Positions 1 to 64,000 of a stretch of DNA of 64,000 nt are shown piece after piece. The position numbers and the translations under genes were made by a program. How positions within the stretch are numbered: the stretch's first letter is position 1; each line of letters opens with the position of its first letter. The notes under the pieces were generated by a model that made no database searches, was not told where the DNA came from, and saw nothing but the letters and a program-made list of their open reading frames with translations. The stretch is from Anaeromyxobacter terrae (GTDB lineage Bacteria; Myxococcota; Myxococcia; Myxococcales; Anaeromyxobacteraceae), in NCBI RefSeq assembly GCF_022690685.1, contig NZ_JALCYY010000003.1, positions 1 to 64,000 on the forward strand, written 5' to 3'.

Positions 1-437
1 CGGACCTCCTCTGGCTCGAGACCCAGCACGATCGAGCCGAGGCGCGCCTCGCCCTCGTCGCGGCGCGCGCCACCGGGCTCGAGGTCGTGGTCACCTTCAC
101 CCCGGCCGGCGAGCCGCCCTGGACGCTCACCGACGGCACGCCGCTCGAGGAGGCGCTGCTCGCGGTGGCGTCGCTCGGCGCGAGCGCCGCGGGCGTGAAC
201 TGCGTCGCGCCCGGGGTCGCCCTCGCCGACCTCGCCGCGTGGGCGCGGGCGACCCTCCCGATCCCCTTCGTGGTGAAACCGAGCCCGGGGCTCCCCGGCG
301 CGGTGCGGTCGCCCGACGCCTTCGCGGCCGAGCTCTCCCCTGCGCTCGCCGCGGGAGTGGCGCTCGCGGGCGGCTGCTGCGGCGCGACCGGCGATCACCT
401 CCGCGCCCTCGCCGCGGCGTGGCGCGCGATCGCGTGA
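1..437 (+). CDS. Homocysteine S-methyltransferase family protein, C-terminal part
   Basis: The frame is already open at the left window edge (codons from base 3), so only the last ~144 residues are present. They end in the GGCCGATGDH segment, the zinc-binding GGCC motif of the Pfam S-methyl_trans family, and a further cysteine (GVNC) lies at the usual position of the first zinc ligand. An upstream DLLWLETQHD stretch fits the family barrel. The family transfers a methyl group from S-methylmethionine, betaine or methylcobalamin to homocysteine-type thiols. The donor cannot be told from this fragment, nor whether it is a stand-alone enzyme or the end of a longer MetH-like protein; the stop right after the barrel favours a stand-alone enzyme. 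Confidence 0.85.
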   Translation, partial: DLLWLETQHDRAEARLALVAARATGLEVVVTFTPAGEPPWTLTDGTPLEEALLAVASLGASAAGVNCVAPGVALADLAAWARATLPIPFVVKPSPGLPGAVRSPDAFAAELSPALAAGVALAGGCCGATGDHLRALAAAWRAIA

Positions 438-454
438 CCCCTCGATCGGGGGCG

Positions 455-1291
455 CTAAGGGATCCCGCCGCGCGGGTACGAGCCGAGGAGCCAGAGCCGG
501 TGCACGCGCGCGCGTACCCCGGCGAGCGCCTCCGCGCCGGCGGCGTCGAGCCGGTGCGCCTCGAAGTCCAGGAAGAAGACGTAGTGCCCGAGGGCCTGCT
601 TCATCGGGCGGCTCTCGATCTTGGACAGGTTGATCCCGCGGCTCGCCAGCTCGCCGAGGATCTCGTACAGCCCGCCCGGGCGATCGCGGTCCAGCGTGAA
701 GGCGATGCTGGTGCGGTCCGCGCCCGTGGGCGCCTCGTCGGCTCGCGCGAGCAGGACGAAGCGCGTGAAGTTCTCGTCCACGTCCTGGATCGACTCGGCG
801 AGCAGCTCGAGCCCGTAGCGCGCGGCCGCTGCGCGCGAGCCGATGGCCGCCGCGCCGGCGCCCGCCTCTCCCGCGCCGACCTTGCGCGCCGCCTCCGCCG
901 TCGAGTGGGTCGGCTCGAGCGTCGCGCCGGCGAGCCGCTCGCGGAGGAAGCGGCTGCACTGCCCGAACGGCTGGGGGTGCGAGAGCACGCGGCGGACGTC
1001 CTCGAGCCGCGTACCGGGGCGCGCGAGGAGGTGCTGGCGGACGGGCAGGAGCAGCTCGCGGCGGATGAGCGGGCCGGGCTCGTGGACGAGGAGATCCAGC
1101 GTCGCACCGACGCTCCCCTCGATGGAGTTCTCGATCGGGAGCAGCGCGCCGTCCACGTCTCCACGGCGGAGCGCGCGGTACGCGTCGCCGAAGGTCGGCT
1201 GCGGGACCGCTTCGCCGCCGCGGGCGAGATCGCAGCGCGAGACCGCCTCCTCGCTGAACGTGCCAGGGGGCCCGAGGTACGCGATGCGCAT
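455..1291 (-). CDS. pheA: Prephenate dehydratase
   Basis: A 278-residue monofunctional prephenate dehydratase, converting prephenate to phenylpyruvate in phenylalanine synthesis. It opens with the family signature YLGPPGTFSEEA, carries PIENSIEGSV near residues 53-61 and the catalytic TRF motif at 176-178. A C-terminal ACT domain (about 195-265) contains ESRP at 226-229, the region that binds phenylalanine in feedback-inhibited members. No chorismate mutase domain precedes it, as expected for this length. The gene converges on the methyltransferase fragment, with 17 bases between the stops, and is followed upstream by mscL on the same strand. Confidence 0.95.
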   Translation of the reverse strand: MRIAYLGPPGTFSEEAVSRCDLARGGEAVPQPTFGDAYRALRRGDVDGALLPIENSIEGSVGATLDLLVHEPGPLIRRELLLPVRQHLLARPGTRLEDVRRVLSHPQPFGQCSRFLRERLAGATLEPTHSTAEAARKVGAGEAGAGAAAIGSRAAAARYGLELLAESIQDVDENFTRFVLLARADEAPTGADRTSIAFTLDRDRPGGLYEILGELASRGINLSKIESRPMKQALGHYVFFLDFEAHRLDAAGAEALAGVRARVHRLWLLGSYPRGGIP

Positions 1292-1362
1292 CCTCGACTC
1301 TTATCACGCCCGCGCGGCCCGTCCCCGCGCCGCGCGCCGGGGCGTCCGTGCCGGGGTGGCGA

Positions 1363-1788
1363 TCAGACCTCGGACGTGCAGGCGCGGCAGCGTCGCGCCG
1401 CGGCCGGGATCGTCTCGAGGCACTGCGGACAGGCCTTCGTCGGCGCCGGCGTGGCCGGCGGAGGCGCCCGGACGAACGCCTTCAGGACGAGGAACACGAC
1501 GAGCGCGATGATGCCGAACTCGAGCAGCCTCCCGAGCACCTCGCCGTAGCCGATCGCGTTCCCGCCGCCGATCTCGAGCTTGAGCTGGCGCCACTCGTTC
1601 TGCCCGGGCAGCACGAGCCCGACGATCGGCATCACCACGAACTCGACGATGCCGGCGACGACCTTGCCGATCGCGGCGCCGATCACGACGCCCGCCGCGA
1701 GCGCGACGACGTTCTGCTTGAGCAGGAACTCCCGGAACTCCTTCGCGAGCCCGCCAGCACGGCGGGTCGCCTCCCCTCCGTTCACCAT
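1363..1788 (-). CDS. mscL: Large-conductance mechanosensitive channel with zinc-ribbon tail
   Basis: A 141-residue MscL-family channel that opens under hypo-osmotic membrane tension. The N-terminal amphipathic helix (LAKEFREFLLKQN) leads into the first transmembrane helix (VVALAAGVVIGAAIGKVV), a periplasmic loop and a second helix at about 88-104. The usual charged C-terminal helix is replaced by a proline-rich linker and a CPQC-x10-CRAC motif (Cys 120, 123, 134, 137), a zinc-ribbon-like tail. The channel core is unambiguous; zinc binding by the tail is inference from cysteine spacing. Confidence 0.93.
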   Translation of the reverse strand: MVNGGEATRRAGGLAKEFREFLLKQNVVALAAGVVIGAAIGKVVAGIVEFVVMPIVGLVLPGQNEWRQLKLEIGGGNAIGYGEVLGRLLEFGIIALVVFLVLKAFVRAPPPATPAPTKACPQCLETIPAAARRCRACTSEV

Positions 1789-1926
1789 CGCGGCCTCCCT
1801 CGCGGCCCGGGCGTGCGTGCCAGACGCAGACCGGCCGCCGCCGGAAGCGTAGCTCGGCGTGCATGCGTGCGGGCGGGATGCCGCTGCGCCCGGTGGGGTC
1901 CGAGCGCGCGTCGCTCCGGGGGCGCG

Positions 1927-2583
1927 CTACCTGGCCGCGGAGACGAGGGCCGGGAGCGGCGTGAGGTCCTCGAGCAGCGCCTCCGCGCCCGCGGCGAGGA
2001 GCCGATCTCGATCGCACGCTCCGTGGAGCACCCCCAGGGCCCTCACGCCCGCGGCCCGCGCGGCGGCGATGTCGTGCGGAGAGTCCCCGACGAGGACCGC
2101 CTCCGAGGGTGCCCGCTCGAGCCGCGCGAGCGCGACGTGCACCGGCTCGGGATCGGGCTTGCTGCGCGCGCAGGTGTCGGCGCCGACGATCGCCTGCATG
2201 TAGCGCAGGAGGCCGGTGTGGCGGAGCGTCCGCAGCGCGCCCTCCTCGGTCTTGGCCGTCACGACACCGAGCGGGTGCCCGCTCGCAGCGAGCGCCTCGA
2301 CGACCTGGAGCGCCCCGGGAAAGGCGCGCGTCATCCGGTCGTGGTTCTCCAGCCAGAACCCACGGTACCGCCCGACGAGCGGATCCACGTCCTCCGGCAG
2401 CCGCGCGAAGGAGGCGATCTGCGCCCTGAGCGGGGTGCCGATGCCGGCGATCCACTGGGCGTCGGTCGGGCAGAGGCCGTAGCCCTCGAACGCATGCCGG
2501 ACGGAGGCGAGGATGAAAGGGACGGTGTCGACGAGCGTGCCGTCGAGGTCGAAGAGGATGGCGATGGGGGCGCGTGCCGACAA
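1927..2583 (-). CDS. HAD-superfamily phosphatase (phosphoglycolate phosphatase-like)
   Basis: A roughly 218-residue HAD hydrolase. The nucleophile motif DLDGT (Asp12 and Asp14 from the chosen start) is followed by a helical cap, a VVTAK motif II, the SKPDPEPV motif III and the GDSPHDIAAARAAG motif IV. The layout matches Gph/PpaX-type phosphatases acting on small phosphomonoesters; the substrate is not determined. No ATG lies in frame nearby. I chose the TTG at 2583; a second TTG at 2604, a few bases after GGGGAGA, is a good alternative that would add seven residues. It is divergent from the STAS-like gene. Confidence 0.82.
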   Translation of the reverse strand: MSARAPIAILFDLDGTLVDTVPFILASVRHAFEGYGLCPTDAQWIAGIGTPLRAQIASFARLPEDVDPLVGRYRGFWLENHDRMTRAFPGALQVVEALAASGHPLGVVTAKTEEGALRTLRHTGLLRYMQAIVGADTCARSKPDPEPVHVALARLERAPSEAVLVGDSPHDIAAARAAGVRALGVLHGACDRDRLLAAGAEALLEDLTPLPALVSAAR

Positions 2584-2629
2584 GGGACGCGGAGCATAGT
2601 GCAAATTCTCCCCTTGCGCCGCGAGGCGA

Positions 2630-3019
2630 GTGCCTAACGTTCGTTTCGAGATGACGGGCGCATCGATCGTTCGGTGGCAGGCGGGGGACGCGGTCGTGCT
2701 GGCGGTCCACGGCGCGTTCGATGGGGCCTCCGCGTGGTCCCTGCGCCTCGCCATGGAGGAGTCGGAGGCCACTCGCTTCGTCGTCGACCTCACGCACGCC
2801 GAGGAGGCGTTCGAGTTCGCGGCGAGCATCCTCGCGACGTTCATGCGGCGGTGCTGGCGCACGAAGCGGGTCTCCTTCCTGCCGGGCCGGCCCGAGCACG
2901 TTCGCCTGCTCTCCGGCTTCGGCCTCGACGTGCTCGAGGACGAGGTCGCCGCCGGCCTGCCGCTCGCCCAGCCGTCCTGGTCGCCCGAGGAAGACCTCGA
3001 GCCGGGCGCGACCGCCTGA
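2630..3019 (+). CDS. STAS-domain-like protein
   Basis: A 129-residue cytoplasmic protein with an alternating strand/helix pattern resembling STAS/anti-sigma-antagonist domains (VVLAVHGAFDGASAWSLRLAM, then FVVDLTHA). Such domains act in partner-switching regulation, but no typical phosphorylatable serine motif or partner kinase is visible beside it. The GTG start follows a weak GAGG; an ATG at 2651 is possible. The C-terminus is acidic and proline-containing. The gene is followed directly by a palindromic repeat, whose first bases overlap its stop codon. Confidence 0.55.
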   Translation: MPNVRFEMTGASIVRWQAGDAVVLAVHGAFDGASAWSLRLAMEESEATRFVVDLTHAEEAFEFAASILATFMRRCWRTKRVSFLPGRPEHVRLLSGFGLDVLEDEVAAGLPLAQPSWSPEEDLEPGATA

Positions 3020-3063
3020 ACGACAGTTCGCGATACGCGATCACCTTCGGTGATTGCGTATGG
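3019..3063. repeat. Palindromic repeat A, decayed copy
   Basis: A 13-bp imperfect stem (3033-3045 pairing with 3049-3061, one G-T pair) closes a TTC loop. The 5' half, from AACGACAG through the loop, matches the element at 13781-13836 at about 33 of 35 positions, whereas the 3' half is degenerate. It starts at the stop of the STAS-like gene, so it could also act as a terminator, though there is no U-tract. Confidence 0.7.
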
Positions 3064-3277
3064 CGTTTCACGCTTGGAGCGAGGTCGAACGCGCGGCCTC
3101 GCGCCGCGCGCGCTCGAGTCGCGGCGCGAGGGGCGCGGAATCACGAGGAGACCACTCCGCCGCACAGCGGCCTACGACCGGGAACGTGGGACTCCCTGGC
3201 CTGGGGCCCTGCGCGAATACTCGCAAGTGTTGGTTCCGCGACCCGGTCCGCATTCACCCACGATGTCCGGAGGAACC

Positions 3278-3454
3278 ATGGACCGCATCCACTTCGTTGC
3301 GAAGAACGCGGCGCTGTGCGGAGCAGCCGAGGCACGGTGGTGCACGATCCTCCGGGAGACGGTCACCTGTGCCGAGTGCCGTCGCCGGCTGCGGGAGCGT
3401 GAGCGGTCCGAGGACTCGCGGTGCGAGCTGCCGGCGCTCACGCCGACCACCTGA
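3278..3454 (+). CDS. Small cysteine-containing protein (58 aa), putative zinc-binding
   Basis: A 58-residue frame starting at ATG 3278, with a strong GGAGGA ribosome-binding site five bases upstream. It reads MDRIHFVAKNAALCGA and later VTCAECRRRL. The His-Val, LCG and C-x2-C arrangement resembles small zinc-binding proteins common in actinobacteria and phages, but I cannot name a family. The remaining ~200 bp between the repeat at 3019 and this start show nothing recognisable. Confidence 0.55.
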   Translation: MDRIHFVAKNAALCGAAEARWCTILRETVTCAECRRRLRERERSEDSRCELPALTPTT

Positions 3455-3589
3455 ACGGCGCGCGAGCGTCGAGCGGCCGGGCCGGCGCACGGGCCCTGGC
3501 GCAGCTGCTCTCGCCGCGCACCCGACCTGCGCGGGCTTGCGTCCTCGCCTGGGCGTGAGCGTGTTTCCTCCAGAGCTCCGGAGGTGGTC

Positions 3590-4174
3590 ATGGAGGTCGC
3601 ACATGCGGCCGAGCCGCTGCTGTCAACCCGCGGCGACTACGTCGCCGCCGAGACGCCGCGCCTCGTGACGCTCGAGCCGGCAAGGTTCCTCGCGAAGGTC
3701 GGCAAGGGCGAGCCCGGCGGTGCCGCCTTCCAGGCGGACGTGGCCGCGCTCTTCGCGGTGGCGGGCGAGCTCGCGCGCCGCGGTGTCGCGACCGAGCCCG
3801 GGTTCCTCGAGGCGCTCTGGTGGACCCCCGACGTCACCCGGGGGACGTTCACCTGGGAGCTGCTCCTGCGCCTCGCCGATGCCGCGCCCGGGCGCATCGC
3901 CCTGGCCGAGGCCGCTGCCGCGGTCGCCGAGGCGACGCCGCTCGCGCGCGAGGTGCGCATCCAGGAGCTCGCCGAGGGCGAGTGCCTGCAGACGCTCCAC
4001 CGCGGCGCCTACGACGCCGTGGGCCCCGCCGTCGCGCGCCTCGAGGCCGCGGCGCAGGAGGAGGGCCGCCGCCTCGCCCCCCCGATCCACGAGATCTACC
4101 TGAACGGCCCGCCCACGCCGCCCGACGCGTTCCTCACGATCGTGCGCCACCCGCTGGCGCCGCTCGAGCACTGA
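3590..4174 (+). CDS. GyrI-like small-molecule-binding domain protein
   Basis: A 194-residue protein resembling stand-alone GyrI-like (effector-binding, AraC_E_bind/SOUL-type) proteins: an N-terminal TPRLVTLEPARFLAKVGKGEPG strand region, a central helical part and a C-terminal QTLHRGAYDAVGPAVARLE block ending in an HEIYLNGPP stretch. The family binds small ligands or gyrase in some members; no DNA-binding domain is present. ATG 3590 is preceded by CCGGAGG at ideal spacing, so the GTG two codons upstream is not needed. The next gene, an SDR oxidoreductase, is co-directional 56 bp downstream. Confidence 0.75.
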   Translation: MEVAHAAEPLLSTRGDYVAAETPRLVTLEPARFLAKVGKGEPGGAAFQADVAALFAVAGELARRGVATEPGFLEALWWTPDVTRGTFTWELLLRLADAAPGRIALAEAAAAVAEATPLAREVRIQELAEGECLQTLHRGAYDAVGPAVARLEAAAQEEGRRLAPPIHEIYLNGPPTPPDAFLTIVRHPLAPLEH

Positions 4175-4230
4175 GAGCGGCCGCCTTCTGGACGGGACGA
4201 GCGGCGCGTGAGCCGCGCTAGACTCTGGCC

Positions 4231-5001
4231 ATGGAGCTCGGCCTCGGCGGGAAGATCGCGATCGTCACCGGCGGGAGCCGCGGGATCGGGCGCGCCATCG
4301 CGCTCGAGCTCGCGCGCGAGGGAGCACGCGTCGCGGTGGGCGCGCGCGCGGAAGCGCCGCTCGTCGACACGCTGCGCGCGCTCGAGGCCGCGGGGCCCGG
4401 GCCGCACCTCGCCGTCCCCTGCGATCTGACGACGGCGGAGGGCGTCGAGTCGCTCGTGGCGCGGACGGTGGAGCGGCTCGGCGGCGTGGACCTCCTCGTG
4501 AACAACGTGGGCGGGTCGGGCGCGCGGCGGCTCGCCGAGGCGGACGAGGCGGACTTTCGCGCGGTGCTCGACAGGAACCTCTTCCCCGCGCTGCGCGCGA
4601 GTCTGCGCGTCGTTCCCGAGCTCCGGCGCCGCGGGGGCGGCGCGATCGTGATGATCGCCTCGATCTGGGGGCGGGAGGCGGGCGGCGGGCCGTCGTACAA
4701 CGTCGCGAAGGCGGCGGAGCTGAGCCTCGCCAAGGCGCTCGCCGGCGAGCTCGCCGCCGACGGGATCCGCGTGAACGCCGTGGCACCCGGCTCGATCGAG
4801 TTCCCGGGCGGCGGGTGGGAGCGGCGCCGCCTGGCTGACCCGCAGGGCATCGCCGAGTTCGTGCGCCGGGAGATCCCCGGCGGACGCTTCGGGCGCCCCG
4901 AGGAGGTGGCGGCGGTCGTGGCCTTCCTCCTGTCGCAGCGCGCGAGCTGGGTGAACGGTGCGTGCTGGGTGGTGGACGGCGGACAGAGCCGGGCGTTCTG
5001 A
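4231..5001 (+). CDS. SDR-family NAD(P)-dependent oxidoreductase
   Basis: A 256-residue classical short-chain dehydrogenase/reductase. The cofactor motif TGGSRGIG is at residues 13-20, NNVGG follows at about 91, and the catalytic Ser144, Tyr156, Lys160 triad is in IASIWGREAGGGPSYNVAK. The C-terminal PEEVAAVVAFLLS and GACWVVDGGQS are typical of FabG-like members. It probably reduces or oxidises a carbonyl/alcohol substrate; 3-oxoacyl-ACP reductase activity cannot be assumed because fab partners are absent. The length is normal. Confidence 0.88.
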   Translation: MELGLGGKIAIVTGGSRGIGRAIALELAREGARVAVGARAEAPLVDTLRALEAAGPGPHLAVPCDLTTAEGVESLVARTVERLGGVDLLVNNVGGSGARRLAEADEADFRAVLDRNLFPALRASLRVVPELRRRGGGAIVMIASIWGREAGGGPSYNVAKAAELSLAKALAGELAADGIRVNAVAPGSIEFPGGGWERRRLADPQGIAEFVRREIPGGRFGRPEEVAAVVAFLLSQRASWVNGACWVVDGGQSRAF

Positions 5002-5007
5002 TCGAAC

Positions 5008-5030
5008 GGGGGCTGCGCCCCGGCGTGCGC
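5008..5030. repeat. Fragment of GC-rich repeat B / possible terminator
   Basis: The hairpin GGGGGCTGCGCCCC followed by GGCGTGCG matches the first segment of the longer elements at 13846 and 38871. It lies between the convergent SDR and metal-exporter genes, where it could serve as a terminator without a U-tract. Confidence 0.45.
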
Positions 5031-5072
5031 GCTCCGCCATGCGTTCGCCGTCCGCGCCGTGCGAGCCGGCCG

Positions 5073-6092
5073 TCAGGCGGCGCCGCGCGTACCGCCCACC
5101 TCGCACCGGTGCACCTCGACGGTCACGTGCGCCAGATCCTCGAAGCACGCCAGCCGCGCCTTGTAGGCGGCGGGAGGGCGCGGATCGTCGGTCACGACCG
5201 AGACGATCGCCCCGAGGTGGCGCGGGCCCACGCGCCAGACGTGTAGATCCGCGAGCCGATCGCCGCCCTCCTCGAGCGCCGTCCGGATCGCCTCGCGACG
5301 GCCCGCCGCCACCTCCGCGTCGAGCAGCACCGACGCCGTGTCCCGCAACAGCCCGAAGGACCAGCGGGCGATGACGAGGGCGCCGACGATGCCCATCACC
5401 GGATCCATCCAGCTCCAGCCGAGCGTCTTGCCCGCGAGGAGCGCCACGATCGCGAGGACGGACGTGAGCGCGTCGGCGAGCACGTGGAGGTAGGCGGCGC
5501 GGAGGTTGTGGTCGCGGTGGCCGTGGCCGTGGCCGGCGGCGTGGTCGTGCGCGCGGTCGTGGTGGTGGTCGTGGTCGTCGCTGTCATCGTGATCGTGGTC
5601 GTCGTCGTCGTGACCACCATGTCCGTGCGCGTGCTTCTCGTCCCGCAGCAGGAACGCGCAGAAGAGGTTCACGGCCAGGCCGACGCAGGCGACGAAGATC
5701 GCCTGGTCGAAGCGGATCGCGACCGGCGATGCCAGCCGGACGGTGCTCTCGGCGAGCACGAGGAACGCGATCACCGCGAGCCCCACCGCGCTCGCGAACC
5801 CGCCCAGGGCGCCGACCTTGCCAGTCCCGAAGGTGTAGCGCGGGTCGGCGGCGTGCTTGCGTGCGTAGGCGTAGGCGAACGCCGCGACCGAGAGGGCCGC
5901 CGCGTGAGTCCCCATGTGCCAGCCGTCGGCGAGGAGCGCCATGGATCGGAACAGCATCCCCGCGGCGATCTCCGCGACCATCATCGTCAGGGTGAGCGCG
6001 ACGACCCAGCGCGTCCGCCGCTCGGCGCGCACCGGCTCCTGCCCGACGAAAGCGTGCTCGTGCTGCCAGCGCTCGACGCTCTCCGCGTGCAT
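5073..6092 (-). CDS. dmeF: CDF-family divalent metal exporter, DmeF-like
   Basis: A 339-residue cation diffusion facilitator. The ALLADGWHMGTHA motif in the second transmembrane segment (about 53-64) is characteristic of the DmeF (Co/Ni/Zn) branch, and the paired LHVLADALTSV provides the other HxxxD metal site. Between segments 4 and 5 lies a histidine/aspartate-rich cytoplasmic loop (about 151-196, with around 17 His), likely a metal-sensing or delivery loop. The C-terminal domain matches the CDF cytoplasmic dimerisation module. It should export Co, Ni or Zn by proton antiport; the metal is not proven. Confidence in the symbol is moderate. Confidence 0.88.
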   Translation of the reverse strand: MHAESVERWQHEHAFVGQEPVRAERRTRWVVALTLTMMVAEIAAGMLFRSMALLADGWHMGTHAAALSVAAFAYAYARKHAADPRYTFGTGKVGALGGFASAVGLAVIAFLVLAESTVRLASPVAIRFDQAIFVACVGLAVNLFCAFLLRDEKHAHGHGGHDDDDHDHDDSDDHDHHHDRAHDHAAGHGHGHRDHNLRAAYLHVLADALTSVLAIVALLAGKTLGWSWMDPVMGIVGALVIARWSFGLLRDTASVLLDAEVAAGRREAIRTALEEGGDRLADLHVWRVGPRHLGAIVSVVTDDPRPPAAYKARLACFEDLAHVTVEVHRCEVGGTRGAA

Positions 6093-6487
6093 CCCGTCCT
6101 CCGGCCCGAGCGTGAGCCCCGGGCGGGCGCACCATAACGCAGGCGCGTTCGCCGCGCGGCCCGGATACGCCCGGCTGCTCCTCTGGTGTCAGCCCGCCGT
6201 GGCGCTCCCCAAAAGAGCAGGCTTGCGCTCACCTCCTCCCTCGACGAGACGAAGGCCGTCACGAGGAGGTGCGACCGTTCTTCACGTCCAGTGATATTCA
6301 CCTGTTGTCCTGGCGCCCGGGGAAATCAGAGCCGATTTCGCTCCCTTGGACACGCCGTCGGGGGCCTCACCTACGGTTCAACCCGTCCCTCGGTCACCGG
6401 ACAGCGGGATACCAGACGATGCCTCGCTTGCCTAACTCCCCTCCTGCGCGCCAATCAGGGCCGCCTTTCGAAGCGTGGGGGTAACCG
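6093..6487. other. Intergenic region, no gene found
   Basis: About 395 bp between the divergent exporter and secreted-protein genes. It holds a 9-bp inverted repeat (CACCTCCTC at 6230-6238, GAGGAGGTG at 6263-6271) and is less GC-rich than its surroundings. No convincing sigma-70 promoter could be fixed by eye. A short frame from 6269 lacks proper ribosome-binding-site spacing and is not called. Confidence 0.5.
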
Positions 6488-7138
6488 ATGAAGTCGCTCG
6501 TCAAGCTGATCGTCGCAGTGATGGTCCTCTCCGGAACCGCGTTCGCGCAGTCCGCCAAGGTCGACATGGGGATGGGCGTGCTGAAGGCGCCCCCGAAGCT
6601 GGCGGCCAACGCGGTCGTCGGTGACTGGGGCACCATCATGACGGGGAGCATCCGCACCTCGTCCCAGAAGGACCTCATGTTCGGCGTGTCCCTGGTCACC
6701 TCGCTCTTCACCGACACGACGGTGGCGAGCAGCCAGTACCGCAAGAGCGAGGCCGAGGCCGAGGCGACCATCGAGGTCCGCGTGCTCGTGGACGGCGTGG
6801 AGGCCGCGCCCAACGAGGTGACGTTCGACCGCCGCCGGCAGTACATGATGGCGCAGTTCGACGGCTTCAGCTGCCAGATCCTCGCCGACGGCACGGTTGC
6901 GCTCGACGGCTGCGCGTACCAGGACGAGATCCTGCAGCTCGTGCTCGACACCGAGGCGGCCCACGCGTTCTTCTTCGGCGCCGCGAACGTGGGCGTCGGC
7001 GACCACACGATCGCGGTCCAGGCCCGCATGACGACCTCCACGACCGGCCTCGCGAACGCCCGCGCCCTCATCGGCAAGGGCGCGTTCACGATCGAGGAAG
7101 TCCGGCTCGTGAACGGCGCCACCGTCGAGCTGAAGTAG
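6488..7138 (+). CDS. Secreted hypothetical protein
   Basis: A 216-residue protein with a clear signal peptide (MKSLVKLIVAVMVLSGTAFA, cleavage probably after AFA). The mature part is predicted to be beta-rich and contains only two cysteines, in FDGFSCQILADGTVALDGCAY, likely a periplasmic disulfide. No family was recognised; it looks like a structural or binding protein rather than an enzyme. The start follows a GGGGG-rich leader. A long hairpin follows the stop. Confidence 0.75.
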   Translation: MKSLVKLIVAVMVLSGTAFAQSAKVDMGMGVLKAPPKLAANAVVGDWGTIMTGSIRTSSQKDLMFGVSLVTSLFTDTTVASSQYRKSEAEAEATIEVRVLVDGVEAAPNEVTFDRRRQYMMAQFDGFSCQILADGTVALDGCAYQDEILQLVLDTEAAHAFFFGAANVGVGDHTIAVQARMTTSTTGLANARALIGKGAFTIEEVRLVNGATVELK

Positions 7139-7156
7139 CCGGCGAGGGCGACAGGC

Positions 7157-7199
7157 GACGAGGGCGCCTCCGCGCGAGCGGGGGCGCCCTTCGCTCGTC
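7157..7199 (+). terminator. Hairpin terminator after secreted protein
   Basis: GACGAGGGCGCC pairs with GGCGCCC and CTCGTC around a ~13-base loop, 18 bases after the stop codon. There is no U-run, so it may be a weak or Rho-assisted terminator. Confidence 0.55.
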
Positions 7200-7295
7200 C
7201 GGGCGCTCACGGCGCCTTGCCGCCGGGATCGCGGGGCGACCCGCGCGGGCCAGGGGGAGCGCGCTATAGTCCACTCGTCTGCCGTCGGAGGCGCG

Positions 7296-7496
7296 ATGAG
7301 CCGCTCGGGCACGACGGGGCCGCGCCTGGTCGCCATCTTCCTGATGGGCGGCGCGCTGCTGAACTACCCGATCCTCTTCCTCTTCGCACGTCCGGGCGAG
7401 CTCGCGGGGATCCCGCTGCTCTACGCCTACGTGTTCGCGGTGTGGATCCTGCTCATCGGGCTGATGGCCGCCGTGATCGAGCGGCCGCGAGGCTAG
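7296..7496 (+). CDS. Small two-helix membrane protein
   Basis: A 66-residue protein with two hydrophobic helices (about 12-29 and 39-59) separated by ARPGELAGIPLLY. Start ATG 7296 has GGAGG just upstream. It sits 10 bp before the Na+ symporter/kinase fusion, on the same strand. Small LLNYPILFLF/PLLYAY-type proteins commonly precede solute-symporter-like sensor kinases, so it is probably an accessory subunit of that protein. This role is inferred from context only. Confidence 0.75.
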   Translation: MSRSGTTGPRLVAIFLMGGALLNYPILFLFARPGELAGIPLLYAYVFAVWILLIGLMAAVIERPRG

Positions 7497-7506
7497 GAGC
7501 CGGCGC

Positions 7507-10293
7507 ATGCTCCAGGAATGGGTGATCGTCGCCGCCTCCTTCGCTTACCTCGGCGTGCTGTTCGCGATCGCCTACTACGGCGACCGGAGAGCCGCGGCGG
7601 GCCGCTCGATCATCGCGAACCCCTACATCTACGCGCTGTCGCTCGCGGTGTACTGCACCACCTGGACGTTCTACGGCAGCGTGGGCCGCGCGGCGTCGAG
7701 CGGCGTCGGCTTCCTCCCCGTGTACCTCGGCCCGACGCTCATGGTGCCGCTGTGGTGGTACGTGATGCGGAAGATCCTCCGCATCAGCAAGGCGTACCGC
7801 ATCACGTCGATCGCGGACTTCGTCGCGTCGCGCTACGGCAAGAGCCAGGTGCTCGGCGGGCTCGTCACCGTCATCGCCGTGCTCGGCGTCATCCCGTACA
7901 TCTCGCTGCAGCTCAAGGCGATCTCCGGCAGCTTCACCATCCTGCGGCACTACCCGGAGGTCGTCATGCCGGGCAAGGCGCTCGCGCAGCCCTTCCTGCA
8001 GGACAGCGCCCTCTACATCGCGATGATGCTCGCCGCCTTCACGATCCTGTTCGGGACGCGCCACCTCGACGCGACCGAGCGGCACGAGGGGCTCGTGGCT
8101 GCGATCGCCTTCGAGTCGGTCGTGAAGCTGCTCGCGTTCCTGGTCGTCGGCGCGTTCGTGACCTTCGGCGTGTACCGCGGCTTCGGCGACGTCTTCCGTC
8201 TGGCCGAGCGCACGCCGGACCTGCGCGCGCTCCTCACCGTGCCGAGCACGAGCGGCAGCTACGTCACCTGGGCGTTCCTCACGCTCCTGTCGATGCTCTC
8301 GATCATGTTCCTGCCGCGGCAGTTCCAGATCACCGTCGTGGAGAACGTGGACGAGGACCACCTCGGCAAGGCGATCTGGCTCTTCCCGCTGTACCTCCTG
8401 CTCATCAACGTCTTCGTCCTGCCGGTCGCCATCGGCGGGCTCTCCCTCCTCGCGGGCGCCGGCGTGGACGCGGACACCTTCGTGCTCACCCTCCCGATCG
8501 CCCAGCAGAAGGAGGCGCTGACGCTGTTCGCGTTCATCGGCGGCCTCTCCGCGGGCACGGGGATGGTGATCGTGGAGACGATCGCCCTCTCCACGATGGT
8601 GTGCAACGACCTCGTCATGCCGGTGCTGCTGCGGATGAAGTCCCTGCGACTCAACGCGTGGCCCGACGTCTCCGGGCTCCTGCTCTCGATCCGCAGGCTG
8701 GCGATCGGCGCGATCCTGCTCCTCGGCTACGCCTACTTCCGGATCGCGGGCGACGCGTACGCGCTCGTCGCGATCGGCCTCATCTCCTTTGCGGCGGTCG
8801 CCCAGTTCGCGCCGGCGATCCTCGGCGGCATCTACTGGCGCGGCGGCACGCGCTCCGGCGCGATCGCGGGGCTCTCAGCCGGGTTCGTGGTCTGGGGCTA
8901 CACCCTGCTCCTCCCCTCCTTCGCGAAGTCGGGCTGGCTTCCTTCGCGCTTCCTCACCGACGGGCTCTTCGGCCTCGCCCTGCTCCGGCCCCAGGAGCTG
9001 TTCGGCCTCACGGGCATGGACGAGATCCCGCACTCGCTGTTCTGGAGCATGCTCGCGAACATCGGCCTCTACGTGGGCGTGTCGGTCGCGAGCCGGCCCG
9101 GCGTCGCCGAGACGAGCCAGGCGGCCCTGTTCGTCGACGTCTTCGAGCGCACGCACGCCTTCGACCGCTCGCGCTTCTGGCGCGGCAGCGCCTCCGTGCA
9201 GGACCTGCTGCCGCTCACCGGGCGGTTCCTGGGGCCGGAGCGAGCGCGCGAGGCTTTCCTCGCGTACGCCCGGCGGCGCGGGTGCTCCTCGCTCGACACC
9301 CTCCCCGCCGACGCGGACCTCGTCCACTTCGCCGAGACGCAGCTCGCCGGCGCGATCGGCGGCGCCTCGGCGCGCGTCCTCGTCGCCTCCGTCGTGCAGG
9401 AGGAGCCGGTCGGGATCGACGAGGTCATGGACATCCTCGACGAGGCGTCGCAGGTGCGCGCCTACAGCCGCGAGCTGGAGCAGAAGTCGCGCGAGCTCGA
9501 GACCGCGACCGCCGAGCTGCGCGCGGCGAACGCGCAGCTCCAGGAGCTCGACCGCATGAAGGACGAGTTCATGTCCAGCGTCACCCACGAGCTGCGGACG
9601 CCGCTCACCTCCATCCGCGCCTTCTCCGAGATCCTCAGGGAGGACCCGAGGACGAACCTCGCCGATCGCGCGAGGTTCCTCGCCATCATCGTCAAGGAGA
9701 CCGAGCGGCTCACCCGCCTGATCAACCAGCTGCTCGACATGGCGAAGATCGAGTCGGGCAGCGCGGAGTGGCACACCTCCGAGCTCGACGTCCAGGAGGC
9801 CATCCAGGACTCGGTGGACGCGACGAGCCAGCTGTTCCGCGACAGCGGCGTGGAGCTCACGGTGTCGCTCGAGGCGGCGCCGCGCGTCCGCGCCGACCGC
9901 GACCGCCTCGTGCAGGTGATCATGAACCTCCTGTCCAACGCGGTGAAGTTCTGTCCGCGCGGCGGACGCGTGGAGGTCCGGCTCGCGCCGGCGCCGGACG
10001 GCGTGAGGGTGGACGTGCAGGACAGCGGCCCCGGGATCAGCCCGGCCGATCACGAGATCATCTTCGAGAAGTTCCGGCAGGTGAGCGACACGCTCACCGG
10101 CAAGCCCCGGGGGACCGGCCTCGGGCTGCCGATCAGCCGCCGGATCGTCGAGCACTTCGGGGGACGGCTCTGGGTCGAGAGCGAGCCCGGGCACGGCGCG
10201 ACGTTCTCGTTCGTGCTGCCGCTCGACGCGGGCGCTCGCGCCGCCGGCGAGTCCCCGGCGCACGCGGTGGCGCGGAAGGGGGTCGGGCGATGA
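7507..10293 (+). CDS. Na+/solute symporter-histidine kinase fusion (CbrA-like)
   Basis: A 928-residue membrane sensor kinase. Residues 1 to about 510 form a sodium:solute symporter (SSSF) unit with about 13 transmembrane helices, including LSAGTGMVIVETIALSTMVCNDLVMP. A cytoplasmic linker and a coiled coil (about 645-690) lead to a HisKA domain with HELRTPLTS (phosphoacceptor His694) and a HATPase domain with NLLSNAVKF, DSGPGIS and GTGLGL boxes. The architecture is that of CbrA-type kinases, which couple nutrient transport to signalling. Its stop overlaps the response-regulator start (ATGA at 10290-10293), so the two should be cognate partners. The transported ligand is unknown. Confidence 0.93.
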   Translation: MLQEWVIVAASFAYLGVLFAIAYYGDRRAAAGRSIIANPYIYALSLAVYCTTWTFYGSVGRAASSGVGFLPVYLGPTLMVPLWWYVMRKILRISKAYRITSIADFVASRYGKSQVLGGLVTVIAVLGVIPYISLQLKAISGSFTILRHYPEVVMPGKALAQPFLQDSALYIAMMLAAFTILFGTRHLDATERHEGLVAAIAFESVVKLLAFLVVGAFVTFGVYRGFGDVFRLAERTPDLRALLTVPSTSGSYVTWAFLTLLSMLSIMFLPRQFQITVVENVDEDHLGKAIWLFPLYLLLINVFVLPVAIGGLSLLAGAGVDADTFVLTLPIAQQKEALTLFAFIGGLSAGTGMVIVETIALSTMVCNDLVMPVLLRMKSLRLNAWPDVSGLLLSIRRLAIGAILLLGYAYFRIAGDAYALVAIGLISFAAVAQFAPAILGGIYWRGGTRSGAIAGLSAGFVVWGYTLLLPSFAKSGWLPSRFLTDGLFGLALLRPQELFGLTGMDEIPHSLFWSMLANIGLYVGVSVASRPGVAETSQAALFVDVFERTHAFDRSRFWRGSASVQDLLPLTGRFLGPERAREAFLAYARRRGCSSLDTLPADADLVHFAETQLAGAIGGASARVLVASVVQEEPVGIDEVMDILDEASQVRAYSRELEQKSRELETATAELRAANAQLQELDRMKDEFMSSVTHELRTPLTSIRAFSEILREDPRTNLADRARFLAIIVKETERLTRLINQLLDMAKIESGSAEWHTSELDVQEAIQDSVDATSQLFRDSGVELTVSLEAAPRVRADRDRLVQVIMNLLSNAVKFCPRGGRVEVRLAPAPDGVRVDVQDSGPGISPADHEIIFEKFRQVSDTLTGKPRGTGLGLPISRRIVEHFGGRLWVESEPGHGATFSFVLPLDAGARAAGESPAHAVARKGVGR

Positions 10294-10661
10294 GCAAGCG
10301 GGTGCTGATCGTGGACGACGAGCCGAGCATCGTCCTCTCGCTCGAGTACCTCCTGAAGCGAGAGGGCTACGAGACGGCGGTCGCTCCGGACGGCGAGGCG
10401 GCGCTGGAGGCGATGGCCGCGGCGCCCGACCTGGTGGTGCTCGACGTGATGCTGCCCAAGCTGAACGGGTTCGAGGTGTGCGAGCGCATCCGCGCCGACG
10501 CGAGGTGGCGGGGGACGAAGATCCTCATGCTCACCGCGAGGGGCCGCGACACGGAGGTCGCCCGGGGACTGCGGGCCGGCGCCGACGCGTACGTCACGAA
10601 GCCGTTCTCGACGAAGGATCTCATGGCGAAGATGAACGAGCTTCTCGGCGCCCGTCGCTGA
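10290..10661 (+). CDS. Single-domain response regulator
   Basis: A 123-residue receiver-only protein. The acidic pocket DDE (9-11), phosphoacceptor Asp52 (VVLDVMLP), the switch MLTA and Lys in YVTKPFS are all intact. No output domain follows, so it must act by binding a partner or relaying phosphate. Translational coupling with the upstream kinase implies that it is the direct phosphate acceptor. Confidence 0.93.
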   Translation: MSKRVLIVDDEPSIVLSLEYLLKREGYETAVAPDGEAALEAMAAAPDLVVLDVMLPKLNGFEVCERIRADARWRGTKILMLTARGRDTEVARGLRAGADAYVTKPFSTKDLMAKMNELLGARR

Positions 10662-10690
10662 GCCACGCTCGGGAGCGACCGGGGGCAGCC

Positions 10691-12136
10691 GTGGGGACCC
10701 AGGGGCGACGCGCGACGCTGTCCATGTTCAGCCCGCTGTCGGCGATCATCCGCCGCCCCGCGGTGACGGTGCCGCTCGACGCGACCGTCCGCGAGGCGCT
10801 CGAGCGGATGGAGCGGGCGCGCATCGACTCCATCGTCGTGACGGACCGCGCAGGCGACCTCCCGCTCGGCATCTTCACCCTCCAGGACCTCCTCCGGCGG
10901 GTCACGCTGCCCGGCGGCGACCTCCTCCAGCCGATCGCGGCGGCGATGACGGGCGGCCTCGTCACGCTCCGGCCTCAGGCGACCGCGCACCAGGCGGCGC
11001 TCGTCATGGCCCGGAACGGCATGAGCCACGTCGTCGTGGTGGACGGAGAGGGCCGGCTGGCCGGCGTCGTGTCCCAGGACGATCTGTTCGGGCTCCAGCG
11101 GGTCGGCCTCGGCGAGGTGAGCGGCGAGATCGCGGCGGCGAAGGACCTCGCCGCGCTCCGGAGCGCGGCGGCGGACATCCGGCACCTGGCGAGCGGCCTC
11201 GTCGCGCAGGGCGTCGGCGCGGAGCTCCTCACCCACTTCACCTCCACCCTCACGGATCTGCTCACCATCCGGGTCATCGACCTGACGATCGACGAGCACG
11301 ACCTCCCGCCGGTCCCGTTCTGCTGGATCGCCCTCGGCTCGGAGGGACGCCTCGAGCAGACCTTCGCGACCGACCAGGACAACGGCCTCATCTTCGAGGC
11401 CGACGAGACGGACGCCGCGGAGGTCCGCGCGGCGCTGCTGCCGTTCGCGCGGGCGGTGAACGAGAAGCTCGACGCGTGCGGCTTCACGCTCTGCAAGGGC
11501 GGCGTCATGGCGGGGAACCCGCAGTGGTGCCTCACGCTCGCCGAGTGGCAGCGGGCCTTCGGGCGGTGGCTCTACGAGCCGCAGGCGCAGGCGCTGCTGA
11601 ACGCCTCCATCTTCTTCGACCTGAGGCCCATCCACGGCGCCGACCGCCTCGCCGAGCAGCTGCGGGAGTGGCTCCTCGCCGCGACGTCGGAGCGACCCCT
11701 GTTCCTGCGCGTCATGGCCGAGAACGCGCTCACGTGCCAGCCGCCGCTCGGGACGATCCGCGACTTCGTCTTCGACCACCGGGCGAAGGAGTTCCCCCAC
11801 ACGCTCGACCTCAAGACCTACGGCTCGCGTCCCTTCGTGGATGCCGCCCGGATCCTCGCCCTCGGGAACCGCGTGCCACACACGAGCACCGCCGAGCGCC
11901 TCCGGGCCGCCGCGGACGCCGGGCGACTCGGCCCCGGCAGCGTCACGGCCCTGATCGACGGGTTTTACTTCATCCACCTCCTGCGCCTGCGGAACCAGGC
12001 GACCCACGCGACGGGCGAGGGCGCGAACCGGGTCGATCCCAGGGACCTCAACGATCTCGAGCGCCACGTCCTCAAGGAGGCGTTCCGGCAGGCGCGCAAG
12101 CTGCAGAGCCTCCTCGCCCTCGAGTACCAGCTCTGA
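10691..12136 (+). CDS. CBS-pair DUF294 nucleotidyltransferase-like protein
   Basis: A 481-residue protein with two CBS domains (about 18-135), then the DUF294 putative nucleotidyltransferase with GSEGRLEQTFATDQDN at 217-232 (the GS and DxD-type motif of the polymerase-beta fold), and a C-terminal helical substrate-binding domain. The GTG at 10691 has GGGGG at good spacing; ATG at 10724 has no ribosome-binding site and is the alternative. Family members lie next to acetate/solute symporters and are thought to modify a signalling protein; here it directly follows the symporter-kinase and regulator, so it probably belongs to the same module. The modified target is unknown. Confidence 0.85.
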   Translation: MGTQGRRATLSMFSPLSAIIRRPAVTVPLDATVREALERMERARIDSIVVTDRAGDLPLGIFTLQDLLRRVTLPGGDLLQPIAAAMTGGLVTLRPQATAHQAALVMARNGMSHVVVVDGEGRLAGVVSQDDLFGLQRVGLGEVSGEIAAAKDLAALRSAAADIRHLASGLVAQGVGAELLTHFTSTLTDLLTIRVIDLTIDEHDLPPVPFCWIALGSEGRLEQTFATDQDNGLIFEADETDAAEVRAALLPFARAVNEKLDACGFTLCKGGVMAGNPQWCLTLAEWQRAFGRWLYEPQAQALLNASIFFDLRPIHGADRLAEQLREWLLAATSERPLFLRVMAENALTCQPPLGTIRDFVFDHRAKEFPHTLDLKTYGSRPFVDAARILALGNRVPHTSTAERLRAAADAGRLGPGSVTALIDGFYFIHLLRLRNQATHATGEGANRVDPRDLNDLERHVLKEAFRQARKLQSLLALEYQL

Positions 12137-12162
12137 CGCCGGAGGCTCGTGAGCGGCGTTCG

Positions 12163-12555
12163 TCACCCTCCGTGATGCACGGCCTCCACGCGATTGCCGT
12201 CGGGATCGCTCAGGAACGCCGCGTAGTACGAGGGGTGGTAGCTCGAGCGGACGCCCGGGGCGCCTCCGTCTTCGCCGCCCGCCGCGAGGCCCGCTGCGTG
12301 GAAGCGGTCGACCCCTTCCCGCGAGGAAGCCTTGAAGCACCAGTGCCTCCGCCGGTCCGCCGTCGCCTCGGTCGAGGCGTACACGGCGAGGTACGTCGCG
12401 AGCGGGTCGTCCGCCCTCGCCCGCGCCCCGTAGCCGAGGGCGTCCTGGCGGTCGTAGACCTTCACGGCGCCGAGCGCGCCCATGATCGCGTCGTAGAAGA
12501 CCCTCGCGCGCCCGAGGTCCGTGACCGAGATGCTGACGTGGTCGAGCAGGAACAT
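12163..12555 (-). CDS. VOC-family (glyoxalase-like) protein
   Basis: A 130-residue vicinal-oxygen-chelate protein: LDHVSISVTDLGRARVFYDAIM opens the first beta-alpha-beta-beta-beta module, and SSYHPSYYAAFLSDPDGNRVEAVHH closes the second. The His and Glu at the usual metal positions are present. Members include glyoxalases, dioxygenases and resistance proteins; the substrate cannot be inferred. It converges on the preceding nucleotidyltransferase gene and is a paralog of the protein at 55593. Confidence 0.83.
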   Translation of the reverse strand: MFLLDHVSISVTDLGRARVFYDAIMGALGAVKVYDRQDALGYGARARADDPLATYLAVYASTEATADRRRHWCFKASSREGVDRFHAAGLAAGGEDGGAPGVRSSYHPSYYAAFLSDPDGNRVEAVHHGG

Positions 12556-12622
12556 GGGGCCGACGCTCGCACGGAGGGTGCCGTCGCTGCAACGGTCGCC
12601 CTCGCGCGAGTATCCTCGTCCC

Positions 12623-13261
12623 ATGGGCTCGAAGCTCACCCCCAAGATCATCCTCGAGGGCACGCGGCTCACGCTGAAGACCGACATCGCCTTCGCGTTG
12701 AACGAGCACCCGCGCATCGTCGGGCCGCGGCGCTATCGCTACCACTCGCCGATCGTCTCGGCCGAGTGGTGCGCCTTCACCGACGTGCCGTGGGGACGCG
12801 GGCCGGTGAACTACGCGCCGGAGGAGGAGGGCCAGGCGATGGAGACGTTCGCGACCTGGGCGCGGCTGTTCGAGCTGAACCGCTACTACTCCTGGATCGT
12901 GGATCGCTTTCACCTGTCCGCCCGCGCGTTCCAGATCCAGGCGGGCCGGCGCGATCCGGACTTCTCCTGGCTCGACCCGCGGCTGCGCCCGCTCGGCTTC
13001 CGGCACGTGCTGTGCGTCCGCCGCCCGGAGACCTTCGCAGCCGCCCGCGCCGCGCGGCTCGCGGTCTCCGGCAAGCCCAGCCAGTACGACGACCTCTCCG
13101 CGTTCGTGCGCGAGCAGGAGCTCTTCCGGCGGCTCGTGCGCGAGTCGACCCTGCCCTTCCTCGAGCTCGACGTGTCGGACGGCGACGTCGCCGCGGCGGC
13201 GGACCGGATCGCCCGCTGGCTCGAGGAGACCGGGGGCCTCTCGGCGCCGTGGGGCGTCTGA
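12623..13261 (+). CDS. Nucleoside/nucleotide-kinase-like P-loop protein with degenerate Walker A
   Basis: A 212-residue protein starting at ATG 12623. IILEGTRLTLKTDIAFAL aligns with the glycine-rich loop of thymidylate/deoxynucleoside kinases (EGxxGxGKST), but the second glycine is Leu, so the loop is not a standard Walker A. Later parts (YYSWIVDRFHLSARAFQ, with a DRFH similar to the DRS/DRY motif of these kinases) support the fold. It may bind a nucleotide differently or have lost catalysis. It ends in a shared bidirectional terminator with tRNA-Val. Confidence 0.6.
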   Translation: MGSKLTPKIILEGTRLTLKTDIAFALNEHPRIVGPRRYRYHSPIVSAEWCAFTDVPWGRGPVNYAPEEEGQAMETFATWARLFELNRYYSWIVDRFHLSARAFQIQAGRRDPDFSWLDPRLRPLGFRHVLCVRRPETFAAARAARLAVSGKPSQYDDLSAFVREQELFRRLVRESTLPFLELDVSDGDVAAAADRIARWLEETGGLSAPWGV

Positions 13262-13282
13262 GGCGGGGCTCTCCGGAAAAGC

Positions 13283-13320
13283 AAAAGGGGCTGGCGTCTC
13301 CGCCAACCCCTCGTTCTTCT
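13283..13320. terminator. Bidirectional intrinsic terminator
   Basis: Stem AGGGG-TGGCG pairs with CGCCA-CCCCT around TCTC, with one unpaired base on each side. On the plus strand it is followed by CGTTCTTCTT, and on the minus strand by TTTGCTTTT, so it serves both the convergent kinase-like gene and tRNA-Val. Confidence 0.85.
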
Positions 13321-13322
13321 TG

Positions 13323-13394
13323 TGGGCGCTGCAGGTTTCGAACCTGCGACCCCAGCCGTGTGAAGGCTGTGCTCTACCGCTGAGCTAAGCGCCC
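13323..13394 (-). tRNA. tRNA-Val (anticodon CAC)
   Basis: A complete cloverleaf on the minus strand: acceptor GGGCGCT/AGCGCCC with A73, D-stem GCTC/GAGC, anticodon stem CAGCC/GGCTG around TTCACAC (CAC, reading GUG valine codons), and T-stem GCAGG/CCTGC with loop TTCGAAA. CCA is not encoded. A strong promoter lies upstream and an intrinsic terminator downstream, so it is an autonomous unit. Confidence 0.97.
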
Positions 13395-13413
13395 AGGTGC
13401 AACGAGGCGGCGG

Positions 13414-13442
13414 AGTATGCCGTCGGTCCCGGGTCGTGTCAA
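13414..13442 (-). promoter_or_regulatory. Sigma-70 promoter of tRNA-Val
   Basis: On the minus strand a perfect TTGACA (13437-13442) is separated by 17 bases from CATACT (13414-13419). Transcription would start a few bases before the mature tRNA end at 13394. Confidence 0.8.
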
Positions 13443-13447
13443 CGAGC

Positions 13448-13765
13448 TCAATGCGTCGTGGGGCCGTCCGGTCCGTCGCCCGGCCGACCCGCCTCGTCGA
13501 GCCGATGGGAGAGCTCGCGGGCCTTGCGCTTGATGCGGGCGAGCTGCTTCGCGAGGTCCTGGTAGTCCTGCCGGCCGGGGACGCCGGCGGCCTTCATGAA
13601 GCGGGTCTGCGCCTCCTCGAGCTTCTTGCGGCCGCGCTGCGCGGCGCCCACGGCCCGAGCCACGGCGTCCTGGCCGCGCGGGTCCTTGAGGACCGCCTCC
13701 GCCGCCTGGGTGACGAGCCGGGTCCCCGTCTCGAGGAGTCGCTCCGCGAAGCCCTTCCGCGCCAT
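13448..13765 (-). CDS. Helical, Lys/Arg-rich protein, phasin-like (uncertain)
   Basis: A 105-residue, strongly amphipathic helical protein (residues about 1-90) rich in Lys, Arg, Ala and Gln, with a flexible Gly/Pro/Asp tail. Length and composition resemble small phasin/PHA-granule-associated or histone-like helical proteins, but no signature motif is present, so the function remains unknown. ATG 13765 has AGGAGG at a good distance, directly after palindromic repeat A, which therefore forms the 5' leader. Confidence 0.6.
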   Translation of the reverse strand: MARKGFAERLLETGTRLVTQAAEAVLKDPRGQDAVARAVGAAQRGRKKLEEAQTRFMKAAGVPGRQDYQDLAKQLARIKRKARELSHRLDEAGRPGDGPDGPTTH

Positions 13766-13780
13766 CAGTCTCGCCTCCTA

Positions 13781-13836
13781 AACGACAGTTCGCGATGCGA
13801 GATCACCTTCGGTGTCGCGCATCGCGCTGTCGTTTA
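13781..13836. repeat. Palindromic repeat A, intact copy
   Basis: A 56-base near-perfect palindrome: outer arms AAACGACAG/CTGTCGTTT, middle arms CGCGATGCG/CGCATCGCG and inner CACC/GGTG around TTC. It lies immediately before the ribosome-binding site of the helical protein gene on the minus strand. The 5' half recurs at 3019-3053, so this is a dispersed REP-like element rather than a private terminator. Confidence 0.8.
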
Positions 13837-13845
13837 GCCATGTTC

Positions 13846-14033
13846 TGACGGGGGCTGCGCCCCCGCCCCCCCCCGCCGCCCGGCGCGGGGGCCCCCCCCC
13901 CCCCCCCCGGGGGCCCCCCCCCCCCCCCGCCCGCCGGGCCCCGTGCGCCACCGCGGGCGGCTTCGCCGCTATCGCGGTGTCGCCCCGGCGGGCTCGCTTC
14001 GCTCGTTGTCTGTTTCCGAATCATGCTCGATCG
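13846..14033. repeat. GC-rich multi-hairpin repeat B with poly-C tracts, copy 1
   Basis: Contains GGGGGCTGCGCCCCC, then C-runs of 17 (13892-13908) and 15 (13914-13928) bases, then CCGTGCGCCACCGCGGGCGG, a GGCTTCGCC hairpin, GCGGGCTCGCTTCGCTCG and CCGAATCATG. The same ordered blocks occur at 38871-39016. Both copies lie between two minus-strand genes. The long C-runs may be copy-number unstable or imperfectly assembled. No protein-coding frame is supported. Confidence 0.75.
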
Positions 14034-14034
14034 T

Positions 14035-14445
14035 TTAGGGGAACTCGGTCACGACGGCGGCGAGCGCCGCGTCGACCACGTAACGGAACCCGCTCCGGCG
14101 CACCAGCGCCTCGAGATCACCTTCGACCCGCACACGTCCGGAGATCGCGGCCTTCACGGGGTCCACCCCGTTGAAGAGCCCCTTCCATGTGCCGTAGGGC
14201 GCGCGCACGACGTAGGCGGGCTCGAGCTCGAGGATGTCGTCGGGATCGTCGAGGAGACGCCACTCGACGACCTGCCCGCGCGCGGCGCGCGCGTACGCGG
14301 CGACGTCCGCCGGCCAGATCGGCCGCTCCCGCTCGACCACGAACGCGGCGTCGGCGCCGAGCCCGGCGAGCGCCCTCGCGAGGTCCGGCTGCCGGTTGAG
14401 CGCGGCGGCCACGGCGTCGATCCACTCGCGTGATCCGAAGCGCAT
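14035..14445 (-). CDS. SCP2 sterol-carrier-domain-like protein
   Basis: A 136-residue protein with the SCP2-like layout: an N-terminal helix (EWIDAVAAALN), a five-stranded sheet (AAFVVERERPIWP, QVVEWRLLDDPDDI, YVVRAPYGTWKGLFNG) and ISGRVRVEGDLEALVRRSGF, the typical dynamic-helix and KGD-like segment. The family binds lipids or acyl-CoAs in a hydrophobic tunnel. It begins two bases after the Hsp70 gene stop (ATG 14445), so the two are an operon. The upstream ATG at 14466 would overlap the Hsp70 gene and is less likely. Confidence 0.7.
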   Translation of the reverse strand: MRFGSREWIDAVAAALNRQPDLARALAGLGADAAFVVERERPIWPADVAAYARAARGQVVEWRLLDDPDDILELEPAYVVRAPYGTWKGLFNGVDPVKAAISGRVRVEGDLEALVRRSGFRYVVDAALAAVVTEFP

Positions 14446-14447
14446 CG

Positions 14448-16070
14448 CTAGCCCCGCTTCAGCCACCCGAAGATGCCGCCGCGCCGCTCACCCTCGCCGC
14501 CGGCCGCGGCCCGAACGCCCTCCCCCGCCGCCGTGCGCCCGCGCGGGTCCTCGGCGAGCGCGCGACGGATCGCCTCGGGCGTGTCGCGCGTCGCGAGCTC
14601 GAGCTCGGTCATGCCCTTCACCGGATCGTCGAAGCTCACCTTGAGCAGGCACTCCTCGTCCAGCCTGAAGTCGATGCGGCGGCCGGTCGCCGCGGCGGGC
14701 AGCCGGATCGAGCCGAGGAACTCGTCGTCGACGACGTGGTCGGAGTCGCCCTGGTAGATGTCGATCTCGATGGGCTTGCCCGGCTCGCGGGGCGGCGGGA
14801 GGCGGAAGCTCTTCGTGGCGGGGATGGTCGTGTTCTTCTCGAGCACCCGCCGGAACAGGTTCTGCGGCGTGGCGATGCCGATCGGCATCGACAGCACGTC
14901 CACGAGCGTCACCGAGTCGATCTGGTCGAGCGAGTCGCCGAGGATCGCCGCGCCGAGCGCGACGCACTCGTCGGGGTGGACGCCCTTGCGCGGCGGCTTG
15001 CCGAAGTGCTGCTGGATCTTCTGCTGGACGAGGGGCATCCGGCTCTGCCCGCCGACGAGGATGATCTCGTCGATGTCCTGCGGACGGATCCGCTTCTCGG
15101 CGAGCACCTGGTCGCACAGGTCGAACGTGCGATCGACGAGGTCCAGGGTGAGCTCGTCGAGCTGCTGCCGGGAGAGCGGCACGCGGACGTCGAGCGGGCG
15201 GCCCTTCTTCTCCTCGATGTACGGCAGGTCGATCGTGACGTTCGGGATGAGCGACAGGTCGATCTTCGCCGCCTCGGCGCCCTTCTTCACCCGCTGCATC
15301 GCGATGGGCGAGCCAGCGAGATCGATCTTGTGCTGCCGCCAGAAGTCCTCGAGGACGTAGTCGATGATCCGGTTGTCGAAGTCGACGCCGCCGAGGAACG
15401 TGTCGCCGCCGGTCGCGAGCACCTCGAAGACGTTGCCCTGGAGCTGGAGCACCGAGACGTCGAACGTGCCGCCGCCGAGGTCGTAAACCAGGATCTTCTG
15501 GTCGAGCGCGCGGCCGAACCCGTAGGCGAGCGCCGCCGCGGTCGGCTCGTTCACGATCCGCCTCACCTCGAACCCGGCGAGCCGTCCCGCCTCGCGCACC
15601 GCCTGGCGCTGGGCGTCGGAGTAGTAGGCCGGCACCGAGATGACCGCCTCGTCGATGTCCTTCTGAAGGAACTGGCCGGCGATCTTCTTGACGTGCGCGA
15701 GCACCATCGCGGAGATCTCGGGGAGCGTGAGGATCTTGCCCCCGAGCGTCACCGCCGCGTCGCCGCTCGGCCCCTCGACGATGTCGTACGAGTAGTAGTT
15801 GCGCAGCTCCTGGACGACCTTCGAGCTCCACTTGCGCCCGATGAGCCGCTTCGCGCCGTAGATCGTGTTCTTCGGGTTCGTGACGAGCTGGTCCTTCGCC
15901 ACGGCACCCACGAGGAAGTCGGCCTTGTCCGAGAGCGCCACCACCGTCGGCAGGATGAGGCTGCCGCGATCGGTCGGGACGACCTTGGGGATGCGGTTGC
16001 GGACGTGCGCGACGCAGGCGTTGGTCGTGCCGAGATCGATGCCGAGGACGGGCTTCTCGCGGGCGGCCAT
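14448..16070 (-). CDS. Hsp70 family chaperone (short DnaK-like)
   Basis: A 540-residue Hsp70 paralog. The ATPase domain is complete: IDLGTTN (10-16), [22 protein letters not shown] and GGQSRMP. A beta substrate-binding domain follows, but the C-terminal lid is cut short, giving a protein about 90 residues shorter than DnaK and ending in a Gly/Glu/Arg-rich tail (FGWLKRG). No DnaJ or GrpE gene is adjacent. A specialised client is likely; the neighbouring SCP2-like gene is its only obvious partner. It is not called dnaK because of the length. Confidence 0.9.
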
Positions 16071-16093
16071 GTGCCCGGATCCTTAGCACGAAT

Positions 16094-18316
16094 CTAGAAG
16101 GGTACGTCGTCTCCGTCCCCGTCTCCAGCACCCTCCCCGTCCTCGGTCCCGTCGTTCGCGGCCGGCAGCTCGCGGGCGACGCTCCCCGGCGCGCGAAGGC
16201 GCGGCGCCTCGCCCGGCTCGGGCGCGCCGAAGAGCGCCGGCAGGACGCGAGGGTCGCGCGGCGGGAGCTGCCCGGCCGGCGCGGGCACAGCGCCGAGCGC
16301 CGGCGCGCCGGCCCCCGGCTCGTCGAGCTGCCAGCGCTCGAACAGCTCCGGCTCGCCGGGCAGCTCCTCGACGAAGCGCGAGGCCTTCATGACGACGCGC
16401 TCGCGGTCCCGCGGCGCGGCGAGGATGGGATAGGTGAGGTAGAGCTCGTCCTTCGCGCGCGTGCACGCGACGTAGAAGAGGCGTCGCTCCTCCTCCTCGC
16501 CGTCGCGGTCCTTGAGCGCCTGCGCCGACGGGAACCGCCCGTCGGAGAGCCACACCACGAAGACCGCCCGCCACTCGAGCCCCTTCGCCTGGTGCACCGA
16601 GGAGAGGATCATCTTCTCGTCCGGCTCGCCGCCCTCCGAGACGGTCTCGGCGGTGAGCTCGGTGAGGAGCGAGATCTCGGCGAGGAACGTCTCGGTGTCC
16701 TCGTAGCCGCGGGCGTACTCGGCGAGCTGGCGGAGGTCCTCCACCCGCGAGTCGGCGTTCAGGAACTCGGCGCGGAGGTACTCCTCGTAGCCGCCCTCGA
16801 TGACCTTCTCGATGGCCTCGCCGGGGAGATCGGCGGTGGGCTTGCGGGAGAGCGCGCGGAGGAGCTCCGCGAGCTTGCGGTACCCCGTGCGCCCCTTGGG
16901 CGGCACGTGCGAGGCGACGTCCGGCGCGAGGAGCTCGTCGACCGTCCCCGCCCCGCGCCGACGCCGCGCGACGAACGCGTTCCAGACGCCCTCCGCCGTG
17001 GCGGTCCCCACGCCCGGGGTGATCTTGAGGCAGCGCTTCAGCGCCAGCTCGTCGCCGGGGTTCCGGACGAAGCGCAGGTGCGCGAGCACGTCCTTCACGT
17101 GGGCCGCCTCGAAGAAGCGCACCCCGCTCCGCACGACGAACGGGATGCCGCGCCGGGCGAGCTCGAACTGGATCTCCATCGCGTGGTGGTGCGCGCGGTA
17201 GAGGACGGCGATCTCCGGCAGCGGGATGCCCTCGTCGCGGAGCTCGAGCACCCGCTGCGCGACGAACGCGGCCTGCTGCTGGACCTCGCGGCAGGGCACC
17301 ACGGCGGGGAGCGTGCCGTCGCCGCGGACGCTCGTGAGCTCCTTCTCGAACTGCCGGATGTTCGCGGCGATGGAGGCGTTCGCGAGGCCGAGGATCTGCG
17401 GCGTGGACCGGTAGTTGACGGTGAGGTCGTAGCGGCGCGCGTCGGGGTAGCGCTTCTCGAACTCGAGGATGTTCGCGAAGTGGGCGCCGCGGAAGGCGTA
17501 GATGCTCTGCGCGTCGTCGCCGACCACGCAGAGGTTCCGGTGCCCGCCCGCGATGAGATCGACGACGTCGCCCTGGAGCCGGTTCGTGTCCTGGTACTCG
17601 TCGACGAGCACGTGGACGTAGCGCCCGGCGATGACGCGCCGGACGGTCTCGCGCTCGGCGAGCAGGATCTTCCAGTTGAGGAGCAGATCGTCGAAGTCCA
17701 TCGCGTTGAGCTCGTGCTTCCGCTCGGCGTAGCGGCGCGCGACGCGGAGGACGTCGTCGGTCAGCGGGACGAACTGCGGGCGGCGGTCGGCGAGGACGTC
17801 GGCGAGCGGCGTCTGGGTGTTCACCGCCATCGAGACGAGGTCGATGAGGACATCCGCCTTGGGGAACCGCCGCGCGCCCACCGCGAGGCCGCAGTCGGCG
17901 ATCGCCGCGGTCATCACGTCGCGCGAGTCCTCGCGGTCGAGGATCGAATAGCCCTTCTGGTAGCCGAGCTCGCCGCCGTGCTCGCGCAGGATCTGGTGCG
18001 CGACGTGGTGGAACGTGCCGCCGGTGATCTGGCGCGTGTCGAGCCGGCAGACCTCCCCGACGCGCCGGAGCATCTCCTGCGCCGCCTTGTTGGTGAAGGT
18101 GAGGAGGAGGATCGACTCCGGCGAGACGCCGTCCGCGAGGAGCCGCGCCACGCGCCAGGTGAGCGTGCGGGTCTTGCCGGAGCCGGCGCCCGCGACGACG
18201 AGGATCGGCCCCTCGCCCGCCTCGACGACCGCAATCTGCTGGTCGTTGAGCAGGCCCTGGTAGTTGAGCGCGCGGGCCGGGGCGGCCTGGGACTTGAGCT
18301 GGTAACGCCGGGACAT
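16094..18316 (-). CDS. UvrD/Rep/PcrA-type DNA helicase
   Basis: A 740-residue superfamily 1A helicase that translocates 3'-5' on single-stranded DNA in repair or replication restart. Motif Q/I is at the N-terminus (LNDQQIAVV, AGAGSGKT at 42-49), followed by LLTFTNKAAQEM, VDEYQDTN, GDDAQSIYAFRGA, NYRSTPQIL and SSVHQAKGLEW, then VACTRAKDELYL. The C-terminal ~110 residues are a Pro/Gly/Ala-rich tail ending in acidic Asp/Glu repeats, unlike E. coli UvrD. Start ATG 18316 was chosen as the first that lies close to the first conserved motif; longer in-frame N-termini overlap the divergent gene. Confidence 0.92.
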   Translation of the reverse strand: MSRRYQLKSQAAPARALNYQGLLNDQQIAVVEAGEGPILVVAGAGSGKTRTLTWRVARLLADGVSPESILLLTFTNKAAQEMLRRVGEVCRLDTRQITGGTFHHVAHQILREHGGELGYQKGYSILDREDSRDVMTAAIADCGLAVGARRFPKADVLIDLVSMAVNTQTPLADVLADRRPQFVPLTDDVLRVARRYAERKHELNAMDFDDLLLNWKILLAERETVRRVIAGRYVHVLVDEYQDTNRLQGDVVDLIAGGHRNLCVVGDDAQSIYAFRGAHFANILEFEKRYPDARRYDLTVNYRSTPQILGLANASIAANIRQFEKELTSVRGDGTLPAVVPCREVQQQAAFVAQRVLELRDEGIPLPEIAVLYRAHHHAMEIQFELARRGIPFVVRSGVRFFEAAHVKDVLAHLRFVRNPGDELALKRCLKITPGVGTATAEGVWNAFVARRRRGAGTVDELLAPDVASHVPPKGRTGYRKLAELLRALSRKPTADLPGEAIEKVIEGGYEEYLRAEFLNADSRVEDLRQLAEYARGYEDTETFLAEISLLTELTAETVSEGGEPDEKMILSSVHQAKGLEWRAVFVVWLSDGRFPSAQALKDRDGEEEERRLFYVACTRAKDELYLTYPILAAPRDRERVVMKASRFVEELPGEPELFERWQLDEPGAGAPALGAVPAPAGQLPPRDPRVLPALFGAPEPGEAPRLRAPGSVARELPAANDGTEDGEGAGDGDGDDVPF

Positions 18317-18407
18317 ACGTTCAGGGAGGTGCAACGTAGCAGGCGGGTCCGACACGGGTCCAGCCGGCCCCGGTCCCGGATGCCAGGTGCGCGCTAAGAT
18401 CGCCGGC

Positions 18408-19010
18408 ATGCCGAGCGCCCCCCTCCAGTTCTGGTTCGACTTCGCGAGCACCTACTCGTACATCGCGGCGCTGCGGATCGAGCCGCTCGCCGCCCGCGCG
18501 GGCGTTCCGGTCGAGTGGAGGCCGTTCCTGCTCGGGCCGATCTTCACCGAGCAGCTCGGGATCAAGGACTCGCCCTTCAATGCCTATCCGGTCCGCGGCC
18601 GCTACATGTGGCGCGACGTGGAGCGGCTCTGCGCGCGGTACGGCCTTCCGTGGAAGAAGCCCTCGCTCTTCCCCGGGAACGGCCTCCTCGCAGCGCGGAT
18701 CGGCTGCGTGGTCGCGGCCGAGCCGTGGGCGCCCGAGTTCTTCCGCTCCGTCTTCCGCGCGAACTTCGCCGAGGATCGCGACATCGCGGATCCCGCGGTC
18801 GTCGCGGCGCTCCTCGCCGAGGCCGGCCAGGACGCGCAGGCGCTCATCGCGAGGGCCTCCTCCGCAGAGGTGAAGCAGGCCCTGCGCGACCGGACCGCCG
18901 AGGCCTCCCGGCTCGGGCTCTTCGGTGCGCCCGACTTCGTCACGCGCGGCGAGCTCTTCTTCGGGCAGGACCGGCTCGACGATGCGCTCGCGTGGGCGGC
19001 GGGATCCTGA
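18408..19010 (+). CDS. DsbA-fold 2-hydroxychromene-2-carboxylate isomerase-like protein
   Basis: A 200-residue thioredoxin/DsbA-superfamily protein of the HCCA isomerase/GST-kappa type: QFWFDFASTYSYIAALRIEPLA at the glutathione site, a helical insert, and GLFGAPDFVTRGELFFGQDRLDDAL at the C-terminus. It lacks a CxxC motif. The family isomerises glutathione-bound aromatic intermediates; an actual naphthalene-type pathway is not visible here. Divergent from the helicase gene with 91 bp between the starts. Confidence 0.86.
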   Translation: MPSAPLQFWFDFASTYSYIAALRIEPLAARAGVPVEWRPFLLGPIFTEQLGIKDSPFNAYPVRGRYMWRDVERLCARYGLPWKKPSLFPGNGLLAARIGCVVAAEPWAPEFFRSVFRANFAEDRDIADPAVVAALLAEAGQDAQALIARASSAEVKQALRDRTAEASRLGLFGAPDFVTRGELFFGQDRLDDALAWAAGS

Positions 19011-19265
19011 CTCGACGCGCGCTCCTTTCCAGGCTTCGGCTTCGCCGGACCCAGAGTGTTCGAGGACACGGCGACGCGCCTCGAAGCCGAGGGCCAACCC
19101 GAAGAGTTTCGGCGCGTTGCGCACGGAGCCCGCCACCCGGTCGCGCGAGTCGCCCGCCGCGGCTGAATACGCGGGCCGCGGCAGGAGTCCCCGGTGTCGT
19201 ACGAACCACCGCTTGCGGGCGGCCCCGAGCCCCTGCGACCCTGCGCGCCCAACCCGGAGGCCTCG

Positions 19266-21131
19266 ATGCTGCGTCGACCCCGCACCCTCGCCGTTCTCGC
19301 CCTCGCCCTCGCGCTGCCCGCCGTCGCTACGGCGCAGGCGCGGTCGATCGATCCCTACGGCCGGCCCGGCGCGAGCCCAGTCGAGCTCGATCGCGGCCTG
19401 GTGGCGTCGTACCCGCTCGACGGCGACGCAGTGGACCGCGTCACGCGGAGGCCGGCGCGCGTGGTCGGCGCGCGCCCGCTCGAGGGCCACGATGGGCGGC
19501 CCCGGGGCGCGCTCTGGTTCGACGGTGCGCGCGCCTGGGTCGTCCTCGGCGACACGCTGCAGCTCCCGCGCTTCACCATCGCCGCCTGGATCCGGCCCGA
19601 CGCGACCGACCGCGTGATGGCGATCGTCTCCAAGATCCGGAACCTCCCGGGCCACTACGAGAAGAACCTCGAGCTGCGCCTCGACCCCGGCGGCCGGCTC
19701 TTCCTGCACGTCCCGGGTGGCGGCGACTGGGACGCGGCGCAGGGGCAGCGCGCGCTCGAGCCCGGCCGCTGGGTGCACGTGGCCGCGACCTACGACGGCA
19801 GGCGAGCGCAGCTATGGGTGGATGGTGTCCGCGACGGCGCTCCGCTCGAGGTGGCGTACGCCCAGACCCGCACCGAGACCTTCATCGGCGCGCGCCCCGA
19901 GGGTGGTGGCCGCGACGGTCGTACGCCGGCGGGCCCAACCTTCGCGTTCCAGGGCGGCATCGAGGACGTGAACTTCTGGGATCGCGCGCTCGGCGACGCG
20001 GAGCTGCTGGCCGTGGCGGGCCGCGCGCCGCCGCCGTCCGTGCCGCCCATGCCGTATCCGCCGCCCGGCGTGCCTGGCCCGGACGGCGGCGCCGCCGCCG
20101 CGCTGGTGGCGTGGTACCCGCTCGACGGCGACGCGGGCGACCGGCAGGGCCGCGCCGACGGCAGGATCGTCGGCAAGGCACGCCCGGCGGAGGACCGCGG
20201 CGGCGACCCAGCAGGCGCGCTCGCCTTCTCCGGCAGGGACTACGTTGACCTCGGCCAGCGGGCCGAGCCCGATCGGTTCACCATCGCGGCCTGGGTCCGG
20301 CCCGCCCGCACCGACCGCGAGCAGGTGATCTTCTCGAAGGTCTCGTCCGCTGAGGGCCCACGGGATCGCTGGCTCGAGCTGCGGATCGACGCGGGCGGCA
20401 AGGTGGCCCTCGCCATCCCCGGCGGTGGGTACGGCTCGCGGGCGCAGGGCGTGCGGACCCCGCGCGCGGTGGCCAAGGGCCAGTGGGTCCACGTCGCCGC
20501 CACCTTCGACGGCGAGCGCGCAGCGATCTTCCTCGACGGGTCCGTCGAGGCCGAGGCGTCGCTCCAGCGGCTCGAGGGCTCGAAGGGCCCGGCCTTCCTG
20601 GGCGCCCGCCCCGACGCGACCGGGGCCCGGGCGCGGCTCGGGACCGGGCTCGAGGGGCGGCTCGACGACGTCCGTGTCTACCGCGGCGCCATCGCCGACG
20701 ATGAGGTCGCAGCGCTGGCGCATGAGCGCACCGGCGGCCCGGGCGGAGGCCGGCCCGGGCGCGGGGGCGACGACGAGGAGGTGAGCGCGTTCCTGGTGAA
20801 GGTGGACCGGCTGCTCGCCCAGTTCGACGCTGCCTGCGTCCGCCGGAGCGCCGACCTCGTCGCGCGGGTGGAGGCGAGGATCCTCGAGGAGCTGGAGCGG
20901 GCCGAGCAGGCCGCCCGCGCCGAGCGGAGCGGGCGCATCGCCGGGTACCTCCGCCGCGCCGCGCAGGAGCTCCAGGCCGGCCGCGGTCGCACGGACCCGA
21001 TGAGCCTCGATCGCAAGCGCAGCGCGCTGTCCGGACTCGCGGAGTCGCTCTGGAACGACCTCGCGCAGGATCTCGACGACCAGGGGCTGCGGCCGGGCGC
21101 AGGCGTGCGCCGCGACGATCTCTGGTACTGA
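19266..21131 (+). CDS. Secreted two-LamG-domain protein
   Basis: A 621-residue exported protein. ATG 19266 has GGAGG at five bases and starts a signal peptide (ALALALPAVATAQA). Two concanavalin/LamG-like domains follow (about 40-255 and 285-485), each with FTIAAWIRP/FTIAAWVRP and WVHVAATYDG/WVHVAATFDG strands. A Gly-rich linker leads to a helical, Glu/Arg-rich C-terminal region (about 505-600). Such domains bind carbohydrate or surface polymers. No enzyme domain or anchor was found. The gene converges on tsaE across ~150 bp of GC-rich sequence with weak hairpins. Confidence 0.87.
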   Translation: MLRRPRTLAVLALALALPAVATAQARSIDPYGRPGASPVELDRGLVASYPLDGDAVDRVTRRPARVVGARPLEGHDGRPRGALWFDGARAWVVLGDTLQLPRFTIAAWIRPDATDRVMAIVSKIRNLPGHYEKNLELRLDPGGRLFLHVPGGGDWDAAQGQRALEPGRWVHVAATYDGRRAQLWVDGVRDGAPLEVAYAQTRTETFIGARPEGGGRDGRTPAGPTFAFQGGIEDVNFWDRALGDAELLAVAGRAPPPSVPPMPYPPPGVPGPDGGAAAALVAWYPLDGDAGDRQGRADGRIVGKARPAEDRGGDPAGALAFSGRDYVDLGQRAEPDRFTIAAWVRPARTDREQVIFSKVSSAEGPRDRWLELRIDAGGKVALAIPGGGYGSRAQGVRTPRAVAKGQWVHVAATFDGERAAIFLDGSVEAEASLQRLEGSKGPAFLGARPDATGARARLGTGLEGRLDDVRVYRGAIADDEVAALAHERTGGPGGGRPGRGGDDEEVSAFLVKVDRLLAQFDAACVRRSADLVARVEARILEELERAEQAARAERSGRIAGYLRRAAQELQAGRGRTDPMSLDRKRSALSGLAESLWNDLAQDLDDQGLRPGAGVRRDDLWY

Positions 21132-21280
21132 CGGCTCTCCCGCCGCGGGTCCCTCGGGTCGGCGCCGGGGGGCCGCGCCGTGGCCGCGCAGTGCGGGTGA
21201 GCCGGTGGTGCCGTCGGGCCGGCCGGTGAAGCCGCCGGCGCGCGTTGCGTCGCTGTCGGTGAGTGAGGCGCGCCCCTGGA

Positions 21281-22288
21281 TCACTTCCCGGGCTTGACGC
21301 GCGCGAGCTGCTCGATCGCCTTCGCGACCCTCCGGGCGCGGGTCTCGTCCATCTTCGCGCCGCGGACCGACTCGGCGTACTCCCGCTTCTGAGTGTACGA
21401 GCAGCGCTCCCAGCCTGCCTCCGCGGCCCGGTTCCTCGATAGGGCGCGCGCGAGCTCCGGTGGTGGCTTCACCACCCGCGCTCCCGTGTCGCGCTCGATC
21501 GACACCTGGACGCGGTCTCCTGCCCGGACCCCGGCCGCCTCCGCGCGGTCGCGGCGGATCGGGATGACGTGGCGCCCGCCGCCCATCGGCGACATCGAGC
21601 TCCGATAGGTGAGGCCGTTGACGGTCACCTTCACCGGCACTCGACCGCGCGTGCCGAACGCCTCCTCGACGTCGAACGGCACCTCGATGAAGCCGGTCAG
21701 CTCTCCCCTCCCGCCGCCCTGGAGCTTCACCACGAACTCCTGCCGAGCAGCGCTCTTCGTCGCCTGCTTCGCGGCTCCCCGCTTCTTGCCGCCGCTGCGC
21801 GGCCCGGGCCCCGCGAGCGCCCGCGCGAGCGCCGCGTGCCGCGCTCCGATGCCCTCGATCTCCACGTGCCGCACCGACGGCGCCTTCGCGTCGTGCGACA
21901 GCGTGAGAATGAGCCGCTCGGCGGAGAGCGCCGACGGGATCCGGTCCGCCCACTCCACGAGCAGCGCGCCCTCCCCGCCCACGAGGTCGCCGAAGCCGGT
22001 CCCGTAGAGCTCGTCCTCATCGCCGATCCGGTAGAGGTCGGCGTGGTGCACCGGGATCCTGCCGCGGTAGGTCGCGACGATCGCGAAGCTCGGCGACGAG
22101 ACCTCCTCGGGGGGGACCGACGCGCCCTCGCAGGCGCCGCGGACGAGCTGGGTCTTGCCGGCGCCCAGCTCGCCCACCAGCGCGACCACGTCGCCGGGCT
22201 CGAGGAGCCCGCCGAGCCTCTTCCCGAGCGCGTAGGTCGCGCGCGCCGAGCGCGTCGTCCGCCGCGCGGTGAATCGCTCCGCCGTCAT
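21281..22288 (-). CDS. tsaE: TsaE fused to DUF1905/YdeI-like domains
   Basis: A single 335-residue frame. Residues 1 to ~160 are TsaE, the ATPase of the t6A37 tRNA-modification complex (GELGAGKTQLVRG Walker A, SSPSFAIVATY, HHADLYRIG). A Lys/Ala-rich linker (~175-195) joins a DUF1905 barrel (EFVVKLQGGGRGELTGFIEVPF) and a YdeI/OmpD-associated C-terminal helix pair (RCSYTQKREYAESVRGAKMDETRARRVAKAIEQL). ATG 22288 overlaps the upstream nnr stop (ATGA). No stop or frameshift was seen between the parts. The added function is unknown; a collapsed two-gene arrangement is the alternative. Confidence 0.88.
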   Translation of the reverse strand: MTAERFTARRTTRSARATYALGKRLGGLLEPGDVVALVGELGAGKTQLVRGACEGASVPPEEVSSPSFAIVATYRGRIPVHHADLYRIGDEDELYGTGFGDLVGGEGALLVEWADRIPSALSAERLILTLSHDAKAPSVRHVEIEGIGARHAALARALAGPGPRSGGKKRGAAKQATKSAARQEFVVKLQGGGRGELTGFIEVPFDVEEAFGTRGRVPVKVTVNGLTYRSSMSPMGGGRHVIPIRRDRAEAAGVRAGDRVQVSIERDTGARVVKPPPELARALSRNRAAEAGWERCSYTQKREYAESVRGAKMDETRARRVAKAIEQLARVKPGK

Positions 22289-23817
22289 CGTCCCCACTCC
22301 GCCCAGACCTCGCCGATCGCCTCGCCCAGGTCGCCCGCGAGGAGCCCGCGCTCGCCGAGCCGCGCGGCGACGCGATCGCCGGCGCGCCCGTGCACCCAGG
22401 CGCCCACCCGCGCCGCCGCGCCGGGCGCGAGCCCGCCCGCGAGCAGCGCCCCGATGAGCCCCGCGAGCACGTCGCCCGTTCCTCCCGTCGCCATGCCGGC
22501 GTTGCCGGTCGGGATCACGGCCGCCGGCCCCTCCGGATCCGCGACCACCGTCCGCGCGCCCTTCAGCACGATCGTCGCCCGCCACAGGCGCGCCTTCTCG
22601 GCGGCGACGCCGATGCGGTCCGCCTGCACCGCGTCGATGGTCGTCCCGCACAGGCGCGCCATCTCGCCCGGGTGCGGCGTGAGCACGAGCGGCACGCCCA
22701 GCGCGGCGAGCCGCGAGGGGTCGTCCGTGAGCGCGTTCAGCGCGTCGGCGTCGAGCACGGCCGGGAGCCGCGCCCGCTCGAGGAGGGCGCGCAGGAGCTC
22801 GCCCGTCTCGTCGCCGCGCGGGATGCCCGGGCCGATGGCGAGCGCGTCCATGCCCTTCGCCGCGGCGAGGAGCGCCTGGAGATCCGCGCGCCCGAGCGGG
22901 CCCGCCCCGGGGACCGCCGTGCTCATCGCCTCGGGGCGGCCGAACAGCGCGAGCGGCAGCGCCTCGGCGCGGGAGGCGAGCGTCACGAGCCCGGCCCCGC
23001 CGCGGAGCGCGCCCGTGAGCGCGAGGTGCGCCGCGCCGGTCTTGCCGGGCGAGCCGGCCACGACGAGGAGCCGCCCGGCGTCGCCCTTGTGCGCGTCGGG
23101 CCTGCGCGGCGGCAGGAGCGCGCGCGCCTGGTCCGCCTCGAGGAGCTCGCACAGGGCCGGCACGCGCGCGGCCGCCTCGGCCGGGATGCCGATGTCGGCG
23201 ACGGTCACCTCGCCCGCGAACGACGGGCCGGGGTGCAGGACGAGCCCGCGCTTCTGGAAGGCGAAGGTTACGGTGCGGTCGGCGCGCACGCAGGCCCCGA
23301 GCGGCCGGCCGGTGTCGGCGGAGAGGCCGGAGGGGACGTCCACGGCGACGACGCGCGCGCCCGCCGCCCGCGCGGCGTCGATGCGCTCGATGGCCCGCGC
23401 GAAGGCGCCCTCCGGCGCGCGCGAGAGCCCGGTGCCGAAGATCGCGTCCACCACCACATCGCCCGGCCCGGCGTCGAGCCCGCCGAGCTCGACCGCCTCG
23501 TCGATCGGCACGCCCGCGCGCTCCGCCTCCTCGCGCGTCGCGCGCGCGTCGCCCGTGAGGCGCGCCGCCGCGACCAGCGAGAGGACGCGCGCGTCCCGCC
23601 CCGCCGCGCGGAGGATCCGCGCCGCCACGTAGCCATCGCCGCCGTTGTTCCCGCCGCCGCAGACGACCACGAACCGCCCGCCCGGCGCGGCGAGCGCGCG
23701 CGCCGCCTCCGCCACCGCGCGCCCGGCCCGGTCCATGAGCGCGAGCGACGGCACCCCGAACGCGTCGATGGCGGCGCGATCGATGGCGCGCATCTCCGCG
23801 GAGCCGACGAGCCTCAT
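22285..23817 (-). CDS. nnr: Bifunctional NAD(P)HX epimerase / ADP-dependent dehydratase
   Basis: A 510-residue YjeF-type repair enzyme that restores hydrated NADH/NADPH. The N-terminal half (about 1-215) is the epimerase (CGGGNNGGDGYVAARIL, VDAIFGTGLSR, VDVPSGLSADTG), and the C-terminal half (about 230-505) is the kinase-fold dehydratase (VVAGSPGKTGAAHLA, LTPHPGEMARL, GNAGMATGGTGDVLAG). Length is normal. It overlaps acpS and tsaE by four bases each, so all three are translationally coupled. Confidence 0.95.
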   Translation of the reverse strand: MRLVGSAEMRAIDRAAIDAFGVPSLALMDRAGRAVAEAARALAAPGGRFVVVCGGGNNGGDGYVAARILRAAGRDARVLSLVAAARLTGDARATREEAERAGVPIDEAVELGGLDAGPGDVVVDAIFGTGLSRAPEGAFARAIERIDAARAAGARVVAVDVPSGLSADTGRPLGACVRADRTVTFAFQKRGLVLHPGPSFAGEVTVADIGIPAEAAARVPALCELLEADQARALLPPRRPDAHKGDAGRLLVVAGSPGKTGAAHLALTGALRGGAGLVTLASRAEALPLALFGRPEAMSTAVPGAGPLGRADLQALLAAAKGMDALAIGPGIPRGDETGELLRALLERARLPAVLDADALNALTDDPSRLAALGVPLVLTPHPGEMARLCGTTIDAVQADRIGVAAEKARLWRATIVLKGARTVVADPEGPAAVIPTGNAGMATGGTGDVLAGLIGALLAGGLAPGAAARVGAWVHGRAGDRVAARLGERGLLAGDLGEAIGEVWAEWGR

Positions 23818-24200
23818 CGCGCCTCCCCGTCGAGCACTACTGTCGCCGCGGCGACGCCGCCGTCGTGCGTGAGCGTCACGAGCGCGCGGCGCACGCCCAG
23901 CCGCGCCGCCGCGTCCGAGGCGACGCCGCGCAGGGCGAGCGCGGGCGCGCCCTCGCCCCGGACCACCTCGACGTCGGTGAAGCGGATCCCGGCGGGCGCG
24001 CCGAGCGCCTTCGACGCCGCCTCCTTCGCCGCGAAGCGAGCGGCGTAGCGCGTCGCGCGGTCGCGCGCGGCGTCGCAGTAGGCGCGCTCACGGTCGGTGA
24101 AGCAGCGCGCGAGGAAACGGTCCACGCGGCCGGGCGGGCCCGCGAGGATGCGCTCGAGCCGCGCCACCTCCACGACGTCCATGCCGAGCCCGAGGACCAC
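23814..24200 (-). CDS. acpS: Holo-[acyl-carrier-protein] synthase
   Basis: A 128-residue AcpS that transfers phosphopantetheine from CoA to acyl carrier protein. GLGMDVVEVARLERIL carries the Mg-binding Asp, and ARFAAKEAASKALG contains the Lys/Glu catalytic region. The GTG at 24200 has GGGGAGG just upstream, which decides the start. Coupled to nnr by an ATGA overlap. Confidence 0.95.
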   Translation of the reverse strand: MVLGLGMDVVEVARLERILAGPPGRVDRFLARCFTDRERAYCDAARDRATRYAARFAAKEAASKALGAPAGIRFTDVEVVRGEGAPALALRGVASDAAARLGVRRALVTLTHDGGVAAATVVLDGEAR

Positions 24201-24260
24201 GTCGCCTCCCCTCGCCCGCGGCGCCCCCTTCGACAGGCTCAGGGCGAGCGGGCCGAAATG

Positions 24261-24989
24261 CTACGGCCGCGCCTTCGCGATGAGCTCCCGCATCTCGCGG
24301 ACGGCGCGCTCCATGCCGACCAGCACGGCCCGGCCCACGATCGAGTGGCCGATGTTCAGCTCCTCGATCTCGGGGATGGCCGCGACCGGCAGCACGTTCT
24401 GGTAGTTGAGCCCGTGCCCCGCCGCCACCTCGAGCCCCAGCTTGGACGCCGCCTTGCACGCGTCGACGAGTCGCGACAGCTCCTTGCGGCGATCCGGGGC
24501 GAGCCGGGCGTCGCAGTAGCGCCCGGTGTGGAACTCGACGGTGGACGCCTCGGCGCGGTGCGCCGCCTTCACCTGGTCGAGGTCCGGATCGATGAACAGC
24601 GAGACCTTGATGTCCGCGTCGCGCAGCGTCTTCACGACCTTGCGCACGTTGTCGCGCCCGCCCACGGCGTCGAGGCCGCCCTCGGTGGTGAGCTCCTCGC
24701 GCCGCTCCGGCACGAGCGTCACCACGTCCGGCTTCACCTCGTAGGCGATCTTCACCATCTCCTGGGTGGCGGCCATCTCGAGGTTGAGCCGCGTCGAGAC
24801 GGTGCGCCGGAGGATCTGGAGGTCCCGCTCCTGGATGTGGCGACGGTCCTCGCGGAGGTGGATCGTGATCTGGTCCGCCCCGCCCAGCTCGGCGAGCACG
24901 ACCGCGGCGACGGGATCCGGGTACGTCGTGCGGCGGGACTGGCGGAGCGTCGCGACGTGGTCGACGTTGACACCGAGGCGGGCGGGCAT
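24261..24989 (-). CDS. pdxJ: Pyridoxine 5'-phosphate synthase
   Basis: A 242-residue PdxJ, which condenses 1-deoxyxylulose 5-phosphate and 3-amino-2-oxopropyl phosphate to pyridoxine phosphate. [15 protein letters not shown] at the N-terminus, [32 protein letters not shown] and [10 protein letters not shown] are family motifs. It lies in the common pdxJ-acpS order, with 60 bp to acpS. Confidence 0.96.
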
Positions 24990-25005
24990 GGCCGGAATCT
25001 AACCT

Positions 25006-25103
25006 ATCTTCGTGCCGGGGGGGCGCACACGGCGTCCCCCCGGACCCCCGGCTCGCTCCGGCGCAGCCTCATCCGCCTGCGCTCGCATCTTCGTTCCGGG
25101 GGC
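25006..25103. repeat. Direct repeat pair between glmM and pdxJ
   Basis: ATCTTCGT-CCGGGGG occurs at 25006-25020 and again at 25087-25101 with one internal base difference, 81 bp apart, around a C/G-rich stretch containing small hairpins. It occupies the intergenic gap between the two minus-strand genes. Confidence 0.5.
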
Positions 25104-25117
25104 GGCCCGAGCGCCCG

Positions 25118-26617
25118 TTACCCCAGGGCCTTGCGCAGCTCGTCCGCGATTTGATCGGCCTGCGCCCGGATCCGCTTGCCGTCGGTGCCCTCGACGAGGA
25201 CGCGGACCTTGTTCTCGGTGCCGGAGAAGCGCACGAGGACGCGGCCGTCCTTCCCGAGCGCCTTCTCCACCGCGGAGATCGCGCCAGCGACCCCCGGGAG
25301 GTCCGAGAGCGGTCGCTTCTCCTTCACCGCGACGTTCACGAGCGCCTGCGGCACCGGCTCGAAGCAGCGGGCGAGCTCGGAGAGCGGGCGCCCCTCGCGC
25401 TGCATCACCGCGAGCACGTTCAGGCCGGCCGCGACGCCGTCGCCCGTCGTGACGTGGTCGAGGAAGATGAGGTGCCCCGACTGCTCGCCGCCGAAGTTGT
25501 AGCCGTTGCGCCGCATCTCCTCGACGACGTACCGGTCGCCCACCGCGGTCCGGACGACCCGGCCGCCGGCGCCGGCGAGGGCGCGCTCGAGGCCGAGGTT
25601 CGACATGACCGTCGCGACCACGGTCTTCTTGGCGAGCGCCTTCTGGCGGATGAGGTTTCGCCCGACGAGCGCCATGATGGCGTCGCCGTCCACGATGCGC
25701 CCCTGCTCGTCCGCGAGGATCACGCGGTCTGCGTCCCCGTCGAGCGCGAGGCCGAGGTGCGCCCGGTGCTTCTGGATGGCCTTCGCCATGTTCTCGGGGT
25801 GAACGGCGCCGCAGCCGTCGTTGATGTTCTTCCCGTCCGGCCTCACGTTGAGCGGGATGACCTTCGCGCCGAGCTCCTCGAACACCGCCGGCGCCACGTG
25901 GTAGGCCGCGCCGTGCGCGCAGTCGACCACGATGGTGAGGCCGTCGAGCGTGAGGCTCTTCGGGAAGATCGACTTGAGGAACACGACGTACCGCCCGATG
26001 GCGTCGTCGATCCGCTTCGCCTTGCCGATGCGCGTGGCCGTCGGGCGGAGCGCGTGGAACTCCTCGAGGCCCGACTCGCCGAGCACGAGCTGCTCGATCT
26101 GGAGCTCGACCGCGTCGGGGAGCTTGAACCCGTCGCGCGAGAAGAACTTGATCCCGTTGTCCTGGTACGGGTTGTGGCTCGCGCTGATGACGACGCCCGC
26201 GTCGGCGCGCATCGACTGCGTGAGGAACGCGATGCCGGGCGTCGGCAGCGGGCCCGAGAGCATGACGTCCACGCCCATCGAGCAGATCCCGGAGGCGATC
26301 GCCTGCTCGAGCATGTACCCCGACAGGCGGGTGTCCTTGCCGATCACGATCCGGTGCCGGTGCGAGCCGTTCCGCACCACGTAGGCGAGCGCCCGCCCGA
26401 GCTGGAGAGCCATCTCGGCGGTCATCGGGTGGACGTTCGCGACGCCGCGCACGCCGTCCGTGCCGAACAGCCGCCGAGCGACCGGCGCGTGGCTCGCGGC
26501 GCCGTTGCGGGAGGTGCCGTTGCGCATGGTGTTCCGCGCCTCGTCGCGGCTCGCGCGCGAGCGCGCCGCGCCGTTCACTGCTGCACGGGACGTCGGGAGG
26601 GATTCACGGGTCGGCAT
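25118..26617 (-). CDS. glmM: Phosphoglucosamine mutase
   Basis: A 499-residue enzyme converting glucosamine-6-phosphate to glucosamine-1-phosphate for peptidoglycan and [14 protein letters not shown], the phosphoserine loop [14 protein letters not shown] (Ser147 counted from 26617), the metal motif DGDADRV and the phosphate-binding [11 protein letters not shown] are all present. The N-terminus is about 40 residues longer than typical and low in complexity; the ATG at 26527 (residue 31) may be the true start. It follows cdaA-cdaR, the classic c-di-AMP operon in which CdaA contacts GlmM. Confidence 0.95.
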
Positions 26618-26651
26618 CGCTCACGCAACCTAGGGTTCGAGGGAGAGGGGT

Positions 26652-27023
26652 TCAACGGGCGTCCCGCCGGAGATCGATCGTCCCCTGCGCGGGGGTGATG
26701 GACTCGACGCGCAGGCCGTGGGGGACGTGCAGCGCCTCGGCGCGCGCGCGCCACGCGACCTGCCCACCGCCCGCGCGCGTGACGTCGATGCGGACGGGCC
26801 CGAGGGTCGCCGGGTCGAGGACCCGGAGGCGCGCCCACGGCCCGTTCACCGCCACGGTGACCTCGGCCGGGAGCGCGTCGATGGGCGGCGCCCGCGGCGG
26901 GAGCACCGCCTCGACCGGCACGAGGTAGGCCGCCGTGACGCGCCGCTCGCCGCGCACGACGACGAACAGCGCGAGCGCGATCACGACGGCGAGGAGCGCG
27001 AGCGCGAGATCAGAGCGCCGCAT
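26652..27023 (-). CDS. cdaR: YbbR-like CdaA regulator (short)
   Basis: A 123-residue protein with an N-terminal membrane anchor (LALALLAVVIALALFVVVR) and roughly one YbbR repeat (VPVEAVLPPRAPPIDALPAEVTVAVNGP). CdaR/YbbR proteins are anchored outside the membrane and regulate CdaA; most contain several YbbR repeats, so this is a minimal form. It overlaps cdaA by 14 bases and lies before glmM, the conserved cdaA-cdaR-glmM order. Confidence 0.8.
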   Translation of the reverse strand: MRRSDLALALLAVVIALALFVVVRGERRVTAAYLVPVEAVLPPRAPPIDALPAEVTVAVNGPWARLRVLDPATLGPVRIDVTRAGGGQVAWRARAEALHVPHGLRVESITPAQGTIDLRRDAR

Positions 27024-27924
27024 GCGACCCTCCCTGCCGGCGCGGCGCGGGCGACGCGTCGCGGGGGCGCGCGACCGCGGCGAACCCGCCCGTCCCGCCG
27101 TGGTCCGCGCCCAGGAACGCGGCGTAGAGCAGCGCCCGCAGCCGCTTCTCGTCGAGCCCGCGGTGGAGCGCGCCCTCGAGCGCGACGGAGATCTCGCCCC
27201 GCTCCTCCGAGACGACGACCACCGCGGCGTCGACCTCCTCGGCGAGTCCGAGGGCGGCGCGGTGGCGCGTGCCGAGCTCGAGCGCGGCGGGCGCCGCCGA
27301 GAGCGGGAGCAGGCACGCGGCGGCGACGGCCCGGCTCCCCTGCACCACGATCGCGCCGTCGTGGATCGGGCTCGCCGGCTGGAACAGCGCCACGAGGAGC
27401 TCGGGCGTGATCGCGGCGTCGAGGCGGAACCCCGAGCGGGCGAGCTCGGAGAGATCGGCGGTCCGCTCGACGACGACGAGGGCGCCCACGCGCCGGCGCG
27501 CGAGCTCGAGCGACGCCTTCACCACCGCGTCGATCGTCCCGATCCGCGCGACCCGCTCGGCGTGCGCGCCGTGCTCGTCGTTGACGAACCGTTCGACCAG
27601 GCGCGCCAGGCGCGGGGAGCGGCCCAGCTCCGCGAGCGCACGCCGGAGGTCCGCCTGGAAGAGCACGATGACGCCGAAGATGAACGAGTAGCTGAGGAAG
27701 TGGCCGAGGAGCCAGGAGAGGGTGGCGAGCCCGGCGCCCTCGGCGCCGACGTAGGCGAGGCCGACGAGGGCGAGCCCGACGAGGATCGCGGTCGCGCGCG
27801 TGCCGCGGATGAAGCGGAGCACGTGGTAGCAGAGGAACGCCACGACGGCGACGTCGACGAGCGCGAGCAGCGCGTCGCGGACGGTGGCGTCCGGCCCGAT
27901 GAGGAACGTGAGGACGGATTGCAA
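27010..27924 (-). CDS. cdaA: Diadenylate cyclase CdaA
   Basis: A 304-residue membrane enzyme making c-di-AMP from two ATP. Three transmembrane helices (about 22-35, 46-60, 72-90) precede the DAC domain with DGAIVV (189-194) and GTRHRAA (218-224), the two catalytic signatures. The C-terminal tail (HGGTGGFAAVARPRD) is an extension. Its order with cdaR and glmM supports control of cell-wall precursor synthesis. Confidence 0.94.
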   Translation of the reverse strand: MQSVLTFLIGPDATVRDALLALVDVAVVAFLCYHVLRFIRGTRATAILVGLALVGLAYVGAEGAGLATLSWLLGHFLSYSFIFGVIVLFQADLRRALAELGRSPRLARLVERFVNDEHGAHAERVARIGTIDAVVKASLELARRRVGALVVVERTADLSELARSGFRLDAAITPELLVALFQPASPIHDGAIVVQGSRAVAAACLLPLSAAPAALELGTRHRAALGLAEEVDAAVVVVSEERGEISVALEGALHRGLDEKRLRALLYAAFLGADHGGTGGFAAVARPRDASPAPRRQGGSHAAL

Positions 27925-27981
27925 CGCAGGTCTCCGGCGCGCGGCAGTCTACCGCGAGGTCGACTTCGAGCCGAGCACTCG

Positions 27982-28824
27982 TCAGCGGGGCCGTGCGGCG
28001 TCCCGGATGGCCGCCGCCACCCGGGCGGCCTGGCGAGCGGGCGCCACGTCGTGGACGCGCACCCACTCGACCCCGGCGAGCACCGCGGCCGTCACCGCCG
28101 CGAGCGTGCCGGGCAGCCGATCCTCCACGGGCGCGCCCGCGGCCTTGCCGATGAAGCTCTTGCGCGAGGGCCCGACGAGGAGCGGGCGCCCCAGCGCGCG
28201 CAGCTCTCCGAGCCGCGCGAGGAGCTCGAGGTTGTGCTCGGGCGTCTTCGCGAAGCCGAGGCCGGGGTCGAGGATCGTGTGCTCCGGATCCACACCCGCC
28301 GCCTCGGCCCGCCGCAGCACCAGGGCGAGCTCGGCCTGGACCTCGGCGACGACGTCGCGGTAGCTCGCCCGCGACTGCATGTCCGCCGGCGTCCCGCGCC
28401 TGTGCATGAGGACGATGGGCGCGCCCGCCTCGGCGACGACCCGCGCGAGCTCCGGATCGGCGAGGCCGGAGACGTCGTTCACGAGGTCGGCGCCGGCGGC
28501 GAGCGCCGCCCGCGCCACCGCGGCCTTCGTGGTGTCGACCGAGATGGGCAGCGCGAACCCGCGCGCGCGCAGGGCCTCGACGACCGGCACCACGCGCCGG
28601 AGCTCCTCGCCCTCGGGCACGGGCGGGGCGCCGGGCCGGGTCGACTCGCCGCCCAGGTCGACGAGATCCGCCCCCTCCTCGGCGAGCCGGAGCGCCTGCG
28701 CCACTGCCTGGGCGGGATCGAGGAACCGGCCGCCGTCGGAGAAGGAGTCCGGGGTCGCGTTCACGATCCCCATGAGAAAGGGGCCCGGCCCGTCGAAGAG
28801 CCTGGCCCCGATCTGCATGCGCAT
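27982..28824 (-). CDS. folP: Dihydropteroate synthase
   Basis: A 280-residue DHPS, the sulfonamide target joining p-aminobenzoate to dihydropterin pyrophosphate. GIVNATPDSFSDGGRF, DLGGESTRPGA, DVSGL, LDPGLGFAKT, GPSRKSFIG and a final VRVHDVA are the expected motifs. Start ATG 28824 lies five bases after the ftsH stop, so the two are co-transcribed, as in many proteobacteria. Confidence 0.96.
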   Translation of the reverse strand: MRMQIGARLFDGPGPFLMGIVNATPDSFSDGGRFLDPAQAVAQALRLAEEGADLVDLGGESTRPGAPPVPEGEELRRVVPVVEALRARGFALPISVDTTKAAVARAALAAGADLVNDVSGLADPELARVVAEAGAPIVLMHRRGTPADMQSRASYRDVVAEVQAELALVLRRAEAAGVDPEHTILDPGLGFAKTPEHNLELLARLGELRALGRPLLVGPSRKSFIGKAAGAPVEDRLPGTLAAVTAAVLAGVEWVRVHDVAPARQAARVAAAIRDAARPR

Positions 28825-28829
28825 CGCGA

Positions 28830-30749
<1,920 letters not shown>

Positions 30750-30896
30750 GGCTCTCTTTCCCCTTCGGTGGAGCGTCAGATCGTCGGAACCGACGGGATT
30801 CGCCGCGTCTTCCGCGGCCCTGCGCGTCGAGCTGCGCTCCGGACCAGGCGGTGCTTATAGCAGCCCCTCACCCCTTTTGCAGTGCGGCCGGCGGTC

Positions 30897-32216
30897 CTAG
30901 GGGGCGTCCACCAGGTGGGCGGCGAGGCCTGCGCCCGCAGGGCCGAGGCCCGAGCCCACGGCCGCCAGCTCCGGGATCGCCAGCACCTGGGCGCCACGGG
31001 CGAGGACGACGAGCGCATCCCGCCGCTCGCGGGGCACCTTTCGGTCGATGAGCCAGCGTTTCAGCGTCTTGGAGCCGCGGCCTCCGTCGGGGCGCCAGCG
31101 GTCCCCCGGGCGCCGCGTCCGGAGCGCGAGCGGCCAGGGGACATCGCCTTCCCGGATGGCCGAGATCTGGACGGCGCAGCCGCGTTCGGGGAGTTCGTAC
31201 CGTCCGGGTCCCTTTACCTCCACCGGGGCAAAGCCGACGGCCACGGGCACGGGAGCGGAGGAGAGGAGCTCCAACCGGCCGTAGCGACAGCGGGCGAGGA
31301 ACCCGCCTGGCAACGTGACGCTCCCGGGGCGGTCGTCGCGCCGCAGGAGCGAGAGGATCGCCTCCACGTGCTTCAGCTCGAGACCGTCGCGGCGCCCGGC
31401 CGCCCGTGCCCAGAGCCGGCGGACGACGCGCCGCCGCACCGCGGGAGGTGCGGCGCGCAGCGTGTCGAGCGCGACGCCTGGGCCATCGCCGGAGAGCTCG
31501 CGGGCGAGGCGTGAGAGCGCCCGATCGTCCTCGCGCGTGAGGTCGGCGGCGCGCGCGATGGCGCGCTCGGCCGCCGGCGCGAGCGCGGTGAGCGCAGGCC
31601 AGACCTCGAGCCGGAGTCGGTTGCGGGCGAAGCGCGGGGTCGCGTTCGTCGGGTCCGTGCGCCAGGGGATCCCGCGTGAGGCGAGGTACGCGAGGCCCTC
31701 CTCGCGCGAGCGGTCGATGAGCGGTCTCACGATCGCACCGCGCCGGGGTGGGATCCCGGAGAGCCCCCGCCCCCCCGCGCCGCGCAGGATGCGCAGGAGG
31801 ACCGTCTCCGCCTGGTCGGTTCGGGTGTGGCCGGTCGCGATGCGCGACGCGCCCACCCGAGCCGCCGCTGCCCGAAGCGCCCCGTAGCGGGCACGGCGCG
31901 CCTCGGCCTGCACGTTGCCCGGGGCGACCGAGACCCGGACCGACTCGAAGGGGACGCCAAGGCGCTCGCAGACGGCGGCGGCGCTGGCTGCGTCATCCGC
32001 CCCGCCAGGTCGGAGGCCATGGTCCACGTTGAGCGCGGCGATTGCCATGGACGGGAGACAGCCCGCGTCGCGGAGCTCGGTGAGCGCGGCGAGCAGGGCG
32101 GTCGAGTCCGGGCCGCCGGACAGGGCGACGAGGACGCGCTCGCCGGGGGAGACGAGCCGTCGGCGACGGATCGTGGCCAGGACTGCGGCCGGGTAAGGAT
32201 GGACTTTCTTGCGCAC
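30897..32216 (-). CDS. tilS: tRNA(Ile)-lysidine synthase
   Basis: A 439-residue PP-loop enzyme that converts C34 of tRNA-Ile2 to lysidine. LVALSGGPDSTALLAAL is the PP-loop; LNVDHGLR, GHTRTDQAETVLLRILRGAG and RPLIDRSREE follow, and the C-terminal domain (TRRPGDRWRPDGG) recognises tRNA. The likely start is GTG 32216; no ATG lies close in frame. The ftsH gene follows 147 bp downstream. Confidence 0.93.
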   Translation of the reverse strand: MRKKVHPYPAAVLATIRRRRLVSPGERVLVALSGGPDSTALLAALTELRDAGCLPSMAIAALNVDHGLRPGGADDAASAAAVCERLGVPFESVRVSVAPGNVQAEARRARYGALRAAAARVGASRIATGHTRTDQAETVLLRILRGAGGRGLSGIPPRRGAIVRPLIDRSREEGLAYLASRGIPWRTDPTNATPRFARNRLRLEVWPALTALAPAAERAIARAADLTREDDRALSRLARELSGDGPGVALDTLRAAPPAVRRRVVRRLWARAAGRRDGLELKHVEAILSLLRRDDRPGSVTLPGGFLARCRYGRLELLSSAPVPVAVGFAPVEVKGPGRYELPERGCAVQISAIREGDVPWPLALRTRRPGDRWRPDGGRGSKTLKRWLIDRKVPRERRDALVVLARGAQVLAIPELAAVGSGLGPAGAGLAAHLVDAP

Positions 32217-32241
32217 GGTGCGGCGCGCTCTGGCGCGGGCA

Positions 32242-32285
32242 TCTATAGTAGCCGGGCGAACTTCGTGAGTAGCCGGGCGAACTTC
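32242..32285 (-). promoter_or_regulatory. Probable tilS -10 element with an 18-bp direct repeat
   Basis: TATAGA (minus strand, 32242-32247) lies 26 bases before the GTG start. It overlaps one copy of an 18-bp direct repeat, AGTAGCCGGGCGAACTTC, at 32247-32264 and 32268-32285. The -35 is weak. The repeat may be a tandem operator or a chance duplication. Confidence 0.4.
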
Positions 32286-32454
32286 AGGGCGGGCTGCAGA
32301 TTCCGGGAATGAAGGCGCCGGGCGGCAGGTTCTGGAGGCAAAGCACGCGAGGGGGGCACATCGCACAGACCCGCGACAGCGTTGCGCTTTCTGACCTGGG
32401 ATGAGATGTTGGGTGCCAGGCGTTGACGTCGGCGGGGCGTGAAACAAGTTACAG

Positions 32455-32532
32455 GCGCTGGGCCTAGGGGTCCCCCCCCTCCCCCTCTGGGCCCACGGAG
32501 AGCCGGCAGCAATGCCGGCTCTCCTCTTTTCT
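32455..32532 (+). ncRNA. Candidate small RNA with C-rich loop and intrinsic terminator
   Basis: A perfect 12-bp stem GGAGAGCCGGCA/TGCCGGCTCTCC (32497-32524, loop GCAA) is followed by TCTTTTCT, a textbook intrinsic terminator on the plus strand. No plus-strand gene lies upstream: tilS is transcribed the other way. Just before it, GGGCC/GGCCC and AGGGG/CCCCT can fold around an unusually C-rich loop. A TTGACG at 32423 may be the promoter, although its spacing to TTACAG is 20 bases. The 5' end is not known. The alternative is an attenuator in a long leader of the RHH gene. Confidence 0.5.
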
Positions 32533-32683
32533 GGACCCGCGACGCGCCGCGCACTCCCTGCGCGAACCTCGGCACATGCATTCCGCTCAGCGTTAAGGCG
32601 CCGCTCCGCGGTGACGTGGAGCACATCACTCTGCGTCTCCACGCTCAGCCGACCCTACCTCCCCGGTCGAGGTGGACGAGCGC

Positions 32684-32712
32684 TTGACCCCAGGCGCGGG
32701 CCAGCGTACAAG
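32684..32712 (+). promoter_or_regulatory. Sigma-70 promoter of RHH gene
   Basis: TTGACC (32684-32689), a 17-base spacer and TACAAG (32707-32712) lie 30 bp before the start codon of the RHH gene. Placement downstream of the terminator at 32497 indicates an independent unit. Confidence 0.7.
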
Positions 32713-32742
32713 GTCGCGGTTGTCCCACAGCACGGAGTACCG

Positions 32743-32958
32743 ATGCCCGGCACTGACAAGCGCAAGCAGTCCCTATACTTCCCCGAGGACATGCTGAACG
32801 AGATCCAGGCTGAGGCGAACCGGCAGGACCGTTCGCTGTCGTGGATCGTCCAGCAGGCCTGGCGCATCGCCCGGGGCGAGATCATGCGGTTTCCCTCTGT
32901 GAACGACGTGCTGTCGGGCGTCGCCCGCGAGGACGAGCGCGAGGAAAAGGGCGGGTAA
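32743..32958 (+). CDS. Ribbon-helix-helix regulator (TIGR04563-like)
   Basis: A 71-residue DNA-binding-type protein: KRKQSLYFPEDMLNEIQAEAN forms the ribbon and first helix, and RQDRSLSWIVQQAWRIAR the second. Sequence and length fit the putative regulatory family TIGR04563 described from myxobacteria. ATG 32743 has CGGAG at the right distance. It has its own promoter and a strong terminator, so it is a monocistronic unit; target genes are unknown. Confidence 0.85.
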   Translation: MPGTDKRKQSLYFPEDMLNEIQAEANRQDRSLSWIVQQAWRIARGEIMRFPSVNDVLSGVAREDEREEKGG

Positions 32959-32993
32959 CCACCCCCGTTCCGGTTTCTCGCTGAGTCGTACGA

Positions 32994-33036
32994 CGCGCCC
33001 GCGCCGGGATTCCGGCACGGGCGCGATCCGTTTTTT
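32994..33036 (+). terminator. Intrinsic terminator of RHH gene
   Basis: CGCGCCCG/CGGGCGCG and CCGG/CCGG form a long stem, followed within a few bases by TTTTTT (33031-33036). Confidence 0.9.
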
Positions 33037-33093
33037 GGCCCTGGCGGGTCGAGAGCGCTACCCTTCACGGGCCGCCTGACCTCCCCCGCCCCG

Positions 33094-34452
<1,359 letters not shown>

Positions 34453-34842
34453 GGCGGAGACCAGTCGATCTGGATCGCTAATGCGGCGCACGCTGGCTGG
34501 CTGCGCCGACGCCATGGCGCGCCTCGCGACGCGACCAGATCAACCGGGCTCCGCGCTGCCCGCCCCGTCGTCGGCGAGATCCCGTCACCGTGAGTGATTG
34601 AACGCCTGCGGGGGCCCCCGCGGGCACGAGCGCGCGCACGCCCCACCGGCCGCCTGCCTGGCGGCGAGGCCGCACGGCCGCGCGTGCACGCCCGCCCGGC
34701 AGCACGTGCCTCGCCCTCGGGCATCCCCCACCCCCGCCTCGCTGGAATGCGCGATTTCCAGGCGGTCCGCTCGCGGCATGTCGGCTGCACAGGGAACCCG
34801 TCCGGACGCAACGGCCCTCGCCACCGCTCACCGGAGGAACCC
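34453..34842. other. Intergenic region before amtB
   Basis: About 390 bp upstream of the ammonium transporter. It contains scattered inverted repeats (CTGCGGGGGCCCCCGCGG at about 34608-34625) but no gene. I looked for a sigma-54 -24/-12 element, expected for nitrogen-regulated amtB, and found none with proper spacing. Confidence 0.5.
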
Positions 34843-36207
34843 TTGAAAAAGCTGCTGCTCTTCGCCGTCGCCGCCGCGCTCCCCGCGGCCGCGCTCGCTG
34901 CCGACGGGATCGACACGGGCGACACCGCGCTCGTGCTCGTCAGCGCCGGCCTCGTGATGCTCATGACCCCCGGTCTCGCCTTCTTCTACGGCGGGCTCGT
35001 CCGCTCCAAGAACGTCGTCCACACCATGAACCTCTCGATCGTGGTGATGGGGATCGCGGGCGTCATCTGGGCGCTCGTGGGGTACAGCCTCGCGTTCTCC
35101 CCGGGAGGCGCGCTCGACAAGGTGGTCGGCGGCCTCGGCTGGATCGGGCTGCGCGGCGTCGGCGCCGCGCCCGAGCCCTCGCTCGCGGCGACGGTCCCGC
35201 ACTCTGCCTTCATGCTGTTCCAGGCGATGTTCGCGGTGATCACTCCCGCGCTCATCTCCGGCGCGATCGTCGAGCGCGTCCGCATGAAGGCGTACCTCCT
35301 GTTCGTCGCGCTCTGGAGCCTCGTCGTGTACGCGCCGGTCGCGCACTGGGTCTGGGCGCCGGGCGGCTGGCTGCGCGGCCTCGGCGTGCTCGACTTCGCC
35401 GGCGGGACGGTGGTGCACATCAACGCCGCCGCCGCCGCGCTCGTGGGCGCGATCCTGATCGGCAAGCGCCGCGGCCTGCGGATGCCGTCCGTGATGCCGC
35501 ACAACGTGCCGTTCGCGATCCTCGGGATGGGCCTGCTCTGGTTCGGCTGGCTCGGGTTCAACGGCGGCAGCGCGCTCGCCGCGAACGGGCTCGCCGGCAC
35601 CGGGTTCGTGAACACGTTCTTCGCGCCGGCGGCCGCGGCGCTGACCTGGGGCCTCCTCGAGCTGTTCCTCTACGGCAAGATGTCCGGCGTGGGCCTCGCC
35701 TCGGGCGCCGTGGCCGGCATGGTCGCCATCACCCCCGCCGCCGGGTTCATCCCGCCCATCTCCAGCCTCCTCATGGGCGGCCTCGCCGCGCTCGCCTCCT
35801 TCGGCGCGGTGCGTCTGCGCCCGCGGCTGGGCCTCGACGACTCCCTCGACGTCTTCGCCGTCCACGGCGTCGCGGCGACGCTCGGCGCGCTCCTCACCGG
35901 GGCGCTCGCCTCGACCGCCGTGAACTCCGCCGGCGCCGACGGCAGCCTCGCCCTCGTCGGGAAGCAGGCCGTGGGCGTCGCGGTGACGCTGGTCTACTCC
36001 GGGGTGGTCTCGTTCGCGCTCTACAAGCTCGTCGCGCTCGTCACCCCGCTCCGCGCGGACGAGCAGGACGAGTGGACGGGCCTCGATCAGGCCGAGGCGG
36101 GCGAGCGCGGGTACATCTCGACCGATCTCGAGTCGTCGGCCGGGGCCATCAGCCCTCACCACGCGCCTCCGGTCCCGGCTCCCCAGCCCGCGGGCACCAC
36201 GGCGTAG
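34843..36207 (+). CDS. amtB: Ammonium transporter
   Basis: A 454-residue Amt protein with a signal-like first segment (KKLLLFAVAAALPAAALAA) and about 11 transmembrane helices. Motifs include GLAFFYGGLVRSKN, NLSIVVMGIAGVIWALVGYS, SALAANGLAGTGFVNTFFAPAAAALTW and DDSLDVFAVHGVAATLGALLTG; the conserved His pair of the conduction pore is present. TTG 34843 is the start, because GGAGGA lies five bases upstream and no ATG fits. It ends in a His/Pro-rich tail. No glnK lies beside it, unlike many amtB loci. Confidence 0.93.
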   Translation: MKKLLLFAVAAALPAAALAADGIDTGDTALVLVSAGLVMLMTPGLAFFYGGLVRSKNVVHTMNLSIVVMGIAGVIWALVGYSLAFSPGGALDKVVGGLGWIGLRGVGAAPEPSLAATVPHSAFMLFQAMFAVITPALISGAIVERVRMKAYLLFVALWSLVVYAPVAHWVWAPGGWLRGLGVLDFAGGTVVHINAAAAALVGAILIGKRRGLRMPSVMPHNVPFAILGMGLLWFGWLGFNGGSALAANGLAGTGFVNTFFAPAAAALTWGLLELFLYGKMSGVGLASGAVAGMVAITPAAGFIPPISSLLMGGLAALASFGAVRLRPRLGLDDSLDVFAVHGVAATLGALLTGALASTAVNSAGADGSLALVGKQAVGVAVTLVYSGVVSFALYKLVALVTPLRADEQDEWTGLDQAEAGERGYISTDLESSAGAISPHHAPPVPAPQPAGTTA

Positions 36208-36248
36208 CCCCCTCGCAGCTCCCTCCCCCCTCCGGAGACAGACCCTCG

Positions 36249-37007
36249 ATGAAGACCGTCCTGAAGGCGCTCACAGTCGCCGCGCTCGTCCTCGCCGCGC
36301 CGGCCGCCCTGGCCACTCCCTCCACGACGATGTGGAGCCCGGCGACGACGTACGTGCAGCCGTACCTCGTGCCGCACCTCACGTACGACACCTACTTCGC
36401 GGAGCGCGGCGCGTACCAGATCGACACCGGCCTCACGATGGGCGTGCTGCCCTTCGAGAAGCTGCAGGGCGAGATCGGGTTCGACCTGTTCTACCCGGGG
36501 GTCACGAAGAACGGGTTCCTCGTCAACGCGAAGCTCGCCGTGCCGGAGGGTGCGCTCGGCGCGTACGCGCCCGGGCTCTCCTTCGGCGTCCAGAGCCTCG
36601 GGTTCGAGAAGGACGTGAACGACTACGACATCCTGCACGCGACGGTCGGGAAGACGTTCCCCGTCATCGGCAACCTCGCCGTGGGCGGGTACTACGGCCT
36701 GAACGACAAGCTGCTCGTGGACGAGAACGGCGACGCGGAGAACGCCGGGTTCATGGCGAGCTGGACCGGCCCGGAGCTCAAGCTCGGTGCGCCCGGGCTG
36801 CAGAAGATCGTCCCGGTCGCGGACGTGATGACCGGGCGGAGCTCGCTCGGCGCGGTGGGCCTCGGCGCGGCGCTCAGCTTCACGCCGTCGGTGGGGCTCA
36901 TCACCGGCCCGGTGTTCTTCCTCAACTCCAGGGTGCAGCCGGGCGGCGCCGACTGGATGTGGTCGTTCCAGCTCGACGTGGACGTCGAGCTCCTGGCGAA
37001 GCGCTGA
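36249..37007 (+). CDS. Putative outer-membrane beta-barrel protein
   Basis: A 252-residue protein with a signal peptide (VLKALTVAALVLAAPAALA) and alternating hydrophobic/polar strands rich in Tyr and Gly (TYVQPYLVPHLTYDTYF, VGGYYGLNDKLL), ending in a strand before a basic residue. This suits a small outer-membrane barrel. It follows amtB by 41 bp on the same strand, so it may take part in ammonium passage through the outer membrane; this is inferred from position. Confidence 0.7.
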   Translation: MKTVLKALTVAALVLAAPAALATPSTTMWSPATTYVQPYLVPHLTYDTYFAERGAYQIDTGLTMGVLPFEKLQGEIGFDLFYPGVTKNGFLVNAKLAVPEGALGAYAPGLSFGVQSLGFEKDVNDYDILHATVGKTFPVIGNLAVGGYYGLNDKLLVDENGDAENAGFMASWTGPELKLGAPGLQKIVPVADVMTGRSSLGAVGLGAALSFTPSVGLITGPVFFLNSRVQPGGADWMWSFQLDVDVELLAKR

Positions 37008-37035
37008 GCCGCTCGCGGGTGGGCCGCAGCGGTCC

Positions 37036-37071
37036 CGTGGGGTGCCTCCCGGAGACGGGGGGCGCCCCACG
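37036..37071. terminator. Bidirectional hairpin terminator
   Basis: CGTGGGG-GCC-CCC arms pair across GGAGAC between convergent genes (outer-membrane protein and PilZ protein). A T-rich CTTCGTT follows on the plus strand. Confidence 0.7.
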
Positions 37072-37096
37072 TCTTCGTTCGCAGGCGGCGAGGACG

Positions 37097-37585
37097 CTAC
37101 GGCGCGAGCTGCGAGAGCAGGGTGTCGAACACGAACAGCTCGACGCGCTCGCGGTCCTCGGGAGAGAGCCCGATCATCTGGAACGAGACGCGCACGTTGC
37201 CCGCATTCGGCTTCGCGTCCGTCACGCGCGCGTGGCCGGACAGCGCCTCGGCGCCCGGCAGCCGGAGCGTGAAGCGGGCCTCGTCGCCGAGCGGCGGCGC
37301 CTTCGCGAGGAGGCAGGAGAATCCGCCGGTGGAGAGATCGAGCGTGATGGCGCGCTCGCGCGAGGTGAGGAGGTCGAGGTCGAGCTGGAGGGCGCGCGCG
37401 ACACGGATCGCCTGGCGCGGCGGCTGCCCCGGAGCGACCGTGAGCCGCTGCGCCGCGAGGAGCGCCCGGGCGAGCTCGTCGCGGCCTGCGTGATAGTCGT
37501 CGCGGTCGACGCCGACGAGCGCGCCCTTGCGGGCCTTCTCGTGGAGGGTGCGGAAGGCGGCGAGCCAGGCGGCGAGGGTCGTCAC
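37097..37585 (-). CDS. PilZ-domain protein
   Basis: A 162-residue protein. A helical N-terminal part (about 1-55) precedes a PilZ domain with RQAIR (RxxxR) and DLSTGG (DxSxxG), the two c-di-GMP-binding signatures, and a C-terminal strand/helix block. Myxobacteria carry many such short PilZ proteins. It lies 11 bp downstream of the HU gene and may be co-transcribed with it. Confidence 0.85.
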   Translation of the reverse strand: MTTLAAWLAAFRTLHEKARKGALVGVDRDDYHAGRDELARALLAAQRLTVAPGQPPRQAIRVARALQLDLDLLTSRERAITLDLSTGGFSCLLAKAPPLGDEARFTLRLPGAEALSGHARVTDAKPNAGNVRVSFQMIGLSPEDRERVELFVFDTLLSQLAP

Positions 37586-37596
37586 GGCGGAGCTCC

Positions 37597-37869
37597 CTAG
37601 AGCGCCTTCTTGAGCTCGGGCGCGGGCTTGAAGCCGACGGTCTTGGTGGGCGCGATCCGGATCTCGGCGCCGGTCCGGGGGTTGCGGCCGACGCGGCCGG
37701 CGCGCTTCTTCACGGCGAAGGTGCCGAAGCCCGGCATGGTGAAGCGCTTGTCCTTGCGGATGCCTTTCGCGAGGTGCTCGAAGAGCGTGTCCACCAGGAG
37801 CGCGACCTGCCGCCGCGAGAGGTCGTCGTGAGCCGCCTGCACCTTCTCGATGAGCTCCGCCTTCGTCAT
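37597..37869 (-). CDS. hup: HU-family DNA-binding protein
   Basis: A 90-residue histone-like protein: MTKAELIEKVQ, a dimerising helix region, FTMPGFGTFAVKKRAGRVGRNPRTGAEI (the beta-arm with the Pro that intercalates DNA) and VGFKPAPELKKAL. ATG 37869 has GGAG just upstream; earlier in-frame ATG codons are not needed. HU bends and compacts DNA. Confidence 0.95.
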   Translation of the reverse strand: MTKAELIEKVQAAHDDLSRRQVALLVDTLFEHLAKGIRKDKRFTMPGFGTFAVKKRAGRVGRNPRTGAEIRIAPTKTVGFKPAPELKKAL

Positions 37870-37892
37870 CTGCGCTCCCGTCAGAGGCGCGG

Positions 37893-37922
37893 AAGCTAGC
37901 CTCGGCCCCGCGGGGCCGTCAA
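37893..37922 (-). promoter_or_regulatory. HU promoter with palindromic spacer
   Basis: TTGACG (37917-37922) and TAGCTT (37893-37898) are 18 bases apart on the minus strand. The spacer contains the perfect dyad GGCCCCGCGGGGCC (37904-37917), a possible operator. Confidence 0.55.
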
Positions 37923-38034
37923 GCACCGCTCCAGCTTGACAGGCGCGCGCCCCGCGGCGCGCCCTCGCGGCGCCTCCTCGTGCGCGGTCCGCCCCCGGCG
38001 CCCGTGCGCCGCCCGCGCCGGGGAGGCCCCACCC

Positions 38035-38853
38035 TCAGGCGAGACCGAGGACGCGCCGCGCCTCGGCAGGCGTCGCGACCTCACGCCCGGCGCGCGCGGC
38101 GAGGTTCACCGCGAGCGACACGAGCTCGTCGGAGCCCTTCGCGAGCACGCCCTTCGCGGCGTACAGGTTGTCCTCGAGGCCGACGCGCACGTGGCCTCCG
38201 AGCGCGAGCGAGAGCTCCACCATCGGGAGCTGGAAGCGCCCCACCCCGGCGATGCTCCAGTGCGTCCGCTCCGGGAGCCCGTCGAGCAGGAAACGGACGT
38301 TCCGCTCGCTCGCGGACATGCCGCCCGGGACGCCGAGCACGAACTGCACGTGATAGGGGGCGGCCAGGTGGCCCTTCTCGAGGAGCCAGCGGAGGGTATC
38401 GAGCATCCCCGCGTCGTAGACCTCGCACTCCGGAACGAGCCGCCGCTCGCGCAGGCGGCCCGCGATGCGGACGATGTCGGGGCGGGTGTTCTGGAACACC
38501 GCGTCCCCGAAGTTCATGGTGCCGAGGTTGAGCGTGCCCATCTCGGCGCCGTCCACGAGCGACCCGAGCCGCTCGTCCACCGACATGCCGACCGCGCCGC
38601 CGGTGGAGCACTGGACGACGACGTCGCTGCCCGCCTGGCGGATGCGATCGATGATCTCGCGGAAGTGCTCGGGCTGCTGCGAGGCGCGGCCGTCCGGCCA
38701 GCGCGCGTGCAGGTGGACCGCCGCGGCGCCCGCGCGCCAGGCGTCCACGGCCGCCCGCGCGATCTCCGCGGGCGTGTAGGGCACGGCGGGGTTCTGCTCG
38801 CGCGTCACCTCGGCGCCGACCACGGCGGCGGTGACGATCACCTTCTCGGCCAT
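38035..38853 (-). CDS. kce: 3-keto-5-aminohexanoate cleavage enzyme (BKACE family)
   Basis: A 272-residue DUF849/BKACE TIM barrel that uses zinc to transfer the amino-acid half of 3-keto-5-aminohexanoate to acetyl-CoA in lysine fermentation. The N-terminal KVIVTAAVVGAEVTREQNP, the zinc-ligand HLHARWPDG, VQCSTGG and HVRVGLEDNLY segments match the family. It is the last gene of the kamD-kamE-kal-kce set on this strand, which supports the kce assignment over other BKACE substrates. Confidence 0.88.
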   Translation of the reverse strand: MAEKVIVTAAVVGAEVTREQNPAVPYTPAEIARAAVDAWRAGAAAVHLHARWPDGRASQQPEHFREIIDRIRQAGSDVVVQCSTGGAVGMSVDERLGSLVDGAEMGTLNLGTMNFGDAVFQNTRPDIVRIAGRLRERRLVPECEVYDAGMLDTLRWLLEKGHLAAPYHVQFVLGVPGGMSASERNVRFLLDGLPERTHWSIAGVGRFQLPMVELSLALGGHVRVGLEDNLYAAKGVLAKGSDELVSLAVNLAARAGREVATPAEARRVLGLA

Positions 38854-38870
38854 GTGTCCTCCTTCTTGCG

Positions 38871-39016
38871 GGGGCTGCGCCCCCGCCCCGCCGACGGCTG
38901 GCCGCCGTGCGCCACCGCGGGCGGCTTCGCCGCTATCGCGGGGGCGCCCCAGCGGGCTCGCTTCGCTCGCCTGTTCGCGAAGCTCGATCCTTCATGACGA
39001 ACGTCGCCGAATCATG
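38871..39016. repeat. GC-rich multi-hairpin repeat B, copy 2
   Basis: GCGGGGGCTGCGCCCCCGCCCC, then GCCGTGCGCCACCGCGGG, GCGGCTTCGCCGC, GCGGGCTCGCTTCGCTCG and CCGAATCATGAC, in the same order as at 13846. Several stems have the very stable GCGAAGC-type apex on the minus strand. The element fills the gap between kal and kce. Confidence 0.75.
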
Positions 39017-39023
39017 ACGCCCG

Positions 39024-39422
39024 CTACCGCGGGAACCGCTGCTTGTCCTTTGGCACGACGCAGGTGCCGGTCGCCCGGCAGACCACGACCGGAGGCGCGA
39101 GCACCTCGGCGGCGCTGTCGGACAGGTCCGGGCGCGGCGAGACGACCTTGCGGGCCTCGAACCGCATCGCGCGCGAGGTGTTCCCCGCCTTCACGATCTC
39201 CCCCTCCGCCTCGACGTAGTCGCCCGCGTGGACGGGGGCGAGGAACTCGACCGCGTCGTACGCGCGGAAGAGCCCCTCGTCGCCGTCGTGGCGGATGAGG
39301 AGCTCGGTGGCCACGTCGCCGAAGAGCGCGAGCATCCGCGCGCCGTCGACGAGCGCGCCGCCGTAGTGCGCGTCGGCCTGGGACATGCGCAGCCGGATCG
39401 TCACCTTCTCGTGCAGCGCCAT
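39024..39422 (-). CDS. kal: 3-aminobutyryl-CoA ammonia lyase
   Basis: A 132-residue hot-dog-fold protein ([35 protein letters not shown], then [25 protein letters not shown]). In lysine fermentation Kal removes ammonia from 3-aminobutyryl-CoA, giving crotonyl-CoA. The ATG overlaps the kamE stop by one base and kce lies downstream, so context backs the assignment. The fold alone could be a thioesterase. Confidence 0.85.
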
Positions 39423-40189
39423 CAGTGCATCTCCTTGCCCATGCGCTTCAGCACCGCGCCGACGATGAAGTTCGCGACCTCGGACGGCTTCGTGCCCGGG
39501 CCGAAGCCGGCGTCGTAGCCGAGCTCGACGGCGAGGCGGTGGTCGATGCGCGGCCCGCCCAGGATCGCGGTCACCCGCCCCCGGATCCCGAGCCGCTCGA
39601 GCTCGCCGAGGAGCTGCCGCGCGTTCTCTTTGTGAACGTCTCGCTGGGTCACGACCTGCGAGACGAGCACCGCGTCCGCCTCGCGCTCCTTGCAGATGCG
39701 CGCGAGTTCGGCGTTCTCCACCTGCGCGCCGAGGTTCGCCGCCTCGAAGCAGGCGTAGCGCTCGAGGCCGTAGTCGCCGGCGAAGCCCTTCATGTTCATG
39801 ATCGCGTCGATGCCCACCGCGTGCGCGTCGGAGCCCGTGCACGCGCCGATGACGACGATCCGCCGCCCGACCTCGCGCAGCGCGTACTCGTTGAGTTCGT
39901 CGAAGCCCTTCTTGCGGACGACCACCTCGGGGACGGAGAGGGCGGCGTAGTCCACGGACACCGAGGTCCGACCGTAGACGACGAAGAACGTGTAGCGCTC
40001 CGCCGCCGGCTCCATCGCGGCGACGTGCACCTGCTCCATGCCCATCTTGCGGGCGACCTCGGCCGCGGCCTCCCGCGCCCGCTCCCCCGGCGGCACCGGC
40101 AGGACGAACGAGAGCTGGACCACGCCGTCGTCGCGGCGATCGCCGTAGGGGCGCAGCATCTGCCCCGGCTCCCAGTCGCGCGGCCTCAC
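39422..40189 (-). CDS. kamE: Lysine 5,6-aminomutase beta subunit
   Basis: A 255-residue cobalamin-binding subunit. [17 protein letters not shown] carries the DxHxxG base-off B12 motif (Asp121, His123, Gly126), with GGPRIDH and [12 protein letters not shown] in the rest of the Rossmann-like domain; the N-terminal [21 protein letters not shown] is typical of KamE. The GTG at 40189 overlaps the lipoprotein stop (GTGA); the internal ATG ten codons later is the alternative. Together with KamD and PLP it moves the 6-amino group of beta-lysine to carbon 5. Confidence 0.93.
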
Positions 40190-40740
40190 GCCTGCCCTCC
40201 GATCTTGGCGGTCTGCACGAGCGTGCGGTACGCCTCGACCGCCTCCGCCGACGCGGGCGAGCGCGCGGTGAAGAAGATCCGGTACTGCGTGCCGCCGTCG
40301 CAGGCGGCGTACGCCCACACGTGCCACCCGCCGGAGTCGCCCTCGAGGGTGACGGCGCTGACCCCGGCGAGCCGGGTCGGGTGCCGGCGCATCCGCTCGA
40401 ACGCGGCGCCGCGCTTCAGCACCTCGTCGGCGCCGGCGAGGCAGGCCGGCTCGTCCGCGTAGCTCGTGCCGGGGGTCGAGATCTCCACCCGCGCCGCGCC
40501 GTCCGGCGCCTCGAGCGTGAGGTGCTGCTCGCCGCCGGACGCACGCCAGCCGGCCGGCGCCTCGAAGCGGAGCGCGTGGACGGTGTAGACGAGCCAGCCC
40601 TCGCGGCCGCTCGGCGCGCCCCTCGGCGCGGGCGAGAGCGCCTGCCGGAGGGAGGCGCAACCGGAGAGCGTCGCGACGGCGACGCAGAGGAGGAAGGCGG
40701 CGGCGCGGGTGGCGCGCGCCCGGGACGCGGAGCGGCTCAT
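40186..40740 (-). CDS. Lipoprotein between kamD and kamE
   Basis: A 184-residue protein with a lipoprotein signal peptide (basic start, then [13 protein letters not shown]; Cys28 is the likely lipidation site). The rest has no signature known to me; strands such as [14 protein letters not shown] and [22 protein letters not shown] suggest a small alpha/beta domain as in PsbP-like/DUF1795-type proteins. Its ATG overlaps the kamD stop and its TGA overlaps the kamE start, so it is fully coupled into the aminomutase operon. A role in lysine degradation is not evident. Confidence 0.85.
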
Positions 40741-42308
40741 CTCGCCTCCATGAGCTCGAGGAACGGGTTGAAGTAGCGGGGGCCGCGCTCGAGGACGCCG
40801 GCGAGCCCCTTGCCGCCGTCCTCCTCGCGGGCGACGTCGCCGAAGCGCGCCTTCCCGATGGCCTGGAAGAGCCCGTCGCGGGCGACCTCCTCGAGGAGCG
40901 CCAGCGCCTCCCGGAGGGTCTCCTGGGCGCGGCGCTGGACCACGCCGTCGGGCCGGAACGTGATCTCCGCGCCCATCGACCGCCAGGCCCGGTACACGTA
41001 GTCGGCGCTCTTCAGCGCGACGTAGCGATCCATGAGGAAGGGGTTGTGCATCGCCTCGGTCATCATGCCGAGGAGCTGGATCCCCTGCCCCGTCACGTAC
41101 CCGACGACGTCCGCCATGACGTCGTAGGCGTGGCTGAAGAAGATGTCGCCCTGCTTGTGCTTCGTGGGCGGCATGTACTTGATGGGCGCCTCGGGGAAGA
41201 GCGTGCGCACGAGGAGCGCCTGCGCGAACTCGCGGGCGACGGTGTCCTCGCGGCCCGGGTCGATCTCGAACGAGTGGCCGAGGCCGATGAGCCGGTCGGG
41301 CAGGCCGGCGCGGTGGGCGAAGCTCTCGTTCACGAACTGCGAGGCGATGACGGTGTGCGCCGCCTCGTCCGCGTCGGCGGTGGTGATGTAGTTGTCCTCG
41401 CCGGTGTTGATGATGACGTCCGCGAGCGCGCAGATGCGGCGCGAGAAGTGCTGATCGCAGAGCGTCCGCTTCATGTTGATGTCGCGGAAGAGGATGCCGT
41501 ACATCGCGTCGTTGAGCAGCATGTCGAGCCGCTCCCACGCCGCAGCGAACGCGATCTCCGGCATGCAGAGGCCGGAGGAGTAGTTCGTGAGGTGCACGTA
41601 GCGCTTCAGGCGGCGCGACTCGTCGTCGAGCGCCTCGCGCATGATGCGGAAGTTCTCCTGCGTCGCGTAGGTGCCGCCGTAGCCCTCCGTGGTGGCGCCG
41701 TGCGGCACGTAGTCGAGCAGCGACTGCGCGGTGGAGCGGATGACCGCGATGACGTCCGCGCCGGCCTGGGCGGCCGCGAGGGCCTGCTCCACGTCGTCGT
41801 GGATGTTGCCGGTCGCGACGATGAGGTACTTGTGCGGCCGGGGGCCGACCCCCAGCTCGTCCTTGAGGGCGTTGCGCCGGCGCACGCGGGCGCGGAGCTC
41901 GTCCACGTTCGCGCGCGCCTCGCGGCGCATCTCCTCGAGCATGGCCCGCTCCTCCGCCTCGGGGAGCGGCTCCGGGTTCGCGGGCAGGGCCACGAGCCGC
42001 TCGACCACGCCCATCGGATCGGTCGCGCCGCGCCGCAGCGCGTAGCCCATCCAGTAGGCGGCGCCGCGGCCGAGGAGCCGCTTCTCGTGGAGCGCGTCCA
42101 CCGCGAGGTTCACGAGCGGCACGCCGCGCGGGCCCGCGTCGTGCAGCCCGTAGAGGCGCAGCACCGTGCGCTCGATGGAGACCGTCGAGTGGCGGCCGAC
42201 GAAGCCCAGGACCTGCGCGGTGACCTGGTCGGCGAGGGCGCGGCAGCGGTCGACGGCGGCGCGATCGAGCGGAAGGTCCGGGACGTGGCGACCGTCGGTG
42301 AGCAGCAT
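40737..42308 (-). CDS. kamD: Lysine 5,6-aminomutase alpha subunit
   Basis: A 523-residue TIM-barrel subunit of the adenosylcobalamin- and PLP-dependent aminomutase. PHKYLIVATGNIHDDVEQALAAAQAG, DYVPHGATTEGYGGTYATQENF, YVHLTNYSSGLCMPEIAF, DINMKRTLCDQHFSRRI and MPPTKHKQGDIF are characteristic blocks. The length is normal. Start ATG 42308. Lysine 2,3-aminomutase (kamA) and the 3,5-diaminohexanoate dehydrogenase (kdd) are not in the window. Confidence 0.95.
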   Translation of the reverse strand: MLLTDGRHVPDLPLDRAAVDRCRALADQVTAQVLGFVGRHSTVSIERTVLRLYGLHDAGPRGVPLVNLAVDALHEKRLLGRGAAYWMGYALRRGATDPMGVVERLVALPANPEPLPEAEERAMLEEMRREARANVDELRARVRRRNALKDELGVGPRPHKYLIVATGNIHDDVEQALAAAQAGADVIAVIRSTAQSLLDYVPHGATTEGYGGTYATQENFRIMREALDDESRRLKRYVHLTNYSSGLCMPEIAFAAAWERLDMLLNDAMYGILFRDINMKRTLCDQHFSRRICALADVIINTGEDNYITTADADEAAHTVIASQFVNESFAHRAGLPDRLIGLGHSFEIDPGREDTVAREFAQALLVRTLFPEAPIKYMPPTKHKQGDIFFSHAYDVMADVVGYVTGQGIQLLGMMTEAMHNPFLMDRYVALKSADYVYRAWRSMGAEITFRPDGVVQRRAQETLREALALLEEVARDGLFQAIGKARFGDVAREEDGGKGLAGVLERGPRYFNPFLELMEAR

Positions 42309-42370
42309 GGCGGATGGATTAGGCCGGACGGCCCGCGAGGGCAAGGTTCCGGCCGGGCCTCGGCGGGGCG

Positions 42371-43720
42371 TCAGGCGCGGCGTGCGGGTGGGTCCGCCCG
42401 GACGCCCTCGCAGACGTTCCCGTCGTCTCCGCCGACACGGACGCGCACGAGCGCGCCGCGCACGTCTCCCGCCGCCGGATCCGCTGGCCAGCACACCGTC
42501 GCGTACTCGCGCGAGGTTCCCCGCGCGACGCCGTCCTTCACGCGCTCGACCACCACCTCCACCTCCCGCCCGCGCAGGCCCGCGAGGAAGGCGCGCCAGC
42601 GGCGGTCGGACAGGCGGATGAGCTCCTGGGCCCGGGCGCGCGCGACGGCGGCGGGGACGGCGCCCGGGAGCGCGGCCGCGACCGTTCCGGGCCGGGGCGA
42701 GAACGGGAAGACGTGGAGGTACGCGAGCGGGAGCGCCTCGACGAGCGCGACGGTGGCGCGGTGGTCCACGTCGGTCTCGCCGGGGAAGCCGGTGAGGACG
42801 TCCGCGCCGAGGCACGCGCCGGGGAGGCGCGCCGCGGCCTCCGTCACCGCACGGCGGTAGCCGTCGGCGCGATACGGCCGGCGCATGGCGGCGAGCACGC
42901 GATCCGAGCCGCTCTGGAGCGGCAGGTGGAGGTGCGCGCAGAGCGACGGTGAGACCTCCGGATCGGCGAGGAGCTCCTGCGGGACCTCCAGCGGCTCGAT
43001 GGACGAGAGGCGGAGCCGCGCCGCCAGCCCGCGGCGGACGGCGGCGCGGACGAGCTCCGCGAGCGAGCGGCGCGGGGCGAGCTCGCGCCCGTAGGCGCCG
43101 AGGTGGACGCCGGTGAGGACGACCTCCGGATTCCGCGCGCCGAGCAGCGCGAGCCGGCGGAGCGCCTCGTCGAACGGGAGGGAGCGCGAGTCTCCGCGCG
43201 CGAGCGGAACGATGCAGTAGCTGCAGCGGGCGTCGCAGCCGTCCTGGATCTTGAGGAACGGGCGGGTGTGACGGGCGCGGACGACGGGCGCTTCGCCCCA
43301 CGCCGCGTGCCCCGCCGGCTCGCCGGCCGCGTCCGGCCCATCGGTCCCCTGGCCGCGGGCCACGAGCCGCGCGACCGTGCCCGCGACCTCTCCCTGCGAG
43401 CGCGCGCCGACCACCGCCGCGACCCCGGGCAGCGCGGCGAGCACCTCGGGCCGCAGCTGCGCGTAGCAGCCGGCCGCGACGATCGCCGCCCCCGGGTGCT
43501 CGCGCGCGGCCCGGCGGATCGCCTGGCGGGCGGCCGAGTCGGCGTCCGCCGTGATGGTGCAGGTGTTCACCACGACCACGTCGGCGCGCTCGCCTTTGCG
43601 CGCGATCGCGACCCCTTCGCCGAGCGCGCTCGCGACGGCGTCGGCGTCGGCCCGGCTCACCCGGCAGCCGAGCGCGACGATCGCCACCCGCGGGCGGAGC
43701 CGCTCAGACGATGCGTCCAC
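42371..43720 (-). CDS. mtaB: tRNA t6A37 methylthiotransferase
   Basis: A 449-residue radical SAM enzyme adding a methylthio group to t6A37 of tRNA. The UPF0004 N-terminal domain holds Cys19, Cys54 and Cys85 for one cluster, and CDARCSYC (Cys162, 166, 169) binds the SAM cluster; a TRAM-like domain closes the protein. The [13 protein letters not shown] start differs from the usual LGCKVNQYE. It overlaps mnmA by 17 bases. Confidence 0.9.
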
Positions 43721-44753
43721 CGCCGAGCACCTCGTCGCCGTCGTAGAAGACCGCCGCCTGGCCCGGCGCGACCCCGCGGACCGGCTTCGCGAGCCGGACC
43801 TCCACCCCGTCGCCTGCCGGCGTCACCGTCCCGAGCTCGCCCTCGTGGCGGTGGCGGACCTTCACGCGCGCGGCGAGCGCGCCCGGAGGCGACGCGCCCG
43901 CGACCCAGCGCACCTCGGCGACCGCGAAGCGATCGCGCGAGGCCTCGTCGGAGCTGCCCACCACGACGCGCGCCGTCTCCGGCTCGAGCCGCACGACGTA
44001 GCGGGGCGCGGGGCCGGCGAGCCCGAGCCCGCGCCGCTGGCCGACCGTGAAGCGGTGCACACCGTCGTGCCGCCCCAGCACCTCGCCCTCGGTGGACACG
44101 ATCTCGCCCGCCCGCACCTGCCCCGGGGCCCTGAGGGCCACGAAGTCGCCGGCGTCGCCCTGGGTGACGAAGCAGATCTCCTGCGACTCCGCCTTCTCGG
44201 CGTTGGGCAGGCCCGCCCTCGCCGCGGCGGCGCGGACGTCGCGCTTCGCCAGGGCGCCGACCGGGAACATCACGTCCTCGAGCGCGTCCTGGCCGAGGCC
44301 GTAGAGGAAGTAGGTCTGGTCCTTCGCCGGATCGCCCGCGGTGCAGAGCGCGAGCCGGCCGCCGCGCCTCTCGACGCGCGCGTAGTGCCCCGTCGCGAGC
44401 TTCGCGCCGAGGGCGCGCGCGCGGGCGAGCAGCCAGTCGAACTTCACGTCCGAGTTGCACGCCACGCACGGGTTCGGCGTGCGGCCCTCGACGTAGTCGC
44501 GCACGAACGGATCGATGACCCTCTCGCGGAAGCGTGCCTCCACGTTCGCCACGTAGAACGGGATGCCCAGCCGTCGCGCCGCCGCCCGGGCGTCCTCGAG
44601 GTCGTCGGGGGCGCAGCAGGAGCGGCCGCGCCGGGCGTCGGAGTAGTCGGCGACGCGCATGGACACGCCGATGACCTCGTGCCCCTCGGCGACGAGGAGC
44701 GCGGCGGCGGTGGAGGAGTCGACTCCACCGGAGAGGGCGACGAGGACGCGCAT
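43704..44753 (-). CDS. mnmA: tRNA-specific 2-thiouridylase
   Basis: A 349-residue enzyme that thiolates U34 of tRNAs. The PP-loop SGGVDSS is at 8-14, catalytic Cys96 in PNPCVACN and the second Cys194 in SQEICFV are present, and [16 protein letters not shown] and RRGLGLAG are family blocks. Start ATG 44753; longer in-frame starts precede the PP-loop by too much. Confidence 0.95.
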
Positions 44754-44800
44754 CGGTCGAAAGGCCTCGGCGGGCGGTGTACTCGCGCCGGCCGCCGGGA

Positions 44801-46057
44801 TCAAGCGAGGGTGGCGGCGGGCGTGGTGCTGCCGGCCGTGGGGTGATCGGCCGGCCGGACCGGGATCTCGAGCACGAACTTGGAGCCGGTGAACTGGCGG
44901 GTGAGGGAGCCGGGCTGGGTGCGCGGCGGGCTCTCCACCCAGACGCGCCCGCCGTGGGCCTCGGCGATGCGGCGCGCCACCGGCAGGCCGAGCCCCGAGC
45001 CCGGCGCCCTCGCTTCCTCCCGCCCGCGCGCGTGCGCGTGGTGGAGCGGCTCGAAGATGCGCTCCTGCTCCCCGTCGCGGATGCCCGGCCCCTGGTCGTA
45101 CACGGTGTAGCGGAGCTTGCCCGGCGGGCGCGTGACCTCCACCAGCACCTCGCCGCCGTGGGGCGAGAACTTCACCGCGTTCGAGACGAGGTTCGCGACC
45201 GCCTGGCGGAGCTTGCGGGGATCGGCGACGACCTCCCCTCCGCCGCCGTGCGCGACGACCACGTGGAGGCGCGCGTCGCGGATCATCGAGCGCTGCTCCG
45301 CGACCGCCTCGTCGGCGAGCCGGTCCGGATCCACCGGGCCCGCGAGGACGGGCGCCTGGCCCGCCTCCAGGCTGGCGAAGTCGGAGAGATTGTCGACGAT
45401 CCGCGTGAGGCGGGTCACCGACTGGATCATCGAGTCGACGACCCGCCGCTGCTGCGGGGACATGGGGCCGAGCTTCTCGGACGAGAGGATGCGCAGGTAC
45501 CCGGCGAGCGGCGTGAGGGGCGTCGAGAGCTCGTGCGCGAGGTTGTGCATGAACGCGCTCTTCAGCTCGTCCAGCTCGACGAGCCGGGCGCCCGCCCGCC
45601 GGGCGCCGGTGAGCGCGGACTCGAGGTGCGAGGCCATGAGGCCCGAGAGCGCGCGCAGCCGCTCTCGCTCGCCCTCGGCGGGCAGCCGCTCGCGCTTGCC
45701 CTCGAGGAACTCGCGGACCTCCGCGACGAGCCTGCCGTCGAGGCGATCGCGCTCAAGGAAGCCGTCCGCGCCCGCGGCGAGCGCGACGTCGTGATCGTCG
45801 CGCGACTCGCCCACGGCGACGATGGGCACCTCCTCGAGCGCCTTCTCGCGCTTGAGCCGCGCGGCGAGCTCGAAGCCCTCGAGGTCGGGCAGGTGGACGT
45901 CGGCGAGGATGAGATCGGGCCGGGACGTGAGGGCGCGCTCGATCCCCTCGAGCCCGGACGCGCTCGTGTCGACCACGTAGCCGTCCTGCTCCAGGCGGGT
46001 CTTCACCCGCGCCCGGATGTCGGCGTCTCCCTCGATGCACAGCACGCGGCGCGGCAT
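44801..46057 (-). CDS. Receiver-histidine kinase hybrid (receiver at N-terminus)
   Basis: A 418-residue soluble hybrid. A receiver domain (1-115) has Asp53 in ILADVHLP, but its acidic pair is reduced to E9/D11 and the conserved Lys near the end is missing ([10 protein letters not shown]). A HisKA domain with HELSTPLTP (His175) and a HATPase with NLVSNAVKF and GSGLGL follow. The receiver likely gates the kinase; whether it still accepts phosphate is doubtful. No transmembrane helix is present. No cognate regulator lies beside it. Confidence 0.88.
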
Positions 46058-46076
46058 GTGGTTCGCCCCGCCTGAA

Positions 46077-47387
46077 TTATAAGCTTCGCCCTTCCGCGCC
46101 CCACCATCGACGGAGGGCGATCGAGAGCTGCTCCTCGTCGTTCTCCTCGGGGTGCTCGAGCACCCTTTCGAGCAGGTGACGGAGCGCCTCGCCGACGTGG
46201 GGTCCCGGGCTGGCGCCCAGGATCCGCATCACGGCGCGTCCGTCGAGCGCGAGGTCCTGCGGCGTGAGCGGATCGCCGTCGCGCCGGATCCGGGCGATCG
46301 TCTCGGCCAGCGCCTCGATCTCCCGCCGCGCGGCCTCCGCCTGCGCGGGGGCGAGCGCGGCGGCCTCGGCGCGCGCGAGCTCGATGAGCGGCGCCGCGCG
46401 GGACGGCCCCGCCGCGGAGAGCCAGCGCCTGACCTCCACGGCCGAGACCGGGAGCCCGTGCGCCCGGCCGCCGAGTCGGCAGGCGTGCGCGCGCACGAGA
46501 GTGGCGGTCTCATCCGAGACCCGGCGCGACAGGCGCAGGTGCAGGAGCGTGCGCCCGACGTCGTCCGGCGGGAGCGCGTGCAGGAGCGCGGCGAGCCGGA
46601 GCGCCGGCTCGGCGGGCGTCGCGGCGAGCACCGCGATGGCGTGCTCGACCTCCTCCGCCGGGCGCGCCGCGAGCGCCGGGAGGACGGTCGCGAGGAGGCC
46701 GGTCGCGCGCATGAGCTCGACCGCCCGCGCGGCGTCGGGGGCGACGACGAGACGGGTGAGCTCGTCGGCGATGCGCTCCAGGGAGACCTTGCGCACGACG
46801 GGCAGGGCGCCCGGGATGGCGGCCTGGGTAGCCGGGTCGAGGTCGTAGCCCAGCTGGGCGGCGAAGCGGACCGCCCGCATCGGGCGCAGCCCGTCCTCGC
46901 CGAAGCGGGCGACCGGATCGCCGACCGCGCGGACGAGCCGCCGCCGGAGGTCGGCCTCGCCGCCGAACGGATCGCGCAGCTCCCCGGCGAGCGGATCGAA
47001 GGCGAGCGCGTTCATCGTGAAGTCGCGCCGCGCGAGATCCGCCTCGAGGTCCTCGTGGAAGGTGACCGACTCCGGCCGCCGGCCGTCCGTGTAAGCGCCC
47101 TCGCCGCGGAAGGTCGTGACCTCGATCGGCTCGCCGTCCACGAGCACCGTCACCGTGCCGTGCTCGATGCCGGTGGGGATGACCCGGGGGAAGAGCGCCG
47201 CGACCTCGTCCGGCCGGGCGGGCGTCGCCACGTCGAAGTCGTTGGCGTCGCGACCGCGGTGGAGGAGGAGGTCGCGGACCGCGCCGCCGACGAGCCAGGA
47301 CCGGTGTCCGGCCGCGCCGAGCCGGCGCAGGACGTGGAGGACGGACTCCGGGAAGGTGGCGCGCGCGAGGGCGTCCGGGAGAGGCAT
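46077..47387 (-). CDS. CCA tRNA nucleotidyltransferase / poly(A) polymerase family
   Basis: A 436-residue class II nucleotidyltransferase: LVGGAVRDLLLHRGRDANDFDVAT contains the GG and DxD catalytic motifs, ARRDFTMNALAFDP and RFGEDGLRPMRAVRFAAQL are the next blocks, and the C-terminal half is helical, including a partial HD-like region. It should add CCA to tRNA or polyadenylate RNA; the two activities cannot be separated by eye. It starts two bases after the 98-residue gene stop. Confidence 0.88.
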   Translation of the reverse strand: MPLPDALARATFPESVLHVLRRLGAAGHRSWLVGGAVRDLLLHRGRDANDFDVATPARPDEVAALFPRVIPTGIEHGTVTVLVDGEPIEVTTFRGEGAYTDGRRPESVTFHEDLEADLARRDFTMNALAFDPLAGELRDPFGGEADLRRRLVRAVGDPVARFGEDGLRPMRAVRFAAQLGYDLDPATQAAIPGALPVVRKVSLERIADELTRLVVAPDAARAVELMRATGLLATVLPALAARPAEEVEHAIAVLAATPAEPALRLAALLHALPPDDVGRTLLHLRLSRRVSDETATLVRAHACRLGGRAHGLPVSAVEVRRWLSAAGPSRAAPLIELARAEAAALAPAQAEAARREIEALAETIARIRRDGDPLTPQDLALDGRAVMRILGASPGPHVGEALRHLLERVLEHPEENDEEQLSIALRRWWGAEGRSL

Positions 47388-47389
47388 CG

Positions 47390-47686
47390 TCAGTGCGTGA
47401 GGCCGCGCTCCTGCTCCGCGCGGTCGAGGAGCCGGAAGTAGAGGCGGATGAGGGCCAGCCGCGCCTCCGGCGCGAGCCCGTCCACGGCGAGGCGGGCGAC
47501 CTCCAGCGGATCCCGGCAGATCGAGAGGAGCACCTCGCCGATCTCGTCCGCGTCCTCGCGGGCGACGGCGCGATCCGCGACGGCGAACGCCTCGCGGATC
47601 TGCTCCGCGTCGAACAGCAGGTGGTGGCCGCGGAGGCCTTCCTGGATGCGGAGGGACAGGTGCCCCGGCGCGAGCTTGTCGTCCAT
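47390..47686 (-). CDS. Conserved hypothetical protein (98 aa)
   Basis: A 98-residue, mostly helical soluble protein (MDDKLAPGHLSLRIQEGLRG, then EIGEVLLSICRDPLEVARLAVDGLAPEARLALIRLYFRLLDRAEQ). ATG 47686 follows GGAGGGG. It lies two bases from the nucleotidyltransferase start and is probably co-transcribed with it. No family was recognised. Confidence 0.7.
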   Translation of the reverse strand: MDDKLAPGHLSLRIQEGLRGHHLLFDAEQIREAFAVADRAVAREDADEIGEVLLSICRDPLEVARLAVDGLAPEARLALIRLYFRLLDRAEQERGLTH

Positions 47687-48072
47687 CGAGATCCCCTCCC
47701 CGCTGCGCCGCCACCATGCCGCCCCGCGTGGGCGCGTGCAAGCGGAGAAGCGCGGGCGCGCCCGGTGGTATCGAGCGGTTCCGCGCAGCGCTTGCGGCGC
47801 GGTGTGAAGCGGACGAGGAGCTGCCGCGCCGGACGCACGAGCGCCTCCCGGTGGATCGGACGCCAGCGGTGGCCTCGCGGCGGCGCCGGCGCGCGGTGGT
47901 GCTCGCCTCCGCCCGGTCGGACGGAGGGACCCTCGCCGTCCGGCGCGCGAAAGCGCCGCAGCCGCCGCGGAGCTCCTCCGTCGGGGTCGCCACACGGGAA
48001 CGCGGACGCGCGGAAACCACCGCTCCCGCAGCGGCGCATACTCGCATCGAGACCAGGAAGGAGGTGTGGCTC
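47687..48072. other. Divergent intergenic region
   Basis: About 385 bp between two divergent genes. It contains hexamers resembling a -10 element (CATACT near 48039) without a matching -35, and several GC hairpins. No coding frame with normal codon use. Confidence 0.4.
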
Positions 48073-48450
48073 ATGGCCCGTCCTGGAATCGAGGTGAGCG
48101 GCTGGGACGTGCGGTGGACCGGCGACGAGCTCGCGGAGAGCTACGAGGAGCTCGGTGAGCTCGAGGCCCTCGTCGAAGGCGTCGCCGCCGACGAGGCGAC
48201 CGGTGAAGGCGGCGAGATCGAGCTCGTCGCGACGCTGGAGGGACGCGGCGCCCGGGCCGAGGGCGCGCGCGCGCCCGCAGCGGCACCGCCGAGGACCGAG
48301 CCCCCCGAGGACGCCGAGACCTTCGCGATCGCTCCCGAGCTGGAGCTGCTCGACGCGCTCGCGGAGTACGGAAGCGCCGAGGCGGCGCGCGACGAGGGGG
48401 AAGGCGACGGCGGCGAGAAAGCCCCGCTCGTCATCGCCTTCCTCGGCTGA
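48073..48450 (+). CDS. Acidic hypothetical protein (125 aa)
   Basis: A 125-residue, Glu/Ala-rich acidic protein (EELGELEALVEGVAADEATGEGGE). ATG 48073 has AGGAGG eight bases upstream. No domain is recognisable. It converges on the CBS protein and ends in a hairpin. Confidence 0.6.
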   Translation: MARPGIEVSGWDVRWTGDELAESYEELGELEALVEGVAADEATGEGGEIELVATLEGRGARAEGARAPAAAPPRTEPPEDAETFAIAPELELLDALAEYGSAEAARDEGEGDGGEKAPLVIAFLG

Positions 48451-48460
48451 ACGCGCAGAG

Positions 48461-48489
48461 GCGTGGGAGCAGCGGCCCGGCTCCCGCGC
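48461..48489. terminator. Hairpin between convergent genes
   Basis: GCGTGGGAGC pairs with GCTCCCGCGC around a nine-base loop. It has no U-tract and lies between two stop codons. Confidence 0.55.
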
Positions 48490-48512
48490 TGCGGCCGCCC
48501 GAGCCGGTCGCG

Positions 48513-48950
48513 CTACGACGCGTGCGGCTGCGAGATCTCGCGCGACGCGACCTCCCTGAGCGTGCGCCCCGCGATCTCCTCGTCCTCCTCCTCCGCGATG
48601 TCCGACAGGCTGATGACGCCCTGCAGCCTGCCCTCCTCGTCGCAGACCATGATGCGGGACTTGCGGTGCTCCCGCATGAGCCGCTCGGCGTCGCGCAGAT
48701 CGTCGCCGATCTTGCAGCTCACGACCTCCGCGGTCATGACGTCCTCGAGCTTCGCGTCCGGCGGGCGCCCCTCGGCGAGGACCCGGAGCGCGAGATCGCG
48801 ATCCGTCAGCGTGCCGACCGGCTCGTCCGCCTCGTTGCAGACGGGCACGAAGCCGATGTTCTCCTCCTTCATGAGGCGCGCGCAGTCGCGCGCCGTGTCG
48901 TCCGGCCGGCAGCACATCGCCGACTTCATCACCGTCTCCACCCTGGCCAT
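48513..48950 (-). CDS. CBS-pair protein
   Basis: A 145-residue protein made of two CBS domains (about 5-55 and 70-125): CARLMKEENIGFVPVCNEADEPVGTLTDRDLALR and AERLMREHRKSRIMVCDEEGRLQGVISLSDIAEEE. Such modules sense adenine nucleotides and usually regulate partners. AGGAGGAACC before ATG 48950 is a very strong ribosome-binding site, hinting at high expression. The next ~350 bp up to the secreted PKD/HYR gene hold no gene. Confidence 0.87.
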   Translation of the reverse strand: MARVETVMKSAMCCRPDDTARDCARLMKEENIGFVPVCNEADEPVGTLTDRDLALRVLAEGRPPDAKLEDVMTAEVVSCKIGDDLRDAERLMREHRKSRIMVCDEEGRLQGVISLSDIAEEEDEEIAGRTLREVASREISQPHAS

Positions 48951-49209
48951 GGTTCCTCCTCGCCCTCGCTGCGGGCGTCCTCCGCGAGTGCTCCCGCCGG
49001 GACGTTGAGGCGTGCGCGCCAGGGGTGCAACGCGCGGACGCGAGAGCGCGCGGTGGGCCGCGGCTCGCCCGCACGTCCGGCGCCACGACGGCCGCCGGAG
49101 CTCCGCCCTGGCGGCCCGCTGCATCACGGAGCGCAGGGTCCGCCCGGGGCGCGCGAGCGATCTCGTATCCGCTCAGGTCGGGCAGGCCGACGTCATGCGG
49201 CGAGCGGCC

Positions 49210-49241
49210 GCCGAGGGCGGAACTCGCGTCCCGCCCTCGGC
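49210..49241 (-). terminator. Hairpin downstream of PKD/HYR gene
   Basis: An 11-bp perfect stem GCCGAGGGCGG/CCGCCCTCGGC with a 10-base loop lies about 67 bases after the stop at 49308. It lacks a U-run. The rest of 48951-49307 shows nothing recognisable. Confidence 0.5.
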
Positions 49242-49307
49242 ATCCCCCTCATGCATCCCCGCACCGGCCGGACGCGCTCCTACGAGCCCGCCGGGGGCGC
49301 TCGCGGA

Positions 49308-51371
49308 TCACTTCAGCTTGAAGTTCGCGCTCTGCGTCGAGCCGTCCGCAAAGACCAGGTCGAGGCGCCAGCAGCTCCCGGGCTGCTTCGGCGTCTGCCA
49401 GTTCAGCACGTACTGAGCCGCGCCGAGGTCGTAGCGCAGCGCCGTGCCGCCGGTGGTCGTGAGCTCGATCTGCGACTCGACCGAGGTGAGCGCGCCGCAG
49501 GCGATGCCCTGGGCCCTCGTGTTCTTCAGGTCCACGGCCGCCACGTCCGTGATCTCGACCCCGCCCTGCCCCTGCAGCTTCCACTTCACCGGCACCGTCG
49601 CGCCGTTCTTCACCGTGTTCACGAGCGGGAGGTTGTCGACGGGCTGGAAGAAGCCGAGGAACGCGAACTGGACGGTCACCGTGAACGTCTTCGGCGTTGC
49701 CGCGTTCCCGCGAGAATCGCTCGCGGTGCAGGACACGGTCGTCGTGCCGGGCGCGAAGGAGCTCCCGGACTGCGGCGTGCAGCTCGCGGTCACGGCGCCG
49801 TCGACGAGATCGGTCGCGGAGGCAGCGAACGACACCGGCGCGCCTGCTGCGCTCGTCGCGAGCGTCGTGATGTCGCCGGGGACGGTGATGGCGGGCGGGG
49901 TCGTGTCCTGGACCGTCACCGTGAACGTCTTCGGGTCGCTCCCGTTGCCGTGCGCGTCGGTCGCCGTGCAGGAGACCGTCGTCGTCCCGAGCGGGAACGT
50001 GCTGCCGGAGGCGGGCGTGCACACGGGGGTCACGGCGCCGTCGACGAGGTCCGACGCGGACGCGCTGAACGTCACCACGGCGCCCGCGGCGCTCGTCGCC
50101 TCCTCCGTGAGGCTCGCCGGGACGATCACGTCCGGCGGCGTCGTGTCGACGATCGACACGGTGAAGCTCGCTCCCGCCCGGTTCCCCGCCTGGTCGGAGG
50201 CGGTGCACGTCACGACGGTGTCCCCGACCGGGAACGTCGCGCCGGATTGCGGATCGCACGCGGCCGGCACCTCACCGTCGAACGCGTCGTTGCCGGTGAC
50301 CGAGAAGACGACGATCGCCCCAGAGGCCGAGGTCGCCTCACGGGTGATGTTCGGCGGGCTCAGCACGGGCGCGGTCACGTCCTTCACGACGACCTGGCAG
50401 CTGTCGGTGCTGAACAGGCCGCCGTTGTCGGTGACCTTCAGCTCGAACGTCATCGTGTCGCCATGGCCCAGCGTGAGCTGGGGCGCGTCGAACGCGAGCG
50501 CGGGGTACGACAGCGCCTCCGCCGCGAGGTTGGCGTCCGGGCCGCCCGAGCTCTGGCGCCAGGCGTAGGACGCGATGCCGTCGTCGGGATCCGTGGAGGG
50601 CTTCGAGGGATCAGCGCCGTCCAGCAGGATCGAGGCGCCCTCGTTCACGGGGGACGTGCACTCCGCGTTCGCGATCGGCGGGTCGTTCACCCACTTGACG
50701 GTGACGACCACATCTGCGGAGCTCGAGAGCGTGCCGTCCGAGACCGTCAACCGGTACGTGAAGCTGGCGCCGGCCGGGTAAGGCACCGCGGGCGCCTGGA
50801 GCTCGACGACCGCCGTCGCCCCGACCTGCTCGACGCTGCCCCCGACGACCCGATCCCACCGGTACGTCAGTGGATCGCCGTCGGGATCGCTCGAGCCGCT
50901 GCCGTCCAGGAGGAACAGGTCACCTTCGTTCACCGTCGACGGGGCGCTGGCCGCGACGAGTGGCGGGCTGTTGACGTCCGTGACGGTGACCGTCGTGGTC
51001 GCGGTCTGGGTCTGGAGGGGATCGCAGCCCGTCACGGTCACGGTGAAGTGGAGGGTCGCGCCCGCCGCTCCGACGTTCGGAGCAGTGAACGTCGGCTTCG
51101 CGGCGCTGGGATCGCTCAGGACGACGCCGTAGGCGTCATTCGCGTCCTGAGTCCAGGAGTACACGACCGCCTTCGGCTGTGACGGCTCCGCGTTGAGCGT
51201 GACGGTCGTCGGGACGAACGTGCCGCCCGAGATCGCCCCTTCCGTCACGACCTGAGCGCCGGACGTCCTCGCGATCACCTCGCACCTGGGTGCGCCGAGC
51301 GCAGGGGCCGCCGGGAGCGCGCCGACGAGAGCCGAAGCAAGCCAGAGAACCCTTCGAAAACAGAGCTGCAT
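49308..51371 (-). CDS. Large secreted protein with PKD-like, HYR and PxKF domains
   Basis: A 687-residue exported protein. A signal peptide (LASALVGALPAAPALGAP) precedes three PKD/cadherin-like modules (about 30-330; VTVTDVNSPPLVA, DGSGSSDPDGDPLTYRW), three HYR repeats (about 335-585; DTTPPDVIVPASLTEEATSAAGA) and a C-terminal PxKF domain (FFQPVDNLPLVNTVKNGATVPVKW). It is probably an adhesive or surface-exposed structural protein. No enzyme domain or sortase/anchor motif was found. Confidence 0.87.
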   Translation of the reverse strand: MQLCFRRVLWLASALVGALPAAPALGAPRCEVIARTSGAQVVTEGAISGGTFVPTTVTLNAEPSQPKAVVYSWTQDANDAYGVVLSDPSAAKPTFTAPNVGAAGATLHFTVTVTGCDPLQTQTATTTVTVTDVNSPPLVAASAPSTVNEGDLFLLDGSGSSDPDGDPLTYRWDRVVGGSVEQVGATAVVELQAPAVPYPAGASFTYRLTVSDGTLSSSADVVVTVKWVNDPPIANAECTSPVNEGASILLDGADPSKPSTDPDDGIASYAWRQSSGGPDANLAAEALSYPALAFDAPQLTLGHGDTMTFELKVTDNGGLFSTDSCQVVVKDVTAPVLSPPNITREATSASGAIVVFSVTGNDAFDGEVPAACDPQSGATFPVGDTVVTCTASDQAGNRAGASFTVSIVDTTPPDVIVPASLTEEATSAAGAVVTFSASASDLVDGAVTPVCTPASGSTFPLGTTTVSCTATDAHGNGSDPKTFTVTVQDTTPPAITVPGDITTLATSAAGAPVSFAASATDLVDGAVTASCTPQSGSSFAPGTTTVSCTASDSRGNAATPKTFTVTVQFAFLGFFQPVDNLPLVNTVKNGATVPVKWKLQGQGGVEITDVAAVDLKNTRAQGIACGALTSVESQIELTTTGGTALRYDLGAAQYVLNWQTPKQPGSCWRLDLVFADGSTQSANFKLK

Positions 51372-51649
51372 TGGGACCCCCCCACCGACATGAGCCGACG
51401 TGCTGCCTGCGGGCGGGCGCCCACCTCGTCGAATCCAGGGCTACCGCATGGACGCACGCCAGCGGGGGAGAGGCTTGCACTCAGAGCGCATGAAACCAAG
51501 TCACCTACACGCGGGGCGCCTGTCGGGGGCGTAAACGCCGCGACGGCTGCCTGGCGTGCCAGTTTCCTGGCGCCCTCCAGATGGGCCGGTCTGTAACGGT
51601 CAGTGCGTGCGGGGGTCATGCCGCCAGTACCATCGCCCAGGGGTGAACC

Positions 51650-52003
51650 GTGAGAGCCACTACTGCGCTGTTCCTTTGGATCGTCGTCGCTGGATCGACG
51701 GGCTGTGCTGCCCGTGTCGCGTCGGCACATGGCGGAACGACGACGGTGTCGGAGTTCCTCACCAGCGCGGTCGCGTTCGATCACGGCTGCGCGCAGGACG
51801 GGATCGTCGTGCTGCGCAAAGCAGGCGCCCAGGCAGACCTCGACGTCTGCGGCACCGTTCGCCGCTACAAGATGGTCTTCGCCGGGGACACCTCCCAGAC
51901 CTGGGTGGACGTCACGGCGCTGTACCCACCCGCGTCGCTTCCGGCGCCGCGGGCAGAGAGCCCCCGCGCGGCGGCGCAGGGCGAGCGTTCCGCTTCGGAC
52001 TAG
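51650..52003 (+). CDS. Small lipoprotein (117 aa)
   Basis: A GTG-initiated 117-residue protein with a lipobox (VAGSTGC, Cys19 lipidated). The mature part has two further cysteines (FDHGCAQDG and LDVCGTVRRYKM), likely a disulfide, and a Pro/Ala tail. GGGGTGAACC precedes the GTG. Short Cys-pair lipoproteins of this type are common in myxobacteria, but no function is known. Confidence 0.7.
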   Translation: MRATTALFLWIVVAGSTGCAARVASAHGGTTTVSEFLTSAVAFDHGCAQDGIVVLRKAGAQADLDVCGTVRRYKMVFAGDTSQTWVDVTALYPPASLPAPRAESPRAAAQGERSASD

Positions 52004-52028
52004 CGCCCAGATCCCGCGCTGCGCGGCG

Positions 52029-52778
52029 TCATCCGGTCATCACCTCGCAGCCGTCGCGAGTCACGACGATCGTGTGCTCGAACTGCGCCGAGAGACTTCC
52101 ATCCGCGGTGACGACGGTCCATCCGTCGGCCAGCAGCTCCACCTCTGCTCGGCCGAGGTTCACCATCGGCTCGATGGTGATGGCCATTCCTGCCTTCAGC
52201 TTCACGCCCTGTCCCCTCGGGCCGACGTGCATCACGAGCGGCGGACCGTGCATCATCTTGCCGATGCCGTGACCGCCGTATTCGCGCACCACGCTGCAGC
52301 CTTCAGCTCGCGCGAGCTCTTCGATGGCTGCGCCGATGTCCCCGAACCGGACGCCATGCCGCACAACCGCCACTCCAGCATCCCGGCAGCGGCGGGCGAC
52401 CTCGACGACGTGCCGCGCCTCTGCGGAGACCGCGCCGATGCAGAACGTCGCCGAGGTGTCCCCGTGAAAGCCATCCAGGAGCGTGGTCACGTCCACGTTC
52501 ACGATGTCGCCAGGATGCAGCCGCTCGTCGGTGCGCGGGATGCCGTGACAGACGACGTTGTTCCGGCTCGTGCAGACCGCCGCGGGGAAGCCGTGGAAGC
52601 CGAGCTGGCTCGGTTTGCCTCCCCGACGTGCTGTGTCCTCGCGCACCCAGACGTCGATGTCCGCGGTGGCAATTCCCGCGGCGAGTCGCTCGCCCACGTG
52701 CGCCAGTGTCGCCGCAGCGGCCTTCCCGGCGTGCCTCATCCGTTCGACTTCTCGTTCACCCAGAAGCGGGATTCCCAT
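52029..52778 (-). CDS. map: Methionine aminopeptidase, type I
   Basis: A 249-residue metallopeptidase removing N-terminal Met. All five metal ligands are present (Asp96, Asp107, His170, Glu203, Glu234) and the substrate His79 is in VCHGIPR. The segment after His170 reads GHGIGKMMHGPP instead of the usual FHExP. No ribosomal gene flanks it, so it is likely a second copy. ATG 52778 is the first start at the expected position. Confidence 0.92.
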   Translation of the reverse strand: MGIPLLGEREVERMRHAGKAAAATLAHVGERLAAGIATADIDVWVREDTARRGGKPSQLGFHGFPAAVCTSRNNVVCHGIPRTDERLHPGDIVNVDVTTLLDGFHGDTSATFCIGAVSAEARHVVEVARRCRDAGVAVVRHGVRFGDIGAAIEELARAEGCSVVREYGGHGIGKMMHGPPLVMHVGPRGQGVKLKAGMAITIEPMVNLGRAEVELLADGWTVVTADGSLSAQFEHTIVVTRDGCEVMTG

Positions 52779-52947
52779 GCTGGCAAAGCTGCCAGCAAGC
52801 TGCAGAGGCGATCCAATGCTGTCTCGGTATCGGGTTCGCTGCAGTGGGCTCGGGAAACCCGCTTGCAGACACGATTTCCTGCTGAGGGCCGGCCCGTGGG
52901 CCTCGAGTACCTGACACACAGGCCGACCTTCAGGTACCGTTCCGCTC

Positions 52948-53220
52948 GTGAGTCTCACGTACATCCAGTCCTTCGTCGCGGTCGCGGAAGAGGGCCACGT
53001 CGGTCGCGCTGCCCGGAAGCTTCACCTCACGCAGCCGCCCCTTTCGCGACACATCCTCGCGCTCGAGGATGAGCTCGGGACACGCCTCTTCGAGCGGACG
53101 CCGCGCGGGATGAAGCTCCTTCCCGCCGGTGAGGTCTTTCTCTCCCACGCTCGGCGGATCCTCGCGGAGGTCGACATCGCCATCGAGCGCACGAAGGGCC
53201 CGGGCACTGGCGGGCGTTGA
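52948..53220 (+). pseudogene. Truncated LysR-family regulator (HTH domain only)
   Basis: A 90-residue GTG-initiated frame giving the LysR DNA-binding domain and linker helix: YIQSFVAVAEEGHVGRAARKLHLTQPPLSRHILALEDELGTRLFERTPRG. The effector-binding domain (~200 residues) is missing, and the sequence after the stop contains no remnant in the other frames. It is either a decayed gene or a minimal DNA-binding protein. It is divergent from map. Confidence 0.7.
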
Positions 53221-53488
53221 GGCCGCAGGGCCGACCGCAGCTCCGTCTGACGACAGGTCGCGCATCGGCCGTCCGCCATCCGCCCCGTGCGCGGGGCAGG
53301 CGCTTTCGCCTTGGAGACATGGACCTCCGTCCGGCTGACCGTGGCCTCGCGCGGTGAGGCCTCACGGGCGCGAGCGCCGCCCCGCTCCACCGGCGTCACA
53401 CGCCACGGCGCCCCCGATTCGGCTCCTTGACGCGCGCCGGAAACGGGAACACTCTGTTCGCGTTTCCGACCACGCGAGGAGGAGTCCC

Positions 53489-54907
53489 ATGGCGAAGCTC
53501 CGCGGTCTCTCGCTGCTCGACGGGGCCGGGCAGGCGGCGCTCGTCGCGCGCGGCGAGCTCACCGCGTCCGAGCTGCTCGAGGCGTTCGCCGAGCGAATCG
53601 AGGCTCTGAACCCTCTGCTACGGGCGGTCACGGCCGTCGACCTCGAGCGCGCGCGAATGGCCAAGGTGCCGCCCGGCCCGTTCGCCGGGGTGCCGTTCCT
53701 GGTGAAGGACGTGACCCCGTACCCGGGCCTGCGCTGGTCCTGCGGCTCGCGGGTGTTCGCCCGCAACGTCGCCGGACCCGAAACCCGCACCCCGTACGTC
53801 GCCCGCATCGACGAGGCCGGTCTCGTGACCGTCGGGAAGACCGCGGCCTCGGAGTTCGGGCTCCTCGGCAGCACGGAGACCCTCCTCGAGGGCGTGACGC
53901 ACAACCCGTGGGATCTCTCCCTGTCCGCCGCGGGCTCGTCCGGCGGCGCCGCTGCAGCGGTCGCCGCCGGGATCGTTCCCCTCGCCCACGCGAACGACGG
54001 CGGGGGGTCGATCCGGATCCCTGCCTCGGTGTGCGGCCTCTTCGGCTTCAAGCCGAGCCGAGGGCGCTGCGTGCCGGCGAGCCTCCCCTCCGACTTCGGC
54101 GCCCTCGTCTCCGACCACTGCGTGAGCCGCACCGTCCGCGACAGCGCCCTGTTCCTCTCCGTCACCGAGGACCGGGACGGTCCGTTCCCCGCCGTCGGAT
54201 ACGTGCGGGAGGCGCTCGCGCGTCCGCTGCGGATCGCCACCTGGACGCGTACCCTCCTCGGCGAGGAGCCGGAGCCGGCGGTGCGACGCGCCCTGGACGA
54301 CGCGGCCGGGCTGTGCGCCTCCCTCGGACACCGCGTCGAACCCGTCCCTCCGCCCGACATCGACGGCTCGGCGCTGGGTGATGCGTTCTTCATCGTCGCC
54401 GGGGCGGCGGTGGCCGGCCTCGTCGAGATGGTGGACCGGCTCCGCGGCCACCCCGTGCAGCGGGACGAGCTCGAGCCGTTCAGCTGGGCGCTCGTCGACG
54501 AGCTCGAGCGCCGGGGCCCTGGCGCGCTGTCCGCGGCCCGCGCGGCGTTCGCCGCGGGCACCGAGCGTTACCTCGCGTCGATCCGCGGCTGCGACGCGGT
54601 CCTCACCCCGACGCTCGCGACGACGCCCTGGCGCATCGGCCACCTGTCCCCGATCCTCCCGCGCGACGAGCTGATCCGGCGGACCGGGCACGCCGTCGGC
54701 TACACGCCCATCCACAACATCGCGGGCTGCCCGGCGATGTCGGTGCCGCTGCACTGGACGGACGAGGGCGTCCCCGTCGGCGTTCACTTCGCCGCCGCGC
54801 CGGGTGCCGACGCGCTCCTGCTCGGCCTCGCCTATCAGCTCGAGGAGGCCCGCCCGTGGAGGGATCGCTGGGCGCCCTTCTCCTACCCCCGGCTGTTCGA
54901 GGCCTGA
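53489..54907 (+). CDS. Amidase signature-family enzyme
   Basis: A 472-residue amidase: catalytic Lys73 (FLVKDV), the GSSGG loop with the cis-Ser at about 150-151 and the nucleophile Ser174 in DGGGSIRIPAS form the triad. The family hydrolyses many amides, and the substrate cannot be told. ATG 53489 follows GAGGAGG. Its TGA overlaps the start of the TetR gene. Confidence 0.9.
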   Translation: MAKLRGLSLLDGAGQAALVARGELTASELLEAFAERIEALNPLLRAVTAVDLERARMAKVPPGPFAGVPFLVKDVTPYPGLRWSCGSRVFARNVAGPETRTPYVARIDEAGLVTVGKTAASEFGLLGSTETLLEGVTHNPWDLSLSAAGSSGGAAAAVAAGIVPLAHANDGGGSIRIPASVCGLFGFKPSRGRCVPASLPSDFGALVSDHCVSRTVRDSALFLSVTEDRDGPFPAVGYVREALARPLRIATWTRTLLGEEPEPAVRRALDDAAGLCASLGHRVEPVPPPDIDGSALGDAFFIVAGAAVAGLVEMVDRLRGHPVQRDELEPFSWALVDELERRGPGALSAARAAFAAGTERYLASIRGCDAVLTPTLATTPWRIGHLSPILPRDELIRRTGHAVGYTPIHNIAGCPAMSVPLHWTDEGVPVGVHFAAAPGADALLLGLAYQLEEARPWRDRWAPFSYPRLFEA

Positions 54908-55557
54908 TGCCCCAGGTCCTCAAGGACGAGGTGCGTGCGCGCATCGAGGCGGCCGCCCTCCGGGTCTTCGCGGAGCGCGGATACGCCGGCGCGACGATGA
55001 CCGCCATCGCCGAGCGCGCCGGAGTCGGGACGGCGAGCACGTACCGCTACTACGCCGGGAAGCGCGAGCTCTTCGACGCGCTCGTCACGCCGGCGCTCGC
55101 CGAGGAGTTCGAGTCGCTGCTCGACCGGCGTGTGCGCGCCCTCTCCCGCGCCTTCCGGGCGGAGGCGACCCGCGGCGCGGCCCACCTCGGCGACGAGCTG
55201 CTGAGCTTCTGGGCGGAGCACCGGCTCGCGGTGGTGATCCTCCTCGACCGCGCCGAGGGGACCGACTACGCCGCGTTCGGCGCGCGCTTCGTGGAGCGGC
55301 TCGTCGCCTCGACGCTCGCGGATCTGCGCCCGCGGCGCGGGGAGAGCGCGACAGCGCGCTTCGTGCTCGCGCGGATCTTCGACAACACCCGGCGAATGCT
55401 CGCGGCGATCCTGGAGGCTCACGCCGACGAGCGCGCGCTGCGCGAGGCGATCGAGGCGTTCTGGAGCTACCAGATCCCGGGGCTGCAGGGGTTCGCGCGC
55501 TGGTCCGCTCGTCGCGCCCGTGGCGAAGCGGAAGACGGGAAGCAGAACGCGCGGTGA
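54907..55557 (+). CDS. TetR-family transcriptional regulator
   Basis: A 216-residue repressor. The HTH lies at about 10-55 (IEAAALRVFAERGYAGATMTAIAERAGVGTASTYRYYAGKRELFDAL). The ligand domain is helical with a basic tail. It starts within the amidase stop (TGATG), so it is coupled to the amidase and probably regulates it. Confidence 0.92.
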   Translation: MPQVLKDEVRARIEAAALRVFAERGYAGATMTAIAERAGVGTASTYRYYAGKRELFDALVTPALAEEFESLLDRRVRALSRAFRAEATRGAAHLGDELLSFWAEHRLAVVILLDRAEGTDYAAFGARFVERLVASTLADLRPRRGESATARFVLARIFDNTRRMLAAILEAHADERALREAIEAFWSYQIPGLQGFARWSARRARGEAEDGKQNAR

Positions 55558-55592
55558 GGGAGTCGCTTGCCACCGCCGCGTCCCGCCCGGAG

Positions 55593-55967
55593 TCACTGCG
55601 CCTCGTGACAGACGGCCTCGATGTTGTGACCGTCCGGATCGACGTAGTAGTTCGGGTGGTAGTGCGGCCTCAAGCCCGGCGCACCGTTGTCCCTGCCGCC
55701 TGCTGCGATGGCCGCCTCGTAGAAGGCATCCACCGCTGCGCGCGAGGACACGCGAAATGCGATGTGGATGGGCGGCCTGTTCGCATCGCCCTGGCTGATC
55801 CAGAAATCGGATCCGTCGGCATGACAGAAGCCCGCGGTCTGCGCACGGCCATCGAGCGCGGCAGGCAGCTCCACCAGCCGCGAATGGCCGGTCTGCGCCA
55901 GCGCCTGCAGGTAGAACGCCTTGCTTTTCGCGTAGTCGCTGACGATGACGCTCACGTGATCGATCAT
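55593..55967 (-). CDS. VOC-family protein with shortened metal-site strand
   Basis: A 124-residue paralog of the protein at 12163, with DHVSVIVSDYAKSKAFYLQAL and PHYHPNYYVDPDGHNIEAVCHEA. Compared with the paralog and with the common YYAAF-xDPDG pattern, about four residues are missing before DPDG. His and Glu ligands remain. It may bind its substrate in altered geometry or be inactive. Confidence 0.75.
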   Translation of the reverse strand: MIDHVSVIVSDYAKSKAFYLQALAQTGHSRLVELPAALDGRAQTAGFCHADGSDFWISQGDANRPPIHIAFRVSSRAAVDAFYEAAIAAGGRDNGAPGLRPHYHPNYYVDPDGHNIEAVCHEAQ

Positions 55968-56234
55968 CGGAACTCCATCCGGTTTGCAGCGTGAATCAGA
56001 TCGCTCCATGCGTGTTCGGTCTAGCGGCGGGTCCTGGTCGCCATGGCCGAGCGTTCTTCGATCCGAAAAGTCTAAACGACCGGTTCCGCGCCGCGGCCGT
56101 CCCGGCGCTGATCGCCCTGGCGGAGGTGCTGACCATCGGACGGGCCCGGAAGCACACGGGAGCGCGGCCGTAGACGCGTCGGCGGGTCCCCGGGAGCTCC
56201 GGGAACCCCGCCTGACTTGCCGACTGGAATGTGT

Positions 56235-56308
<74 letters not shown>

Positions 56309-56327
56309 CATCGGACTACGGGCCGGC

Positions 56328-56336
56328 GGATATAGC
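56328..56336 (-). promoter_or_regulatory. Extended -10 for tRNA-Arg
   Basis: TGCTATATC on the minus strand, about 20 bases before the tRNA 5' end, matches an extended -10 (TGn then TATATC). No clear -35 was found. Confidence 0.5.
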
Positions 56337-56473
56337 ACACGGAACGGCGGGACGCCTCTGCGGACGAACGCCTCCCCTCACCTCCCGAGCATGAGCGCGC
56401 AGCGGAGGCCCCCCGCCGTGACGAACGCCCCATTCCTCCGCGTTCCACGGTGCACCGCCTCTCCGGAGCCACG

Positions 56474-58105
56474 CTACGGGCTCCCGGGATCTTCCCCTGG
56501 CGCGAGCTGCTGCAGGTCCAGCTCCTCCAGGTCGAGCTCCTGCTCCACGCGCTGGAACGCCGCATCGCCGATGGTCCCGTCCGCCCGGAGAGCGAGCAGG
56601 CGCTGCCGCTCCGCGGAGACCGCCTTGCGTGCGACGGACGCATCGATGGTGAGCGACCGTCCGTCACCTTCGCCCGGCCGGGCCGGATCGGCGGCGACTC
56701 CACCCAGATCCGCCTCGGCGCGCCCGAGTAGCAGTTCGTACCGGCGCCGCAGCAAACCCGACATCTCGTCGCTGGCCACCCCATCCGTGGCGGACAGCGC
56801 GGCGCGCAACAGCTCGACGCGGGCGAGCCGGACCTCCCGCTCGACGGAGAGATCGCCCTCGAGCCGGAGCAGGCTCATGAGCGGGCGCAGCGTCATCCCC
56901 TGCAGGACGAGCGTCCCGAGCACGACAGCGAACGCGGTGAACACCACCAGATCCCGGTACGGGAACGCGGGCGCGTCGGGCCCGCCGGCGGGGAGCGCGA
57001 GCGCCGCCGCGAGGGTCACGATCCCTCGCATGCCGCACCAACCGACCACCGCTGCGGCGCGCGGCGACAGGCCGACCGCGTCGCGCCGTCCGTCTGCGCC
57101 GTCGCTCGCCGGGCGGCACCGCAGCCGGCTGACCGCCGCGGCGCCGGACACCCACGCGATGCGCGCGAGGATCGTCGCGATGCACACCGCGGCCGCAACG
57201 CCGGCATACCTGACGACCGTGGGCGCATCGACCCGGCTCAGGATCGCCTTCAGCTGGAACCCGACCAGGATGAACGCGAGCACGTTCAGCACGAACACGG
57301 CGAATTCCCAGACCGCATACGACGGGATGCGTACGCGCGCCGCCACCGCGCCCGCGGCGCGCTGCGCGCTCGCCATCGCGAAGACCACCACGGTGAGGAT
57401 GCCCGAGAGGTGGAGTCGCTCGGCCAGCATCCAGACCGCGAACGTCCCGCAGAACTGGACGACCACGACGATGGGGACGTCATGTATCCGCGCGATGAGC
57501 GGCACGATCACGCGTGAAAGCGCGAACCCGAGCACCACGCTCCCCACGGTCACGACGAGCAGCAGGGGAACGACCTTCGCCGGCGCCAGCGCGCCCGCGA
57601 GCGCCGCGCCCACGGCGAGTCGGTAGATGAGGAGCGCGCTGGCGTCGTTGAAGAGACTCTCCCCCTCGAGGATCACGAGGAGGCGATGCGGGGGCCGGAG
57701 CTGCTTCAGTACGGCGGTCGCGGCCGCGGCATCGGGAGGTGCCACGATCGCTCCGAGCGCCACCGCCACCGCCCAGGGCATGCCGGGCACGAGCACGCGG
57801 ACGACCACCGCCACGACGGCGACGGTCAGCACGACCGCCCCGACCGCGAGGCCGACGACGGTCCGCCAGTTTGCCCGGAGGTCGCGCGCGGACGAGTCGA
57901 ACGCGGCGTCGAGCAGCACGGGCGCGACGAAGATCGTGAGCGCGAGGTCCGGCTCCAGGACGAGCGTCGGCGTGCCGGGAACGAGCGCGAGGACCGCGCC
58001 CGCGAGCGCCACCAGCGCCGGGTAAGGAGTCCCGATCCGTCGTGAGAGGGCCGTGAGGCCCGCGCCCGCGAGCAGCAGCGCAATGATGATCTCGAAGACG
58101 AGCAT
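56474..58105 (-). CDS. CPA1-family Na+/H+ antiporter
   Basis: A 543-residue antiporter with about 12 transmembrane helices. The APVLLDAAFD, VAPPDAAAATAVL, LEGESLFNDASALLIY and GMRGIVTLAAALALP segments are the CPA1/NhaP signatures. A ~110-residue cytoplasmic tail ends in Glu/Leu-rich helices. It exchanges Na+ or K+ for protons. Confidence 0.9.
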   Translation of the reverse strand: MLVFEIIIALLLAGAGLTALSRRIGTPYPALVALAGAVLALVPGTPTLVLEPDLALTIFVAPVLLDAAFDSSARDLRANWRTVVGLAVGAVVLTVAVVAVVVRVLVPGMPWAVAVALGAIVAPPDAAAATAVLKQLRPPHRLLVILEGESLFNDASALLIYRLAVGAALAGALAPAKVVPLLLVVTVGSVVLGFALSRVIVPLIARIHDVPIVVVVQFCGTFAVWMLAERLHLSGILTVVVFAMASAQRAAGAVAARVRIPSYAVWEFAVFVLNVLAFILVGFQLKAILSRVDAPTVVRYAGVAAAVCIATILARIAWVSGAAAVSRLRCRPASDGADGRRDAVGLSPRAAAVVGWCGMRGIVTLAAALALPAGGPDAPAFPYRDLVVFTAFAVVLGTLVLQGMTLRPLMSLLRLEGDLSVEREVRLARVELLRAALSATDGVASDEMSGLLRRRYELLLGRAEADLGGVAADPARPGEGDGRSLTIDASVARKAVSAERQRLLALRADGTIGDAAFQRVEQELDLEELDLQQLAPGEDPGSP

Positions 58106-58261
58106 GCGACGCAGACTGCCGCGGCCCGGTCACGCTGCCGCAGCCGACACCTCCGTGACGCGGTCGCCTCGGGCTCCGACCCGGGCCGCGACCGCGCATC
58201 TATTCTGACGCGTCTCGTCCGTCGCAATGGCGAGCGGGAAGCCTCTGCGGAGGACCGGCCC

Positions 58262-59545
58262 TCACACCCCCGCGAGCGTCAGCGCCCAGCGGACCGCCCC
58301 GGCGGTGACGAGCACGACGACGGGGCTCACGCGGAAGCGCGACAGCGTGAGCGTGGTCGCGACGGCGATCCCGACCTCGGCGGGCCCGCGCATCGACGCG
58401 CCGAGGGTGACGGCCGCGGCGGCCATGAGCCCGACGACCGCCGGGGTGAGCCCGCGCAGCGCGGCCCGGATCGCGCGGCGCGAGCGCATGCGGAGGAGCC
58501 AGCCGCCGAGCACCACCACGAGCGCGAACGGCGCGGCGAAGATCGCGGCCGTCGCCACGATTGCGCCCGGGAACCCGCGCGCGACGTAGCCGATGAAGGT
58601 CGCCATGAGGAGCACGGGGCCGGGCGTGAGCTTCCCGACGGCGACGGCGTTCGTGAACTGATGCTCGGTGATCCAGCCGGCATCGACGACCGTGGCGTGC
58701 AGGTGGGGGACGATCGCGAACCCGCCCCCGTACGCGCCGAGGCCGGTGCGGAAGAAGAGCGCCCCGAGCGCCACGAGCCCGCCCAGGCCGACCTGGGTGA
58801 CGAGGCCGAGGGGAGCCACCGCGGCGAGCGGCGCGCTCTCCTCGGCGGGGCGCGTCTCGCTGAGCGGCTCGAGCCGCTGGCCCTCGTCCGGCAGCGCCAC
58901 CGGCGGCGACGGCCTGCGAGGCGCCCGGCGGATGCGGGCGAGCCGCGCGCGCTTCAGCAGGAGATCGATGACGAGTCCGGAGGCGATCCCGAGCCCCGCG
59001 ATCTCGCCGGAGGCCGCCCCGCCGGCGATGCTGAGCAGGAGCGCGATGGCCGCGACCCCCATCTGCCACGGCCGCCCGATTGACGTCCGGACCATTTGCA
59101 GCGCGAGCGCCGCCACGATCCCCACGACCGCCGCGTTGAGGCCGGAGAGGACGACCTCCGCGCGCGGCGCGACGCCGAACCGGACGTAGGCCCACGCGAG
59201 CGCGAGCGTCAGCAGCGCGCCCGGCAAGACGAAGCCGACGTAGGCGGCGAGCGCGCCGCTCATCCCGCGCAGCCGGAGGCCGATGTGCGCGAGCGCGTTC
59301 GCGGCGGCGCCGCCCGGGAGCATCTGCGAGACCGTCGAGGTGTTCGTGAACTCCCGCTCGGTGAGCCAGCGGCGGCGCTCGACCGCGAGGTGCCCGATCA
59401 TCCCGAGCACGCTCACGCCTCCGCCGAACCCGACGAGCCCGAGCCACAGCGACGCGCGGGCGAGCTCCCAGTGGGTCGGGATCGAGCGGGTCGTGGTCGC
59501 GGTCCGCTCGTGCGCTCGCTGGCCCTCGGTCCTCGCCCTCAGCAT
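58262..59545 (-). CDS. chrA: Chromate transporter ChrA, two-domain form
   Basis: A 427-residue CHR-family protein made of two homologous halves (about 25-200 and 240-425), each with an FGGG / AYGGG and PGP- or PGG-type motif (TVSQMLPGGAAAN and AVGKLTPGPVLL). The family exports chromate or sulfate-like oxyanions. The linker (~200-240) is charged. It is divergent from the methyltransferase gene. Confidence 0.9.
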   Translation of the reverse strand: MLRARTEGQRAHERTATTTRSIPTHWELARASLWLGLVGFGGGVSVLGMIGHLAVERRRWLTEREFTNTSTVSQMLPGGAAANALAHIGLRLRGMSGALAAYVGFVLPGALLTLALAWAYVRFGVAPRAEVVLSGLNAAVVGIVAALALQMVRTSIGRPWQMGVAAIALLLSIAGGAASGEIAGLGIASGLVIDLLLKRARLARIRRAPRRPSPPVALPDEGQRLEPLSETRPAEESAPLAAVAPLGLVTQVGLGGLVALGALFFRTGLGAYGGGFAIVPHLHATVVDAGWITEHQFTNAVAVGKLTPGPVLLMATFIGYVARGFPGAIVATAAIFAAPFALVVVLGGWLLRMRSRRAIRAALRGLTPAVVGLMAAAAVTLGASMRGPAEVGIAVATTLTLSRFRVSPVVVLVTAGAVRWALTLAGV

Positions 59546-59703
59546 CGTCGTATCCCGAGCGATGAGACGAGCGCGGCGGCGTCGCGACTCCGTCGCGCGC
59601 GCAGCGTCCCGTCCCTGGCGCGGCTCTGCATACCAGGGTCGAGGCGCGCCCGCCACGAACCTCCGTGCTTCCCGCTGGCTCTCCCGGGGGCGAGACTCTC
59701 GAC

Positions 59704-60351
59704 ATGGCCTGCCCCGGCGACGCTCCCTCGGACCTCGACCGCGCACTCGAGGCGCGCTACTCCCCCCTCGCGACTGCGGCGGGCTCGCTCTCCTGCGGGA
59801 GCGTGCTCGAGCACGCCGCGCCGCGCGCGGGCGAGACGCTCGTCGACCTCGGCTGCGGGCGAGGCCGGGAGCTCCTGCGCGCCGCCGGCGCGGTCGGCCC
59901 GGGCGGCCGCGCGATAGGCGTGGACGCGAACGAGGCGATGATCGCGGGGGCGAGCGCGCTCGCCGCGGGCCTCGCGCAGGTACGCCTCGTGCGCGCGGAC
60001 GTCGCCACGGTGCCGCTGCCCGACGGCGAGACCGACGTCGTCGTCTCGAACTGCGCCATCAACCACGCGCCGGACAAGGCCGCCGTGTACCGCGAGGTGC
60101 ACCGGCTGCTCCGGCCCGGCGGGCGGTTCGTCGTCTCCGACGTGGTCTCCGAGTCCACGCTCCCGGACTCCGTCCGCAGCGACCCGGCCGCATGGGCCGC
60201 CTGCTACGGCGGCGCGATCCCCGAGGCGGACTACCTGGCGGCGATCACGGCCGCGGGCCTCGCCGACGTGAGCGTCGTGCGCCGCACGGCGCCTTACGAG
60301 AAGGGCGGCGTGCGCGTCCTCTCGATCACCGTGAAGGGCCGGCGCCCGTAG
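59704..60351 (+). CDS. ArsM-like SAM-dependent methyltransferase
   Basis: A 215-residue class I methyltransferase. Motif I is VDLGCGRGREL (48-55 region), then VVSNCAINHAPDKAAVYREVHRLLRPGGRFVVSD; Cys117 and Cys167 (AWAACYGGAIPEADYL) occupy positions similar to conserved cysteines in arsenite methyltransferases, so thiol-bound metalloid or thiol substrates are plausible. ATG 59704 is the start. The radical SAM gene begins 18 bp downstream; this gene opens the cluster. Confidence 0.85.
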   Translation: MACPGDAPSDLDRALEARYSPLATAAGSLSCGSVLEHAAPRAGETLVDLGCGRGRELLRAAGAVGPGGRAIGVDANEAMIAGASALAAGLAQVRLVRADVATVPLPDGETDVVVSNCAINHAPDKAAVYREVHRLLRPGGRFVVSDVVSESTLPDSVRSDPAAWAACYGGAIPEADYLAAITAAGLADVSVVRRTAPYEKGGVRVLSITVKGRRP

Positions 60352-60369
60352 CGCCGGGGAAGGTCTCCG

Positions 60370-61722
60370 ATGCGGCTCTCGCGCTCCACCCTCGTCGCGC
60401 CCATCCCCGGCTCGCCCCGGGTGCTCCTCGTGCAGCCGCTCACCGGCCAGGCGGCGCTCGTCTCGGCCGAGGACGCCGCCGCCCTCCGCGAGCTCACGCG
60501 GGGCGGCGCGCTCCCGGCGTCGTTGCCCGAGGAGACCCTCCGCGCGGCGGCGTTCGTCGTCGAGTCCGACGAGGACGATCGGGCGCTGCTCGAGCGCGCC
60601 CGCGCGGAGTTCGAGCGGGAGGCGGCTCGGGCGCCGACGCAGCTCATCGTCGTGCCGAGCTTCGGCTGCAACCTCGCCTGCACCTACTGCTACCAGGAGG
60701 TCTTCGATCCCTCCGCGGCGGCGCTGATGGCGCCCGAGGTCATCGATGCGTTCTTCGCCTACGTCGACGCGAACCACGCCGCCGAGACCCCGCGGCCGTA
60801 CGTGACGCTCTTCGGCGGCGAGCCGCTGCGCGACACGCCCGCGCACCACGACCGGATCGGCCGCTTCCTCCGCCGCGCGGCGGAGCGGGGCCTCGCGCTC
60901 GCCTTCGTCACGAACGGCCACGATCTCGAGGCGTTCCTCCCGGCGCTCGCCGCAGGTCCGGTGAAGGAGGTGCAGGTCACGCTCGACGGCCCGCGGCCGG
61001 TCCATGACGCGCGCCGGCCGCACGCGAGCGGGCGAGGCACCTTCGACCGGATCGTGTCGGGCATCGACGCGCTCGTCCGCGCCGGCATCCCCGTGAACCT
61101 CCGCGTCGTCGCGGATCGCGGGAACCTGCCGGCGCTCCCGGAGCTCGCCGAGCTCGCCGCCGCGAAGGGCTGGCTCGAGCTCCCGGCCTCGCGCTTCAAG
61201 ACCCAGGTGGGCCGGAACTACGAGCTGTTCGGCTGCGCCTCCCGCCAGCGCCGCGAGGACCTCTTCGACCGCGTGGAGCTCTGGGCGCGCTACCTCGAGC
61301 TCGCCGAGGCGCACCCCATCCTTCGCCGCTTCCACAGGCCACGGTTCCACGGGATCGGCCACCTCGCCGACACGGGCGAGTTGCCGGCGCCGAACTTCGA
61401 CGCCTGCCCGGCCGCGAAGAAGGAGTGGGCCTTCGGCCCGGACGGGAGCCTGTACGGCTGCACGGCGACCGTCGGCCACCCGGCGCACGTGCTCGGCCGG
61501 TACCACCCGGTCGTCTCCCGCGACGACGCCGCGATCGCCCGCTGGCGCGCGCGCAGCACGCTAACGATCCCGCGCTGCGCCGAGTGCGCCGCCGCGCCGG
61601 TGTGCGGGGGCGGGTGCGGCGCGATCGCCTGGGATCGGGAGGGGACCCCGCTCGCGCCGGACTGCCGGCCGGTGCCCGAGCTCTACGGCCTGGGGGCGCG
61701 CTACTACGGCCTCGACGCGTGA
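60370..61722 (+). CDS. Radical SAM/SPASM peptide-modifying enzyme (putative)
   Basis: A 450-residue radical SAM protein. CNLACTYC (Cys100, 104, 107) binds the SAM cluster, LFGGEP follows, and the C-terminal SPASM domain has Cys346, GSLYGC (Cys364), CAEC (403, 406), Cys412, Cys416 and Cys432 in the full CX9-15GX4C...CX2CX5CX3C...C pattern for two auxiliary clusters. The N-terminal ~90 residues may be a peptide-recognition region. SPASM enzymes of this layout usually modify small peptides, and two very small cysteine-rich proteins lie downstream. The substrate is inferred from that. Confidence 0.93.
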   Translation: MRLSRSTLVAPIPGSPRVLLVQPLTGQAALVSAEDAAALRELTRGGALPASLPEETLRAAAFVVESDEDDRALLERARAEFEREAARAPTQLIVVPSFGCNLACTYCYQEVFDPSAAALMAPEVIDAFFAYVDANHAAETPRPYVTLFGGEPLRDTPAHHDRIGRFLRRAAERGLALAFVTNGHDLEAFLPALAAGPVKEVQVTLDGPRPVHDARRPHASGRGTFDRIVSGIDALVRAGIPVNLRVVADRGNLPALPELAELAAAKGWLELPASRFKTQVGRNYELFGCASRQRREDLFDRVELWARYLELAEAHPILRRFHRPRFHGIGHLADTGELPAPNFDACPAAKKEWAFGPDGSLYGCTATVGHPAHVLGRYHPVVSRDDAAIARWRARSTLTIPRCAECAAAPVCGGGCGAIAWDREGTPLAPDCRPVPELYGLGARYYGLDA

Positions 61723-61868
61723 GCGGCTGGCGCGGAGAAGCGGACCTGCGCAGCCCACATCTCGGGTGAACCCACGGGGCTGCGACCTCGTGTCGCGAAC
61801 CCCACCCGCTTCGAGCGGCTCGTACCGGGTGGCGCGAGGATCCGACGCACCCGTTCCTGGAGGCGCAC

Positions 61869-62054
61869 ATGGTCCCCGCGGCAACGCAGACGGTCCTCAC
61901 GCTCTCCCCGCGGGAGCTGCGGATCATGGTCCAGTCGCTCGTGAACTGTCTCGCGACTTGCCAGACACATGCGGTGAAGCCGGACGCACCGTGTGAGGAC
62001 TGCGACGCCGCACGCGCCCTGAAGGAGAAGCTCGAGTCCCACCTCGAACCCTGA
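61869..62054 (+). CDS. Four-cysteine small protein (61 aa)
   Basis: A 61-residue protein with TGGAGG five bases before ATG 61869. Two helices flank Cys27, Cys31, His34, Cys42 and Cys45 (CLATC, then PCEDC), a possible metal or cluster site. It has no signal peptide. It lies 12 bases before the 34-residue peptide gene and may be its partner or a second substrate of the radical SAM enzyme. No family is recognised. Confidence 0.72.
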   Translation: MVPAATQTVLTLSPRELRIMVQSLVNCLATCQTHAVKPDAPCEDCDAARALKEKLESHLEP

Positions 62055-62065
62055 AGGAGAGCGCG

Positions 62066-62170
62066 ATGAAGCTCCTCACCACGCTCAAGAAGCCCACCTG
62101 CTGCGCGCCGGAGAAGGTCGCGCAGTGCTGCGCCAAGGCATCCCCGCTCGTGTCGGGCTGCCACGACTGA
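62066..62170 (+). CDS. 34-residue cysteine-rich peptide, candidate modified-peptide precursor
   Basis: A very short gene with AAGGAGA seven bases before ATG 62066. The peptide is MKLLTTLKKPT followed by CCAPEKVAQCCAKASPLVSGC and HD: Cys12, 13, 21, 22 and 32, five of 34 residues. The N-terminus is a short basic/hydrophobic leader-like part, and the Cys pairs form the core. It sits between the four-Cys gene and a thioredoxin, downstream of a radical SAM/SPASM enzyme, so it may be a RiPP precursor or metal-binding peptide. No in-frame TGA (selenocysteine) is present. Confidence 0.75.
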   Translation: MKLLTTLKKPTCCAPEKVAQCCAKASPLVSGCHD

Positions 62171-62176
62171 AGCACC

Positions 62177-62192
62177 GCGGGGTCCGCCCCGC
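62177..62192 (+). promoter_or_regulatory. Stem-loop after the peptide gene
   Basis: GCGGGG/CCCCGC around TCCG begins seven bases after the peptide stop. It lacks a U-run, so it may only attenuate downstream transcription or protect the upstream mRNA. Confidence 0.5.
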
Positions 62193-62261
62193 ACCCTCCC
62201 TCACCCTCACCCTCCGGTAGCCGGGCCACCCGGCGCGGGAGGGGCTTGCCTGGAGATCCGA

Positions 62262-62597
62262 ATGTCCGCAGCCGTCGAGGAGATCAGCGCGAACCAGTAC
62301 GACGAGCGGGTGCTCGGGGCCGAGACCCCGGTGGTGCTCGACTTCTTCTCCACCGAGTGCCCTCCGTGCGAGGCGCTCGCGCCGAAGTACGAGGCCGTCG
62401 CCGAGCAGTTCGCGGGGAAGGTCCGCTTCCTCAAGATCTTCCGGCAGGGGAACCGCGAGCTCGCGACGAGGCTCGGTGTGAGCGGCAGCCCCACCCTCCT
62501 CTTCTTCAAGTCCGGCCGGGAGGTCGGGGCGCGCATGACCGGCGAGGACATCAAGCGGTCCGCGCTCAAGTCCGCGGTCGAGGCGCTCCTCCCGTGA
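62262..62597 (+). CDS. Thioredoxin with CPPC active site
   Basis: A 111-residue thioredoxin fold: [21 protein letters not shown] with Cys33 and Cys36, and [14 protein letters not shown] with the cis-proline. The CPPC dipeptide replaces the common CGPC, which changes redox potential in this family. It lies directly before the reductase-like gene (17 bp), so they act together. Confidence 0.9.
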
Positions 62598-62614
62598 GCC
62601 CGGAGACTCCTGCC

Positions 62615-63535
62615 ATGTCGGAGCGTTACGACGTCGCCATCATCGGGGCTGGACCGGCCGGGCTGACCGCCGGCATCTACGCGGCGCGCGCGCGGCTCAG
62701 GACGATCGTGCTCGACGAGAGCGTCCCCGGCGGGCAGGTGAAGACGACGCACAAGGTGTCGAACTACCCCGGGTTCCCCGAGGACGTCCACGGCTCGGAG
62801 CTCTCCGCGGCGTTCGCAAGGCAGGCGGAGCGCTTCGGCGCGCGGATCCGCCGCTCGGTGGAGATCACCGCGCACGACCTCTCCGCCTTCGTGAAGACCC
62901 TGGAGCTCGACGAGTCGGAGACGGTCGAGGCGCGCGCCGTCATCGTGGCCACCGGCGCGAAGCCCCGACCGCTCGGCGTCCCCGGGGAGGACACGTTCAA
63001 GGGGCGCGGCATCTCCTACTGCGCGACCTGCGACGGCGCCTACTTCGAGGGGAAGGACATCCACGTCATCGGCGGCGGCAACTCCGCCGTGGAGGAGGCG
63101 CTCTTCCTCACGCAGTTCGCGCGGAGCGTCACCATCGTCCACCAGTTCGAGCAGTTCCAGGCGGAGCCCGCCTCGGTGGGCGAGGCGCTCACGAACCCGA
63201 AGATCCGCGTCCTGTTCGGCCACGAGCCGCGCGCCTTCCACGGCGAGACCGCGCTCGAGGCGCTCGAGGTCGAGGCGCTGCGGACCCGCGAGCGCAAGCG
63301 GCTCCAGACGGACGGGGTGTTCGTGTTCGTCGGCATGGTGCCGCGGACCGACCTCCTCGCGCGCTACGTCGAGCTCGCGCCGGGGGGCTACGTCGAGACG
63401 ACCGACGCCATGGAGACGAGGATCCCCGGCGTCTACGCGGCGGGCGACATCCGCGTGAAGCGGTTCCGGCAGATCACCACGGCGGTCGCCGACGGCACCA
63501 TCGCCGCGCTGGCGGCGCAGAAGTACCTGCGCTGA
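62615..63535 (+). CDS. trxB: Thioredoxin reductase-like flavoprotein without the NADPH arginine motif
   Basis: A 306-residue two-domain TrxB: FAD motif GAGPAG near 11, VATGAKPRP, the CATC disulfide (Cys136, Cys139), the GGGNSA loop and the C-terminal AAGDIRVK. The HRRxxFRA motif that binds the NADPH 2'-phosphate in E. coli TrxB reads HQFEQFQA here (176-183), with all three arginines gone. The electron donor may be NADH, ferredoxin or another carrier. The start is ATG 62615. Confidence 0.88.
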
Positions 63536-63541
63536 GAGGTC

Positions 63542-63587
63542 GCGGCGCGGCGCGTCCTTCCTCTCCGCCCAGGACGCGTCGCGCCGC
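63542..63587 (+). terminator. Long hairpin after the cluster
   Basis: GCGGCGCGGCGCGTCCT pairs with AGGACGCGTCGCGCCGC (17 bp, one G-T) around a 12-base loop. It is a strong, U-less terminator-like structure closing the cluster. Confidence 0.65.
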
Positions 63588-63642
63588 CCTCCGTCTCGTG
63601 TTAAGGCACGTCCCGCCGCGCTCCCGCGGCGAGGAGACCCCC

Positions 63643-64000
63643 GTGCGCATCCTCCACACCATGCTCCGCGTCGGCGACCTCGAGCGCTCCGTCGCGTTCT
63701 ACACCGAGGTCCTCGGGATGAGGCTCCTGCGCCGGCAGGACTTCCCCGACGGCCGCTTCACCCTCGCCTTCGTGGGCTACGGCCCGGAGTCCGAGCAGGC
63801 GGCGCTGGAGCTCACGCACAACTGGGACACGAAGGCGTACGACCTCGGCAACGGGTACGGCCACGTGGCCCTCGAGGTGCCGGACGCCTACGCCGCGTGC
63901 GCGGAGATCAAGCGGCGCGGCGGCGTCGTCACGCGCGAGGCGGGGCCGATGAAGCACGGTACGACCGTCATCGCGTTCGTGCAGGATCCCGACGGCTACA
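63643..64000 (+). CDS. gloA: Lactoylglutathione lyase (glyoxalase I), 3' end outside window
   Basis: GTG-initiated, with GAGGAG upstream. It reads [25 protein letters not shown], then [22 protein letters not shown] and FVQDPDGY at the window edge, all glyoxalase I signatures. It detoxifies methylglyoxal-glutathione hemithioacetal. The last ~10 residues and the stop are not in the window. Confidence 0.92.

Follow-up and report, generated by a model that had tools for sequence, protein, structure and literature searches.

Organization of the cassette

The window is a stretch of 64,000 nucleotides from Anaeromyxobacter terrae (contig NZ_JALCYY010000003.1, assembly GCF_022690685.1), and all coordinates are positions in this window (Table 1). 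A sequence-only reading had noticed six co-directional genes separated by small gaps. All six open reading frames were confirmed at these positions on the + strand, with intergenic gaps of 18, 146, 11, 91 and 17 nt in gene order. The strong hairpin behind trxB likely marks the end of the transcription unit and is consistent with a unit ending after this gene.

Table 1. Features of the cassette.
Feature	Position	Strand	Evidence
ArsM-like SAM methyltransferase (MT), 215 aa	59704-60351	+	Pfam/NCBIfam; alignment to 4kw7
Codon of MT C31	59794-59796	+	
Codon of MT C117	60052-60054	+	
Codon of MT C167	60202-60204	+	
Radical SAM/SPASM (rSAM) peptide maturase, 450 aa	60370-61722	+	Radical_SAM and SPASM profiles; CteB similarity
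Codon of rSAM C289	61234-61236	+	
Four-Cys helical-hairpin protein, 61 aa, CxxxC...CxxC	61869-62054	+	Orthologues; AF2 model
34-residue five-Cys peptide, probable RiPP precursor	62066-62170	+	Conservation, rSAM co-occurrence
Peptide C-terminal core AQCCAKASPLVSGCHD	62120-62167	+	Cross-phylum conservation
Thioredoxin (Trx), active site C-P-P-C	62262-62597	+	Thioredoxin family match
TrxB-like flavoprotein (TrxB), redox CATC	62615-63535	+	TRX_reduct above cut-off
Hairpin 3' of trxB, without T run	63536-63591	+	-42.1 kcal/mol, z -5.5

Judged from their sequences, both small open reading frames are genuine genes, since they have orthologues in relatives, low pN/pS values (0.145 for the peptide core and 0.29 for one segment of the 61-residue protein), Shine-Dalgarno-like sequences 5' of the start and conservation across phyla.

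The 61-residue protein has orthologues in Myxococcota and Bacillota loci, in which its four Cys are invariant. An AF2 model shows two helices (pLDDT 84.6), and a fold search with this model returned generic helical hairpins only. The protein is absent from Bacteroidota loci and is thus an accessory component. Its place in the set had been proposed before; the gene is real, but it does not belong to the part that all phyla share.

The 34-residue peptide accompanies the radical SAM enzyme

The N-terminal part of the peptide is variable and the 16-residue C-terminal core is nearly invariant. The core motif AQCC[AS]KxSxxxxGCH[D/N] runs to the stop codon and was found in 85 loci, one copy per locus, from Myxococcota, Bacillota, Bacteroidota and Spirochaetota. 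Three permuted motifs gave 0 matches against these 85, which excludes chance. Conservation is higher in the core than in the rSAM enzyme, which is only ~40% identical between phyla. The peptides carry three to five Cys plus His and offer thiols at CC and GCH; the N-terminal Cys pair is missing in many Bacteroidota peptides. No model in Pfam or NCBIfam covers the peptide.

Although gene order and strand are shuffled, 76 of 80 loci from four phyla encode both the peptide and the rSAM enzyme. Two of the four remaining loci belong to genomes that encode the peptide on another contig. In another, the sequence starts 131 bases upstream of the rSAM gene. In a 98%-complete relative (G018, L088), rSAM, MT, Trx and TrxB are present and the peptide was not detectable. 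A whole-genome panel of one Bacillota order contained 17 genomes with both genes, 0 with the peptide only, 1 with an rSAM fragment only and 56 with neither (Fisher p 8e-16). Among 60 relatives, peptide and rSAM were both present in 18, neither was present in 41, and the rSAM enzyme occurred alone in one and the peptide alone in none. The sequence-only reading had named rSAM homologues without any small Cys-rich gene as the observation that would speak against it. This search was run, and the co-occurrence proved to be nearly without exception.

The MT, and usually also Trx and TrxB, are encoded in the same locus as peptide and rSAM; no adjacent Trx/TrxB was seen in one Bacteroidales clade (L139, L146, L157). 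Co-occurrence and shared loci support the view that the genes form one functional unit, and the peptide is its most constant part across loci. The carriers are anaerobic bacteria of at least four phyla. The cassette is more widespread and more ancient than a peculiarity of Anaeromyxobacter would be.

A short ribosomal precursor gene linked to a maturase, as expected for a RiPP, is found here in both co-occurrence and linkage. The peptide is a probable RiPP precursor on these grounds. Its presumed division into leader and core is drawn from conservation, as neither a leader-cleaving protease nor an exporter was seen.

The radical SAM enzyme resembles thioether maturases

The rSAM protein scores above the cut-off of TIGR04085 (SPASM). 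Its cluster ligands are C100, C104 and C107 (CxxxCxxC) and the SPASM Cys 346, 364, 403, 406, 412, 416 and 432. These ten residues are invariant in 86/86 homologues. The same holds for a further Cys, C289, in the motif GRNYELxxC (86/86). C289 sits in a low-confidence loop of the structure model, which is possibly mobile.

The best PDB sequence match is CteB (5wgg, 2.9e-19), a thioether-forming peptide maturase. In the structure model (pLDDT 89), the CteB entries 5why/5wgg rank 1–3 by fold with a TM-score of ~0.65, so that the fold is CteB-like. The earlier assignment as an enzyme with a complete SPASM domain, of the peptide-maturase type, is therefore supported by the sequence profile and by CteB as the nearest relative in sequence and fold. 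Curated models do not assign it to a thioether-maturase family (72.5 versus a cut-off of 425 for SCIFF, 92.9 versus 340 for PapB), and no equivalog model claims it.

The cassette shares with CteB/SCIFF, the ranthipeptides and PapB the rSAM fold and sequence, the Cys set for three clusters and a small Cys-rich precursor nearby. The spacing of the SPASM Cys resembles that of PapB (PMC10470005). In contrast to CteB/SCIFF and PapB, the precursor matches no model, an ArsM-like MT and Trx/TrxB are added and the invariant C289 is present. The top-scoring NCBIfam relatives, TIGR04463, TIGR04280 (geopeptide) and CefB, are likewise maturases of Cys-rich peptides, but the rSAM enzyme reaches only about a quarter of their curated cut-offs and the peptide has no NCBIfam match.

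Methyltransferase and thioredoxin system

Residues C31, C117 and C167 of the MT align with the As(III) ligands C72, C174 and C224 of CmArsM (4kw7). The three Cys that bind As(III) in ArsM (PMC12608789) are all present. They are invariant in 83/83, 85/85 and 85/85 homologues, respectively, whereas C51 varies between Cys and Ser. The match to the ArsM model NF008823 is not full-length (~168 versus 263 bits, positions ~60-232 of 272). Compared with ArsM/AS3MT, the MT shares the methyltransferase core, lacks the N- and C-terminal regions and falls below the family cut-off. The resemblance to arsenite methyltransferases is thus stronger than noted earlier in the binding site and weaker in the overall architecture.

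Trx homologues have the active site C[PAS]PC. In Bacteroidota, and in many loci of Bacillota, Trx and TrxB form one fused protein. The TrxB-like protein scores 348.3 bits against TIGR01292 (cut-off 343.45) and contains the expected CxxC. Its best PDB match is 2q7v. At the NADPH-binding motif HRRxxxR, the TrxB of the window has HQFxxxxA, and most homologues (n = 76) have Q-F at the R-R positions. The families proposed for the thioredoxin and its unusual reductase are thereby confirmed, the latter without the usual NADPH motif. Trx/TR/NADPH is an established reductant of AS3MT, the orthologue of ArsM. No cassette adjoins the Trx paralogue at G000 C54 (L081).

Neighborhood and comparison with known systems

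Rhodanese, DUF1847, DUF302 and an extra Trx are commoner neighbors than arsenic genes, and ArsP-like permeases occur in few loci. An arsenic operon is not asserted since no consistent ars genes were found beside the cassettes. A defence system was also considered; PADLOC gave superfamily-level matches only (viperin and a methyltransferase domain). For a Sbt-type thiooxazole precursor, no match to TIGR04081, which we take to be the selenobiotic precursor model, was found in the whole genome at E<=1.

SbtA/SbtM, a thio(seleno)oxazole RiPP system, likewise pairs an rSAM/SPASM enzyme with a short Cys- or Sec-containing peptide (PMC11002830). No Sec was seen in the cassette, and the two were set apart by the TIGR04081 model. 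The combination of a peptide-maturing rSAM enzyme, an ArsM-like MT and a private thioredoxin system appears to be new: as suspected earlier, neither an NCBIfam model nor the literature searched describes this gene set.

Mycofactocin and PQQ are peptide-derived redox cofactors, made in unrelated phyla from short precursors with near-invariant cores by their own rSAM/SPASM enzymes. By analogy, the cassette may be compared with them in precursor, core, dedicated enzyme and spread across phyla. It differs in its presumed Cys chemistry and has no recognised PqqD-type carrier, protease or dehydrogenase partner.

Proposed function

On balance, the cassette appears to be a RiPP-like biosynthetic system whose Cys-containing core peptide is modified by the rSAM enzyme, with Trx/TrxB keeping thiols reduced and a thiol- or metalloid-active product that stays in the cell. 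The precursor would be the 34-residue peptide, in which a variable N-terminal leader precedes the core A-Q-C-C-(A/S)-K-x-S-x4-G-C-H-D. The CteB-like enzyme would bind the leader and modify the core; that the peptide is its substrate is very likely. The modification is probably Cys-centred, either a thioether cross-link or another oxidation at Cys. Trx and the atypical TrxB may hold the core thiols and the Cys of the MT itself reduced. Using its three-Cys site, the MT would transfer a methyl group to the thiolate-rich peptide or to a metalloid that the peptide carries; both the acceptor and a link to arsenic are presumptive here. That a soft metalloid, As(III) for example, takes part is tentative.

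Dedicated genes for export, peptide cleavage or immunity are missing from the cassette, and none recurs in the neighborhoods. The product is therefore presumably intracellular, a conserved cofactor- or carrier-like peptide rather than an antibiotic. A core that is nearly frozen in four phyla while the enzymes drift to ~40% identity points to a product whose chemical task is fixed. To our knowledge, only a few peptide-derived products are conserved in this way, with PQQ and mycofactocin as the usual examples.

The invariant ArsM triad, the CC and GCH thiols and a Trx/TrxB pair in line with the reductant known for ArsM-type enzymes would also suit an organoarsenical route. There, the peptide would be an As(III)-binding thiol carrier, modified only through arsenic or not at all, while the MT methylates arsenic and a carbon group is attached to it by the rSAM enzyme (ArsM/ArsS- or ArsM/ArsL-like). 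From general knowledge and the names of NCBIfam models, such a pairing has precedent: arsenosugars and arsinothricin are made by ArsM together with a radical SAM enzyme. However, the MT lacks N- and C-terminal regions and is far below the ArsM cut-off, arsenic genes are not consistently nearby and the rSAM enzyme resembles peptide maturases. This route is unlikely.

Slightly less probable still is an unmodified metallothionein- or chaperone-like peptide that binds a soft metal ion and is kept reduced by Trx/TrxB, with rSAM and MT acting on something encoded elsewhere. Such a role would agree with the three to five Cys and the His of so short a peptide, and with the genes for DUF302, rhodanese and metal permeases that lie close to some cassettes. 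The near-perfect co-occurrence with rSAM argues against it, as does the absence of the N-terminal Cys pair from many Bacteroidota peptides. Furthermore, simple metal binding would need neither the conserved K, S, G, H and C-terminal D nor the fixed distance to the stop codon.

The CteB-like maturase and the small Cys-rich precursor would also allow a sactipeptide- or ranthipeptide-like RiPP that is secreted as an antimicrobial or a signal. This is highly improbable, as antimicrobial cores usually diversify but this one hardly varies across four phyla, and no exporter, protease or immunity gene recurs in the neighborhoods.

A bolder reading is conceivable and quite unlikely to hold: the peptide thiols would hold a metalloid, e.g. 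As(III), which the MT methylates and the rSAM enzyme links covalently into the peptide. The result would be a peptide-scaffolded organometalloid cofactor or carrier common to anaerobes of several phyla. More generally, the cassette raises the question whether an enzyme of the ArsM fold takes a ribosomal peptide as its substrate, or a metalloid bound to such a peptide. As the peptide is short enough to be synthesized, the question of the acceptor can be answered with standard assays.

Gene layout

The genome holding the window comprises 5.65 Mb, with the window on contig 66, and a genome scan identifies Anaeromyxobacter species as the closest named relatives. An ORF check of the window confirms, coordinate for coordinate, the six open reading frames that the sequence-only reading had proposed as a peptide-modification and thiol-redox system. 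A hairpin is located 3' of trxB (-42.1 kcal/mol, z -5.5) and an ORF of opposite orientation lies upstream of the methyltransferase gene (MT); thus, the six genes plausibly form a single transcription unit. A putative ChrA-like transporter, judged by eye, is encoded upstream on the opposite strand (window 58262-59746) and a glyoxalase-family protein downstream (window 63643-63999).

Cassette genes in the window and MbdU-related features in fetched loci (L) of relative genomes
Feature	Location	Strand	Remarks
MT	59704-60351	+	ArsM-like methyltransferase by Pfam, NCBIfam
rSAM	60370-61722	+	Radical_SAM plus SPASM by Pfam, NCBIfam
Four-Cys protein	61869-62054	+	without convincing match in Pfam or NCBIfam
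Five-Cys peptide	62066-62170	+	without convincing match in Pfam or NCBIfam
Trx	62262-62597	+	thioredoxin by Pfam, NCBIfam
TrxB	62615-63535	+	thioredoxin reductase by Pfam, NCBIfam
rSAM with C-terminal Cys-rich MbdU-related domain	L109:7992-10367, L110:7965-10100, L117:7992-10142		fusion
Cys-rich MbdU-related protein	L103:9362-10054		separate gene, Carboxydothermus

The peptide and its linkage to rSAM

The 34-residue peptide is a real gene. Its orthologues in relatives are 67-100% identical, and pN/pS amounts to 0.145 (last 19 codons, 20 copies). Between phyla, N-terminal parts differ in both length and sequence; the C-terminal core A-[QL]-C-C-[AS]-K-x-[SA]-x4-G-C-H-[DN], which ends the protein, is constant. 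Searched as a regular expression followed by a stop codon, the core gives 85 matches, one per locus in 85 loci; three permuted motifs gave none. As the N-terminal Cys pair is missing in many peptides of Bacteroidota, universal Cys are limited to the three of the core. Desulfosporosinus metallidurans carries a second, orphan copy (L186:6824-6937, minus strand), directly downstream of nadB-nadC-nadA-looking genes and away from any second rSAM gene.

Among 60 relatives, rSAM (E<=1e-40) is present in 19 genomes (own included) and the peptide in 18 of these; under the stringent threshold applied, the peptide without rSAM occurs in no genome (Fisher p 2e-14). Relatives with the cassette vary in gene order and strand, so the linkage is not simple synteny. 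In a second panel (74 genomes of the order containing D. metallidurans), 17 genomes possess both, none the peptide alone, one a short rSAM fragment alone and 56 neither (p 8e-16).

A scan of 84,980 genomes yielded 180 rSAM relatives, the best 80 of which were used. These belong to Myxococcota, Spirochaetota, Bacillota (Carboxydothermus, Desulfosporosinus, Thermoanaerobacterium, Paradesulfitobacterium, Sinanaerobacter) and Bacteroidota (Paludibacter and others). The peptide is found in the fetched stretch of 76 of these 80 loci. For two of the other four it is located on another contig of the same genome, and in one the stretch starts 131 bases upstream of rSAM. At L088 (genome G018) rSAM, MT, Trx and TrxB are kept and the peptide was not detected; this genome seems to be truly without it, and loss or an assembly gap are both possible.

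The radical SAM/SPASM enzyme

Eleven Cys of rSAM (C100/C104/C107, seven SPASM Cys and C289) are invariant among 86 homologues. Among solved structures, CteB, a SPASM thioether maturase, is closest in sequence (E 2.9e-19), and CteB entries rank first to third when the AF2 model (pLDDT 89) is compared by fold. For PapB, another such maturase, three Cys are listed for AC1 and four for AC2 (PMC10470005). These are spaced much like the seven SPASM Cys of rSAM, onto which they probably map. C289 belongs to an invariant GRNYELxxC stretch. It is situated outside both cluster motifs and in the model's sole stretch of very low confidence, and may therefore be a mobile catalytic residue.

The closest NCBIfam neighbours are maturases of Cys-rich peptides, but every cut-off is roughly four times the score reached. 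Several clostridial loci encode a Cys-rich domain akin to NCBIfam MbdU (a metal-binding double selenoprotein), either fused with rSAM or after it.

Most simply, the cassette can be read as a RiPP-like pathway whose product hardly varies and in which the peptide would serve as rSAM substrate; linkage and conservation make this role likely. A Cys-centred modification is likely, judging from the resemblance of rSAM to CteB in architecture and from the three universal Cys; thioether, thiooxazole or other chemistry would look alike in sequence. No model in NCBIfam (June 2026) covers the peptide or claims rSAM. A description of the cassette was not found in open-access papers and may have been published outside the open-licence literature. 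Conceptually, SbtA/SbtM would be the nearest relative.

The methyltransferase

MT is located beside nearly every rSAM gene and is the sole ArsM-family match (E<=1e-40) in the window genome. Its match to the ArsM model is confined to roughly positions 60-232 of 272 and reaches about 168 bits, below the cut-off of 263; thus, MT is ArsM-like, not ArsM by the curated criterion. C31, C117 and C167 align with C72, C174 and C224 of CmArsM (4kw7), which bind As(III) (PMC12608789; PMC7248198). These three are invariant (83/83, 85/85 and 85/85 homologues) whereas C51 varies between Cys (50) and Ser (33), and this selective retention suggests a functional metalloid/thiol site. Longer ArsM-family matches with one in-frame TGA each (L192, L193, L194, L206; other Anaeromyxobacter-group genomes and one further relative) are possibly selenocysteine ArsM proteins separate from the cassette.

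Thioredoxin, reductase and four-Cys protein

Most cassette loci contain Trx and TrxB, which Bacteroidota and many Bacillota encode as a single fusion of 422 residues; one Bacteroidales clade (L139, L146, L157) has neither next to the cassette. TrxB exceeds the score cut-off for thioredoxin reductase and retains CATC. In place of HRRxxxR, the motif by which classical thioredoxin reductases bind the NADPH phosphate, it has HQFxxxxA, so its electron donor may be other than NADPH. For AS3MT, an ArsM orthologue, thioredoxin together with its reductase is a known source of reducing power (PMC12608789); here, the pair would also hold the Cys-rich peptide reduced. A Trx paralogue in the same genome (L081:7900-8397, minus strand) has lost the first active-site Cys (KESKAC for TECPPC), with no cassette nearby.

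The four-Cys protein is accessory. It occurs in 26 loci of Myxococcota and Bacillota, was not found in Bacteroidota loci, and is modelled as two helices with all four Cys invariant.

Neighbourhood and history

Neighbouring genes encode rhodanese (16), DUF1847 (16), DUF302 (7), extra thioredoxins and a Pyr_redox_2 family protein, and lean towards sulfur and thiol chemistry. As ArsP-like permeases are near the cassette in only a few loci, an arsenic role is a possibility, not a conclusion. The genera named among cassette carriers live anaerobically. Given this lifestyle and the near-frozen core, and as no exporter, protease or immunity gene recurs around the cassettes, the product is more likely to be a cofactor or carrier inside the cell than an antibiotic.

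In the rSAM tree, Bacillota group together and phyla are largely followed, but part of the genomes from the window's phylum branch near Bacteroidota. The pattern is consistent with an old cassette and some transfer, although long branches make it uncertain. Near MT, 20 cassettes, mostly of Bacteroidota, have a divergently oriented gene of 145 residues with a zinc ribbon of IS1595 type (L159:6283-6717 and 19 other loci), which is possibly a regulator.

Follow-up and report, generated by a model that had tools for sequence, protein, structure and literature searches.

The locus examined here raises two linked questions: whether a 34-codon open reading frame (ORF) lying between a radical SAM (rSAM) gene and a thioredoxin gene is a gene at all, and, if so, what its small cysteine-rich product could do in the cell. 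The ORF (62066-62170, plus strand; translation MKLLTTLKKPTCCAPEKVAQCCAKASPLVSGCHD-stop) lies in the window, by which we mean the whole 64-kb stretch of Anaeromyxobacter terrae DNA that was analysed, and the first-pass annotation had proposed it as a RiPP precursor. The coordinates agree with the location that had been claimed, the ORF being flanked by the rSAM gene (60370-61722) and the thioredoxin gene (62262-62597), and its ribosome-binding site proved as well spaced as described, with AAGGAG (62054-62059, plus strand) 6 nt 5' of the ATG; an SD-like sequence is likewise found 5' of 69/73 members of the peptide family. A gap of 11 nt separates the ORF from the stop codon of a 61-codon ORF that precedes it (61869-62054), and a promoter and terminator scan of positions 61700-62300 returned no match. 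Among the 20- to 60-codon ORFs of the window, it is the sole one with at least five cysteines and two CC pairs. In four other Anaeromyxobacter species the frame and the cysteines are kept, the differences consisting only of codon substitutions and of 3-nt indels that sit in the N-terminal part of the peptide, and in the nearest relative within the genus, whose rSAM enzyme is 92% identical, the peptide gene carries two synonymous and no non-synonymous codon changes. Both checks that had been proposed, for frameshifts or stops in close relatives and for synonymous change, came out in favour of a protein-coding gene.

The peptide belongs to a family with the consensus MKx(L/V/I)...AQCC(A/S/T)Kx(S/T)xxxxGCHD-stop, which comprises 82 distinct peptides overall (a few with uncertain start sites) of approximately 30 to 50 residues and is present in single copy in nearly all genomes. 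The last 16 residues, in the window's peptide AQCCAKASPLVSGCHD (residues 19-34; 62120-62167, plus strand), are almost unchanged across four phyla (Myxococcota, Spirochaetota, Bacteroidota and Bacillota), with ten of the sixteen fixed, and the exact C-terminus AQCC.K.{6}GCHD-stop was observed in 75/75 profile-found loci from Myxococcota, Spirochaetota and Bacteroidota, some of which share one genome. Every synonymous codon of the invariant residues occurs among 72 distinct core DNAs, a set for which the pattern itself demanded Q, CC, K, G and C, making the 75-locus count the fairer test of invariance. Selenocysteine was considered for the core and rejected, the core Cys codons being always TGC or TGT. 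The N-terminal part (residues 1-18; 62066-62119, plus strand) has a leader-like MKLLT..K sequence in the window and, beyond MKx(L/V/I), varies across the family in both length and sequence. A CC pair occurs there in 44/82 distinct peptides, but because 35/82 have no cysteine before the core, the Cys12/13 pair is a local feature, and Cys21, Cys22 and Cys32, which form the CC and the C of the core, are the ones that matter. The expectation that all five cysteines would be conserved thus held for these three invariant residues and failed for Cys12/13; similarly, the cysteine that had been called terminal is invariant as Cys32 but is not the last residue, since His-Asp, both also invariant, follow it. 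The window's peptide had no match in Pfam or NCBIfam, and a comparison of 32 family members with NCBIfam gave isolated chance-level matches only.

Sequence comparison shows that 62066-62170 is a genuine gene, whose reading frame is preserved in those relatives that possess it. A chance ORF, the one reading that the very short length could favour, is refuted by this conservation: order-2 Markov sequences of the same size contain on average 0.017 ORFs of this kind per window, and 82 distinct homologous peptides with the exact C-terminal pattern are spread over four phyla, leaving chance a practically negligible probability.

A profile built from the genus detected the peptide in 23/195 Myxococcota genomes, and the peptide also adjoins rSAM orthologues of 39-45% identity in Spirochaetota, Paludibacter MAGs and Ignavibacteria. 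Profiles built from the enlarged set found it in 34/296 Spirochaetota, 5/296 Bacteroidota and 13/199 Bacillota (the phylum of Tissierella) genomes and in 0/149 genomes of Acidobacteriota; these five phyla are the ones covered by the peptide profiles, and many of the loci come from MAGs. The distribution follows that of the rSAM enzyme closely. Within the 195 Myxococcota genomes, the rSAM (at least 558 bits) is present in 24, the peptide in 23 and both in 23, which is 23/24 of those having either, and the peptide is missing from all six genomes whose only rSAM is a more distant one (161-237 bits). For the 296 Spirochaetota genomes, the corresponding numbers are 34 (including two rSAMs seen only as fragments at contig ends), 34 and 33, or 33/35 of those having either, and among 23 genomes picked by rSAM homology, the peptide was found in 18/19 with at least 39% identity and in 0/4 with a distant rSAM. 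The exceptions are few. The near-complete Myxococcota genome G046 (= G217, locus L051) has the rSAM orthologue, methyltransferase, thioredoxin and thioredoxin reductase, and its assembly contains no peptide, another gene occupying the expected place before the thioredoxin gene; at this locus the contig ends approximately 480 bases past the rSAM gene. G278 has the rSAM, as a fragment at a contig end, without the peptide, and G401 has the peptide without the rSAM. Plasmids gave no rSAM match at an E value of 1e-40.

The presumed maturase of the peptide is a radical SAM/SPASM enzyme (60370-61722, plus strand), in which alignment reveals invariant cysteines C100, C104 and C107 of the CxxxCxxC motif and seven SPASM cysteines (C346, C364, C403, C406, C412, C416 and C432). 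Its best solved relative by sequence is CteB (E value of 4e-23), and its predicted model (pLDDT of 86) matches the CteB fold with a Z score of 25.6 and an rmsd of 3.9 over 398 residues, N-terminal domain included. Residues 8-85 of the model form three strands followed by three helices and are aligned to the N-terminal part of CteB within the whole-model match (range 4..450), which fits a peptide-recognition (RRE-like) domain. The CteB/SCIFF pair, a thioether-forming ranthipeptide system (PDB 5wgg and 5why), resembles the present one in joining a SPASM rSAM with an N-terminal domain to a short Cys-rich peptide; it differs in that the fold alignment shows just about 15% identity between the two rSAM enzymes, the cassette core has three universal cysteines and ends in GCHD, and a methyltransferase, a thioredoxin and a thioredoxin reductase are additional. 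The nearest rSAM/SPASM families of NCBIfam are TIGR04463 (rSAM_vs_C_rich; 129-134 bits against a cut-off of 525), TIGR04280 (geopeptide maturase; 124 bits against 400) and NF038107 (CefB; 118-142 bits against 600), and the enzyme scores far below the cut-off in each case. With TIGR03974, the SCIFF maturase, it reached 72.5 bits against a cut-off of 425, and the core has three universal cysteines, not the six that define SCIFF. In four Spirochaetota genomes (G302, G358, G279 and G398; loci L166, L168, L169 and L170) and in G307, the C-terminal part of the rSAM is divergent, the profile match ending near position 367-375 of 431.

The genes around the peptide form a same-strand run of methyltransferase, rSAM, 61-codon ORF, peptide, thioredoxin and thioredoxin reductase, separated by 18, 146, 11, 91 and 17 bases. 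The thioredoxin (62262-62597, plus strand) has a TECPPC site, and the thioredoxin reductase (62615-63535, plus strand) has a CATC site and scores 348 bits with TIGR01292, for which the cut-off is 343. We scored the 86 distinct peptide loci wherever the flanks were long enough and found within 6 kb of the peptide the methyltransferase in 81/81, the rSAM in 81/81, the thioredoxin in 60/61 and the thioredoxin reductase in 64/65 cases; the methyltransferase and the thioredoxin/thioredoxin reductase belong to the peptide-rSAM unit. In the loci examined from Spirochaetota, Bacteroidota and Ignavibacteria, a single fusion protein combines the thioredoxin with its reductase (approximately 426 aa, e.g., L065:4635-5912 and other Spirochaetota and Bacteroidota loci). 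The distances of methyltransferase and rSAM correlate with r of 0.94 (0.89 and 0.76 within groups), as joint inheritance would lead one to expect. In 30 loci, viewed up to approximately 10 kb in both directions, neither a transporter nor a peptidase nor an ars gene is recurrent.

Other neighbours are more local. The 61-codon accessory ORF (61869-62054, plus strand; LSPRELRIMVQSLVNCLATCQTH...CEDCDAARALKEKLE), with CxxxC and CxxC motifs, lies within 6 kb of the peptide in 15/44 loci, usually directly 5' of it in Myxococcota; it is conserved in Anaeromyxobacteraceae and some other Myxococcota, has no family match and was found in none of the Spirochaetota loci. A DUF5714 protein (PF18978) lies within 6 kb in 16/41 loci, in or beside the cassette in some Myxococcota and in 6/10 Bacillota loci (L004:2850-3569, L047:6350-7069, L205:10272-10952 and L213:11656-12363), and is absent from the window's own cassette. 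A MarR-type regulator stands directly 5' of the methyltransferase in several Spirochaetota (L071:3734-4132 and L179:10641-11096), DUF1847 or rhodanese/CoA-disulfide-reductase-like genes occur near some cassettes, and a minus-strand ORF 5' of the window's methyltransferase (58262-59746) is, by eye only, a putative chromate transporter.

The methyltransferase (59704-60351, plus strand; approximately 215 aa) is a SAM-dependent enzyme whose best solved relative is the arsenite methyltransferase CmArsM, both by sequence (E value of 2e-38) and by fold (4fr0; Z score of 23.9, rmsd of 2.2 over 193 residues). Alignment to 4kw7 and 4fr0 places its Cys31, Cys117 and Cys167, invariant in 38/38 orthologues, at Cys72, Cys174 and Cys224 of CmArsM, which are the As(III) ligands of that enzyme (PMC12608789). 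The resemblance to the ArsM/AS3MT enzymes (CmArsM, PDB 4fr0 and 6cx6) thus covers the fold and the three As(III)-binding cysteines, and it extends to the company of thioredoxin and thioredoxin reductase, since a review reports that the Trx/TrxR/NADPH system raises methylation by AS3MT, an orthologue of ArsM (PMC12608789). On the other hand, the cassette enzyme is shorter, its match stopping at residue 249 of CmArsM in the sequence alignment and at residue 280 in the fold comparison; the peptide and the rSAM always accompany it, and no ars genes recur nearby. Because it is without the ArsM C-terminal domain and scores below the NCBIfam arsenite-methyltransferase cut-off (PRK11873, 168.9 bits against 263), its substrate could be other than arsenic.

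A second ArsM-like methyltransferase was observed in three species of the genus (loci L214, L215 and L216; G003:C1:2445037-2445549, G006:C1:3720450-3720959 and G005:C34:196247-196759), with an in-frame TGA (LWSG*IGGALPE) at the position of the cassette enzyme's third cysteine (CmArsM Cys224) and V and G at the other two cysteine positions. It is likely a selenoprotein with the UxxG motif (listed in PMC13188914).

Taken together, these observations favour reading the ORF as the precursor of a short thiol peptide, with the neighbouring radical SAM/SPASM enzyme as its likely maturase. The RRE-like N-terminal domain of the enzyme would most likely recognise the MKxL..K leader, and the radical centre would modify the core AQCCxKxSxxxxGCHD, for which a cysteine thioether or another change at the C-terminus is most plausible. 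A thioether as made by CteB is our first guess for the bond, by analogy with that enzyme; a C-terminal change is allowed by the fixed C-terminus, as in mycofactocin. The proposal of a RiPP precursor is supported by the co-occurrence with the rSAM in two phyla, its adjacency in four, the synonymous variation and the relationship of the rSAM to CteB, from which we infer the modification, and action of the rSAM on the peptide is very probable. The mature peptide would remain in the cell and act with the ArsM-like methyltransferase, the dedicated thioredoxin/thioredoxin reductase keeping both in the reduced state; that the peptide functions there with these partners is probable. An intracellular cofactor or carrier is favoured over a secreted product because the core is near-invariant, almost every genome that has the gene has just one copy of it, and neither an exporter nor a peptidase is conserved beside it. 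For the whole of this reading, a radical-SAM-matured thiol-peptide unit working with the methyltransferase and the thioredoxin system inside the cell, arsenic left aside, we estimate a probability of about 0.72. It agrees with mycofactocin and PQQ, the peptide-derived redox cofactors made with SPASM rSAM enzymes, in having a small conserved peptide, redox partners and no export, and differs from them in lacking a recurrent neighbouring gene for a separate recognition protein or a peptidase; the likeness is a functional analogy.

As to the cargo, a metalloid job is suggested by the presence of the methyltransferase with a dedicated thioredoxin/thioredoxin reductase, since ArsM-type enzymes bind As(III) via thiolates and need a reductant. 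In the role that we favour, the CC...C thiols would bind a trivalent metalloid, e.g., As(III), in a tris-thiolate complex and hand it on to the methyltransferase. That a metalloid is the substrate falls somewhat short of even odds, and the full proposal, in which a radical-SAM-crosslinked thiol peptide would take the place of glutathione in supplying As(III)-thiolate to the ArsM-like enzyme and be recycled by its own Trx/TrxR in at least four phyla, is tentative and, taken as a whole, rather unlikely. It would be in keeping with hosts that mostly appear to be without a clear glutathione synthetase: in 50 cassette genomes, GshB had a strong match in one (160 bits), weak ATP-grasp matches of 38-69 bits, which could be RimK-like, in 16, and none in 33, counts that are weakly suggestive of hosts short of glutathione.

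The main rival keeps the peptide as a redox cofactor and dispenses with arsenic: the peptide would be a dithiol/disulfide electron carrier or a thiol cofactor recycled by Trx-TrxR, and the ArsM-like enzyme would methylate the peptide itself, at a thiol or at the C-terminus, during maturation. A near-invariant core that ends at the C-terminus and a single gene copy in nearly all genomes suit such a cofactor, as do a thioredoxin and reductase that almost always lie next to the peptide and form one protein in several phyla, and the lack of conserved ars genes near the cassette. The methyltransferase, however, keeps exactly the three As(III)-binding cysteines of ArsM, which are not obviously needed for peptide methylation, and we regard this rival as a serious possibility that stays below an even chance. 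An ArsM-like enzyme beside a CC + C peptide would also suit an unmodified metal- or metalloid-binding peptide, a mini-chaperone of the ArsD or metallothionein kind, which could itself make a tris-thiolate site while the rSAM acts elsewhere and is linked by pathway only. Such a peptide would not account for its almost perfect co-occurrence with an rSAM orthologue that has a CteB-like N-terminal domain and RiPP maturases as relatives, and it is improbable. These relatives in turn, CteB and the NCBIfam RiPP maturases, with a small Cys-rich peptide beside the SPASM rSAM, are what recommends a secreted ranthi- or sactipeptide-type antimicrobial or signalling RiPP. Yet no exporter, peptidase or immunity gene is recurrent, the ten core residues fixed over four phyla are unlike diversifying bacteriocins, and the core ends at the natural C-terminus; a bacteriocin is disfavoured on the first two of these counts, and secretion in general is very unlikely.

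To conclude, the literature search, which covered the field in part, returned no paper with the core motif, with a system of rSAM, arsenite methyltransferase and thioredoxin reductase, or with DUF5714, and together with the libraries searched this suggests that the cassette is unnamed. As a system it is a variant of rSAM-dependent RiPP systems, and its reading as a metalloid cofactor would be new in kind. The pattern AQCC.K.{6}GCHD-stop provides an exact signature for annotating a gene that lies below common length cut-offs. The cassette is compact and widespread, with a peptide conserved like a cofactor and unlike an antibiotic, and, if the proposed function is true, it would connect the chemistry of radical-SAM-modified peptides with the biochemistry of metalloids or thiols.
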